DNA from: an uncultured Eubacteriales bacterium
GTDB lineage: Bacteria; Bacillota; Clostridia; Oscillospirales; Acutalibacteraceae
Assembly (NCBI GenBank): GCA_949292775.1
Contig: CASFBL010000016.1
Location: 1 to 42,247, forward strand
DNA: 42,247 nt
Direction: 5' to 3'
The position numbers and the translations under genes were made by a program. Below the pieces are notes generated by a model. The model made no database searches, had not been told where the DNA came from, and worked only from the letters and a program-made list of their open reading frames with translations. Positions within the stretch are counted from its first letter, which is position 1, and every line of letters starts with the position of its first letter. Positions 1 to 42,247 of the stretch are shown piece after piece.

Positions 1-375
1 ATGGTATCGGGCAGGCTGTCGGCGGAACGGTTTGACAAGCTTTCTTCCGAGTATGAAACAGAGCAGAAGGATGTCAAAGCGGCGATTCTTGATTTGCAGG
101 ATCTGATTGACAGTGGCGAACAGGAACAGCACGACCTTCAGCAGTTTCTGAAGAATGTTCGCAAATACACCGATCCCCAAGAACTCACGGCGGAAATCCT
201 GAATGATTTGGTTGACAAAATCGTAGTACACGCTCCGGACAAGAGCAGCGGTCACAGAAAGCAGAAGATTGAGATTTACTACAAGGCTGCGGGTATTATC
301 AATATTGCCGATGAGGACTGCTTTGCCCTCGACGGCAGACTCGGTATGCAAAACCGAAAGAAGAAAACAGCCTGA
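1..375 (+). CDS. Large serine recombinase, C-terminal fragment (truncated by window edge)
   Basis: This is the 3' end of a coding region that probably starts before the window; the ATG at base 1 is likely internal. The 124 residues are charged and helical (ERFDKLSSEYETEQ, then heptad-like segments) and then run into DLVDKIVVHAPDKSSGHRKQKIEIYYK. That layout is the coiled-coil plus DUF4368-type tail of large serine recombinases of the TnpX/Tn4451 and conjugative-transposon kind. The catalytic serine domain is not visible. Such enzymes excise and insert mobile elements and usually lie at one end of the element, so an element boundary is expected just downstream (inference). A GC-rich hairpin and then a terminator follow within 155 bp, before ordinary chromosomal genes begin. 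Confidence 0.75.
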   Translation: MVSGRLSAERFDKLSSEYETEQKDVKAAILDLQDLIDSGEQEQHDLQQFLKNVRKYTDPQELTAEILNDLVDKIVVHAPDKSSGHRKQKIEIYYKAAGIINIADEDCFALDGRLGMQNRKKKTA

Positions 376-386
376 CAACGCAAAGC

Positions 387-414
387 GGCGGCACAGCCCT
401 CCGGCTGCACCGCC
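387..414 (+). terminator. GC-rich hairpin after the recombinase
   Basis: GGCGG-CA-CAGCC, loop CTCC, GGCTG-CA-CCGCC forms an imperfect hairpin 12 bases after the recombinase stop. It has only a weak T-run downstream, so it may be a terminator or a structure belonging to the end of the mobile element. The rest of 376-500 holds nothing else I can name. Confidence 0.45.
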
Positions 415-500
415 ATCTTACATATTTCCTTCGTTATCGCACCTCGGCTAAAGCCGGGCCGCTTTTCGTGTAAAGCGAGTGCGCCTTGCGAAGCAAAAAG

Positions 501-530
501 GAAAAGCTCCGAAAGGTTCCGGAGCTTTTC
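501..530 (-). terminator. Rho-independent terminator of the G5/3D protein gene
   Basis: GAAAAGCTCCG and CGGAGCTTTTC are perfect inverted arms of 11 bp around an 8-base loop. It lies 22 bases past the stop of the minus-strand gene at 552-1805. The A and T flanks allow it to work in both directions, so it may also insulate the recombinase transcript. Confidence 0.8.
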
Positions 531-551
531 AGTCACAAGATTTTTTAAGAT

Positions 552-1805
552 TTACAGCACATAGATAACAACATCGCGTGCGCCCCACTGGTTGCACTCA
601 GAAGTTGTACGCATAAATAAATCCACTGTAAATTTACCTTTGTTTACAAACCCACCGGTATCTGCTGCAATCGCATACCCATAAACGATTCCGTCAGTAG
701 ATACAATCCACAGTTCTGTTCCGTAAGGAATTTGTTTCGGATTCACTGCGATGTAGCCGGGTTTTACAGTACGGCCGCTGGCAGTTTTTGAACCCGCAGA
801 AGCGGTATAAGCGGCTGCCTTACCGGTAATGATCTTTGAATACTGGGTCGGTACGCCGTTTACAATTTCTAAATCTTTCGGTGCAGTTAATTCAGAAATC
901 GGTGTACCGCCATTCTGCAATCTGGCAATGGTGATACGCTGCTTTGTACCAACTGTAGTAATCTGCGGCGTAGCTTCTTTCAAAACAGTTTCAGAAATTG
1001 CATCGGAAGATGCGACCTGTCCATCCACAATCTTGTCACGGTAGGTAACGGTTTTAGAGCCATCCGCGCCCTTCTGGGTCACCTTGCTCTCCCCGGAGAA
1101 CAAGGAAGACGATTTCACCGTCTTCTTGGTAAACTTAATCGTTTCTGTAACAGTTCTTTCGGCGTATTCTACACGGTAAACCGTGATCGCCAAATTGTCG
1201 CTCAACGCTGTGTCCGCGGTGGGACTAACCTCGTCATCTGCATCCATCGTGATGCCGGCTTGCGTAAGCGCGTCTGCTACTGAGCCTTCCCCAATCAAAA
1301 TATTCTGCGTGGAGCCGTCTGCAGTAACAGAAACATGATAAGCATTGGTAAGTTTGACGGTCAAACCGTCAGAAAGAACGGTATCCACCGGAACGCTAAC
1401 GAGTTGTTCTTCACCAACAACCACGCCAAGCTCCGTAAGCAAATCAGAAACGGTTCCTGCACAAACGGTATATACGCTCTCGCCGTTCAGATTTACAAAA
1501 GTGACAGTTGCTGCACGATAAATCGTGATTACACTGTCCTCGCCGACAGTAAAAGCTTCCAAAGAAAGCTTATCTTTGTCAGACAGTTCAATCTCTGCCT
1601 GGCCCACAATGTCGTAAGCATCGGTTTTCGTGGTTACGACTCTTGTGATTTCCGATCCGTCATAGATGTCGACAGCATAGGCGGACGGTGCGGTAGCAAA
1701 AGCAGTCCCAGCGCAAAGAATAGCAAAAACTGCAATCAGCGCAGTAACCTTGGAAAAGGTCGTTCGGGTTGCCTTCACATACCCTTTTAATTCTTTAATC
1801 ATCAT
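552..1805 (-). CDS. YabE-like secreted G5/3D cell-wall protein
   Basis: 417 residues. A membrane or signal segment at about 18-45 (VTALIAVFAILCAGTAFA) is followed by repeated DUF348-type modules between about 45 and 205 (TRVVTTKTDAYDIVGQAEI; VTVFVNLNG-like strands). A G5-type region at about 215-290 follows (ERTVTETIKFTKKT). A C-terminal 3D domain lies at about 328-417, with its conserved Asp residues in AADTGG and FTVDLF. The order matches YabE/Rpf-like proteins, which bind and probably cleave peptidoglycan outside the cell. The start ATG has an AAAGGAG site. A sigma-A promoter and a ~140-nt leader lie upstream, and a terminator follows. No catalytic lysozyme-like domain was seen other than the 3D domain. 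Confidence 0.85.
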   Translation of the reverse strand: MMIKELKGYVKATRTTFSKVTALIAVFAILCAGTAFATAPSAYAVDIYDGSEITRVVTTKTDAYDIVGQAEIELSDKDKLSLEAFTVGEDSVITIYRAATVTFVNLNGESVYTVCAGTVSDLLTELGVVVGEEQLVSVPVDTVLSDGLTVKLTNAYHVSVTADGSTQNILIGEGSVADALTQAGITMDADDEVSPTADTALSDNLAITVYRVEYAERTVTETIKFTKKTVKSSSLFSGESKVTQKGADGSKTVTYRDKIVDGQVASSDAISETVLKEATPQITTVGTKQRITIARLQNGGTPISELTAPKDLEIVNGVPTQYSKIITGKAAAYTASAGSKTASGRTVKPGYIAVNPKQIPYGTELWIVSTDGIVYGYAIAADTGGFVNKGKFTVDLFMRTTSECNQWGARDVVIYVL

Positions 1806-1946
1806 TCTGCTCCTTTAACTCATACCTCTTCGAGGGGATGCGCGTGAAGAGGCTGTTGGGCACCCGGCTCGCTCTGCATTTATTGAAGATTCTCTTCTGC
1901 AAAACGCACCGTATTTTTGGTGCCACGGTTATTATCGCTTGTGACA
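1806..1946 (-). promoter_or_regulatory. Structured 5' leader, possible c-di-AMP (ydaO/yuaA-like) riboswitch
   Basis: The transcript predicted from the promoter at 1953-1981 has a leader of about 140 nt. Read on the minus strand it contains a GCACC/GGTGC hairpin, a GAAGA/TCTTC hairpin, a CCCAACAGC segment, and a long-loop CCTCTTC/GAAGAGG stem, then TTAAAGGAG before the ATG. The CCCRACAGC core and a following stem ending just before the ribosome site recall the ydaO/yuaA class, which is known to control 3D, G5 and NlpC cell-wall genes. Other conserved ydaO segments are not obvious, so this is only a candidate. Confidence 0.35.
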
Positions 1947-1952
1947 ACGGAC

Positions 1953-1981
1953 ATTATATTTCCAAGTTTTCTAATTGTCAA
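1953..1981 (-). promoter_or_regulatory. Sigma-A promoter of the G5/3D protein gene
   Basis: On the minus strand TTGACA (1976-1981) and TATAAT (1953-1958) are separated by exactly 17 bases. Both hexamers match consensus perfectly. Transcription would start near 1946. Confidence 0.85.
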
Positions 1982-2383
1982 ATTTCCAAAACAGAACTTT
2001 TTATGAATTTTGCACAACCCAAAATGTCAAAATTTGGAAATTTACTGGTTTTTTTTTCGAGTTTTTGAACATTTGCCTTGAAACTCGGGTGAATATTTGT
2101 GAAAAAGTTAAAAATCTTACAACTGGTTACAAAGGGGTTACAAATGGGGAAAAAACACAATTTTTTGCGCAAAAAAAGCCTGCTTTTCCATATATAGTAT
2201 ATGTTTTTTACCAATATTTATACACTATTTCAAGATAGGCCGCTTGTGTAAAATAAAAAAATTCAATTTGTGGGGCAAAACAAACTCTCATCCCCCACTT
2301 TGCATAAAAAAGGCAGTTAACATACATAAACGCCCTACTTTTTCTGCATATTTCAAAGAGTAGAAAAATGAATAGATTTATGC
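1982..2383. other. AT-rich intergenic region with short repeats
   Basis: No credible gene was found on either strand between the two divergent promoters. The DNA is strongly AT-rich. It holds an inverted pair AATTTCCAAA (1981-1990) and TTTGGAAATT (2033-2042), and three TTACAA hexamers at 2117, 2127 and 2138, that is, about one helical turn apart. These could be protein-binding sites; nothing identifies the protein. Confidence 0.4.
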
Positions 2384-2389
2384 TATACT
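2381..2389 (+). promoter_or_regulatory. Extended -10 promoter for the RluA-family gene
   Basis: TGCTATACT is an extended -10 element (TG-N-TATACT). No good -35 is seen, as is usual for this class. The start site would be near 2396, giving a leader of about 80 nt. Confidence 0.5.
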
Positions 2390-2477
2390 ATATAAAAATA
2401 AACGGCGAAAAAGGCACCCGTTTTGCGTGCGCTTTTATCGGAAACATCACATATATATAATAGTATAGGAAAATGCC

Positions 2478-3440
2478 ATGAAAACCTTTATAATTTCTGA
2501 AAATGATGCAGGACAGAGACTGGACAAATTTCTTAGAAAAACGGCTCCAAACCTTCCGCAGTCGCTTTTATATAAGGCAATTCGAAAAAAGGATATCAAA
2601 ATCAACCGTAAGCGTGCTGAAATCTCCTCTCGTTTGCAGGTTGGTGACGAAGTTTCTGTGTATTTAGCAGATGAATTCTTTGTAAAGCCGGAAACCGTTT
2701 ATGACTTTACACGGGCAGGTAAACAGCTTTCCATTGTCTATGAAGACGAAAATATCCTGCTTTTAGACAAAAAAGCAGGCGTGCTTTGCCATCCGGACGA
2801 TAGGGAATACATAGATACTCTGATAGGGCGTGTAAAACGATATCTGTATGAAAAAGGCGAATATAACCCGGACGCTGAAAACAGCTTTGTCCCCTCCTTG
2901 GTTAACCGTATCGACAGAAACACAGGCGGAATCGTTATTGCCGCAAAAAATGCAGAAAGCCTACGCATTTTAAACCAAAAAGTAAAAGACCGCGAGTTGC
3001 ACAAATATTACCTTTGTGTCGTACACGGAACGCTTTCACAGAAAAAGGGCATATTAAAAGGCTTTCTTGTTAAGGATGAAAAGAAAAACAAGGTTCAGGT
3101 GCTCACCTCCCCTGCGCCAAACGCAAAAACCATCCAAACCGCCTATACCGTTCTCGGTGAAAAAAACGAACTATCCCTTTTGGAAATCGATTTGCTGACT
3201 GGGCGCACCCACCAAATCCGCGCACATTTCGCTTCGATTGGGCATCCGCTGCTGGGAGACGGAAAATACGGCACGAACGCCCAAAACAAGCGCTTTGGCT
3301 ATAAAAAGCAGTTTTTATATTCCTATAAGCTTGTTTTTGATTTTAAAACCGATGCAGGTATGCTTTCCTATTTAGACGGCCAATGCTTTTCTGTGCCGGA
3401 TGTTTGGTTTAAGCAGGCGTTCTTTGACGGCACATTATAA
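2478..3440 (+). CDS. RluA-family RNA pseudouridine synthase
   Basis: 320 residues. An S4-type RNA-binding region at 10-65 (GQRLDKFLRK, then a lysine-rich helix) is followed by a pseudouridine synthase domain. The catalytic Asp is D146 in NRIDRNTGG, and LLTGRTHQIRAHFASIGHPLLGD is the other family signature. The enzyme isomerises uridine to pseudouridine in rRNA or tRNA in the cytosol; the exact target base cannot be told from sequence. The upstream ribosome site is weak (AGGAAAA). The gene is convergent with rpsI and shares a strong terminator with it. Confidence 0.9.
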   Translation: MKTFIISENDAGQRLDKFLRKTAPNLPQSLLYKAIRKKDIKINRKRAEISSRLQVGDEVSVYLADEFFVKPETVYDFTRAGKQLSIVYEDENILLLDKKAGVLCHPDDREYIDTLIGRVKRYLYEKGEYNPDAENSFVPSLVNRIDRNTGGIVIAAKNAESLRILNQKVKDRELHKYYLCVVHGTLSQKKGILKGFLVKDEKKNKVQVLTSPAPNAKTIQTAYTVLGEKNELSLLEIDLLTGRTHQIRAHFASIGHPLLGDGKYGTNAQNKRFGYKKQFLYSYKLVFDFKTDAGMLSYLDGQCFSVPDVWFKQAFFDGTL

Positions 3441-3453
3441 AATTAAAGTAAAA

Positions 3454-3484
3454 AAACGCCCGACACAAGCTGTGTCGGGCGTTT
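3454..3484. terminator. Bidirectional terminator between RluA gene and rpsI
   Basis: Perfect 14-bp arms AAACGCCCGACACA and TGTGTCGGGCGTTT around loop AGC. A-rich and T-rich flanks on both sides serve the two convergent genes. Confidence 0.9.
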
Positions 3485-3504
3485 GAATTTGTAGGAAATG
3501 AAAG

Positions 3505-3903
3505 TTATCTCTTGGAGAACTGCGGTGCACGGCGAGCGCCTTTGAGACCGTATTTCTTTCTTTCTTTCATTCTCGGGTCGCGTGTTAAGAAGCCTGCTTT
3601 TTTCAGAACCGGGCGAAGGCTTTCATCATACTGCAGAAGCGCACGGGAAAGACCGTGACGAATCGCGCCAGCCTGACCGGTAACGCCGCCGCCGGCAACT
3701 TTGCAGACGATGTCAAACTTACCCTCGGTGCCAGTCAGAGTGAGAGGCTGACGAACGATAAGCTTCAAGGTTTCAAGGCCGAAATATTCATCAAAATCGC
3801 GGTCGTTGATGGTGATTTTGCCGGTACCGGCATAAACGCGGACACGCGCGACAGATTTCTTTCTTCTGCCTGTTCCGTAAAAATAAGGATTGGTTTCGTA
3901 CAT
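3505..3903 (-). CDS. rpsI: 30S ribosomal protein S9
   Basis: 132 residues, the usual length. The N-terminal [14 protein letters not shown], the central [19 protein letters not shown] and the C-terminal [17 protein letters not shown] tail are the S9 signatures; the basic tail ending in SKR reaches into the ribosomal P site. A GGGAGG site precedes the ATG. It lies 19 bp downstream of rplM, the near-universal L13-S9 operon. Confidence 0.98.
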
Positions 3904-3922
3904 GTTCTTTTGCCTCCCTTTC

Positions 3923-4351
3923 TTAGAATTCTCTTACTTGCGGCTTCTGCGCTTCATGCGGATGTGCAGCGCCTTTGTAAACATGCAGTCTGGTGAGCGC
4001 CTTTCTGCCGATGGTGTTGGCGGGAAGCATACCTTTTACTGCTTTCTGCATAACGAACTCCGGTTTTTCGGCCATGAGAGTTTTGTATTTAACTTCTTTC
4101 ATGTTGCCGATGTAACCGGTGTGATGATAATACATTTTCTGCTCGAGCTTGTTTCCTGTCAGAACAACCTTTTCAGCATTGATTACGATGACATTGTCGC
4201 CGCAATCCGCATGCGGTGCGAAGGTGGGCTTGTGTTTACCACGAAGCAGAGTTGCAGCTTCTGCAGCAACTTCACCGAGTGTTCTGCCATCAGCATCAAG
4301 AACATACCATGCGCGGCTGATGTCGCCGGCCTTAGGCATATAAGTTGACAT
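3923..4351 (-). CDS. rplM: 50S ribosomal protein L13
   Basis: 142 residues, the standard length. [29 protein letters not shown] at the N-terminus, then [18 protein letters not shown] and the YYHHTGYIG segment, identify L13, an early-assembly protein of the large subunit. A GGAGGTT site lies 8 bases before the ATG. It is the first gene of the rplM-rpsI operon, with its own sigma-A promoter immediately upstream. The leader is only about 40 nt, so a large autoregulatory RNA does not fit. Confidence 0.98.
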
Positions 4352-4399
4352 AAGACATAACCTCCAAAATCTAAAAATCTTTTTTCTGAATGCTCGAAT

Positions 4400-4428
4400 A
4401 TATTACCACTTAAAACGGATTTCGTCAA
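4400..4428 (-). promoter_or_regulatory. Sigma-A promoter of rplM-rpsI
   Basis: Minus-strand TTGACG (4423-4428), 17-base spacer, TAATAT (4400-4405). Transcription would start near 4393. Confidence 0.75.
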
Positions 4429-4532
4429 CAAGTTTTTTCGATTTTTTAACGGGTTACATATTTTTCTTTCAATTTCTCTTGTTTTCTATTGTTTTTGTTA
4501 TATTTACTCAAAGATTATTTTTGAAAATTCAG

Positions 4533-4561
4533 TTTACATTACAGCTTGTTTGCAGTAAAAT
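4533..4561 (+). promoter_or_regulatory. Sigma-A promoter of the TtcA-like gene
   Basis: TTTACA (4533-4538), 17-base spacer, TAAAAT (4556-4561). The leader would be about 30 nt and contains the AGGAGGT ribosome site at 4583-4589. Confidence 0.6.
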
Positions 4562-4598
4562 GCAAATGGTAACAAGCCGTACAGGAGGTTCAATACAT

Positions 4599-5309
4599 AT
4601 GAAAAAGCTTTTAAGCCTGACACGCGCTGCAGTAGATAAGTATAATATGATAGACGAAGGCGACAAAATCGCTGTCGGCGTTTCCGGCGGAAAAGATTCT
4701 GTCGCGCTATTGTATGCGCTTGCAAAATTGCGGGACTTTTACCCGAAACCGTTTTCCCTGCTCGCTGTTACGCTTGACTACCAGTTTAACGGCATTGCCG
4801 AGGATTATTCTGAAATTGAAGCGCTTTGCAAAGAATTGCAAGTTGAATACATAGTGAAAAGAACCAATCTTTGGGAAGTCATTTTTGAAACACGAAAAGA
4901 AAAGAATCCGTGCAGCCTGTGCGCCAAAATGCGCCGGGGGCTTCTGCACGACACAGCGGTTACAAACGGCTGCAACAAAGTCGCACTCGGGCACCATTTA
5001 GATGATGCAGCAGAGACCTTTCTGTTAAATCTGCTCAACGGCGGCAACATTGGGTGCTTTTCCCCTGTTTCTTATCTCTCTAATAAAAAACTATATTTGA
5101 TTCGTCCTTTGATTTTCGCCTATGAAAAAGATGTTGCATCGGCTGCGCGCAGAGCCGAGTTACCGGTCGTGAAAAGCCGTTGCCCGATGGACAAGGTCTC
5201 AAATCGGCAGAACATGAAAAAATTGCTGGGCGCGCTTGAGAAGGATTATCCGGCCGTTCGCAAAAAAATCGTTGGTGCATTGGAGCGAAGCCACATTGAC
5301 AGCTGGTGA
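4599..5309 (+). CDS. TtcA-like PP-loop tRNA sulfurtransferase
   Basis: 236 residues from the ATG at 4599, chosen because AGGAGGT lies 9 bases upstream; the open frame extends 40 codons further 5' without homologous character. The PP-loop SGGKDS at 29-34 binds ATP and activates the target base as an adenylate. The CxxC pair C105/C108 (PCSLC) and C195 (KSRCPMD) fit the three-cysteine [4Fe-4S] site of the TtcA/TtuA group, which thiolates cytidine or uridine in tRNA. HHLDDAAET is the family's second signature. Whether the target is C32, U54 or another base cannot be decided. It is a single-gene unit. Confidence 0.85.
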   Translation: MKKLLSLTRAAVDKYNMIDEGDKIAVGVSGGKDSVALLYALAKLRDFYPKPFSLLAVTLDYQFNGIAEDYSEIEALCKELQVEYIVKRTNLWEVIFETRKEKNPCSLCAKMRRGLLHDTAVTNGCNKVALGHHLDDAAETFLLNLLNGGNIGCFSPVSYLSNKKLYLIRPLIFAYEKDVASAARRAELPVVKSRCPMDKVSNRQNMKKLLGALEKDYPAVRKKIVGALERSHIDSW

Positions 5310-5424
5310 TTTGCCCTGAAAGATTTGAACTGAAAAAATTCAAAATTCCTCCTCAGTATGCAGGTGCCAAAAAGCAAAATATGCACGATTTCCAATTATT
5401 GCCAGTTTATTTTTCAACGAAGAT

Positions 5425-5474
5425 AATGTTCAAAACTCTGTTCATAATGTTAAAAACTTCGATTTTTGAACATT
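5425..5474. repeat. 11-bp inverted repeat in intergenic DNA
   Basis: AATGTTCAAAA (5425-5435) and TTTTGAACATT (5464-5474) are perfect reverse complements 28 bases apart, with a further TGTTCAT half-copy between them. It lies in the 267-bp convergent gap, just before the terminator. A weak hairpin or a protein site are both possible. Confidence 0.5.
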
Positions 5475-5481
5475 TTTAAGC

Positions 5482-5520
5482 AAAACGCCTTGTAAAGCTT
5501 TCGACTTTACAAGGCGTTTT
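5482..5520. terminator. Bidirectional terminator between TtcA-like and GH29 genes
   Basis: Perfect 16-bp arms starting AAAACGCCTTGTAAAG, 7-base loop, then a T-run on the plus strand. Clearly stops the plus-strand transcript and probably the minus-strand one. Confidence 0.9.
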
Positions 5521-5576
5521 TTCGAATGCAAGCTTTCCGCTTTACACTGTATATTTTTTGCAGGTAATGCTGCAAA

Positions 5577-7043
5577 TTAAGATAAATCTTGAGTATTGTC
5601 CGTCGGGGTGTCAAGCTCTTCCCTTTTATAGGCGCAAGCCCGAAGAAGTGTGACCTTTCCCCTGTGCTGGTTAAAAACAATTCGTATTTTTCTTGCAGTA
5701 AAAGTCTTTTTAAAATAGCAAATTTTCTTATACCCGATTACTGTATATTTTCCGATGCGTTTCCACCGATTTTTCCGGTCGATATAAACCGAAAATGCCT
5801 CGATTTGCTGGCCTGTCGCAATGTTTTCCTGCAAAATCAGGCTGTCAAATCGTGTTTCTTTTCCGAAATCTAAAATCAGCTCCGGCTCTGCATCATCCTT
5901 TGAAGCCTGCCAATATGCTGTTTCATCTTCCTGCAACACATTTTTGGCGGTATGTGCTTCATCCAGTTCACTTGTTGCGTCTGCGCGCGCATGCTCCCCT
6001 AACAGATTTTCAGGGAATTCCCGGCGCAGAAGCCGACCGAACGAATCCAGCGTGAGCTCATCCATTTTGTTGATGTGCCCTGTCTTATCCGGCGGAATAT
6101 TTAAAAGCAGCGATGCATTGCCGCCTACAGAATTCAAATAAATCTGAAACAATTTGTCAATTGATTTGACTTTGTAATCCTGTTCCTGATGATAAAACCA
6201 GCCCGGACGAATCGAGGTGTCGACCTCAGCGGGATACCAAATCAGTTCACTTTCTTTGCGGATAGCCTTGCGTGAACCAAGGTCAAGAAGCATGGCGTTA
6301 TGGGATTTTGCAAACTTTTTATCGTCGGATTTTTGGGACCTTTCCGCCGTAAACTCATTGATAGCAAGCCATGACGGAACAACGCTCCATTCAGATTTGC
6401 GGCACACACCGGCTTCATTGCCGATCCAGCGCACATCCGGACCGCAAATATTGATGACGGCGTTCGGTTGTAATTCGCGCACAACAGCATAATACCCCTG
6501 CCAGTCATATTTCTGCACCTTGCCGTTTTTCCCCTCGCCGCAGGCGCCGTCAAGCCAAACGCTGAAAATCTCGCCATAATTGGTTAAAAGCTCACGCAGC
6601 TGTTTTTTATAAAAGGTGTTGTAAGGCTCCCCTTGCCCATAGGACTCTTCGTGGCGATCCCAAGGGGAAAGATAAACGCCGAATTTAATATTGTATTTAT
6701 GGCAGGCATCAGCAACCTCGCGCACGACATCGCCCTTTCCGTCGCGAAACGGACTATTTTTTACGGAATACTCTGTGTAAGCACTCGGCCACAGGCAGAA
6801 GCCGTCGTGATGCTTGCAAGTCAAAATAAGCCCGCGCATGCCCGCGGCCATAATCGCACGGACCCACTGCTCGGCGTCAAGGTCGGTCGGGTTAAATACT
6901 TCCGGCGGGGTCTGTCCGTCCCCCCATTCCTTACCGGTAAAAGTATTCATGCCGAAATGGCAAAAAGCATAAAACTCAATTTTCTGCCATGCAAGCTGCC
7001 TTGCTGACGGTACAATCTCAGCGGCTCTTTGATAACTTTCCAT
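5577..7043 (-). CDS. Alpha-L-fucosidase, GH29
   Basis: 488 residues without signal peptide, so probably cytosolic and acting on imported fucosylated oligosaccharides. The N-terminal (beta/alpha)8 domain shows HFGMNTFTGKEWGDG at 29-43, KHHDGFCLWPS at 77-87 and FSVWLDGACG at 160-169, where D165 fits the GH29 nucleophile. NINPPDKTG-like text (LLNIPPDKTG) closes the catalytic domain, and a C-terminal F5/8-type beta-sandwich follows from about 360 (ETRFDSLILQENIATGQQIEAF). The early motif resembles the GH29-B group, which prefers alpha-1,3/1,4 branched fucose (inference). Single gene with its own promoter. Confidence 0.88.
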   Translation of the reverse strand: MESYQRAAEIVPSARQLAWQKIEFYAFCHFGMNTFTGKEWGDGQTPPEVFNPTDLDAEQWVRAIMAAGMRGLILTCKHHDGFCLWPSAYTEYSVKNSPFRDGKGDVVREVADACHKYNIKFGVYLSPWDRHEESYGQGEPYNTFYKKQLRELLTNYGEIFSVWLDGACGEGKNGKVQKYDWQGYYAVVRELQPNAVINICGPDVRWIGNEAGVCRKSEWSVVPSWLAINEFTAERSQKSDDKKFAKSHNAMLLDLGSRKAIRKESELIWYPAEVDTSIRPGWFYHQEQDYKVKSIDKLFQIYLNSVGGNASLLLNIPPDKTGHINKMDELTLDSFGRLLRREFPENLLGEHARADATSELDEAHTAKNVLQEDETAYWQASKDDAEPELILDFGKETRFDSLILQENIATGQQIEAFSVYIDRKNRWKRIGKYTVIGYKKICYFKKTFTARKIRIVFNQHRGKVTLLRACAYKREELDTPTDNTQDLS

Positions 7044-7072
7044 ACGATTTCTCCTTCATTGATTCTTTCGGT

Positions 7073-7101
7073 ATTTTAGCACAGATTTCACAAATCCGCA
7101 A
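7073..7101 (-). promoter_or_regulatory. Sigma-A promoter of the GH29 gene
   Basis: Minus-strand TTGCGG (7096-7101), 17-base spacer ending TGC, TAAAAT (7073-7078): an extended -10 promoter. The leader would be about 25 nt and carries AAGGAG. Confidence 0.65.
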
Positions 7102-7121
7102 GAAATAGCCATATATAGCAA

Positions 7122-7147
7122 AAAGCACGCTCAAAAGAGCGTGCTTT
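7122..7147 (-). terminator. Terminator of the MBOAT/oxidoreductase operon
   Basis: Perfect 11-bp arms AAAGCACGCTC and GAGCGTGCTTT around loop AAAA, 12 bases after the DUF1667 gene stop, with a T-run on the minus strand. Confidence 0.88.
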
Positions 7148-7159
7148 CTTTATTGGGTT

Positions 7160-7519
7160 TTACACTTCGTTGGTGGCCACAATGTCTGCGCCGGTGTCGA
7201 GAATATTCGGAAGTACGACATCACCGATATGCACAGGGGCTTTTACGGTGACCTTGTTGATTTCTTTCATACAGTCAAACAGCATTTCTTTCGGTACCGG
7301 CACACTGGATTTGACCGGCACAACCGGCAGTCTTCCGCCCTCTACTTTTACCGTAGAAGTAAGCATACGCTCCGGATGAGTACATTCCTGCCGGGCATAA
7401 CTGTCACCGCGCTTGCAGGTGTTCCCGGTAACGGAAACAATCTCTCCGTTATCATCAAACTTCACCGTAATGGCGCAGCCAATGGGGCAGGACACGCAAA
7501 TCAATTCTCTTTTTTCCAT
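7160..7519 (-). CDS. DUF1667 family protein, third member of a GlpAB-like set
   Basis: 119 residues. The N-terminus has CVSCPIGC followed by TGNTCKRGDSYARQEC, a four- or five-cysteine pattern suited to a small iron-sulfur or zinc site. The rest (VVPVKSSVPVPKEMLFDCMKEIN) is the DUF1667 core. Proteins of this family are nearly always encoded directly after the two FAD-dependent oxidoreductases found here, and probably form the third part of their electron-transfer complex (known context; the biochemical role is not established). It starts 3 bp after the upstream gene ends, so translation is likely coupled. Confidence 0.8.
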   Translation of the reverse strand: MEKRELICVSCPIGCAITVKFDDNGEIVSVTGNTCKRGDSYARQECTHPERMLTSTVKVEGGRLPVVPVKSSVPVPKEMLFDCMKEINKVTVKAPVHIGDVVLPNILDTGADIVATNEV

Positions 7520-7522
7520 GTC

Positions 7523-8779
7523 TTACGCCTCCTTTGTCTCCACGACAATCGTGCTGTTTTCAGGCAGGTCGTGAATGATATCTGCTTTTATTGTGACATA
7601 TTCCATTTCACCGGGCGTCATTTTCCGCTTTTTCTTGGAAAGCAGTACCTGATCGCCACAAGTAACGGTCAGCATTACATTTTCAAGCACTTTGCCAACA
7701 CGGAAATACAATTTTACATCTTTATCGGTCGCACGGTTGATACGCTGGGGAACGATATAACGAACACCGTTTTGCCCTTTGGTTTCAACTACGCCGTTAT
7801 CTTTCTTTTCGCCTTTAATAAATTTGGCTGCACCGGCACCAGCAAGCTTGCTTTCTTCGGTAACAAAGTCCACCAAATCATGCACCTGCAAAACATTACC
7901 GCAGGCAAACACACCTTTGTGCATCGTTTCACGGTACTCGTCTACAACGGGGCCGTTGGTTACACGGTCCAGCTCGATGCCAGCATTTTTGGAAAGCTCG
8001 TTTTCCGGAATCAAACCAACGGAAAGCATCAAGGTGTCACAGGGTATGTATTCTTCCGTTCCGGGAATCGGTTGTAAATGCTCGTCCACATTCGCGACGG
8101 TTACGCCCTCCAAACGGTCTTTGCCGTGTGTGGCGACGACGGTGCAGGAAAGACGAAGCGGAATACCGAAATCCTCGAGGCACTGCACGATATTCCGTGT
8201 AAGGCCGCCAGAATACGGCATTAACTCGCAAACCGCTTTGACTTTAGCACCCTCTAAAGTCATGCGACGCGCCATAATCAGCCCGATATCGCCGGAGCCC
8301 AAAATCACAACGGTTTTACCCGGCATGTAGCCGTCCAAATTAACATATTTCTGCGCCGTTCCGGCAGTCATAATACCGGAAGCACGGCACCCGGCAATCG
8401 AAAGCGCTCCGCGCGGGCGCTCACGGCAGCCCATTGCCAAAACAACGGCTTTCGCCTGAATGGTTAAAAGGCCGTCAAAATTGTTTACTGCGGTAACCAC
8501 ATTTTCCGGGGAAATATCCAACACCATAGTATCGACTTTTATATCGATATCCGTAGCGTAAACCTGCTCAATAAATCTGCCCGCATATTCAGGGCCTGAA
8601 AGCTCCTCACCGAAATAGTGAAGCCCGAAGCCGGTGTGAATACACTGCTCTAAAATACCGCCGAGCGTATCGGCACGCTCTAAGATAAGAATTTTTTCAA
8701 TTCCGTCTTCGTGCGCCTGCAGCGCTGCTGCCATACCGGCAGGTCCGCCGCCGACCACGACCAAATCATAGTTAAGCAT
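7523..8779 (-). CDS. NAD(P)/FAD-dependent oxidoreductase, GlpB-like partner
   Basis: 418 residues. VVVGGGPAGMAAALQAHEDG at the N-terminus is the FAD dinucleotide-binding fold, AVVLAMGCRERPRG is the middle ATG-type motif and VVILGSGDIGLIMARRMTLEGAKV is the second Rossmann motif for NAD(P). GVFACGNVLQVHDLVDFV is the C-terminal FAD motif. It lies between the GlpA-like and DUF1667 genes with 10 bp and 3 bp gaps. The set resembles the anaerobic glycerol-3-phosphate dehydrogenase-like module of Firmicutes. No glycerol kinase or facilitator is within the window, so the substrate remains uncertain. Confidence 0.85.
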   Translation of the reverse strand: MLNYDLVVVGGGPAGMAAALQAHEDGIEKILILERADTLGGILEQCIHTGFGLHYFGEELSGPEYAGRFIEQVYATDIDIKVDTMVLDISPENVVTAVNNFDGLLTIQAKAVVLAMGCRERPRGALSIAGCRASGIMTAGTAQKYVNLDGYMPGKTVVILGSGDIGLIMARRMTLEGAKVKAVCELMPYSGGLTRNIVQCLEDFGIPLRLSCTVVATHGKDRLEGVTVANVDEHLQPIPGTEEYIPCDTLMLSVGLIPENELSKNAGIELDRVTNGPVVDEYRETMHKGVFACGNVLQVHDLVDFVTEESKLAGAGAAKFIKGEKKDNGVVETKGQNGVRYIVPQRINRATDKDVKLYFRVGKVLENVMLTVTCGDQVLLSKKKRKMTPGEMEYVTIKADIIHDLPENSTIVVETKEA

Positions 8780-8789
8780 CCTTCACACC

Positions 8790-10220
8790 TCACTTTGTTT
8801 TATCAAACAAGATTTTAGATTCGCCGCCAAACTTTGTAATTTCATTCATTGGTACATGCAACTCACGAGAAAGAATCTCAACGACCTTAGAGCCGCAGAA
8901 ACCGCTTTGGCATCTGCCCATTCCGGCGCGGGTACGGCGCTTGACACCGTCTACATCGCGCGCACCTGCCGGCGCATGGATTGCATCTAAAATCTCGCCC
9001 TCTGTAATCGTCTCACAACGGCAGATAACGCGGCCATATGCTTTATTCTTCGCGATAAGCGCTTCTCGCTCTGATTTTGTCATATGACGGAAACGAACCG
9101 GCGGCGTGCGTTTGGAAACATACTGCGCTTTTGCTTGCAAACCGGCTTTTTCCGTTAACATCTCCGAAACCATTTCCGCAATAGCAGGAGCGGCGGAAAG
9201 ACCGGGCGACTCAATACCGGCAACATTTAAGAAGCGGTCATTTTTCTCTGAAAAACCAATGATAAAATCATCTGTAACCGGGTGCGCACGCATACCCGCA
9301 AACGAAGTGATTGCCCCGCGTGTATTCAGTTCCGGCACTGTCTTTTTTGCTTTTTCCAAAATAAAAGCCAAACCCTCGGCAGTTGTATCGACATCGTCTT
9401 TATCTTCGACATCCAAAGCAGACGGACCGATTAAAAGGTTGCCGTCGACCGTAGGCGTAACCAAAACACCCTTACCCATTTTGCTCGGGCACTGAAACAG
9501 TGTGTGGTCGGCGATATACCCATAAGACTTGTCCAAAAGATAATATTCGCCTTTTCGGGCGACCAGCGAAATGCTGTCATCGCCTATCATCCGCGCAATG
9601 TCATCGGAATGAATACCGGCAGCGTTGATGACATAGGACGCCTGGATTTCACCAAGTGTGGTCACAAGTGTAAAACCGTCAGCGTCAGCGGCAATGCTTT
9701 CCACTGCGCAGTTACGCAGAAATTCAACACCGTTGGTCACAGCTACTTCCGCAGCGGCAATCGTCAGCTCATAGGGGCAGACAATTCCTGCGGATTCTGA
9801 TAAAAGCGCTCCGACAACTTCATCGCTGACATGTGGCTCCATAGCCTTGACGGCTGCCTTATCCACAATGGAAAGGCGCGGCACACCATTTTTCTGCCCT
9901 CTTTCATACAAAGTATGCACATGCTCCATTTCCTCCTTGGAAAAAGCGAGCACCAAAGAGCCGTTGTTTCTAAAAGGTACGGCCAAGTCTGCGCAAAGGC
10001 CGGGCATAAGCTCTGTGCCGCGCACATTCAGCTTTGCCTTCAGCGTACCGTTGGCAGCGTCAAAACCGCCGTGCACAATGGCACTGTTTGCTTTCGTGGT
10101 ACCCATGGCAACATCGTTGCACTTGTCGAGCATGGCGACGCGGACCTCCTTTTTGGAAAGCTCCAAGGAAATCAGCGCACCGACCACACCGGCACCGATT
10201 ACTACGACATCATACTGCAT
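8790..10220 (-). CDS. GlpA-like FAD-dependent dehydrogenase with BFD-type [2Fe-2S] domain
   Basis: About 476 residues. The N-terminal DAO fold has VVVIGAGVVGALISLELSK for FAD; VNAAGIHSDDIARM and the C-terminal FLNVAGIESPGLSAAPAIAEM are typical of glycerol-3-phosphate dehydrogenase and related enzymes. The last 75 residues form a BFD-like iron-sulfur domain with VICRCETI and GRCQSGFCG. It probably oxidises glycerol 3-phosphate or a similar hydroxyacid and passes electrons to its two partners. A GTG three codons upstream (10229) could also start the gene; I prefer the ATG at 10220 because GGGGTG lies at the right distance. Confidence 0.85.
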   Translation of the reverse strand: MQYDVVVIGAGVVGALISLELSKKEVRVAMLDKCNDVAMGTTKANSAIVHGGFDAANGTLKAKLNVRGTELMPGLCADLAVPFRNNGSLVLAFSKEEMEHVHTLYERGQKNGVPRLSIVDKAAVKAMEPHVSDEVVGALLSESAGIVCPYELTIAAAEVAVTNGVEFLRNCAVESIAADADGFTLVTTLGEIQASYVINAAGIHSDDIARMIGDDSISLVARKGEYYLLDKSYGYIADHTLFQCPSKMGKGVLVTPTVDGNLLIGPSALDVEDKDDVDTTAEGLAFILEKAKKTVPELNTRGAITSFAGMRAHPVTDDFIIGFSEKNDRFLNVAGIESPGLSAAPAIAEMVSEMLTEKAGLQAKAQYVSKRTPPVRFRHMTKSEREALIAKNKAYGRVICRCETITEGEILDAIHAPAGARDVDGVKRRTRAGMGRCQSGFCGSKVVEILSRELHVPMNEITKFGGESKILFDKTK

Positions 10221-10244
10221 AAGTTTCACCCCATCTGCATTTTT

Positions 10245-10664
10245 TTACTCGTCATATGTAATATCCTGGCCGGCGAAATCGTCTTTCTCTTGCTTTTCCA
10301 CCAAGACGACATCGTCCTTGCTGCGCGTGCCGGTGAAAAAGGCAGAGAGCTTTCGATTAACTGCCAGGAAGGTATCGCGGAAAGGAAAAGTATCGGTATA
10401 GTACGACTCAAAATCCGTCATAAAACTACCGTCAAAAATAGAAGTGACCGTTGCTTTCGGCCGTGTTGCCAAAGTACGGTTTTCACTTTCAGAAATGGTT
10501 TTGTCTGTGTCGAAAATACTGTATAAAAAGAAAGTAAAGAGCGTTGCACAAAACGCCAGAACAATTAAAAAAGCAAAAAATTTATAAAGCGAATAGCCCG
10601 ACAGCTTGCGCCCTGCCTGCTCGCGGTTTTTACGATTGATTTGAAAAGCTGTTAAAATCTGCAT
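10245..10664 (-). CDS. Short DHHW-like membrane protein (N-terminal part of the family only)
   Basis: 139 residues. One membrane segment at about 28-52 (YKFFAFLIVLAFCATLFTFFLY) is followed by SESENRTLATRPKATVTSIFDGSFMTDFESYYTDTFPFRDTFLAVNRK. That is the diagnostic start of DHHW-family proteins, which partner MBOAT acyltransferases and carry an SGNH-type esterase domain outside the membrane. The usual members are some 380 residues or longer; here the gene stops just after the first signature, so the catalytic part is missing. It lies 12 bp after the MBOAT gene. Either a genuine short accessory form or a truncation; the clean stop and tight packing favour the first slightly. Confidence 0.65.
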   Translation of the reverse strand: MQILTAFQINRKNREQAGRKLSGYSLYKFFAFLIVLAFCATLFTFFLYSIFDTDKTISESENRTLATRPKATVTSIFDGSFMTDFESYYTDTFPFRDTFLAVNRKLSAFFTGTRSKDDVVLVEKQEKDDFAGQDITYDE

Positions 10665-10676
10665 AAAAAAGACCTT

Positions 10677-12092
10677 TTAAAAACGGAAATACAAAAACGG
10701 ATTATAGCTTGAGCCGACAAGCGCCGCTGTGGAAATGCCAAAAGACACAACGGTAAGTACGCAGGCACACACATTGACGAGCAATTTGCCTGCTCTTTTT
10801 TCACAAAGCGCACCGGCAATTCGTTTGCAAAACGGAATGACGGGCAAACACAAAGCCGCACCAATTAAAAGCGTAACGATATAATTGACAATCACGGTTT
10901 TCTCGGTAATCTGTAAAAAGCCGTTTGCGCCGAAAGCCGCTGCAAAGAAAGCTTTGATTTCTGAAAGCGAGCCAAAATAGAAAAAGACCCAGCCTATCAA
11001 AATGACAACAACAGCATAGAGGTGCTGCAAAACTGCAGGCGCTTTATTTAGATATTTTGCGAGGTACATTTTTTCAAGCATCAGGAAGAAGAAATAGTAA
11101 AGCCCCCACAAAACAAAGTTCCACTCCGCACCGTGCCAAAGACCGGTAAGAAGCCAAACTAAAAGCATATTCAATGCCCAACGCTTGCGGTTACCGCCAA
11201 GCGGTATGTAGACATAGTCCCTAAAAAAGGAGCTTAAAGTCATGTGCCAGCGGCTCCAAAAATCCTGAATGGATTTTGCGATATACGGATAACGGAAATT
11301 TTCCGGAAAGTCAAAGCCGAAAATCCACCCAAGGCCGATTGCCATGTCGGAATAGCCTGAGAAATCAAAATAGATTTGCAGCGCATAGGCAAAAATTCCG
11401 ACCCAAGCGCCGACAAAAGAGAGCGCAGAAAGATCTTCGCCGAGAAGCTTTTCGGTCAATTCACCTGCAAAGTTTGCAAGAACCGCTTTTTTGAAAAGCC
11501 CAACACAAAACCGCATTGTTCCGCGTGCTGCTTTTTGCACAGAACAGGTTCTTTCATCGATCTGCTTACACACATCACTATACCGCACAATCGGCCCGGC
11601 AATGAGCTGCGGGAACATAGACACATACAAAAGCATTTTGTAAAACTGCGTTTGCACCTGCACCTTGCCGCGGTACACATCCACCACATAAGTAAGCGCT
11701 TGAAAAGTATAAAACGAAATCCCAATTGGCAACGATAATTCCAAAAGCGGAATCGTAATATGGAGCAGGCTGTTTGCATTGGAAGCAAAAAAGTCAAAGT
11801 ATTTAAAAAGCCCCAATAATGAAAGCGTTAGCACAACGGCAAGCGTTAAAAACAACTTGGACTTGCGTGCACCTCGGTATTTCTCAATAAAGAGTCCGGC
11901 AAAAAAATCAACCGCCGTGGTCAATATCATCAAAAGAATGTATTTGGGTTCCCCCCAAGCATAAAAAACAAGGGAAAAAACCAAAAGCACGATATTTCGA
12001 ACCCGTATATTTTTAGTAATAAAATAAGCCGCTAAACACAGCGGTAGGAAAATGTATAGAAAAACAAGACTGGAAAAGACCAAAAAAATCAC
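10677..12092 (-). CDS. MBOAT-family O-acyltransferase (AlgI/DltB-like)
   Basis: 471 residues with about ten membrane segments. VFYAWGEPKYILL, SFYTFQALTYVVDVYRGK, MFPQLIAGPIVRY, YFDFSGYSDMAIGLG, RWHMTLSSFFRDYVYIPLGGNR and LLTGLWHGAEWNFVLWG are the classic AlgI-type signatures, the last holding the catalytic His. The enzyme moves acyl groups across the membrane onto a surface polymer. The start is a GTG with a poor ribosome site; a TTG at codon 4 is an alternative. Between this gene and sigE (12093-12188) TAAAAT at 12119-12124 (minus strand) is a possible -10, so the operon probably has its own promoter. Confidence 0.9.
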   Translation of the reverse strand: MIFLVFSSLVFLYIFLPLCLAAYFITKNIRVRNIVLLVFSLVFYAWGEPKYILLMILTTAVDFFAGLFIEKYRGARKSKLFLTLAVVLTLSLLGLFKYFDFFASNANSLLHITIPLLELSLPIGISFYTFQALTYVVDVYRGKVQVQTQFYKMLLYVSMFPQLIAGPIVRYSDVCKQIDERTCSVQKAARGTMRFCVGLFKKAVLANFAGELTEKLLGEDLSALSFVGAWVGIFAYALQIYFDFSGYSDMAIGLGWIFGFDFPENFRYPYIAKSIQDFWSRWHMTLSSFFRDYVYIPLGGNRKRWALNMLLVWLLTGLWHGAEWNFVLWGLYYFFFLMLEKMYLAKYLNKAPAVLQHLYAVVVILIGWVFFYFGSLSEIKAFFAAAFGANGFLQITEKTVIVNYIVTLLIGAALCLPVIPFCKRIAGALCEKRAGKLLVNVCACVLTVVSFGISTAALVGSSYNPFLYFRF

Positions 12093-12188
12093 TCACATGA
12101 AAGAAAACTTAACTTTTGACATTTTACCACATTTTTTTGAAAATTGATAGTCTTTTTGTTAAATAAAACACAATTTTTTCAACACTTG

Positions 12189-12902
12189 TCAACCTGCTGC
12201 TTCCATCGACTTTTTTAACTGCCCTAAAATTCTTTTTTCGAGTCGTGAAATATAGCTTTGCGATATGCCAAGCAAATCTGCAACCTCTTTTTGGGTGTGC
12301 TCACTTTCCCCATTGAGGCCAAAACGCATATTCATAATCATCTGCTCACGCACCGGAAGTGTTTTCACACACTTTAAAAGCAGTTTTTTTTCGTCATCAT
12401 ATTCTAAATTTTCGTGGATGGAATCCGGTTCGCTGCCTAAAATGTCTGAAAGCAGTAACTCATTTCCGTCCCAGTCCACATTGAGCGGCTCATCAATAGA
12501 AACATCCGCCTTATGAGAACTGGTTTTGCGAAGATACATTAAAATTTCGTTTTCAATACATCGTGAAGCATAGGTTGCAAGCTTTATATTTTTTTCAGGG
12601 CGAAAGGTATTGACAGATTTAATTAAGCCTATGGTGCCGATTGAAATCAAATCTTCGACAAAAACGCCGGAGGATTCAAATTTTTTGGCGATATACACCA
12701 CCAGCCGCAAATTATGCACAATCAAAGCTTCTCGCACGGTATTATCCCCCGCCTGCAAACGCGCAAGCAGTGCCTCTTCTTCTTCTTTTGGAAGCGGCTC
12801 CGGCAGCGTCTGCGAGCCATTGATATAGTGGATATGCCGTCGAAAAAGAAAAAATTTAATTTTTTGCAGCAAGCGTTGAAGCCTTTTGCTTATCATGTTC
12901 AT
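12189..12902 (-). CDS. sigE: RNA polymerase sporulation sigma-E, precursor
   Basis: 237 residues from the ATG at 12902, preferred because AGAGGT lies just upstream. The first ~30 residues ([20 protein letters not shown]) are a basic amphipathic pro-sequence, followed by [18 protein letters not shown], which matches the region where SpoIIGA cuts pro-sigma-E. Region 2 ([33 protein letters not shown]) and region 4 helix-turn-helix ([18 protein letters not shown]) are intact. It directs early mother-cell transcription during sporulation. The gene overlaps spoIIGA by 47 bp. The usual third gene, sigG, does not follow. Confidence 0.95.
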
Positions 12903-13758
12903 AGGTACCTCTTTCCAAAAAATCACTGCTTAATAAAACGGAATATTCGTCAGAGACTGTCGCCCCTTTACACTGTGCCAGCAAAACATGATGCACCACA
13001 TAGCCAGTTTTCGGCATGCTAACTTTATCTATAAGCACAGCTTTTAAAAGGCCACTCGAACCAACTGTAGAAAACGGAATCAGACGGATGTGCTCCGAAG
13101 ATTCCGTTTCAAAATCCGCTTTAATAGCAAATAAACTTTCTAAATCTGTACCAAGCAGTTCTTTAACCACTCTCGGTTCTGCAACCAGGACTGCTGTGTC
13201 GGAGAATCCGTCTGAAAGTGCATTCCCGGTGTCTAACAGTGCTTTTGCTTCAACCGTTTTCCCCTTATGACACAACTCAATATCATAAAGCTTATTTTCC
13301 GGTGCACGGCGTTTTAAAAGAAAAGCTGCTGCACTTAAAATGCCATAGCACCCAAGTGTTGAAAGCACAAGCACTTTAAAGTCAATATCAAAATACACAG
13401 CGCCGTTATTATACACCATACCGTTTGGGCGGAGCGTCAGCCAAAGCGCCAGCATAAGACCGGCAAAGGCGAAATTAACAACCAAAAATGCACCGAATGA
13501 TTTTAAAAACTCACGAAAATGATGTATCGGAAATGCAGCCAGCACAATCAGACAGCAAGCAATCACATTTAAAAGAATAGAGACGAAGTTCGGAAGATTT
13601 GGCAAAAAAATTATCAACGCATATATCCCGCCAATCCCGGCGCCCAAAGCAAGCCGCCTGCGCTTTACTGTTTTGCGAAGCAGACCTCTTGTGCACAACA
13701 ATAAAAAATAGGTGACAAAAATATTAAGCGCAACCAAAACATCCACATACACAATCAT
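12856..13758 (-). CDS. spoIIGA: SpoIIGA, sigma-E-processing aspartyl protease
   Basis: 300 residues from the ATG at 13758, chosen for its GGGGGTG ribosome site 6 bases upstream; the frame is open further 5' but runs into the terminator region. The first ~150 residues are hydrophobic, about five membrane segments ([19 protein letters not shown] onward). The soluble half has [12 protein letters not shown], the aspartyl-protease DTG with D176 as the likely catalytic residue. It sits in the sporulation septum membrane and cuts pro-sigma-E after a forespore signal. Operon with sigE, overlapping it. Confidence 0.93.
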
Positions 13759-13779
13759 AAAAACACCCCCAAGCAAAAA

Positions 13780-13816
13780 AAGAGCCGATACCGTTATTAT
13801 ATCGGTATCGGTTCTT
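13780..13816 (-). terminator. Terminator of the PBP-pyr-ruvX operon
   Basis: Minus-strand arms AAGAACCGATACCG and CGGTATCGGCTCTT (one G-T pair) around a 9-base loop, then seven T. It ends 30 bp after ruvX. The loop contains the TATAAT assigned to spoIIGA. Confidence 0.85.
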
Positions 13817-13829
13817 AAATTTTGTCGTA
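13796..13829 (-). promoter_or_regulatory. spoIIGA promoter with Spo0A-box-like site
   Basis: TATAAT lies at 13796-13801 on the minus strand, inside the loop of the ruvX terminator. Only 37 bp separate it from the spoIIGA ATG. There is no -35 hexamer at 17 bp. Instead TTTGTCGTA (plus strand, 13821-13829) lies 19 bp further upstream and differs from the Spo0A box TTTGTCGAA at one position. In Bacillus subtilis the spoIIG promoter also has a badly spaced -35 overlapped by a 0A box. Transcripts starting near 13789 contain only one arm of the hairpin and are not terminated. Confidence 0.6.
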
Positions 13830-13845
13830 TTGTGGGCAATAAAAA

Positions 13846-14256
13846 TTATTTCGTGCGGCGAAGATAATCTTCCAAAATGATGACGGCGGAAACCGCATCT
13901 ACAACCGCTTTTCGCTTCTTGCCGCGCGTGTTTGTGAGGTTTAATGCGTTATGCGCGCTGACCGTTGTTAAGCGCTCATCCTGAAAATCGACAGGCAGCC
14001 CGGATTTTTCAGAAAGCAGCGCTGCAAACTCCCGGCAGGCTTGCGCGCGAAACCCCTCAGAGCCATCCATATTTTTCGGCAGCCCTAAAACCAGCTTTTG
14101 CGCTTTTTTCTCGCTCGCTATGCGGCAAATCTCATCTGCCAACGGCTCTTGTTCGGTTTGGTGGATAACCGTAACAGGTGACGCGAGCATCTGCAAGGCA
14201 TCGCAAGCGGCAATCCCCGTCCGCGCATCGCCGTAATCCACAGATAAAATCACCAT
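13846..14256 (-). CDS. ruvX: YqgF/RuvX-type Holliday junction resolvase or pre-16S rRNA nuclease
   Basis: 136 residues, the normal family length. The RNase H-like core shows LSVDYGDARTGIA at the N-terminus with the first metal-binding Asp, KLVLGLPKNMDGSEG in the middle, DERLTTVSA and VDAVSAVIILEDYL at the end. Members mature the 5' end of 16S rRNA and may resolve Holliday junctions. Its start overlaps the end of pyrD by 7 bp, so it is translated as the last gene of the pyrimidine run. Confidence 0.92.
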   Translation of the reverse strand: MVILSVDYGDARTGIAACDALQMLASPVTVIHQTEQEPLADEICRIASEKKAQKLVLGLPKNMDGSEGFRAQACREFAALLSEKSGLPVDFQDERLTTVSAHNALNLTNTRGKKRKAVVDAVSAVIILEDYLRRTK

Positions 14257-15161
14257 GGCTGCACCTTGCCGATGATGTCGGTGACAGATTTTTCGCCGTT
14301 TGCGTCTAAATAGTCGTTCAAGCCCTGAATGACCTTTAAGGGTGTATAAGCGTCGGTAAAGTTAGCCGTTCCGATTTGAATAGCGGTAGCACCAGCCAAC
14401 AGCATCTCCACAGCGTCCTCCCACTTAGCGATGCCGCCCATGCCGACCACGGGGATTTTGACACGATTTGCAACTTGCCAAACCATGCGCAGCGCAACGG
14501 GGAAAACAGCGGGCCCGGACATACCGCCGGTGTTATTTTTAAGAAGCGGACGGCGGGTGCGGATGTCAATCTTCATACCGGTAAGCGTGTTAATCAGCGA
14601 AACAGCATCTGCGCCGCCTGCTTCCGCTGCGGCCGCCATTTCCGTAATGTCGGTAACATTTGGTGTAAGTTTTACCATCAGCGGTTGTCCGGCAACAGCT
14701 TTCACCTGTTTTGTGATGTTTTCCACGCTCTTTGCAGATGTGCCAAAGGAAACGCCGCCCTCTTTCACATTCGGGCAGGAAATATTCAGCTCAATCATAT
14801 CAACCGCACTGCCCTGAAGACGGCGGACGGTTTCCACATAGTCCTCGACCTGACTGCCGGCAATATTCGCAATAACCACCAAATTCTGCTTTGCAAGAAA
14901 CGGCAGATCTTCTTTTAAAAAGGTATCAACGCCGGGGTTTTGAAGCCCGACACTGTTTAAAATACCACTGGGGGTCTCCGCGATGCGCGGCGGCAAATTA
15001 CCCGGGCGCTCATGCAGCGTTGTACCTTTGCAGGAAATACCGCCAAGACGCGAAATATCGTAAATACGGGCATATTCCTGCCCAAAGCCAAAAGTGCCGC
15101 TTGCGGTTATAACCGGATTTTTAAATTGCACACCGGCAATATTTACTTGCAGATCAGCCAT
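14250..15161 (-). CDS. pyrD: Dihydroorotate dehydrogenase B, catalytic subunit
   Basis: 303 residues from the ATG at 15161, chosen because GGGAGGT precedes it; it overlaps pyrK by 8 bp. FMN binding and catalysis are shown by KNPVITASGTFGFG, SCKGTT, NSVGLQNPGVD and IELNISCPNVKEGG, whose Cys is the catalytic base of the type 1 enzymes. PVVGMGGI and AGATAIQIGTANF bind the FMN phosphate. It oxidises dihydroorotate to orotate with electrons leaving through PyrK to NAD+. All key residues are present. Confidence 0.96.
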   Translation of the reverse strand: MADLQVNIAGVQFKNPVITASGTFGFGQEYARIYDISRLGGISCKGTTLHERPGNLPPRIAETPSGILNSVGLQNPGVDTFLKEDLPFLAKQNLVVIANIAGSQVEDYVETVRRLQGSAVDMIELNISCPNVKEGGVSFGTSAKSVENITKQVKAVAGQPLMVKLTPNVTDITEMAAAAEAGGADAVSLINTLTGMKIDIRTRRPLLKNNTGGMSGPAVFPVALRMVWQVANRVKIPVVGMGGIAKWEDAVEMLLAGATAIQIGTANFTDAYTPLKVIQGLNDYLDANGEKSVTDIIGKVQPW

Positions 15162-15921
15162 TGAAATCGACCTCCCTTGCATCAAAAACAGGTCCGTTTT
15201 TGCAAACATGACGCATATGCTCGCCGTCTTTTTCGTGTGTTTTGCAGGCACACACCAAGCACGCGCCAATACCGCAGCCCATACGCTGTTCCAAAGAAAC
15301 ATAGCATAAAACATTATTTTCTTTGCAAAGCTCTGCAACGCCTTTTAACATTGGCATAGGACCACAGGCATAAACCACACAATCGGTATCGTCTGAAAGC
15401 TTTTCACGCAGCACATCGGTCACGAAGCCTTTTGTGCCAAACGAGCCGTCGTTTGTCGTTACGCTGACACTTTGACAGCACGCTTCAAATTTGTCAAGCA
15501 AAATCACTTGTTCTTTGGAACGGAAGCCCAAAATCGCCTCGGCTTTTTCGCCATAATCCTGCGCCGCGCCAAGCATGGGCGGGCAGCCAATGCCGCCGCC
15601 GATGAAAATTGCGCGTTTGGACTTTTCCGGGAAAAAGCCGTTGCCTAAAGGTCCTAAAATGTTGATTTCATCGCCTGCTTTGCGTTGCGCAAGCCAGGCT
15701 GTTCCCTCGCCGCGCACCTCAAAAACCAGTGTAATTGTACCGTTTTCCTGGTCGATTTCGCTAATGGAAATGGGGCGCCGCAAGGTTTTTTCCCCACACT
15801 GAATGTTGACAAATCTGCCGCACCAGCTCTCGTTTGCCAAATCTTTGCAAGCAATTACAAAGCTGTAAGTTGTTGCGTTCAGCTGGCGGACAGACTGGAT
15901 TTTATAAAATGACTGAAGCAT
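15154..15921 (-). CDS. pyrK: Dihydroorotate dehydrogenase B, electron-transfer subunit
   Basis: 255 residues. The FAD-binding beta-barrel has LRRPISISEID; the NAD domain has AIFIGGGIGCPPMLG and VVYACGPMPMLKGVAE. The C-terminal [2Fe-2S] site is CGIGACLVCACKT with a fourth Cys in HVCKNGPVF. It passes electrons from PyrD FMN to NAD+. It lies 15 bp after carB and overlaps pyrD, a fixed pairing in Firmicutes. Confidence 0.96.
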   Translation of the reverse strand: MLQSFYKIQSVRQLNATTYSFVIACKDLANESWCGRFVNIQCGEKTLRRPISISEIDQENGTITLVFEVRGEGTAWLAQRKAGDEINILGPLGNGFFPEKSKRAIFIGGGIGCPPMLGAAQDYGEKAEAILGFRSKEQVILLDKFEACCQSVSVTTNDGSFGTKGFVTDVLREKLSDDTDCVVYACGPMPMLKGVAELCKENNVLCYVSLEQRMGCGIGACLVCACKTHEKDGEHMRHVCKNGPVFDAREVDFNG

Positions 15922-15936
15922 GATATCTCCTTTAAA

Positions 15937-18933
15937 TCAAAGCGGTTGTACGCGGATTTCTTCCACAACCTCGTTTTTCGCAAGACAATTTGCAAATGCA
16001 GTCGCCATTTCCACAGACGGCAGAACCGGGATTCTTCTAAGCAGAGCAGTACGGCGAATTCGCACATCGTCAGAGTTTTGCTTGGGACCGGACTCTGCGG
16101 TCGAAACAAGGTAGGAAAGCTTGTTTTTGAGAATCAAAGTCAGCGTATTGGGCGCGCCCTCGTGAATCTTGCGCACGGCATTTGCCGCCACATGGTTTGC
16201 ATTGAGCAGTTTTGCTGTATTGGAGGTCGCATAAATCTTGAAGTCTTGCTTTAAGAAAGCATCTGCCAAATCGACGCTTGCCTGTTTGTCGGAATCGGCA
16301 ACCGAAACCAGCACACCGCCGGTGCGTTTGATGCGCATGCCGGAAGCTACAAATCCTTTCAACAGTGCTTCTTCAAATGTGTCGGCAACACCCATGACTT
16401 CACCGGTCGATTTCATTTCACCGCCAAGCTGAACATCGGTGCCCTCAAGCTGTTCAAAGCTGAAAACCGGCACACGCACATAAGACCGCTGCGGCTCTTT
16501 GTAAAGACCTGTACCGATACCAATATCACGCAAAGACTCCCCGAGCATTAGGCGGGTAGCAAATTCGATAATCGGCAGTGCGGTCGCTTTCGTTAGGAAC
16601 GGGATGTTGCGTGTCGCAACCGCGCTCGCTTCGGTAACATAGACCTCGTTGTCATACACCACAAACTGCAAATTCAAAAGCCCTTTGATTTTAAGGCGGC
16701 GCACCAAGCGGCCGGTAAACTCGACAATTTCTTCTTTCACCGCCGTTGTAAGCGTTACAGACGGATACACGCTAACGGAGTCGCCGGAATGAACCTGCGC
16801 TTTTTCTATATGCTCACAAATACCTGGAATTAAGAAATCTTCCCCGTCAGTCAGCACATCGACCTGTGCGCCCTTGCCGACTAAAACTCTTCGGTTATTG
16901 GTATGACGGATATTTAAGCTGTCAAGGATATCGAAAAACTCAATTTTATTTTTAAGCATTCTGTGTGCTTCTGCATCAGCGCCATAAACTTGCACGCCCA
17001 TTTTTCGAAGTGCTTCTGATTTACGAAGCGCATTGCCGCCGCCGAAAATCAAAATTGCACCGTCGGGCTTTTCCGTCTCTGCCACATGGCAAATGTCCTC
17101 TTCGGTTATGGGGTCGGCGTAAAGCTTATCTGCCGCGGCAAAATCGGTGGTGTTGGCAGCAGGGTTATTATTAAGCATTACGGTTTCATAACCGAAATCG
17201 GAAAGCGTGCGCAAAGCCTGAAACGCAGCGTAGTCGCGGTCGGTGCCGAGTCCTATGGAAGTAGGACCGGAGCCAACAACTAAAATTTTCTTTTTCTTTT
17301 GTGGGTGGGCTTTTAAATACATCGCCGCCTCGTTGTCTTCATCCCACGCAGAATAGAAATAAGGCTTCTGCACATCAAATTCCGCTGCACAGGTATCCAC
17401 AGTATTATAGGAAGCATTTGCAGAAAACGGTAATTCTTCGAGGTCGGCAAGCTTCATGATTACGCTGTCTAAAAAGCCGAGCGCTTTTGCGCGGTAATAG
17501 ACTTCTTCGGTAAAGTCTGATGCGATAAGCGCTTCCATATCGGCAATATTTTTAAACTTAGAAAGGAAGAAATTGTCTATGTCTGTAAGCGCGTGGATTT
17601 CTTCCAGCGGCATGTTGCGGCGCACCGCTTCATACACAGTGAAAATACGCTCGTCATCGCGCACACAAAGCTGTTCCTTAATTTCCTCATCGGATTTCAA
17701 CCGCAACTTTGGCAAAGCCAAATGCTCGGTTTTTGGATTTATAGAGCGAATGGCCTTTAGCAAAGCCAGTTCAAAGCCTGTACCGATAGCAAACGCTTCG
17801 CCGGTGGACTTCATTGTGTCGTCAAGTACACGATAAGCGTTATCGAAATTTTCAAAAGACCATTTCGGCACGCGAACAGCACAATAGTCGATTGCCGGTT
17901 CATTTGCCGCCGTTGTCACGCCGGTAATATCATTCCGAATTTCAAACAGCTTATATCCCAGCGCAATTTTGGCGCAAACCGCCGCAATCGGGTAGCCGGT
18001 AACTTTAGAAATAAGCGCCGTCGTGCGATTGAGCTGTGGCTCAACATCCAAAACAATATAATCCCCGGTCTGCGGATGCAGCGCAAATCGAACTAGACAG
18101 CTGCCTGCAATTTGCAAATACCGGGCAATTTTGCGCGCTGCTCGGCGCAGGCGAGACATTTCATTATCCGTCAAGGTCTGGGCGGGCAGAACAACCACAC
18201 TGTCGCCGGAATGGATGCCGACTGTATCTAAGTTTTCCGTACTGCAAACGCTGATGCAATTATCGTAGGCATCACGAATGCAGGCAAATTCAATTTCTTT
18301 ATAGCCGCCGATGAATTTTTGAATCAGCACCTGCCCGACAAGGGATTTTTCTGCACAGGACGAGAATGCCGTTTTCAAAGCAGCCTTATCCGAACAACAG
18401 ATAAACGCCCCTGCATCGGCAGAGAATGCAGCTTTGATGCAAACCGGGTATCCGGCCTTTTCAGCGAATCCCGCAGCTTCCTCGGCGGAGTTGACAATGC
18501 CGGAGGGCAAAAACGGTTCCCCGGCGTCGCGCAGCATGGTTTGCAAAGCCTGCGCGTTGCGCACACTCTTAATCACTTCCGGCTGCGCGCCCAAAAGCAC
18601 TGCGTGATGCTCATCTAAATAGCCGTTTTGCGCAAGCTCCAAGCAAATTTCAAGACCGGTTTTGCCGCCCGCAGTCGCAAGCACGCCGTCCGGCTGTTCT
18701 AACTCAATAATTTTTTTGACTGTCTCCCCGTTTAACGGCTCGACATAAACTTTATCGACAAGCTGTTTGTCCGTCATGACCGTCGCGGGATTGGAATTCA
18801 CGACAACAACCTCGATACCCTCGTTTTTCAGAGTGCGGCACATTTGCGTACCGGCATAGTCGAATTCACTGGACTGCCCAATGACAACCGGCCCTGCACC
18901 GATGACCAGAATTTTCCGAAATGTCTGTTTCAT
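15937..18933 (-). CDS. carB: CarB homologue with degenerate ATP-grasp halves (probable pseudo-carbamoyl-phosphate synthase)
   Basis: 998 residues against about 1070 for active CarB; one uninterrupted frame. Recognisable CarB text runs throughout: EFDYAGTQ, NSNPATVMTD, GIHSGDSVVVLPAQTLTD, TVDTCAAEF, KSTGEVMGVADTFEEAL, and a MGS-type allosteric domain from about 870 (KIYATSNTAKLL, RKIHEG). In the first ATP-grasp half the loop normally RPSFTMGGSGGG reads KAAFSADAGAF (167-177), and the metal ligands Gln-Glu-Asn read R282, D296 and E298, with NPR changed to EPQ. In the second half the text jumps from LNIRHTNN to RRVLVGKG at about 679-682. This removes about 65 residues including the usual RPSYVLGGRAM ATP loop, and EVNPRA is replaced by EASAVA. 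Neither half should make carbamoyl phosphate normally. It overlaps carA by 4 bp. Confidence 0.85.
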   Translation of the reverse strand: MKQTFRKILVIGAGPVVIGQSSEFDYAGTQMCRTLKNEGIEVVVVNSNPATVMTDKQLVDKVYVEPLNGETVKKIIELEQPDGVLATAGGKTGLEICLELAQNGYLDEHHAVLLGAQPEVIKSVRNAQALQTMLRDAGEPFLPSGIVNSAEEAAGFAEKAGYPVCIKAAFSADAGAFICCSDKAALKTAFSSCAEKSLVGQVLIQKFIGGYKEIEFACIRDAYDNCISVCSTENLDTVGIHSGDSVVVLPAQTLTDNEMSRLRRAARKIARYLQIAGSCLVRFALHPQTGDYIVLDVEPQLNRTTALISKVTGYPIAAVCAKIALGYKLFEIRNDITGVTTAANEPAIDYCAVRVPKWSFENFDNAYRVLDDTMKSTGEAFAIGTGFELALLKAIRSINPKTEHLALPKLRLKSDEEIKEQLCVRDDERIFTVYEAVRRNMPLEEIHALTDIDNFFLSKFKNIADMEALIASDFTEEVYYRAKALGFLDSVIMKLADLEELPFSANASYNTVDTCAAEFDVQKPYFYSAWDEDNEAAMYLKAHPQKKKKILVVGSGPTSIGLGTDRDYAAFQALRTLSDFGYETVMLNNNPAANTTDFAAADKLYADPITEEDICHVAETEKPDGAILIFGGGNALRKSEALRKMGVQVYGADAEAHRMLKNKIEFFDILDSLNIRHTNNRRVLVGKGAQVDVLTDGEDFLIPGICEHIEKAQVHSGDSVSVYPSVTLTTAVKEEIVEFTGRLVRRLKIKGLLNLQFVVYDNEVYVTEASAVATRNIPFLTKATALPIIEFATRLMLGESLRDIGIGTGLYKEPQRSYVRVPVFSFEQLEGTDVQLGGEMKSTGEVMGVADTFEEALLKGFVASGMRIKRTGGVLVSVADSDKQASVDLADAFLKQDFKIYATSNTAKLLNANHVAANAVRKIHEGAPNTLTLILKNKLSYLVSTAESGPKQNSDDVRIRRTALLRRIPVLPSVEMATAFANCLAKNEVVEEIRVQPL

Positions 18934-20012
18934 GCGCGCACCTCCTTCATTGTTTCCAAAAAGCTGTCAAAAATCCAAGATGTACTGCTGTCGCGGTCGC
19001 CGGACGGTGTAAACTGCACGCCTACGCCCGGAAACGCTTTAAACCGAAGTCCCTCGACCGAATTATCATTGATATTGCTGAAAATAATGTCCGCCGTTTC
19101 AGGAAGAACGCTATCGCGCTCTACGCAGTACCCGTGGTTTTGGTCGGTTACCATCAAACGGTCGGTTTTCTCAATCAGAACCGGCTGATTGGAGCCTCTG
19201 TGCCCCTGCGGCATTTTGACAATTTTCGCACCAACGGCAAGTGACAACATCTGATAGCCAAGCCCGATTGCAAGCACCGGTATTCCGAGTTTTATAATGT
19301 CACGGATATGCTCGATAAGCTCAGGATTGTCGTCCGGATCAGCCGGACCATCGGCAAGCAAAATGCCGTTGGGTGAAAGCGCCGCAATTTGCTCAGCTGT
19401 ATAGTCTGCGGGAAGAATATCCAACGAACAGCCGCGCGAAGTTAAGGCTTCAAGCGTTTTTCGCGGGAATCCATAGTCCAGAACGGCGACTCTTAGCTCT
19501 GCACCCGGTGTTACAATTTGCTCAGGCGCTTTGACGGTAATTGCCTCAACGGCACCGGAAATGGTGTATTCTTGGATTTTCTCTAACAGTTCTTCACGAT
19601 TTTGCAAGCTGTCGGTAATAGCGCCTTTCATATAGCCTTTATCACGCAGCGCGCGCGTCAAACGGCGCGTATCAATCCCATAGATACCAACAATCTCCTG
19701 TTCCCGCAGATAGGCGTCTAAAGAGAGTGCGCCCTCACCGGACACATCGCACCATTCGCGGACAATATAACCGTTGGCCATGATTTCAGAATCTTTTCGA
19801 GCGTGTGAAACGCCGCGGTTGCCGACCAAAGGATAGGTTTGTGCAACAATCTGCCCATAATAGGTCGGGTCAGACAAAAGCTCTTCATAGGAAGCCGTGC
19901 AGGTATTGAAAACGACTTCTCCAATTGCCGTTCCGGATTTTCCCATGGAATAACCCGAAAATTCTGTTCCGTCCTCTAAAAGCAGATAGGCTTTTTTGAT
20001 TTGCTGCGTCAT
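18930..20012 (-). CDS. carA: CarA homologue with dead glutaminase site
   Basis: 360 residues, the normal length. The CarA N-terminal domain is clear (YLLLEDGTEFSGYSMG, GEVVFNT, LLSDPTYYGQIVAQTYPLVGNRGV, GIYGIDTRRLTRALR). The class I amidotransferase domain is also clear (LLADGPADPDDNP, GHRGSNQPV, DQNHGYCVE, NDNSVEGLRFKAFPGVGVQ). The catalytic triad is gone: GICLGHQ reads AIGLGYQ with Gly at 250 (codon GGG, 19263-19265), and HPE reads TPS at 335-337. It should not release ammonia from glutamine. Eighteen bp after pyrF and overlapping carB, it is still organised as an active operon gene. Confidence 0.88.
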   Translation of the reverse strand: MTQQIKKAYLLLEDGTEFSGYSMGKSGTAIGEVVFNTCTASYEELLSDPTYYGQIVAQTYPLVGNRGVSHARKDSEIMANGYIVREWCDVSGEGALSLDAYLREQEIVGIYGIDTRRLTRALRDKGYMKGAITDSLQNREELLEKIQEYTISGAVEAITVKAPEQIVTPGAELRVAVLDYGFPRKTLEALTSRGCSLDILPADYTAEQIAALSPNGILLADGPADPDDNPELIEHIRDIIKLGIPVLAIGLGYQMLSLAVGAKIVKMPQGHRGSNQPVLIEKTDRLMVTDQNHGYCVERDSVLPETADIIFSNINDNSVEGLRFKAFPGVGVQFTPSGDRDSSTSWIFDSFLETMKEVRA

Positions 20013-20030
20013 AAGGTTTTCCCCTTTTGT

Positions 20031-20948
20031 TTATTTTAAAACGCTGTTGATTTCATCGCGCATACGAATTGCTTCGTCCCGCGCAGCTTTTGCGTAGTCC
20101 GTTTCAGCGTAGTCACCTTTTTTATAAGCGCACATAATTCCGCGGGATGAATTGATAACTGCACCGCGGCCGTCTTTATCAAACGCCGGAGCAACATCTT
20201 TGGCACCGCCGCCCTGCGCACCGTAGCCGGGCACTAAAAAGAAGGTATGCGGCAAAGCTTCACGCAGTTCGGAAAGCTGCTGCGGATAAGTCGCACCGAC
20301 AACCGCGCCGACCGCTGAATATCCATATTTGCCGCGGGTATCCCCTCCCCATTTTTCACACATCGCGCCCATGGTGCGGTAAACGGTGTTGCCCTCCAAC
20401 ACCTTGTCCTGCAACTCACCGGAAGAGGGATTTGAGGTTTTGACCAAAACGAAAATACCCTTATCCTGTTCGCGGCAAATCGGCAAAAGCGGCGCAACAC
20501 CATCCGTTCCGAGATAGCCGTTGACAGTCAGCGCATCACCGTCAAACGGTGCATAGCTTGCTTCCCCGACCGAAACTTTTCCCAAATGGGCGGCTGCATA
20601 TGCCTCCATGGTGGAGCCAATGTCATTGCGCTTGCCGTCGGTAATGACAAACATACCTTTGTTTTTGGCATAGCGAATGGTTTCATACAATGCACGAACG
20701 CCCTGCCAGCCGTACATTTCATAATAGGCACACTGCGGTTTTACCGCCGGGACAATATCACAAAGTGCGTCAATAAGACCTTTGTTGAAAGTTAAAAGAG
20801 CATCTGCCGCTCCCTCAAGCGTAAAGCCGAATTTTTCGAAAGACTGTTTGCGGATATATTCCGGCACATAGTCAAGCTTCGGGTCAAGACCCGCAACAGT
20901 TGGATTCTTTTTTTCGCCGATTGCTTCAATCAGTCTGTCAAACCCCAT
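20031..20948 (-). CDS. pyrF: Orotidine 5'-phosphate decarboxylase, type 2
   Basis: 305 residues from the ATG at 20948, with AAGGGAG upstream; it overlaps pyrC by 11 bp. VAGLDPKLDYVPEYI at the N-terminus, VPAVKPQCAYYEMYG and the catalytic FVITDGKRNDIGSTMEAYA with the Lys/Asp array identify the longer type 2 family. VPGYGAQGGGAKD and INSSRGIMCAY bind the phosphate. It converts OMP to UMP, the last step of the pathway. Confidence 0.96.
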   Translation of the reverse strand: MGFDRLIEAIGEKKNPTVAGLDPKLDYVPEYIRKQSFEKFGFTLEGAADALLTFNKGLIDALCDIVPAVKPQCAYYEMYGWQGVRALYETIRYAKNKGMFVITDGKRNDIGSTMEAYAAAHLGKVSVGEASYAPFDGDALTVNGYLGTDGVAPLLPICREQDKGIFVLVKTSNPSSGELQDKVLEGNTVYRTMGAMCEKWGGDTRGKYGYSAVGAVVGATYPQQLSELREALPHTFFLVPGYGAQGGGAKDVAPAFDKDGRGAVINSSRGIMCAYKKGDYAETDYAKAARDEAIRMRDEINSVLK

Positions 20949-22239
20949 AGTTTTTCTCCCTTTCATCATCAAAAACAATTTCACCGTTATAAACGGTCAT
21001 TTTCACTTTAGATTGCAGCTTTCTGCCTTTGAACACCGCATTTTTAGATTTTCCGTGCAGGCGTTCCGGGTCAACAAGCCAGGTTTCGTGCTCATCAATC
21101 AAAATCAAATCTGCCGGTGCACCCACACGCAATGTGCCGAGCTCGCGCGACAAAATTTTGGCGGGCAAGGTGCTCATGCGGTAAATGAGCTCAGAAACCG
21201 ACAAAAGCCCTGTCGCAACCAGCGCGGTATAAGCTGCGGAAAAAGAAGTCTCCATACCGATAACACCATTTGGTGCGCGGAGAAAATCGGATTTTTCCAA
21301 AGGCGTATGCGGTGCGTGATCGGTAGCAATCACATCCAAAACGCCATCAACAAGCGCCTTTTGAATCTCCTGTCGGTCAGCTTCAGAACGAAGCGGCGGA
21401 TTCATGCGATAGTCTGCGTCTTTCGTGCGCAGCATTTCATCGTGCAGCATAAAATAATGCGGTCCGGTTTCTGCCGTTATGGAAAGTCCTCGGCGTTTGG
21501 CGTCAGCAATCAGTGCGACGCTGCCAGCTGTGCTGACATGGCAAATGTGCAGTCTGGTATTTTCGGGCGCGGACATCAGCAAGGCGATTTCTCGCGCTGT
21601 TCCGACATCTTCCGCGGCATTTGGAATGCCGGGTATGCCGAGTTCCCGAGAGACTGCACCCTCATTTATTTTGCCGCCGGAAGAAAGTGACTGGTCTTCT
21701 GTGTGGGCAAAAATCGGCACATTGAGCTGTGCCGCCTGCCGCATGGCTTTTGCCATCAACGCCGCCGTTGCCACAGGCACTCCATCGTCGGAAAAAGCGC
21801 ACGCACCTGCCTTTTTTAGGGCAGGCATATCGGTAAGTTCTTTGCCGTCAAGGCCTTTTGTGATAGCTGCGACCGGCAAAACACGCGCTTTAGCGTTTTT
21901 TGCTTTTTCAAGAATATAGGCAATTGTCTCCGGCGTATCACAAGCCGGCTTGGTGTTGGGCATGGCACAAAGCGTGGTAACGCCCCCTGCCGCAGCAGCT
22001 GCACAGCCGGTTAAAATATCTTCTTTATCTGTAAAGCCCGGATCGCGTAAATGCGTATGCAAGTCAATAAGCCCCGGGGCTAAAATTAGCCCCGAAGCAT
22101 CAATAACTTTAGCATCGTCAGCCGATAAACCTTTCCCAACGGCGGCAATTTTACCGTCGCGGCAAAGCAGATCGGAAACAACATCCATATTTTGCGAGGG
22201 GTCAATCACCCGCGCATTTTGAAACAGAAAAGCTGACAT
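20938..22239 (-). CDS. pyrC: Dihydroorotase, type I
   Basis: 433 residues from the ATG at 22239, preceded by AAAGAGGG; the open frame extends 80 codons upstream into the PBP gene but that part is basic, repetitive and unlike the family. Zinc ligands are seen in LIDLHTHLRDPG (HxH), IFAHTED, LHICHVST and the catalytic IATDHAPH; AFSDDGVPV is the type I signature. It closes carbamoyl aspartate to dihydroorotate. Only 19 bp separate it from the PBP stop. Confidence 0.96.
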   Translation of the reverse strand: MSAFLFQNARVIDPSQNMDVVSDLLCRDGKIAAVGKGLSADDAKVIDASGLILAPGLIDLHTHLRDPGFTDKEDILTGCAAAAAGGVTTLCAMPNTKPACDTPETIAYILEKAKNAKARVLPVAAITKGLDGKELTDMPALKKAGACAFSDDGVPVATAALMAKAMRQAAQLNVPIFAHTEDQSLSSGGKINEGAVSRELGIPGIPNAAEDVGTAREIALLMSAPENTRLHICHVSTAGSVALIADAKRRGLSITAETGPHYFMLHDEMLRTKDADYRMNPPLRSEADRQEIQKALVDGVLDVIATDHAPHTPLEKSDFLRAPNGVIGMETSFSAAYTALVATGLLSVSELIYRMSTLPAKILSRELGTLRVGAPADLILIDEHETWLVDPERLHGKSKNAVFKGRKLQSKVKMTVYNGEIVFDDEREKNYGV

Positions 22240-22258
22240 GAATTCCCTCTTTCCAAAA

Positions 22259-24574
22259 TTATGCCGCCGGCGTTTCACCGGTATTCGGTTCTGTGGCAGG
22301 CGCAGTAGTTGCCGGCGCGGCAGTCGTTGTTTCACCCGAAGGTGCCGTTGTACCTTCGCCGCCGCTGCCGGAAGCTGCCGTTGTCGTTTCTGGAACTGAA
22401 GCACCGGTACAGGAAGCGCAATAGCCAGGCATGTTATTCTTGGAATACCATCCCATTGCCTTGCTTTGGCAGTTATCACTCGCTAAAAGCCCAGACACGG
22501 TGCAATAAGCATGCTGTTCGACAATAGGCGAATGTGTTTCAAAATCTTTGCGTTCCAGCTTTTTATGAATCCGGTTCATGACCTCATCAAAAATCTTGGC
22601 AGATGGGTTGCCGGAAACATAGTTGGAAAGCGATTTCTGAATATCACAGCCGAACCAAACAGCAGCAATGTAATACGGTGTACCACCGACAACCCAACGG
22701 TCATAGTCGTCGGTAGTCGTACCCGTTTTTGCAAACAGCACAGAGTTTTTCAGTGCGTAATTGCGCATGGTTGCTTCCCCTGCCGCATCGGTAACAACAG
22801 TTTGCAGCAGCTTATTCATAATGTCAGCGGTATCAGCACCCATAATTTGGTCGCCTTCGGTCTCGTCATGCTGCAGCAGTACTTCTGTGCCCGTGGAATT
22901 GGTAACTTTATAATAGCAATACGGCTCATAATATTTACCGCCGTTGCCAAACGCCGCGTAGGCTGCCGCCATCTGCAAGGTGGAAACACCTTTATAGGTA
23001 CCGCCGACCGCCAGAGACGACGCGTTGATATCTGTGGGGTCAACAAGAGTCGAAAGACGGAATTTCTGCGTGGCAAAATCAAAGCTCTTTTGATAGCCCA
23101 TCTGCCGCAGGATTTGCGCGGGAACGGTATTGTAGGACTTACAGATAGCCTTTTGCACATTGACATAAGAATCGGGCGACCCCGGGTCATTACCGTAGTT
23201 TACGGGGCCGTAGCCGCCGTTTTTGCCATCTGTATAATAATTCGGAATACCGTAGTTCTTGACTTTTGTGCTCCAGGTAACATATTTATTTTCAATGGCA
23301 GGCGCATAAATCGTCAGCGGCTTAATGGCAGAACCCGGCTGACGGTAAGAGTTCGCCGCCCGGTTAAGGCCGCGGTTTTCCGTCTTTTCCCCTGCCCCAC
23401 CGACCATGGCAACAATTCTGCCGCTGTAATCCATAATGGTCATAGCGGACTGCGCATCATCGATTTTTTTGTTGTATTTCGGGAAAGATATTTTATTGAC
23501 ATACACGGTTTCCAGCGTATCCTGAATATCCATATCCACAGCGGAATAAATGCGCAGGCCACCGGAATAAATCATAGAGGACGCCTGTGAACGAGTGTAG
23601 CCGTATTTGTCCATCAGGTCTTCAATTACGCTTTGAATGACATAGTCGACATAATAGCTTTGAATCTTGGTCTCAGTCTGTGCCTGTTGGGAAGCGAGGT
23701 CGCCGGAGGGCACATAATCTTCGCTGTTGGTAAAGACCATTTTATAAGCCACTGCTTCGTCATACTCATCCTGCGTGATCATTTCCTCTTCCAGCATCAT
23801 GTCGAGGCAATAGAGCTGACGCGTGCGGTTCTTGTCCGGGTGCAGGAGCGGGTCGTTAGAAGACGGCGCTTTCGTAATCGCGGCGAGGGACGCACATTCC
23901 GCAAGATTTAAATCCTGCACATTTTTGCCGAAATATTTTTCTGCCGCCGTCTGCACACCATAGCATCCATGGCTCATATACACCGTATTCATATAGGCTT
24001 CCAAAACCGTTTCTTTGGAAACATTTTTTTCAAGGTTCAGTGCCATGAGGATTTCATAAAACTTACGGTTGATTGTTCTCTTGTTTTCACCGGTCAGGTT
24101 TTTAATAAGCTGCTGCGTCAGCGTGGAACCACCGGTAGAACCGCCGTCGTGGAAAACCGCAGAAAAAGTTCTGAACCAGTCAACACCGTTATGATTCGGG
24201 AAGCGTTTATCCTCTAATGCGACATAAGCGTCGGCAAGATTTTGAGGAATTACGCTTTCGTCCGGATTGGTGCTGTAAGTGACCCAAACACGGTTCTGCT
24301 CACCGTAAAGACGGGTAAGCTCCACAGACTCCTTATTGGAATCATAGGCATAAATAATGGTTGTCTGGTCTTGATTTTCCTTGTATTCTTCCAAATTGAT
24401 CTTGGGCTCACCGTTGACATAGGAAACCATAAAGGACAGCAGATAAATACCGACAATCATAATCGTCAGCAGTGCTGTCAGGGCAAGCGCAAGTAAAACC
24501 GAAATCCGCGTTCTGTTTTTCTTGCTGATCGGCTTATGTTTACGCACATTGGATTTTTGCGATTTGGATGCCAT
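22259..24574 (-). CDS. Class A penicillin-binding protein (PBP1-type)
   Basis: 771 residues. A basic cytosolic tail and one membrane segment (24-50) are followed by a GT51 glycosyltransferase with EDKRFPNHNG (catalytic E121) and GGSTLTQQLIKN, then a transpeptidase with SAIK (S415, K418), SYN (480-482) and KTGTT (616-620). The last 45 residues are a Thr/Ala/Pro/Gly tail. It polymerises and crosslinks peptidoglycan outside the membrane. GGAGG precedes the ATG. The gene is the first of the run leading into pyrC. Confidence 0.95.
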   Translation of the reverse strand: MASKSQKSNVRKHKPISKKNRTRISVLLALALTALLTIMIVGIYLLSFMVSYVNGEPKINLEEYKENQDQTTIIYAYDSNKESVELTRLYGEQNRVWVTYSTNPDESVIPQNLADAYVALEDKRFPNHNGVDWFRTFSAVFHDGGSTGGSTLTQQLIKNLTGENKRTINRKFYEILMALNLEKNVSKETVLEAYMNTVYMSHGCYGVQTAAEKYFGKNVQDLNLAECASLAAITKAPSSNDPLLHPDKNRTRQLYCLDMMLEEEMITQDEYDEAVAYKMVFTNSEDYVPSGDLASQQAQTETKIQSYYVDYVIQSVIEDLMDKYGYTRSQASSMIYSGGLRIYSAVDMDIQDTLETVYVNKISFPKYNKKIDDAQSAMTIMDYSGRIVAMVGGAGEKTENRGLNRAANSYRQPGSAIKPLTIYAPAIENKYVTWSTKVKNYGIPNYYTDGKNGGYGPVNYGNDPGSPDSYVNVQKAICKSYNTVPAQILRQMGYQKSFDFATQKFRLSTLVDPTDINASSLAVGGTYKGVSTLQMAAAYAAFGNGGKYYEPYCYYKVTNSTGTEVLLQHDETEGDQIMGADTADIMNKLLQTVVTDAAGEATMRNYALKNSVLFAKTGTTTDDYDRWVVGGTPYYIAAVWFGCDIQKSLSNYVSGNPSAKIFDEVMNRIHKKLERKDFETHSPIVEQHAYCTVSGLLASDNCQSKAMGWYSKNNMPGYCASCTGASVPETTTAASGSGGEGTTAPSGETTTAAPATTAPATEPNTGETPAA

Positions 24575-24641
24575 ACAATGCCTCCGTTTAAGTTCCTTTG
24601 CTCAAAAAGCATGATTTTCGTTGTAAATACATTTATAAGTC

Positions 24642-24650
24642 ATTGTATCA
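24642..24650 (-). promoter_or_regulatory. Extended -10 promoter of the PBP-pyr operon
   Basis: Minus-strand TGATACAAT (extended -10, TACAAT at 24642-24647) about 68 bp before the PBP ATG. No convincing -35. The leader is too short for a PyrR attenuator. Confidence 0.45.
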
Positions 24651-24747
24651 TATTTTTGCCTGCATTTCATTAAAAATTTCCATTTTTAGCCGAATTTTAA
24701 TAAAATACAGTCATTTTGGCAAAAATAAACATAAAGGAAGTGAAAAA

Positions 24748-25068
24748 ATGCAAAAGACTTTACTTCGTTGTATCCTAATCTCATTGTGTGCTCTGGTAAT
24801 TTTGAGCCTGTCCGCCTTTTTTTCGTTAAACGCCGGAGAAACACCGGCAGCAGCAGAAAAAACAAACGAGACTGTCGCGCCGAAATATACTTTTTCACAA
24901 TATCAAGGGCAGTTGGCGCTCTATGAAAGAGGCTTTGCCATGCCCGTTGAAATTTATGATGTATATTTGGAAATGCTGCCGCAAGAGGAACAGCAAAAAA
25001 TCATCACAGGAATCCCGGCGCAGACAGATGAAGAAATTCAGAAAATCATTGAAGATTACACAAGCTGA
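24748..25068 (+). CDS. Small membrane-anchored BofC-like protein
   Basis: 106 residues from the ATG at 24748, with AAAGGAAG upstream. One N-terminal membrane segment (LLRCILISLCALVILSLSAFF) precedes an extracytoplasmic part containing YTFSQYQGQLALYERGFAMPVEIYDVYLEMLP and ending IQKIIEDYTS. That pattern resembles the C-terminal domain found in BofC and in small clostridial proteins near sporulation genes; BofC delays sigma-K processing. The link is by pattern only. A weak sigma-E-like TCATATT (24648-24654) and CATTAA (24668) lie upstream. Its last 23 bp overlap the convergent GH63-like gene. Confidence 0.55.
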   Translation: MQKTLLRCILISLCALVILSLSAFFSLNAGETPAAAEKTNETVAPKYTFSQYQGQLALYERGFAMPVEIYDVYLEMLPQEEQQKIITGIPAQTDEEIQKIIEDYTS

Positions 25069-27754
25069 TTTCCACTTGAATATTTTTCATTCCCTTCGGA
25101 AGCAGGATTTCAAACATGCCCGGGAAACGCTCTTTACAAGCACAAGGCTTATTATTCAGCATAACGCTATATTTTCCACTTTCGTTTAAAGCAACCAAAA
25201 CAGCTGCGTCTGTTTCACCGTAATTGCTGAACACCCCGGAGAATGCCGTATTGTCTTGTGAAAACGCCATATGCTCGCAATAGGTGTCAAAACCGGAGTT
25301 ACAGGTGCCCGGGCAGAAATAGGCCGCTGCCCAAAGATTGACAGGTGCAGAAAGACCGCCAAAATTGTGGAACCAGCCGCCGCGCCCGGTTTCGATACTG
25401 AACATTTCAAAGGTGTAGTAAGAATACTCCACCTCTCGTTTCCAGGCTTTCAACGCGGTTTCAGCAATACGATAAGCAAAATCCGTTTCACCGAGATCCA
25501 GCATTGTCTTCCAGACAAACCACTGGTGAGAAAGCCAAACATTGCCGTTCCAGTAACCATTGGGCAAATAATATCCTGCGGTGCGGTCCACAGCGCTGAT
25601 GCCGACCGGCGTAAACATTTCATCATCGCTTTTCAAGTGGGACAGCAAAATTTTACGCTGTTCTTCGGTTACTGCGCCTGCAATCAACGGGTAAATGCCA
25701 TCCATCGTTTTATTCAGATTTTCGCCGCTGTCGGAAAGGAACTTTCCGGTTGGATTCCCCGCATCATCATGAATGACATATGAGAAATACCCGCAGTTCT
25801 CGTCCCAGGACCAAGTCTGCAAAGCGTTGGTGATTCGGGCGATGTCTTCGTCATACTGGCACATATCCTCGGTTCGGCCGAGGTGCTCCGCAATGATTTT
25901 CAGCATTTTTGCGGCTCGAATCACCTGAGAAGAGGAAATGACCGGGGCACAGTATTTTTGAATGCCCTTCTGATACATGGCTTTTTGCGGCGGCAGATCG
26001 TCCATGCCGCTGCAATTATAGAAATAATCAAAGGTCGTCGTCATGCCGCTTTTGAATTTGGCAGTGGTGGAACCATTGATTTTGCCTGCCAAAAAGTCAT
26101 AAAACAGTTTAGCGCGATCATAGTAGGCATATAGTTCCGATTTGTCGTTCGTGCCTTTGAGCATCTCAAAATACTGATACAAATGCACAGGCACAGGAGA
26201 ACCATGCAGCAGGAAAGCATAATCCGGATTATCCTTATCGCTTAAATACATATCGAGAATGTAGTCCGCAATTTTCGGCGCGAACATAACCATGTCGAGA
26301 CCGATAAAACCGGAATCCCATGTGTAAAAGGAATCCCAGCGCTTGCCGGGCGTGTGGTGTACCACATATTCCCCGTGACAATAAAGCGGATAGACCGTGT
26401 TTTGGAACATGGCGGCGCGCAGAAGCTGATTTGAAAACGCATAGGATTCACCGGCTTTTGTGTAGCCAAGCTGTTCAAGAGACGCGGAGGCGTCCTGATA
26501 AATTTTTTCATAGGCTTCCGGGGTCTCATAAGTTGTGTCGCCATAGGAGATTACGGCATACTCCACATGGGTGGAATGCGGCGGCATGAAAATGGTGTGC
26601 ACAACGGTGTTATGATAAAAACCCGGGTCGCTGTGCTTTTCAGAGAACGAGCCGGAAAACTGCTCAAGCATGTCGCCGAAGCTTTCGTCCGGTTGGGTAA
26701 TGCGGGAAGTGGGGCTGTCTTCAAGCGCACCGGTCGGGAAATTACGGAAACGGGTATCTGCGTTAAAAGTGCGCAAAACAAACGGTTTTTCCACACCTTG
26801 ATATTGGCAGACAGTCTTTGCGCCGTCCGGATAGAGTTCTGTTTTGACCTGCGGTTCAAATGCAAGCGCTTTTTCTTCCACTTTTACAAAAGAAGCATCT
26901 TTTTCTTCAGTAATTGCCAAAAAGTCCAGTTCAATCCCGCCGGTACCTTTGGAAACCAGCTCAATATCAAATGATTTTTCGGCATTTGTAAGCTGGAACA
27001 CCGCGTTTTGCAGCTTATCAGAAGCTTTAAATACAACGGATTTACCATTTAAGGTAAATTCCGAGTCGCTATCGCCCGTTGTTCGGTAACGAACAACCAA
27101 AGCAGGCTTTTCAAAAGCAGTATCCACAGGCAAAGCATAAACGACCCTATCCCCGGCTTCCTCGCCGAATTTCGGATATTTCGGTAAAATATAGCGATTG
27201 TTGTCGCGGTCACCAAGTCCTCTGTGCCCGACAAAAGCATCGTCAAAAAATTCGCCTTTTTTCATGGCATCCATACACTGCTCGTCCCACGGGCGTTTGG
27301 TATGGTAATCATAGGAAACATAGTCTAAGGCGTCTTTGTAAAGACATTTTTGTGGCAGGGAAAGTTTCACGGCACGGCGGCACGGGAATTCAAGGCTCGA
27401 AAAGAAATTGACCAGGCAATTCTGTGTCATTTCAGAGTTATTGACAAGCTCTGTGCGAACCAAGACGCTTTCATCGCTTAGTTTCGTGAACGAAACATCG
27501 GCATATATGACATCCTTCCATTCCAAATCACAGCGGTAGGAATAATGGGAGTAATCGCTTTTCGCCGTCCACGGGTGCACACCGACCGGAATCGTCACAT
27601 TCGGCGGACAGGTATTTGTATTAGAGACCGCAGGACTCACGACCAAATCGAATCGAACGCCCTTTTCTTCTGCATGCTCCACAATTCTGGAAATACCGCT
27701 GTATTTCTTGGAATACGGCCCCCAAAGCGGCATTACTTCTGCCATTTTTGTCAT
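25046..27754 (-). CDS. GH63/MGH1-like (alpha/alpha)6 glycoside hydrolase
   Basis: 902 residues, no signal peptide, probably cytosolic. The first ~400 residues are beta-rich (FDLVVSPAVSNTNTCPPNV; VVRYRTTGDSDSEFTLNGK). The C-terminal half is an (alpha/alpha)6 barrel with GKRWDSFYTWDSGFIGLDM, TMDGIYPLIAGAV, YWNGNVWLSHQWFVWKTML and GRGGWFHNFGGLSAPVNLWAAAYF. These are typical of GH63 and related glucosidase families, with a catalytic Asp expected in the WDS motif. Substrate unknown; an alpha-gluco- or mannoside is likely from the family. It starts just downstream of the tRNA-Gly terminator. No clear promoter. Confidence 0.75.
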   Translation of the reverse strand: MTKMAEVMPLWGPYSKKYSGISRIVEHAEEKGVRFDLVVSPAVSNTNTCPPNVTIPVGVHPWTAKSDYSHYSYRCDLEWKDVIYADVSFTKLSDESVLVRTELVNNSEMTQNCLVNFFSSLEFPCRRAVKLSLPQKCLYKDALDYVSYDYHTKRPWDEQCMDAMKKGEFFDDAFVGHRGLGDRDNNRYILPKYPKFGEEAGDRVVYALPVDTAFEKPALVVRYRTTGDSDSEFTLNGKSVVFKASDKLQNAVFQLTNAEKSFDIELVSKGTGGIELDFLAITEEKDASFVKVEEKALAFEPQVKTELYPDGAKTVCQYQGVEKPFVLRTFNADTRFRNFPTGALEDSPTSRITQPDESFGDMLEQFSGSFSEKHSDPGFYHNTVVHTIFMPPHSTHVEYAVISYGDTTYETPEAYEKIYQDASASLEQLGYTKAGESYAFSNQLLRAAMFQNTVYPLYCHGEYVVHHTPGKRWDSFYTWDSGFIGLDMVMFAPKIADYILDMYLSDKDNPDYAFLLHGSPVPVHLYQYFEMLKGTNDKSELYAYYDRAKLFYDFLAGKINGSTTAKFKSGMTTTFDYFYNCSGMDDLPPQKAMYQKGIQKYCAPVISSSQVIRAAKMLKIIAEHLGRTEDMCQYDEDIARITNALQTWSWDENCGYFSYVIHDDAGNPTGKFLSDSGENLNKTMDGIYPLIAGAVTEEQRKILLSHLKSDDEMFTPVGISAVDRTAGYYLPNGYWNGNVWLSHQWFVWKTMLDLGETDFAYRIAETALKAWKREVEYSYYTFEMFSIETGRGGWFHNFGGLSAPVNLWAAAYFCPGTCNSGFDTYCEHMAFSQDNTAFSGVFSNYGETDAAVLVALNESGKYSVMLNNKPCACKERFPGMFEILLPKGMKNIQVEISLCNLQ

Positions 27755-27794
27755 AACACATTCGCCTTTCTGAAAAACAGGTCTAATTGATGAA

Positions 27795-27822
27795 AAAACC
27801 CCATTCTGACGAATGAGGTTTT
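27795..27822 (-). terminator. Terminator downstream of tRNA-Gly
   Basis: Minus-strand AAAACCTCATTC and GAATGGGGTTTT with loop GTCA and one G-T pair, followed by further T. It begins about 5 bp after the tRNA CCA end. Confidence 0.85.
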
Positions 27823-27826
27823 AAAA

Positions 27827-27901
27827 TGGAGCGGGTGATGGGAATCGAACCCACACAGCCAGCTTGGAAGGCTGGAATTCTAGCCATTGAACTACACCCG
27901 C
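27827..27901 (-). tRNA. tRNA-Gly (anticodon TCC)
   Basis: The minus strand gives acceptor arms GCGGGTG and CACCCGC, a D-arm (TAGTTCAATGGCTAGA), the anticodon stem CCAGC/GCTGG with loop CTTCCAA, and the T-arm GTGGGTTCGATTCCCAT. Discriminator T and an encoded CCA follow. The anticodon TCC reads GGA/GGG. It lies between sigK and the GH63-like gene. Confidence 0.96.
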
Positions 27902-27976
27902 ATTTTGCAACGGAAATAATTTTATCAAAAAACCGCTGCAATGTCAATATTCTTTTTGCCAATTCTGTGTGTCTCA

Positions 27977-28663
27977 TTATGTATCAAAGCGCCGGCGCAA
28001 ATCCGCTAACACCTTTTTTTCGATTCTGGAAACATAGGAGCGGGAAATGTGCATCATTTGGGCAATTTCGCGCTGGGTTTTAGGGAAATTCCCATCCAAA
28101 CCATATCGTGCAATCAAGATTTGCTTTTCCCGTGTTTCCGGCATTTCGTCAATAAATTTGCGCAGGCGTTCGATTTTGATTTTGGTATCTATATCATCGG
28201 CTATGGTGTCGTCCGTGTAAATAATCTCAGAAAGGGTCAAAGGATTCCCCTGGGGATCTGTGTCAATAGGGTCGCTCATGGAAATATCCTGCGCACTCTT
28301 TTTTTGGTTGCGAAAATGCATTAAAATTTCATTTTCAATGCACCGCGCCGCGTAAGTGGCAAGATGCGTCCCTTTTTTCTCATCGAACGAACCGATTCCT
28401 TTGATAAGGCCTATCGTGCCGATAGATATCAAATCATCCTGGTCGGCATAGGAGGAATAATATTTCTTGATAACATGCGCAACCAAACGCAAATTGTGTT
28501 CAACCAGCAAATTGCGCGCTTCCATATCCCCCGCCCGGTAACGCGCAAGGGCCTCTCGTTCTTCCTTTGGCTTTAACGGTTTCGGGAAAGAACCTGCGCC
28601 CTCAATATGCAACATCAAATAAAGCATATTGCTGCTAATTGAAGCCAATAGCTGCAAAAGCAT
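27977..28663 (-). CDS. sigK: RNA polymerase sporulation sigma-K, precursor
   Basis: 228 residues in one frame, so there is no skin-type element splitting it. The N-terminal hydrophobic piece (LLASISSNMLYLMLHIEG) then GAGSFPKPLKPKEE matches the pro-sequence and cleavage region of pro-sigma-K. Region 2 ([33 protein letters not shown]) and region 4 (MMHISRSYVSRIEKKVL) are complete. It drives late mother-cell genes for coat and cortex. AAAGGTG precedes the ATG. No SpoIVFB-type protease is in the window. Confidence 0.93.
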   Translation of the reverse strand: MLLQLLASISSNMLYLMLHIEGAGSFPKPLKPKEEREALARYRAGDMEARNLLVEHNLRLVAHVIKKYYSSYADQDDLISIGTIGLIKGIGSFDEKKGTHLATYAARCIENEILMHFRNQKKSAQDISMSDPIDTDPQGNPLTLSEIIYTDDTIADDIDTKIKIERLRKFIDEMPETREKQILIARYGLDGNFPKTQREIAQMMHISRSYVSRIEKKVLADLRRRFDT

Positions 28664-28691
28664 AGAATCACACCTTTTTTACATTTGGTTC

Positions 28692-28722
28692 AATATATGC
28701 TTTTTTGAAAACGGTTTTGCAA
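28692..28722 (-). promoter_or_regulatory. Candidate sigK promoter
   Basis: Minus-strand CATATATT (28692-28699) matches 7 of 8 positions of the sigma-E -10 (CATACAnT). TTGCAA at 28717-28722 is 17 bp from CATATA, which would suit sigma-A instead. The sigma factor is undecided. Confidence 0.4.
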
Positions 28723-28762
28723 GTCCTTAAAAGATTCCTTGCTTTTCTTTTTTGCGCGCATT

Positions 28763-28771
28763 TGTTATAAT
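28763..28771 (+). promoter_or_regulatory. Extended -10 promoter of the TIGR01212 gene
   Basis: TG-T-TATAAT (28763-28771) is a consensus extended -10. The start site would be near 28778, so the leader is only about 12 nt and begins in the GGAGG ribosome site. Confidence 0.6.
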
Positions 28772-28789
28772 TGTGCCGGAGGAAACGGT

Positions 28790-29707
28790 ATGCAAGAATC
28801 TTATTATTCGTTAAACCGCTATTTACAGGAACAATTCGGCGAAAAGCTTTACAAGCTTTCGCTTTCCGCCGGATGCACCTGCCCCAACCGCGACGGAACT
28901 TTGGACACGCGCGGGTGCATTTTTTGCAGTGCGGGCGGCAGCGGAGACTTTGCCGAAAAGCCCCAAGGCAGCGTGCACGAACAAATTGAACGCGCCAAAG
29001 CACAGGTGCAGAAAAAGTTTAAAGGCGACCACTATATCGCCTATTTTCAAAGCTATACGAATACCTACGGCGATGTGTCGAGGCTTTTCAATATTTTTGA
29101 AGCAGCTATACAAGAAGACTGTGTGCGCGCAATTTCCATCGGAACGCGGCCAGACTGTCTTTCAGACGAAATTCTTGAAATGCTAAAAAAACTACAAGCG
29201 CAAAAGCCTGTATTTGTAGAGTTAGGGCTGCAGACCGTACACGAAAAAAGCGCTGAATTCATTCGCCGCGGCTATCCCCTTTCCGTCTATGACGAAGCGG
29301 TAAAAAAGCTAAACAAAATTGGCGTTCGAGTGGTAACGCATATCATTTTAGGACTGCCCGGAGAGACAAAGGAGCAAATGTTAGACACTGTTTGTTATGT
29401 CGGCAAAAGCGGCGTACATGGCGTTAAGCTTCAGCTGCTGCATGTTTTGCGCGGTACGGATTTAGAAAAGCTTTATCAGCAAGGCGTTTTTCAAACCATA
29501 ACTTTGGAGGAATATGTTGACCTGCTTTGCGATTGTATCGAGATTCTGCCGCCGGAAATTGTCATACACCGTCTGACCGGGGACGCTCCGAAGAAGCTGT
29601 TGGTCGCGCCACAGTGGTCGGCAGACAAGAAACGAGTTTTGAACACCATACAGCAAGCGTTTCGGGACAGAAATATTAAACAAGGCAAAAAAACGGGCTG
29701 TCTATAA
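28790..29707 (+). CDS. TIGR01212-family radical SAM protein (YhcC-like)
   Basis: 305 residues from the ATG at 28790, with GGAGG at 28778. The N-terminal GCTCPNRDGTLDTRGCIFC carries the family's spaced cysteines; the CxxxxxxxxCxxC-like form differs from the classic CxxxCxxC and is typical of this family. SIGTRPDCLSDEILEML and ELGLQTVHEKSAEFIRRGYP are conserved downstream, and THIILGLPGETKEQMLD is the SAM-binding strand. It makes 5'-deoxyadenosyl radicals; the substrate of the family is not established. Divergent from sigK, convergent with the GH25 gene. Confidence 0.88.
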   Translation: MQESYYSLNRYLQEQFGEKLYKLSLSAGCTCPNRDGTLDTRGCIFCSAGGSGDFAEKPQGSVHEQIERAKAQVQKKFKGDHYIAYFQSYTNTYGDVSRLFNIFEAAIQEDCVRAISIGTRPDCLSDEILEMLKKLQAQKPVFVELGLQTVHEKSAEFIRRGYPLSVYDEAVKKLNKIGVRVVTHIILGLPGETKEQMLDTVCYVGKSGVHGVKLQLLHVLRGTDLEKLYQQGVFQTITLEEYVDLLCDCIEILPPEIVIHRLTGDAPKKLLVAPQWSADKKRVLNTIQQAFRDRNIKQGKKTGCL

Positions 29708-29722
29708 ATGGCAGCCCGTTTT
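29690..29722. terminator. Bidirectional terminator between TIGR01212 and GH25 genes
   Basis: AAAACGGGCTG (29690-29700) and CAGCCCGTTTT (29712-29722), 11-base loop, with A and T runs on either side. Confidence 0.88.
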
Positions 29723-29731
29723 TATAAATCT

Positions 29732-31207
29732 TTAAGCATCGGAAGAAGTGACAACAGTAGTCGGCGCACTGGTCGTTTCAACCGTTTTCTTAAATTCCTC
29801 TAATTTTTCTAAAAGCTCGGTTTTCACCCGTGCATTTGTCAACGCAGAAATTGTTGAAAAAGTATCTTTATAAATGGCGTCCGTTGGTGTTTGCTCATAA
29901 GCGGCAAGTTTCGCTTCTGCCAAAGTGTAGCTTTTCAGCCCTGCGGAATCCGTAAGTATGACATTGCTGCCAAGATTTTTCATATCGCTCTTTTTGGCAT
30001 AGTCGTAAAGAGATATGTTCATATCGGTATTATAAGAAATGCCGCTGACTTTACCCTTTTCCGAATACTGCCAAATCTTATAGGGATGGCGAAAATCTGT
30101 GTTTTTGGAAGTGTAGTGCGCAACCCAAATGTTGTAGGAAGAAAGTCTTGAGAAAATCAGTTCATCATCATAAAATGATTTACTCGCATACACACCCGGC
30201 GCGTAACCGGCGTTTTTGATAGCTTCACAGAACGCTACAGCAATATTGGTGCGCTCGGACTTTGAAAGGCTGTCAGCGCGTCCATCCCGGTCAGGGTTAG
30301 AATACTCTGTATCAAAATAAATCGGATACTGAATCCCATATTTTCGCGCGATGTTGACGCAAGCGCCCGCTTCCTCCAGCGCCTCGTTGATGGTGATTGC
30401 CTGGCTGAAGAAATAAAGCCCGACGGCAATCCCCGCTTTTTTTGCATTGACAATATTGGTTTCCACATTTTTATCCAGCGTAACCGGCTTTGGACCGCTT
30501 GTGCCGTAGCCGCGGAAACCAACGCGGATAATCGCAAAGTCAATGCCATCCGCTTTGACTTTGCTCCAGTTAATCGTACCGTTCCACTGGGAAACATCGA
30601 TGCCGACCAAAGAAGCCTTAGCGCCATAGTCATTAAAATAATAATTGCGGTCACCGATTTTTTGCATGCCGGTCAAAGTTTTATGATTGTTATTAAAATA
30701 AAATTGAACGCCGCCAATATTCTGCCAGCCGGTAAGTGCACTTGAATCTGCGTAGACAAAATCTGAATAATTTGATTTTACGCCAAGTCCGCTGTCCGCA
30801 GGCGGTAACGGCGTCGGATCGTATTCCGGAAGGCTCTCTCCGCTGCCGGATGAAGTCAATGACTCGTCTTTGACCTTATCGTTACCTTTATCTTCATCTT
30901 TCTTTTTGTCACCGGTTGCGACCTGTGTTTTTACATCTGTATTGGCTTTGTAAACCGTTTTTTTCGTGGTTTCTTCCGCAGTAGTCGTTTCAGTCGTCGT
31001 AACTGCTGTGGTTGTTTCAGGGGCTTGTGTTTCGGTTTCTGTAGCAACAGGTGCCGGCGGAATATAGTCTTCTGCCATCGTTTGGCGGAACATTGTAGGT
31101 GCAATGGAAGTGGTAAATAACGCAATCGCTAAAGACAGCGCAAACAAGGCAAACATGCTGACGCCGTGCACGATTTTTTTACCGATTTCACCAAGCGGTC
31201 GCTTCAA
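29732..31207 (-). CDS. Membrane-anchored GH25 lysozyme with choline-binding-like repeat
   Basis: About 491 residues if it starts at the TTG at 31207. One membrane segment (GVSMFALFALSLAIALFTT) is followed by a long Thr/Glu/Pro/Lys linker. A cell-wall-binding-like repeat (LTGWQNIGGVQFYFNNNHKTL, TGMQKIGDRNYYFNDYG) precedes the GH25 barrel (LVGIDVSQWNGTINW, FAIIRVGFRG, GLYFFSQAI, YPIYFDTEYS with Asp/Glu, APGVYASKSFYDD, IWQYSEKGKVSGISYNTDMN). It cleaves the MurNAc-GlcNAc bond. The TTG has a GGGGGTG site. An ATG at 31249 lies upstream of the likely start of transcription. Confidence 0.88.
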   Translation of the reverse strand: MKRPLGEIGKKIVHGVSMFALFALSLAIALFTTSIAPTMFRQTMAEDYIPPAPVATETETQAPETTTAVTTTETTTAEETTKKTVYKANTDVKTQVATGDKKKDEDKGNDKVKDESLTSSGSGESLPEYDPTPLPPADSGLGVKSNYSDFVYADSSALTGWQNIGGVQFYFNNNHKTLTGMQKIGDRNYYFNDYGAKASLVGIDVSQWNGTINWSKVKADGIDFAIIRVGFRGYGTSGPKPVTLDKNVETNIVNAKKAGIAVGLYFFSQAITINEALEEAGACVNIARKYGIQYPIYFDTEYSNPDRDGRADSLSKSERTNIAVAFCEAIKNAGYAPGVYASKSFYDDELIFSRLSSYNIWVAHYTSKNTDFRHPYKIWQYSEKGKVSGISYNTDMNISLYDYAKKSDMKNLGSNVILTDSAGLKSYTLAEAKLAAYEQTPTDAIYKDTFSTISALTNARVKTELLEKLEEFKKTVETTSAPTTVVTSSDA

Positions 31208-31237
31208 AAAAACACCCCCAAAACTAAATTCGGGGGT

Positions 31238-31266
31238 ATTGTAGCACATATAGAGAAAAAATGCAA
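31238..31266 (-). promoter_or_regulatory. Sigma-A promoter of the GH25 gene
   Basis: Minus-strand TTGCAT (31261-31266), 17-base spacer ending TGC, TACAAT (31238-31243). Start near 31231, which supports TTG at 31207 as start codon. Confidence 0.7.
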
Positions 31267-31298
31267 ATTTTCCTTGAAAATACGAATATTTTCACGAT

Positions 31299-32114
31299 TT
31301 ATGCAAATTTACGAAGCGCTGCACAAATTCCGTTTTCATTATTAGAAAGCGTTACAAAATCCGCCGCATTTTTAGTGGGGAGCTGCGCGTTGTCCATAGC
31401 CACTCCGATTCCCACAGCACGCAGCATGGTAATATCATTAAACCCGTCGCCGCATGCCATTGTCTCGGCGCGTTCAATACGCAGCATTTCTGCAAGATTT
31501 AAAATTGCAGAGCCTTTGTCGCAGCCGATCGCGGTAATCTCCAAAAAGAACGGCTCAGAGCGGAAAACGCAAACCGGAAGCCCCTTCAGCCGGTCACGAA
31601 GCTTAATTTCAGCATCACTCAAAAAGTCCGGTGTTCCGGTGATTAAAAACTTCGGCGTCGGCCAGGTCAGTTCGTCTCGAAGAGACGCAACACGGCGAAT
31701 TTCAAGCCGATTGATTGTTGTTTCCATTTTAAAATAGTCGTCATTCGCCTTTTCCGTCACGGCGACATCCTGCGCAGAATACGCAGTCAGCGGAAGTCCG
31801 AGTTCTTCTGCAGCATCGTGAATCGCAGGATAGACCTCAGGCGAAATACTTTTTTGTGCAAGCAGCTCACCTGTACGCACGGAAAAAGTCCGCGCACCGT
31901 TATAAGAAATGACATAACCACCGTAACGGCGAAGTTCCAGTTCATCAATATAGCGGGAAATTCCTTTCGTCGGGCGGCCGGAGGCCAAAACGAACACACC
32001 GCCGCGCTTCATAAACAGCTGAATTTCCTGTTTTGTCTGCGCCAAAATCTCTTTTTCATCGTTCACCAGTGTGCCGTCGATGTCGGTCGCAAGCAGTTTA
32101 ATCTTCAAATTCAT
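31299..32114 (-). CDS. Cof-type HAD-IIB phosphatase
   Basis: About 271 residues. LLATDIDGTLVND holds the nucleophilic Asp pair, LASGRPTKGI is motif II, and the C-terminal AMACGDGFNDITMLRAVGIGVAM is motif III/IV; the cap domain lies between. Members hydrolyse sugar phosphates, FMN or similar small phosphoesters in the cytosol; specificity cannot be read. Several close starts exist (GTG 32117, ATG 32114, TTG 32105). The GAGGTG site fits the TTG best by distance, so the start is uncertain. Own promoter. Confidence 0.9.
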   Translation of the reverse strand: MNLKIKLLATDIDGTLVNDEKEILAQTKQEIQLFMKRGGVFVLASGRPTKGISRYIDELELRRYGGYVISYNGARTFSVRTGELLAQKSISPEVYPAIHDAAEELGLPLTAYSAQDVAVTEKANDDYFKMETTINRLEIRRVASLRDELTWPTPKFLITGTPDFLSDAEIKLRDRLKGLPVCVFRSEPFFLEITAIGCDKGSAILNLAEMLRIERAETMACGDGFNDITMLRAVGIGVAMDNAQLPTKNAADFVTLSNNENGICAALRKFA

Positions 32115-32133
32115 CACCTCAATAATACGGTAT

Positions 32134-32163
32134 ATTGTACTCCCTTGCGCTGTTTTCGGTCAA
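32134..32163 (-). promoter_or_regulatory. Sigma-A promoter of the HAD gene
   Basis: Minus-strand TTGACC (32158-32163), 18-base spacer, TACAAT (32134-32139). Confidence 0.65.
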
Positions 32164-32232
32164 TACTACGAAACACAGAGATTTTTTAAGACGATTTCAA
32201 ATTTTTGTATGGTTCGACAAAATTTCAATAAA

Positions 32233-32263
32233 GAAAAAAGCAGCCGGTCAAAAAACCGGCTGC
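32233..32263 (-). terminator. Terminator of the metallophosphoesterase gene
   Basis: GCAGCCGGT (32240-32248) and ACCGGCTGC (32255-32263) form a 9-bp stem; the minus strand then reads six T. It lies 20 bp after the stop. Confidence 0.88.
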
Positions 32264-32282
32264 GAAATAATCCATTAAGCAT

Positions 32283-35200
32283 TTACACATCTTGTTCGCG
32301 CTTGCGCTTAATTGCCCCTGTGCAGAAGCCAATTGTTACTGCCATGGGCACCAAGAATACAAACGCAGAAGCGGCTTGCCTGCCAGCAGTCTTGGGAATG
32401 TCGGAAGTATCCGCAGTTTGGTCCCCACCCTGCTGTGCATCATCCAACGCAGCATCCGCTTTTGTGATTGCAAAACTGTCAATTTTGGTAGCTTTGCCAT
32501 TTTCCACAGTATAGGCATCAAAATACAGGTTGTCACCATCAATCGAAATTGCGGAAAATACGGGTGCAGTCGCATCAACAATTTTTTCCGCCCGCGGGAA
32601 GAGCTGGTCAGTCAGCGCAGCATCTTTCGTTTGGTAATATTTAACGCCGGCGCACCCGTCAATGGCGTAAACGGTTCCATCGGGATTAACCATAGCGCTG
32701 TAAGAAGAACCATTATGCTGAATGGTGCGCTCGGTCACCGTGCACTCTGCGTTCGCGTTCATAGGAGCGGTGCGCAAATACACATGGTCATGGCCCTGCA
32801 AAACCACATCGATATCCAACTGCGGCATCAGCACGGAAAGCTGTTTGCGAAGTGCGGTCACATCATCATCGGCATAGTGCGAACCATTGGAGTAAACCGC
32901 TTTGTGCATGGCGACAATTTTCCATGGTTTGTCACTCGCGGCTGCATCCGCTTCCAGCCATGCCAGCTGTTGGTCGCTCAGTGTATTATCTGCATTAAGA
33001 TCGTTGGTATTGAGCACCATAAAATGCGCATTGTTGTAGTCATAAGAATAATACACACCCTGTGTGGTATCCTGCTCGGGGTATTCCAGCAGGAAGTATT
33101 CCACGGTGGCATAGTCCATATTGGTTTCATGGTTGCCGGTTGCGGGCATCAACGCAGTTTTTAATAAGTTAGAGGAAGCGGTATTGAACACCCAGTTCCA
33201 TTGCTTAAAGTTTTTGCCGCTGTCCACCACATCGCCGGTATGCACGATAAATTTTGCCTGCGGATAAAGGTCAAACGCGGTATCCACGACTTGCGCCCAA
33301 GTCTCATATTGGCGTTCTATGCCGGCCTGACTGTCACTCATGTGGAAGAAAGTAAACGCATCGGAATTATCCGCCATTTCCATAACGCCGACCTCGCTCC
33401 ACCATCCACGCGAAGCATCGCCCACGCGATAGCAATATTTTTTACCAGGTGTAAGCCCGGACACACGAATCATGTGCCGGTTGACATCAAAAGAGTAGGA
33501 AATAACGCCAATTACGCCCAAATCCACGCCCGGAATCTCTTTGGTCACCTGTGCAGTTTTAGATACGATATTGCTGCCGGTCGTCGGTTTTCCGGTGAAT
33601 TTCGGATTTTCGGAATACGGCACAATTTCGATATCCGTCCCGGTCACGCTGGTTTTCGTAAACCAGCTAAAGTTTCTTGTGGTCGCAGCATTGCTGCCGA
33701 AAGTGACTGATATGCCGGACGGCAGACGCAAATCTTCCACGGTCGGCGTTACGGCAACTTTTCCGTTGTAAGTGATAACGGTATTATTATCCATCCGCGT
33801 ACCGGGGTTTGTGTCCGTTGTGAAATCTGTCAGAACATTATAAAACTCATAGGCGATGGTCTCAATTTGGCTGTCAGTCAAATAGGCGTCCATATAATAA
33901 TTCAACACATCGTCCAAGGATTTATATTCCACAATGCCCGCCGCAAAGAAAATGTTAATGAGCTGCATTAAGCTCGGCTGTGGCACAAGCGAGGTCAAAT
34001 TGTTTTCGTCCCCGGCAGCGATAATCTGCGTTAAAATTTCGCCAAGCAAAAGCTTCGTGTCTTCATCGTTGGTATTTCGCAGAATGCCGACAAGGTCGAT
34101 GTGAATGTTCTGGAAAATCTCATCTTCTAAAATATCATGCAAAATGACATCAATCAATGTGTTCAAAAGGTCTTCGGCAATTTCACCGCGTTCAAAGCGT
34201 GCAATGACATCGTTCATAAATGCATCGTCACTGCGGTTCTCGTCTCCGGTGTAAATATAAGCAAGACAAGAGGAGGCTGCATCAGCAAAGGTACCCTTTT
34301 TAGAAGCATCACCGAACCCAAAGGTGGAAATAAATTTTGTGCACGGCAAATCTGACACCGGCAAAGAGGTAACTTTGCGAATGGCGGTGTCTGCCACCTT
34401 TAACAAATGTTCTGTACCGTCCGCGCCGTCGAGATAGACGCTTTCCAGCTGGTCACATACATTTTTGATAAGCAACTTTAAAGAAATTTTGGTTACACCC
34501 TCAATCGCCCCAATGCCGGTATTGCCCGAAAGCAGGGAATCCAGCACGCTGTCAAGATCAAGGCTGCGCGAAAGGAACATATACAAGCTTCCCGCATCCT
34601 CAATTTGGGGCAACAGGTTGTATTCCAGCTGATAACGCAGAATATTGGTGACAAAAGCATTGATATCGCTACCGCCGAAATTCAGCGCAAACGCTGTATT
34701 TTTATAGGGCTTTGGATAAGTTGTCCCAAACGCGGTTACCGGCCGGGAATTATCAATATCGACAGTTTCATACTGCGCGGTCACTTTACCGGAAAGACTG
34801 GTGTTGTCAAAGGTGACAATGCGCAGGTAGCACGGATAGCTCAGCAATGATGCAGACGAGCAGTCTGTCAGTGTTTCGCCGTTGTCAGATGTGTGTGAAG
34901 CGATATCGGGCATGTGAATATGTCCGGTAAAAGCAAAGTGCATGCCGGCGTCAGCAAAGCTTTCACAGACATTTTGCCAGTTTTCAATCGGAAATGCCGT
35001 AAAGAGATTATCTTCATAATCAAAATGCTCCACAAGATTGAAATGTGTAAGACCAATGACCGTAAGCCCCTTGGCTTTGGCATCCGCAATTTGCTGGAGC
35101 GCCCACTTCATTAAAGCTTCGGAATAAGCGCCGCGGGTTTCCCCTTCATTTTCGCCGTTGGAAGTGCTGTCGGCAGAATAACAGCCACCATCGAGCGCAA

Positions 35201-35819
35201 TCAGACGGTAACCGCCCTCCAGCGTAGCCGCATAAGAAAGCATACCGGCTTCTTCCCCTTCCGGCGGCGTAAAGAATGCGTCGGCAAGGTCATAGCCGAG
35301 GTCGGCGTACAATTCACGGAATTCTTCCGGTTCTGTCGCACGCGTTGTTTCAAACTTGCCGTTGTTAAACGCCGCCGCGTCAGAGGTTCTGCGAATATCG
35401 TGGTTGCCGTTAATGACAAGCACCTGAATCCCAGTACGCTCTTCAAAGTCTTTCAGTTTTTGAGAAAGCAAACGGTGCCCTTCATATTCACCGTTTTTGG
35501 TCAAATCGCCCGGAATCAATATGTACTTGATGTTGCGGGTCTTGGCCTGCTGTTCATATTCATACAGCGCGTTATCCAAGAGCGCATCAGCAAGATAGGA
35601 AGTAGACGCATTCAGCTTGGATGCTTCAATAAACGCGGGAATATCTGACCCCATCAGCGACTGCGGGTAATAGTGCAGATCGCTCATCACCCCAAAGGTC
35701 AGCTGCTCGTTGCCGACGGCAACAGAACGGATAACAGCAGACGGAACAACTGTTAATAGAAGTGCCGCGGTAATCAGCACAGCAAAAAATCCGGCAAATC
35801 TCTTCTTGAACTTTCCCAT
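32283..35819 (-). CDS. Secreted two-domain metallophosphoesterase with sorting-like tail
   Basis: 1178 residues from the ATG at 35819 (GAGGG upstream). A signal peptide (KKRFAGFFAVLITAALLLTVV) is followed by a first calcineurin-like domain with VMSDLHYYP, IPGDLTKNGE, INGNHDIRR, GLTHFNLVEH and TGHIHMPD. A long mostly helical middle (about 390-700) follows. A second, purple-acid-phosphatase-like part has a fibronectin-type lead-in (PGKKYCYRVGD) and FHMSDSQAG, VHTGDVVDSG, ATGNHETN and LQGHDHVYLRT. Both metal sites look complete. The end (SDIPKTAG, a hydrophobic stretch, then KRKREQDV) looks like a divergent sortase signal or a membrane anchor. Substrate unknown; phosphate scavenging from nucleotides or polymers is plausible. 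Confidence 0.85.
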   Translation of the reverse strand: MGKFKKRFAGFFAVLITAALLLTVVPSAVIRSVAVGNEQLTFGVMSDLHYYPQSLMGSDIPAFIEASKLNASTSYLADALLDNALYEYEQQAKTRNIKYILIPGDLTKNGEYEGHRLLSQKLKDFEERTGIQVLVINGNHDIRRTSDAAAFNNGKFETTRATEPEEFRELYADLGYDLADAFFTPPEGEEAGMLSYAATLEGGYRLIALDGGCYSADSTSNGENEGETRGAYSEALMKWALQQIADAKAKGLTVIGLTHFNLVEHFDYEDNLFTAFPIENWQNVCESFADAGMHFAFTGHIHMPDIASHTSDNGETLTDCSSASLLSYPCYLRIVTFDNTSLSGKVTAQYETVDIDNSRPVTAFGTTYPKPYKNTAFALNFGGSDINAFVTNILRYQLEYNLLPQIEDAGSLYMFLSRSLDLDSVLDSLLSGNTGIGAIEGVTKISLKLLIKNVCDQLESVYLDGADGTEHLLKVADTAIRKVTSLPVSDLPCTKFISTFGFGDASKKGTFADAASSCLAYIYTGDENRSDDAFMNDVIARFERGEIAEDLLNTLIDVILHDILEDEIFQNIHIDLVGILRNTNDEDTKLLLGEILTQIIAAGDENNLTSLVPQPSLMQLINIFFAAGIVEYKSLDDVLNYYMDAYLTDSQIETIAYEFYNVLTDFTTDTNPGTRMDNNTVITYNGKVAVTPTVEDLRLPSGISVTFGSNAATTRNFSWFTKTSVTGTDIEIVPYSENPKFTGKPTTGSNIVSKTAQVTKEIPGVDLGVIGVISYSFDVNRHMIRVSGLTPGKKYCYRVGDASRGWWSEVGVMEMADNSDAFTFFHMSDSQAGIERQYETWAQVVDTAFDLYPQAKFIVHTGDVVDSGKNFKQWNWVFNTASSNLLKTALMPATGNHETNMDYATVEYFLLEYPEQDTTQGVYYSYDYNNAHFMVLNTNDLNADNTLSDQQLAWLEADAAASDKPWKIVAMHKAVYSNGSHYADDDVTALRKQLSVLMPQLDIDVVLQGHDHVYLRTAPMNANAECTVTERTIQHNGSSYSAMVNPDGTVYAIDGCAGVKYYQTKDAALTDQLFPRAEKIVDATAPVFSAISIDGDNLYFDAYTVENGKATKIDSFAITKADAALDDAQQGGDQTADTSDIPKTAGRQAASAFVFLVPMAVTIGFCTGAIKRKREQDV

Positions 35820-35861
35820 ATTTTTCCCTCGATTCTGTTTAAAATTTCCCATTACAGAATG

Positions 35862-35890
35862 AGTATAGCATACAGTTATTCGTATTTCAA
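35862..35890 (-). promoter_or_regulatory. Sigma-A promoter of the metallophosphoesterase gene
   Basis: Minus-strand TTGAAA (35885-35890), 17-base spacer ending TGC, TATACT (35862-35867). Confidence 0.75.
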
Positions 35891-35936
35891 CTAAAAAAAT
35901 CAGCACTTATTCGTTAAATTTTAAACAGTTTCAACA

Positions 35937-36425
35937 TTATTTCGGGTTTTGTTGATTATTTTCGGATTCTTCTTGTTTTTCCATTAATTCAATGACATAA
36001 TCCAGCTTTTTGTGTAAGTCTTTTAAAATGATTTCACTTTTGAGATTAACCTTATAATCGTTTTCACTGCGGCAGCGGTCTTTTTCCTCCTGCCGCTTTT
36101 GGCTCATCATAATGAGCGGCGCCTGCACAGCCGCTACACAGGAAAGAACCAGATTCAGCAAAATAAACGGATACGGGTCAAACGCGCGCAATGCGGCAAG
36201 ATTGTTAAAAACAATCCACAAAATCAAAACGCCGGTAAAGGTCAAAATAAATGTCCAGCTTCCGGCGAACGCTGCCATTTTATCAGCGGCTTTTTGCCCG
36301 AAAGTTTCTTTGCTTTCCCCTTTTTGCGATACTGTGTTTTCTAAAAGCAAATGGATAATTTCTTCATTGCTCATGTTGTCGTGCGGGGTATTCAAAATAA
36401 ATCCAAGCAGTTCTTTGTCATTCAT
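35937..36425 (-). CDS. DUF1003 membrane protein
   Basis: 162 residues from the ATG at 36425 (GAGGTG upstream). FGQKAADKMAAFAGSWTFILTFTGVLILWIVFNN and FDPYPFILLNLVLSCVAAVQAPLIMMSQKRQEEKDR are the DUF1003 core: two membrane segments joined by the DPYPF loop, then a charged coiled coil. Function unknown. Own promoter (minus-strand TTGCAT 36468-36473, 18 bp, GATACT 36444-36449). Confidence 0.85.
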   Translation of the reverse strand: MNDKELLGFILNTPHDNMSNEEIIHLLLENTVSQKGESKETFGQKAADKMAAFAGSWTFILTFTGVLILWIVFNNLAALRAFDPYPFILLNLVLSCVAAVQAPLIMMSQKRQEEKDRCRSENDYKVNLKSEIILKDLHKKLDYVIELMEKQEESENNQQNPK

Positions 36426-36480
36426 CAGGCTCACCTCGGATTTAGTATCAAAAAAATTAAGCGGTTTATGCAAAAGGAAA

Positions 36481-36506
36481 AAGCCCGTTTCTTTGGAAAC
36501 GGACTT
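36481..36506 (-). terminator. Terminator of the nfeD-SPFH-DUF1648 operon
   Basis: Arms 36481-36491 and 36496-36506 (minus strand AAGTCCGTTTC / GAAACGGGCTT, one G-T pair), loop of 4, then T-run. It lies 6 bp after the DUF1648 gene. Confidence 0.82.
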
Positions 36507-36511
36507 TCACG

Positions 36512-36985
36512 CTATTTATTTTTCTTTTGATACAACGGGATAAGAAAATATGCCATAGAACCGAAGAACAGCAGGATAAACACCGGCAAAAAGGCTTTTG
36601 ACAGGCTTTCTCCGGTCAGGGTGTATATTGTCAGATAGCTAAACACGCCGCTTATGAGCACCATCATGGTATTCAGCATGTAGCGAAGCCGCCTGTAAAC
36701 ATGCTCCCGGTTTTCATCGGTCATCTCAATGCCGCCGGTGTTCCAAATTTTGGGAAAACGGCTGACAACCGCCAACAGAATAACCAGCAACCAACCGAAT
36801 ATCGGCACAATCAGCAATTCTGATTTTTTACCGTAACGGTCTATCTCGCCTTGAAAGTTATAGTGCATGGGCAGCATATCCGGCAGTTCTTTCCACTTGA
36901 CAGCAAGCCAAACGCAGGTAACAAGAAGCATTAAAGCACATAAGGCATAGGCTGCCCAGTCGTATTTTGTGCTTTTGAAACGCAT
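36512..36985 (-). CDS. DUF1648/SdpI-like membrane protein
   Basis: 157 residues with four membrane segments. The WKELPDMLPMHYNFQGEIDRYGKKS motif between the first two is the DUF1648 signature, shared with SdpI-type immunity proteins. No signalling domain. It begins 4 bp after the SPFH gene and ends the operon. Its role is unknown; a membrane integrity function would fit its neighbours (inference). Confidence 0.8.
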   Translation of the reverse strand: MRFKSTKYDWAAYALCALMLLVTCVWLAVKWKELPDMLPMHYNFQGEIDRYGKKSELLIVPIFGWLLVILLAVVSRFPKIWNTGGIEMTDENREHVYRRLRYMLNTMMVLISGVFSYLTIYTLTGESLSKAFLPVFILLFFGSMAYFLIPLYQKKNK

Positions 36986-36989
36986 TTCT

Positions 36990-37928
36990 TTACTCCTTTT
37001 CAGCCGGCATATCAGTTACAAGTTCCTTTAAACCGGTAGCAAGACCGGCAAGGCCCTGAATCTCGGACGGGATAATAATCTTTGTCGCTTTGCCGTCTGC
37101 GGCTTTTGCAAAAGCGTCAAGGCTCTTAATGGCGATAACAGCTTCACCGGGGTTCGCTTCGTTCAGCATACGGATGGCATCCGCATTGGCTTTTTGCACA
37201 GCGAGAATGGCCTGCGCTTCACCTTCGGCTTCGCGGATTTTCGCTTCCTTAACAGCTTCTGCGCGCAAAATCGCGGCCTGTTTTTCGGCTTCCGCATTCA
37301 GGATTTGAGATTCCTTGTGCCCTTCGGCCACCAGAATCTTACTTGCCTTTTCGCCTTCCGCTGTCAAAATCGCTTCACGGCGCTGGCGTTCAGCTTTCAT
37401 CTGTTTTTCCATTGCGTCCTGAATTTCGCGCGGCGGAATAATGTTCTTGAGTTCCACACGGTTGACTTTAATGCCCCACGGGTCAGTCGCTTCGTCCAAA
37501 ATCACGCGGATTTTGGCATTGATGGTGTCGCGGGAAGTCAAGGTGCTGTCCAGTTCCAGCTCACCGATAATATTACGAAGTGTTGTAGCCGTCAGATTTT
37601 CAATCGCAGACATCGGCGCTTCTACACCATAGGTATAAAGCTTCGGGTCGGTAATCTGGAAGAAAACGACTGTGTCGATTTGCATGGTGACATTATCTTT
37701 CGTAATAACCGGCTGCGGTGCAAAGTCAACAACCTGCTCTTTTAACGAAACAATTTTTGCCACTCTTTCAAAAAACGGGATTTTGACATGGAACCCGGTC
37801 TGCCAAGTCGTTCTGTAAGCGCCAAGGCGTTCAATGACATACGCTTTTGACTGGGGAACCACTTTGATGTTGACGACAACAATCAATAAAAGCAGCAAAA
37901 CAAGTCCTAAAATTACATAAAACAACAT
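36990..37928 (-). CDS. SPFH/stomatin-like protein (QmcA type)
   Basis: 312 residues. One N-terminal membrane segment (LFYVILGLVLLLLLIVVV) is followed by the SPFH domain (VIERLGAYRTTWQTGFHVKIPFFERV; DNVTMQIDTVVFFQITDP; TTLRNIIGELELDSTLTSRD). A long Ala/Glu/Lys coiled coil at about 190-255 (EGEKASKILVAEGHKESQI) ends the protein. Members form large membrane rings that hold proteases or mark microdomains. It starts 12 bp after the nfeD-like gene, a conserved pairing. Confidence 0.92.
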   Translation of the reverse strand: MLFYVILGLVLLLLLIVVVNIKVVPQSKAYVIERLGAYRTTWQTGFHVKIPFFERVAKIVSLKEQVVDFAPQPVITKDNVTMQIDTVVFFQITDPKLYTYGVEAPMSAIENLTATTLRNIIGELELDSTLTSRDTINAKIRVILDEATDPWGIKVNRVELKNIIPPREIQDAMEKQMKAERQRREAILTAEGEKASKILVAEGHKESQILNAEAEKQAAILRAEAVKEAKIREAEGEAQAILAVQKANADAIRMLNEANPGEAVIAIKSLDAFAKAADGKATKIIIPSEIQGLAGLATGLKELVTDMPAEKE

Positions 37929-37940
37929 AGATAACCCTCC

Positions 37941-38399
37941 TTATTTGGTTTCATCTTTTTTGCGGACGATGAGTTTCACACCGTCCATTTTTTCCACAGT
38001 AACAACCGTACCCTCAGGAATCACAGCATCATCTGCTGCACGCGCTGTCCACACATTGCCAAGTGTTTTCACCTGACCCTGTGCTTTCAGGTTGTTAATT
38101 TCTTCTGTCACCACCGCATCGGCACCGATGCAGCGATCCGCATTGGTCTTTTGCAATTTGGACGCGGTCAATTTCTTGACGAACGGCCTTGTAGCCGCCA
38201 CACAAATGCCGGACACGAGAACAAACAGAGCCATCTGCCATATCTCATTAAGTCCAAACAGATGTGCAAGCAATGCTGCCAAGGCGCCGACCGCAAACCA
38301 AATGGACACAAGCTGCGTGGTTGCCGCTTCCAACACCAGAAAAACTACTAACAGCACAATCCAAAGAATTGTAAGTCCTGTATCGGAAAGAGGTAGCAT
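37941..38399 (-). CDS. NfeD-like membrane protein
   Basis: About 152 residues from the ATG at 38399; a GTG three codons upstream (38408) is an alternative. Three membrane segments (TILWIVLLVVFLVLEAATTQLVSIWFAVGALAALLAHLFG; MALFVLVSGICVAATRPFV) precede a C-terminal OB-fold (DAVVTEEINNLKAQGQVKTLGNVWTARAADDAVIPEGTVVTVEKMDGVKLIV). NfeD proteins work with stomatins of the adjacent gene. Short form without the protease part. Confidence 0.9.
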   Translation of the reverse strand: MLPLSDTGLTILWIVLLVVFLVLEAATTQLVSIWFAVGALAALLAHLFGLNEIWQMALFVLVSGICVAATRPFVKKLTASKLQKTNADRCIGADAVVTEEINNLKAQGQVKTLGNVWTARAADDAVIPEGTVVTVEKMDGVKLIVRKKDETK

Positions 38400-38447
38400 T
38401 TTTCTCACCCGCCTTTCTTAAACACATAAGCCTTATGCGTTATATGC

Positions 38448-38476
38448 ATCATAACACACCGTCTCAAACTTTACAA
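38448..38476 (-). promoter_or_regulatory. Sigma-A promoter of the nfeD operon
   Basis: Minus-strand TTGTAA (38471-38476), 17-base spacer, TATGAT (38448-38453). Confidence 0.6.
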
Positions 38477-38678
38477 GCGGTGCCAAATGATAGGTAATCA
38501 CCGATTTTTAGAGAAAAAAGAAAGATTTTTCAAAAGTATTTGCAAAATTTTTATGAAATAAAATCGAAAGAGGATTGCCTGAACAGATTTATTTGAAATT
38601 TGTGCGTAAAATCCTTTTGTTTTGTAAAATCGCAGTCACCTTTCGACTTTTTAGGTTCGTTTGAACCTGTAAAATTTT
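38477..38678. other. AT-rich intergenic DNA with one small palindrome
   Basis: No gene recognised. AGGTTC-GTTT-GAACCT (38653-38668) is a small perfect hairpin about 10 bp past the stop of the B12-radical SAM gene, but no T-run follows on the minus strand. It may still mark the 3' end of that transcript. Confidence 0.35.
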
Positions 38679-40382
38679 CTAAAAATATTTAAAAGTTGTA
38701 TCAAATGATACAAAATTTAGGGGATACTCCCCTGTAACCGGATCAGGCGCAACATAATCGGCATATACTAAGCCGTTTTCACTGTATAGTATGGCAACGC
38801 TTCTGCGCGTATGCGCCGGCGCGCGCGTGTCGGGGTTGTTTATAAGAGCGGCGCGATAAGTTTTAAGGCTTTTGTCCGGAACACGAAGCACCTCCGGCAG
38901 TATACCGGAAGAATTGGTTGAAAGGCGGTCACACACCATTTTATCTCGAAGCACACGACGATCGACGCCCGATAGCGTGGTCAAATAGTCAAACAGTAAA
39001 CCGGTAAATGCATCAAGGGATTTTGCCTCTCTGTTTGGCTGCTGTTGCCTCCACGCGGCAAAACCGGAAAACAAAGCAAACGGTGTTTTCCCACTCGCTT
39101 GAAGAACATAATCGGTCGTACGCCGAAACCTGCCGCTGTTGTAAATTCGGTCAAAAGCATCTTCCGTTTCGTGGAGCATATGCAAATCTTCTTGTGAAAG
39201 CCATGGCGTTGAGGTAACCTCATAAGGCGGTTCTTTTGAAAATGTACACGGAAATTCTTCCGGTTCTTCACGCATTGGCGCACCATACAAAAGCTTTAAA
39301 AAGCCAAACTGGAGCATATCCGGCTGCAACGCATAGGCACGATTAAAGCTGTCGGCAAAAGTAGCAATATCCTCAAAAGGAAGCCCCGCAATCAAATCAA
39401 TATGAATATGGATATTTCGCGGCGCAATGAGTGCACGGATGTTATGCTCTAATTTTTTCAAGTCTGTTTTTCGGTGAACGGCGGAAAGCGTTTTTTCACA
39501 AAAGCTTTGCAGACCGATTTCAAGTTGGACAGCGCCTTTGGGAACTTTTGCAAAACAGGAAAGCAGACGGTCATCTAAAATATCACCGGCAATCTCAAAA
39601 TGGAAGCAGACTCCTTTGGATATCTCCTTGCCATAGTGCTCGGTAATAAAAGAAACCAGCGCATAAGCCCTTTCACGGTTAGCATTAAAGGTACGGTCTA
39701 CAAGCTTGATTGTCTTGGCGCCGGAGGCAGCTAGGCGCAGCAAGTTAGCTTTCGCGGTTTCAAGGTCAAAGAATCGTGCTGTCCCGCATCTGCCGGACAG
39801 GCAAAAGGCACAGGAATACGGACACCCGCGCGAGGTTTCCAAGTAAGCGATACGCCCCTGCAGGGCCGCGAAGTATTCATCACAATATGGCGACACAGGG
39901 TCTTCTTTCGGAAGATAAGGCTCGGCAATATGCACGCCGTTCTCGGTGCGGAAACTCAAACCCGGCACCTTGCTCCACGGCGTATGGTTCAAAAGTGCCA
40001 TTAAAAAAGCAGCAAAGGTATATTCCCCTTCTCCGGAAAGAATGGCATCGGTTTCAGGCAGTTCTGACAGCACATTTTCCGCGCGGTAGCTGACTTCAGG
40101 CCCGCCTAAGACAATGTGTACCTCCGGCAGCTTTTCACGCAGCTGTTTTAACAGCGCAAACACGGCGGTAACATTCCAAATATAAGTCGAAAAGCCGACA
40201 ACCTGCGGCTGTTCTTTCAAGACGCGTTCAAGCACCGCTTCTTGCGGTTCGTTGACCGTCCCTTCCACGACCACCGCCTGCACAGATGGTGGGCAATACG
40301 CTTTCACACCGGCAAGCAGACACCAAGGCGCTAACGAGGAATGGATATATTGTGAATTTAAACTGCAAAGAACAACCTTCAT
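38679..40382 (-). CDS. B12-binding radical SAM protein with DUF4080
   Basis: 567 residues. The N-terminal cobalamin-binding fold (VVLCSLNSQYIHSSLAPWCLLAGV; VVGFSTYIWN; HIVLGGPEVSYRAENVL; LSGEGEYTF) lacks the usual DxHxxG signature, as in many of these enzymes. The radical SAM core follows with SRGCPYSCAFC (CxxxCxxC) and LVDRTFNANRERA; IDLIAGLPFED is the later strand. The C-terminal ~170 residues are DUF4080. It probably modifies a small molecule or RNA; the substrate is unknown. It lies 10 bp after the pentapeptide gene. Confidence 0.87.
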   Translation of the reverse strand: MKVVLCSLNSQYIHSSLAPWCLLAGVKAYCPPSVQAVVVEGTVNEPQEAVLERVLKEQPQVVGFSTYIWNVTAVFALLKQLREKLPEVHIVLGGPEVSYRAENVLSELPETDAILSGEGEYTFAAFLMALLNHTPWSKVPGLSFRTENGVHIAEPYLPKEDPVSPYCDEYFAALQGRIAYLETSRGCPYSCAFCLSGRCGTARFFDLETAKANLLRLAASGAKTIKLVDRTFNANRERAYALVSFITEHYGKEISKGVCFHFEIAGDILDDRLLSCFAKVPKGAVQLEIGLQSFCEKTLSAVHRKTDLKKLEHNIRALIAPRNIHIHIDLIAGLPFEDIATFADSFNRAYALQPDMLQFGFLKLLYGAPMREEPEEFPCTFSKEPPYEVTSTPWLSQEDLHMLHETEDAFDRIYNSGRFRRTTDYVLQASGKTPFALFSGFAAWRQQQPNREAKSLDAFTGLLFDYLTTLSGVDRRVLRDKMVCDRLSTNSSGILPEVLRVPDKSLKTYRAALINNPDTRAPAHTRRSVAILYSENGLVYADYVAPDPVTGEYPLNFVSFDTTFKYF

Positions 40383-40391
40383 AAAAACCCC

Positions 40392-41045
40392 TTATGTACG
40401 AACTTTAATGCCGAACAGCCCGACGATGTCAGAAGCCTGAAAACTATTGACCGTAACCCCGCGCAGCTCTGTAGGCGGGTCAGACACAGTCGGTGCTTGA
40501 AAAGTGCATTCTGAAAAATCAGCACACCCGAGATCGGCTTTAAAAAAATTATTTTGAGAAAACACGGCGTTTGTACACATCGGTTCTTTCCAAACTGCAC
40601 CTGCAAAAGAAGCACCGGAAAAATTGCTGTTGTCAAAACATATGCTACGCATAACACTTTGGTCAAACACAGCATAGGAAAAATTACTGTCGGAAAACCG
40701 AGTGTTTTTAAAAAGCGCATTAAAAAAACTGGTGCCGACCGCTTTGCAGTTTTGAAACACACACCGTTCAAAATAAGCATCGCTAAAATTACAGCCGGAA
40801 AAATTACCGTCTTGAAACAAAACATCGCAAAAGCACGCCTTTTCAAGCTGGCAGTTTTGCAATATCAATCCGCTGCAAATGCTGCCGCGCAGTTCAAAAC
40901 GGTAAAGGTCCGATTCGAAAATGCGGGCAGGCGAAGAATGTATACCCATCACGGGCCGTTCGGATTCCAAATACGGCAAAATATAAGACAGAAAATCAGA
41001 AACCGGCTGCAGGCGGTCAGGTATTTTGGGGGCAACAGTGGGCAT
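40392..41045 (-). CDS. Pentapeptide-repeat protein
   Basis: 217 residues from the ATG at 41045, with AAAGGAG upstream. From about residue 60 to 190 a five-residue period with central Phe or Leu is clear (CNFSDAYFERCVFQNCKAV; TRFSDSNFSYAVFDQSV; SNFSGASFAGAVWKE), so a right-handed quadrilateral helix is expected. The C-terminus (ELRGVTVNSFQASDIVGLFGIKV) resembles the ends of Qnr/MfpA-like members, which mimic DNA and protect gyrase. The protein is not strongly acidic by eye, so that role is uncertain. Rich in Cys and Phe. Confidence 0.85.
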   Translation of the reverse strand: MPTVAPKIPDRLQPVSDFLSYILPYLESERPVMGIHSSPARIFESDLYRFELRGSICSGLILQNCQLEKACFCDVLFQDGNFSGCNFSDAYFERCVFQNCKAVGTSFFNALFKNTRFSDSNFSYAVFDQSVMRSICFDNSNFSGASFAGAVWKEPMCTNAVFSQNNFFKADLGCADFSECTFQAPTVSDPPTELRGVTVNSFQASDIVGLFGIKVRT

Positions 41046-41077
41046 AGTGTCTCCTTTTTCTAAAATATAGGCAAAAA

Positions 41078-41100
41078 AGCGGACGCAAACTGCGTCCGCT
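41078..41100 (-). terminator. Terminator of the gtrA-like gene
   Basis: AGCGGACGCA (41078-41087), loop AAC, TGCGTCCGCT (41091-41100), then six T on the minus strand. Confidence 0.88.
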
Positions 41101-41106
41101 GCTTCA

Positions 41107-41574
41107 TTAAGATTTTTGCTCGTTTTGTGAAGTTTCCTTTTTGGCAAGGCTATTGGTATTGATAGAATTGCGGTAAACCCAAAAACGGCAGACCAAAAAT
41201 TCTGTGACCAAATTACAGAGCATTGTTACGATTTCAACCAGATAATCGTTTGCGCCTGCATTGGTCGCCAAATGACCAAGATAAGTCGAGAGCGGCGTAA
41301 AAATACAATAGTATAAAGCTACTTTCAGCATTGCGATAGGCACATTGGTCGCAGACTTGAAAGTGTAGCGCCGATTAACCGTGAAATTGTAAAGCACGGA
41401 AAGCACCAACGAGGGTAAATACCGCAGCCAGTAAGACAAATCCGTTAATTCCGTGAGCAAGGTAAAAGTAACAAACTGAATGATTCCTGCGCCCATAGAA
41501 AATGCAACGAATTTAGCGACCTGAACCGCCGTTTGCTTCGGTGTTAATTTCACTTTGTTTTTCTCATTATCCAT
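41107..41574 (-). CDS. GtrA-family membrane protein
   Basis: 155 residues with four membrane segments: FVAFSMGAGIIQFVTFTLLT, YLPSLVLSVLYNFTVNRRYTF, a third near 83-103 and LVTEFLVCRFWVYRN. The pattern NFTVNRRYTF and FLVCRFWVYR is the GtrA signature. Members flip or present polyprenyl-linked sugars for surface glycan decoration. It lies 90 bp after the NeuB-type gene with an imperfect terminator between, so it may be partly co-transcribed. No glycosyltransferase partner is visible here. Confidence 0.88.
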   Translation of the reverse strand: MDNEKNKVKLTPKQTAVQVAKFVAFSMGAGIIQFVTFTLLTELTDLSYWLRYLPSLVLSVLYNFTVNRRYTFKSATNVPIAMLKVALYYCIFTPLSTYLGHLATNAGANDYLVEIVTMLCNLVTEFLVCRFWVYRNSINTNSLAKKETSQNEQKS

Positions 41575-41593
41575 TTAAAGCCACTCCCAAAAA

Positions 41594-41627
41594 CAGAAAA
41601 GGCAGAAAACCATTCTGCTCTTTTCTG
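41594..41627 (-). terminator. Imperfect terminator after the NeuB-type gene
   Basis: CAGAAAAGGCAGAA (41594-41607) pairs with TTCTGCTCTTTTCTG (41613-41627) with one bulge; minus strand then reads TTTTTG. Probably leaky. Confidence 0.65.
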
Positions 41628-41664
41628 CACAAATTATCTGTGCAAAGACATGCCCATGCACAAA

Positions 41665-42247
41665 TCAGTCTGTCAGCATATCTCGCTGCAGAATTGTGTC
41701 GTCTTCGATATCCAAAGCAGCTTTTTTGCCGATAATGGTATCAATTTCAGACGGGGCAATACCGGTGCCGGGACGCTTGTAGGTCAGCATATCTTTGGTG
41801 ATTACTGTACCTTTTGCAATGTTCCCTTTTGAAACAACAGAGCGTCTTGCATTCGCACGGGCGACCATTTCACTCTCCAGACATTTCAATTCGCCGCTGC
41901 CGCGAATCATATCGATAAATTCAATGCCTTTGAGAATTTCACGCGCGTCATCAGGGTCCATAGCGTGGTAATGGTCGTTGCCTTTTAAGGTCTTATTGAG
42001 CGTAAAATGCTTTTCAACCACGGTAGCGCCGAGCGTATAGGCTGTTTTAATGACATCAAATCCGGCTTTCGGCTTGGTATGATCGGAATAACCGATAACA
42101 AGGTCCGGATATTTCGCCTTTAAGGAAGCAATTTTATTCAGGTTAACTTCTGTATAAGGCGTGGGATATTCCAGCACGCAATGCAAAAGCGCCAAAGGCT
42201 GGTCATTATATTTACGAATAGCCTGCACAGCACGGTCAATTTCATCC
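41665..42247 (-). CDS. NeuB-type sialic acid synthase, C-terminal part (truncated by window edge)
   Basis: About 194 residues are visible; the reading frame stays open to the window end, so the N-terminal half of the barrel is outside. CVLEYPTPYTEVNLNKI, VIGYSDHTKP and VVEKHFTLNKTLKGNDHYHAMDPDD are barrel motifs of N-acetylneuraminate, legionaminate and pseudaminate synthases, condensing PEP with a hexosamine. The last ~65 residues are the SAF antifreeze-like domain (VSKGNIAKGTVITKDMLTYKRPGTGI). Which nonulosonic acid is made cannot be decided from this part. GtrA downstream suggests a surface glycan. Confidence 0.88.
   Translation of the reverse strand, partial: DEIDRAVQAIRKYNDQPLALLHCVLEYPTPYTEVNLNKIASLKAKYPDLVIGYSDHTKPKAGFDVIKTAYTLGATVVEKHFTLNKTLKGNDHYHAMDPDDAREILKGIEFIDMIRGSGELKCLESEMVARANARRSVVSKGNIAKGTVITKDMLTYKRPGTGIAPSEIDTIIGKKAALDIEDDTILQRDMLTD

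Follow-up and report, generated by a model that had tools for sequence, protein, structure and literature searches.

A conserved carbamoyl-phosphate synthase homologue with predicted loss of its active sites in Acutalibacteraceae

The 42,247-nucleotide stretch of DNA analysed here (the window; contig CASFBL010000016.1 of an uncultured Eubacteriales bacterium) contains a pyrimidine operon with a carA-carB pair, the products of which appear to form a dead carbamoyl-phosphate synthase (CPS) that is kept by purifying selection. CPS, a textbook multi-site channelling enzyme, stands at the start of pyrimidine and arginine synthesis. The same genome encodes another CarAB adjoining arginine genes. We favour, tentatively and with somewhat less than even confidence, an explanation in which the conserved pair (pseudo-CarA and pseudo-CarB) provides a non-catalytic regulatory or structural partner of this intact CPS.

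Locus and active sites

All genes from that of a penicillin-binding protein (PBP) through pyrC, pyrF, carA, carB, pyrK and pyrD to ruvX lie on the minus strand (Table 1). A previous sequence-only reading had placed carA and carB, coupled by a 4-bp overlap, inside a pyrimidine operon; we found the order pyrC-pyrF-carA-carB-pyrK-pyrD and the overlap (atga). Its count of about 1360 codons without a break agrees with the 360 codons of carA and 998 codons of carB, which hold zero stops. The range assigned to the operon (13846..24574) is correct for the six-gene core and too wide by the PBP and ruvX genes, which do not belong to pyrimidine synthesis. That PyrC, PyrF, PyrK and PyrD have intact motifs is backed by NCBIfam family matches, with PyrC and PyrK scoring under several equivalog cut-offs; the motifs themselves were compared with the catalytic ones by eye. 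The pyrB and pyrE genes, said to be absent from the window, were both found elsewhere in the genome. A search of the window for RNA regulators (Rfam, gathering cut-offs) returned only one tRNA.

Table 1. Features of the pyrimidine locus, in window coordinates
Feature	Positions	Strand	Basis
pseudo-CarB, CPS large subunit, 998 aa, both synthetase sites apparently lost	15937..18933	-	residue mapping + NCBIfam
pseudo-CarA, CPS small subunit, 360 aa, glutaminase triad apparently lost	18930..20012	-	residue mapping + TIGR01368
carA stop / carB start overlap, 4 bases (atga)	18930..18933	-	
codon of lost glutaminase nucleophile, E. coli C269 = Gly250 here	19263..19265	-	
codons at lost His353/Glu355, read TPS	19002..19010	-	
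first ATP-grasp metal/phosphate motif (E299-x-N301-x-R303), reads DVEPQ	18034..18048	-	
second ATP-grasp lid (B) subdomain junction, ~65 residues missing	16875..16888	-	profile columns 690-754 absent
second ATP-grasp motif (E841-x-N843-x-R845), reads EASAV	16618..16632	-	
oligomerisation domain PF02787, retained	17449..17673	-	73.8 bits
MGS allosteric domain PF02142, retained; T974, T977, K993, K954 kept	16024..16275	-	
pyrC, dihydroorotase	20938..22239	-	NCBIfam
pyrF (subfamily 2), OMP decarboxylase	20031..20948	-	NCBIfam
pyrK, DHODH electron-transfer subunit	15154..15921	-	NCBIfam
pyrD, dihydroorotate dehydrogenase class 1B	14250..15161	-	NCBIfam
ruvX, right-hand neighbour in carriers seen, outside pathway	13846..14256	-	
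penicillin-binding protein, left-hand neighbour where contig reaches, outside pathway	22259..24574	-	

Residues are numbered by E. coli CPS, and the window sequences were mapped onto E. coli CarA and CarB. This mapping supports the earlier claim of three destroyed active sites in that key residues are missing from all three CPS sites, although some site residues stay (E215, D238, H243 and Q829, and in the window also E841). Window CarA carries C269->G, H353->T and E355->S. In the first site of window CarB we observed R129->A, R169->K, Q285->R, E299->D, N301->E and R303->Q; in the second, some 65 residues that include R715 and D753 are deleted (TIGR01369 columns 690-754), and E761->G, N843->S and R845->V accompany the deletion. 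Across homologues, C269 is Gly, and H353 and E355 are absent, in 23/23 pseudo-CarA. The carboxyphosphate ATP-grasp site has lost N301 in 25/25 pseudo-CarB, with variable loss of R129, R169, Q285, E299 and R303, and the carbamate-phosphorylating site has lost R715, N843 and R845 in 25/25. We infer that pseudo-CarAB has no catalytic activity. Since the same core losses recur in 25 genomes, chance or an assembly artefact can be rejected as their source.

Homologues differ in what they keep of the sites. The second-site lid is shortened rather than deleted in G421, G532 and G418, and much of site 1 (R169, E299, R303 and both glycines) is preserved in L050, G532 and G421; within clade A, residue 299 is D, E, A, S or G. 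Intermediates suggest that CarA may have died first, followed by the second site of CarB.

Distribution, intact copies and selection

Stop-free homologues with the common losses occur in 25 genomes. Within the genus, 18 of 39 genomes carry the pseudo copy, and at least four other genera of the family have it too. The profile scans used a threshold of E <= 1e-299 and would therefore miss more distant or more eroded relatives; the order scan covers the strongest matches of its list, and a class scan of 391 genomes, with an unspecified share from the carrier genera, returned the window's own genome only. In a CarB tree of a quick kind, the 22 pseudo rows included form one group with support of 100; their branches are long and the inner order is unsure. 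Some residual probability remains with a long-branch artefact, which is disfavoured because gene order is common to the carriers.

Carriers of clade A and of g255, g182, g177 and g174 have pyrC-pyrF-[carA]-carB-pyrK-pyrD to the extent that their contigs cover it. Six of the 18 genus carriers (clade B) have lost the checkable pyr neighbours and still have pseudo-CarB, with no pyr gene between it and ruvX. G412 and G584 contain pseudo-CarB and lack pseudo-CarA. A different pyrC-pyrK-pyrD-...-pyrB cluster lies elsewhere in the genomes of G016, G020 and G021, its PyrC 36-42% and its PyrD 51-54% identical to those of the window. Because pseudo-CarB outlasts its pyr neighbours, its retention is real and the operon is not needed for it.

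Neither outcome that the earlier reading named as refuting occurred: the genome has another carAB, and dN/dS, given below, is far from 1. The second carAB keeps its catalytic residues in the sequenced part; an assembly gap splits it over two contig ends and leaves roughly 80 codons out of the sequence. An intact CarB, whole or nearly so, is present in 21 of the 22 genomes that supplied tree rows; the remaining one, G013 (76% complete), has a partial intact CarB only.

Between the window genome and its nearest relative, dN/dS is 0.031 for pseudo-CarB and 0.057 for pseudo-CarA; the pyr neighbours are similar in the same genome pair, with 0.062 for PyrC, 0.040 for PyrF, 0.056 for PyrK and 0.037 for PyrD, and intact CarB gives 0.022. 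Over seven pairs, whole-protein values for pseudo-CarB range from 0.031 to 0.091, with clade B accounting for 0.088 and 0.091 (two pairs). None of 25 pseudo-CarB frames contains an internal stop. With dN/dS far from 1, neutral decay is rejected, and the combination of lost catalytic residues with purifying selection marks the pair as a likely pseudoenzyme under selection. Together with the intact second carAB, these values strongly support the earlier suggestion of a retained role.

Conservation of domains and fold

Domain order, predicted fold, CarA partner and tree place pseudo-CarB in the CPS superfamily. Its predicted model has the CPS fold (mean pLDDT 76.8), with 1jdb_B as the top structure match (TM 0.87 by query length). 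As in E. coli CarAB (PDB 1JDB and others), the subunits, domain order and predicted fold are kept, as are the oligomerisation and MGS domains, and the operon order equals that of intact pyr-operon CarAB, for example in G057. Unlike in E. coli, the glutaminase triad and both ATP-grasp sites are lost, the second lid is deleted and a separate intact CarAB is present.

Compared with intact CarB in the same genome pairs, the catalytic domains of pseudo-CarB are accelerated about 1.5- to 13-fold, and the oligomerisation and MGS domains 0.9- to 2.7-fold. Both catalytic domains exceed both others in 11/11 pairs, which overlap in genomes; for the two pairs drawn from clade B alone, the carboxyphosphate domain does so by a narrow margin. 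Slow evolution of the catalytic domains in the intact enzyme contributes in part to their high ratios. By absolute conservation, the allosteric and oligomerisation domains do not stand out. Between the window genome and G005 the oligomerisation domain is among the least conserved of pseudo-CarB, at 58% versus 64, 69 and 78% for the other domains, and the fraction of columns with 90% or higher conservation across the pseudo rows is 0.34 in the carboxyphosphate, 0.28 in the MGS and 0.26 in the oligomerisation domain. In two clade B pairs the MGS domain gave dN/dS of 0.089 and 0.191, the latter being that pair's highest domain value. Pseudo-specific conserved residues looked clustered in MGS by eye against all intact CarB, a pattern that was rejected against six pyr-type CarB (3/13, p = 0.23); this comparison left just 13 positions that reach 90% conservation in the pseudo group and do not occur in the six.

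Within the MGS domain, K954 and T977 are kept in 22/22 rows, T974 in 21/22 and K993 in 17/22. Clade A has Pro at the residue aligned with T1042 of the ornithine site. K993 is missing from pseudo-CarB and intact CarB alike in G012, G016, G020, G021 and G412, and is present in both copies wherever the two were read in further carriers; this co-loss is a single event on the tree. The residue also varies without a pseudo copy, as R or N in CarB of G037, G036, G028 and G022. Excerpts of PMC6245113 assign K993 of the E. coli enzyme to UMP binding. The earlier idea that MGS senses UMP may hold for most of the clade, but the six clade B genomes lack the K993 segment.

Possible roles

We propose that an ancestral pyrC-pyrF-carA-carB-pyrK-pyrD operon encoded a CarAB in which the glutaminase was lost first and both synthetase sites later. 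The genomes concerned also carried an arginine-type CarAB that could provide carbamoyl phosphate. Pseudo-CarB, with its CPS fold, oligomerisation and MGS domains, may bind effectors and would associate with intact CarAB, altering its assembly or effector response such that carbamoyl phosphate supply tracks pyrimidine demand. Putative regulation of the other CarAB is the best remaining option among the roles suggested earlier. The narrower version, in which a whole dead CPS co-assembles with the arginine-type CPS as a dedicated regulatory subunit conferring pyrimidine control, is conceivable but doubtful. Oligomerisation itself has no effect on regulation of E. coli CPS, according to excerpts of PMC6245113, and a regulatory effect would therefore need more than the formation of mixed oligomers.

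Pseudo-CarAB could instead hold PyrB, PyrC and PyrK/PyrD together or guide carbamoyl phosphate to ATCase, in a CAD-like manner, as its position inside the pyr operon of clade A and the g255, g182, g177 and g174 carriers would allow. Excerpts of PMC6245113 describe CPS-ATCase channelling elsewhere, and those of PMC7053772 an inactive dihydroorotase that P. aeruginosa ATCase requires. In clade B, however, the adjoining pyr genes are gone and pseudo-CarB stays at low dN/dS, so that a scaffold would have had to take other partners. These six genomes weaken the earlier version, in which the scaffold serves enzymes of its own operon, and we regard scaffolding in general as unlikely. We rate almost as sceptically, as rather unlikely, a new ligand-binding or catalytic function of the remodelled domains, directed to another small molecule or reaction. 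It would be consistent with low dN/dS in the catalytic domains as well, with the many conserved residues of the carboxyphosphate domain (E25, E215, D238 and R306 in 22/22 rows, H243 and E383 in 21/22) and with the site 1 residues retained by L050, G532 and G421; against it stand the lack of a new common catalytic motif, the small number of pseudo-specific positions and the variation of E299 inside clade A.

The conserved MGS residues also fit a nucleotide or amino-acid sensor that acts independently of intact CPS, for example on transcription or another enzyme. This we consider improbable: K993 is missing in clade B, a Pfam scan of pseudo-CarB found no DNA-binding domain, and the rest of the large protein is under selection too. 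A decaying relic, or a frame kept open only for translating the downstream genes, would account for the lost sites, the faster divergence of the catalytic domains than in the intact copy and the loss of pseudo-CarA from two genomes. Given dN/dS of 0.03-0.09, the stop-free frames and a clade B without any pyr gene between pseudo-CarB and ruvX, it is very improbable.

Two further known systems come close to pseudo-CarAB. Vertebrate CPS1 has its glutaminase nucleophile replaced as well (excerpts of PMC4655335); unlike pseudo-CarAB, which has lost the synthetase sites too, it is an active synthetase on free ammonia. The P. aeruginosa pseudo-dihydroorotase is likewise a dead pyrimidine-pathway enzyme that is retained, there for ATCase activity (excerpts of PMC7053772), but it is a different enzyme, and the partner and role of pseudo-CarAB are proposed ones. 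Searches of the open-licence PMC literature on dead bacterial CPS, assessed by title and the opening of each abstract, gave no description of such a paralogue, and excerpts of PMC6245113, PMC4655335 and PMC6022934 describe none. If the regulatory-subunit reading is true, a heteromeric CPS of this kind is not described in the literature searched.

A lineage in which three sites were lost, seemingly stepwise, while purifying selection continued is a natural test case for the non-catalytic roles of the CPS scaffold, and raises the possibility that a dead paralogue governs carbamoyl phosphate supply. It also provides a warning case for the automatic annotation of CPS. Pseudo-CarB scores 974.2 bits against TIGR01369, under the cut-off of 1027, and 989.4 bits against NF003671, over the cut-off of 599; pseudo-CarA scores 328.5 bits against TIGR01368, over the cut-off of 307.35. 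Since the latter two cut-offs are passed, the pseudo pair could enter metabolic models of gut Clostridia as a working CPS.

Active sites of the window's carA-carB pair and the remaining pathway

Aligned with E. coli CarAB from an annotated K-12 record, the window's carA-carB pair is altered at all three active sites, as the sequence-only reading had claimed. Residue numbers are those of E. coli CPS, some of them as named in PMC6245113. The glutaminase triad of CarA (C269/H353/E355) is replaced by G/T/S. The first ATP-grasp site of CarB carries A, K, R, D, E and Q in place of R129, R169, Q285, E299, N301 and R303. The second retains E841 and Q829, has S and V in place of N843 and R845, and is missing about 65 residues that make up the lid subdomain (TIGR01369 columns 690–754). 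Since these catalytic residues are gone, the pair would be very unlikely to synthesize carbamoyl phosphate. Both frames are free of stops (360 and 998 codons), again in line with the earlier claim, and carA overlaps carB by four bases.

The window spans an entire contig; the genome totals 2.16 Mb and is 98.6% complete. Among named relatives, the closest one found was Candidatus Fimenecus excrementavium (CarB 94% identical). The gene order on the minus strand is PBP-pyrC-pyrF-carA-carB-pyrK-pyrD-ruvX-spoIIGA. Many carriers of the genus have a 902-residue protein adjoining this locus, which we label putatively as GH94-like (see the table).

The sequence-only reading had found neither pyrB nor pyrE in the window and left a second carAB to be sought. 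All are present elsewhere in the genome, pyrE on contig C5 (TIGR01367, 220.9 bits vs a cut-off of 150.25). The second carB is split, with about 80 codons unsequenced between its two pieces; in G024, a near relative, this gene is unbroken. Contig C33 also carries argC, argJ, argB, argD and argF (names assigned from the sequences, ArgF alone by family search, as the weaker of the TIGR00670 matches). Therefore, the full pathway appears to be encoded in this genome even if the dead pair is not counted.

Coordinates of features in the window, on contigs of its genome (C) and at other loci (L)
Feature	Location	Remarks
902-residue protein	window 25046-27754	GH94-like (putative)
Intact carA	C3:118356-119411	423.7 bits, triad kept
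Intact carB, piece 1	C3:119431-119547	contig end; profile 3-41
Intact carB, piece 2	C33:10687-13467	contig end; profile 124-1050
pyrB	C21:44887-45783	332 bits
Triad-less CarA (G012, G016, G020)	L021, L026, L027, about 440-1490	C269G, H353I, E355D
CarB-DapF fusion (G022)	L065:7887-11900	DapF: TIGR00652, 263 bits
Short CarB (G010)	L064:9490-10854	455 codons

Phylogeny and distribution of the pseudo-CarB group

In a tree with the sites mapped, 22 pseudo-CarB (psCarB) rows form a single group (support 100). Mapping the sites on relatives yields a graded series. Genome G057 shares the window's operon order, and its CarAB is intact. In G366 CarA is dead (G/E/S) and CarB intact. CarA is dead in G421, G532 and G418 too, and their CarB, almost full-length, shows an eroded second site and a first site that is partly retained; the second lid is absent from loci L050 and L048 and from G534 and G584. 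Within the window's genus, clade A has lost all three sites and clade B retains R129, R169 and R303. From these living intermediate forms we infer a probable order of losses. Triad loss in CarA is weak as a lone character because it is seen in other lineages too.

Searched with a profile built from 12 psCarB sequences (E <= 1e-299; order scan, E <= 1e-100), 18 of the 39 genomes covered within the genus contain a full-length, stop-free psCarB. The family scan matched 9/398 genomes: three of the window's genus and others of genera g255 (2), g182 (1), g177 (2) and g174 (1), the matches in g177 and g174 spanning only about two thirds of the profile. In the order scan (394 genomes, eight of the genus), whole-profile matches head the matches listed and come from five genomes of the genus; the class scan matched one of 391, the window's own. 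With the genome of L050, carriers number 25 (18 + 2 + 1 + 2 + 1 + 1), several loci and genome handles being the same genome as recognized by identical contig coordinates or lengths. Among the 22 tree genomes, which leave G775, G779 and G786 outside this count, intact CarB is whole or nearly whole in 21 (split in the window's genome; columns 3-983 in G532) and partial in G013 (76% complete). All 21 intact copies retain E299, N301 and N843.

Selection, retention and possible role

Between the window's genome and its closest relative, dN/dS is 0.031 for psCarB and 0.057 for psCarA, not the value near 1 by which the sequence-only reading would have recognized decay. Ten other genes of this genome pair range from 0.012 (RuvX) to 0.117 (SpoIIGA), with PyrC at 0.062, PyrF 0.040, PyrK 0.056, PyrD 0.037 and intact CarB 0.022. 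Across seven pairs psCarB gives 0.031–0.091, and psCarA 0.041–0.071 in the six with a finite value (the seventh is saturated); these values are approximate because dS is high (0.45–1.71 over psCarB). None is near 1, the top single-domain value being 0.191 (MGS, G020-G016).

In G016, G020, G021 and G779 of clade B, psCarA-psCarB lies directly between PBP and ruvX, and pyrC, pyrF, pyrK and pyrD are no longer found at this site. The G012 contig stops past psCarA, and the absence can be seen in that genome on the pyrK-pyrD side only. At the G412 locus psCarB alone remains; in G584 psCarB is still in the operon and psCarA is missing. Therefore, psCarB is the core unit, and its retention needs neither psCarA nor the operon neighbors. 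A search for pyr genes elsewhere, covering G012, G016, G020 and G021, found a different pyrC-pyrK-pyrD-...-pyrB cluster in G016, G020 and G021, with pyrF and pyrE identified inside it in G021 only. No pyrF of the window's subfamily was found in these three genomes; G012 (9% contaminated) has one on another contig.

An AlphaFold2 model of psCarB from 11 rows, one of them the intact CarB of L049 and the other ten from the pseudo group, has a mean pLDDT of 76.8 and pTM of 0.78, with 113/998 residues below 50. Among PDB entries, Foldseek matches it best to 1jdb_B of E. coli CPS (TM 0.87 by query, rmsd 4.9, 35% identity). The protein is predicted to adopt the CPS fold.

For 11 overlapping genome pairs, we compared psCarB with the pair's own intact CarB as a log-distance ratio. 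This ratio is 1.5–10.7 for the carboxyphosphate domain, 5.1–12.8 for the carbamoyl-phosphate domain, 0.9–2.5 for the oligomerization domain and 1.3–2.7 for MGS. Both catalytic domains exceed the other two in 11/11 pairs, the carboxyphosphate margin being slight in the two pairs within clade B (1.46 vs 1.33; 1.56 vs 1.44). In the psCarB MGS, K954 and T977 are kept in 22/22 rows and T974 in 21/22. In G012, G016, G020, G021 and G412, psCarB and intact CarB alike lack K993, and the two proteins alike have it in every other carrier for which the pair could be read; this co-loss is a single event, and K993 also varies in some other CarB. Counting against a special MGS role, conserved psCarB columns are commonest in the carboxyphosphate domain (0.34), absolute conservation of the oligomerization domain is poor, and MGS shows no enrichment of pseudo-specific residues (p = 0.23). 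On this balance, the mechanism we tentatively consider likeliest is partnership with the intact CPS in a regulatory or architectural role. That the dead pair serves as a scaffold appears improbable, and we would give a new ligand function similarly low odds.

A dead member of the pyrimidine pathway is already known in pseudo-dihydroorotase (PMC7053772), and the dead pair resembles it in this respect. It also resembles CPS1, whose glutaminase loss is described in PMC4655335; in the dead pair all three sites are lost. Literature searches found no description of a CPS paralogue that had lost every one of its three sites. We would place the dead pair in the known class of conserved pseudoenzymes.

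Other CarA and CarB arrangements

In G012, G016 and G020, a CarA without the glutaminase triad lies next to the intact arginine-type CarB. Its dN/dS is raised (0.17 and 0.20 in two pairs), and the arrangement suggests an ammonia-fed CPS. A broken CarA triad beside a CarB with its catalytic residues kept also occurs at L135 (G366), L032 (G026) and L029 (G031), all from elsewhere in the order (other genera or families). Clusters of pyrC-carB-pyrK-pyrD at L035, L036 and L067 (G038, G014, G001) keep the CarB catalytic residues and have no CarA alongside. The short CarB of G010 is a first ATP-grasp half, motifs kept, fused straight to the MGS domain and adjoining a CarA with its triad. In G022, carB is in one frame with diaminopimelate epimerase; many CarB frames of 1325–1432 codons in the scans may be such fusions, this being the sole frame scanned.
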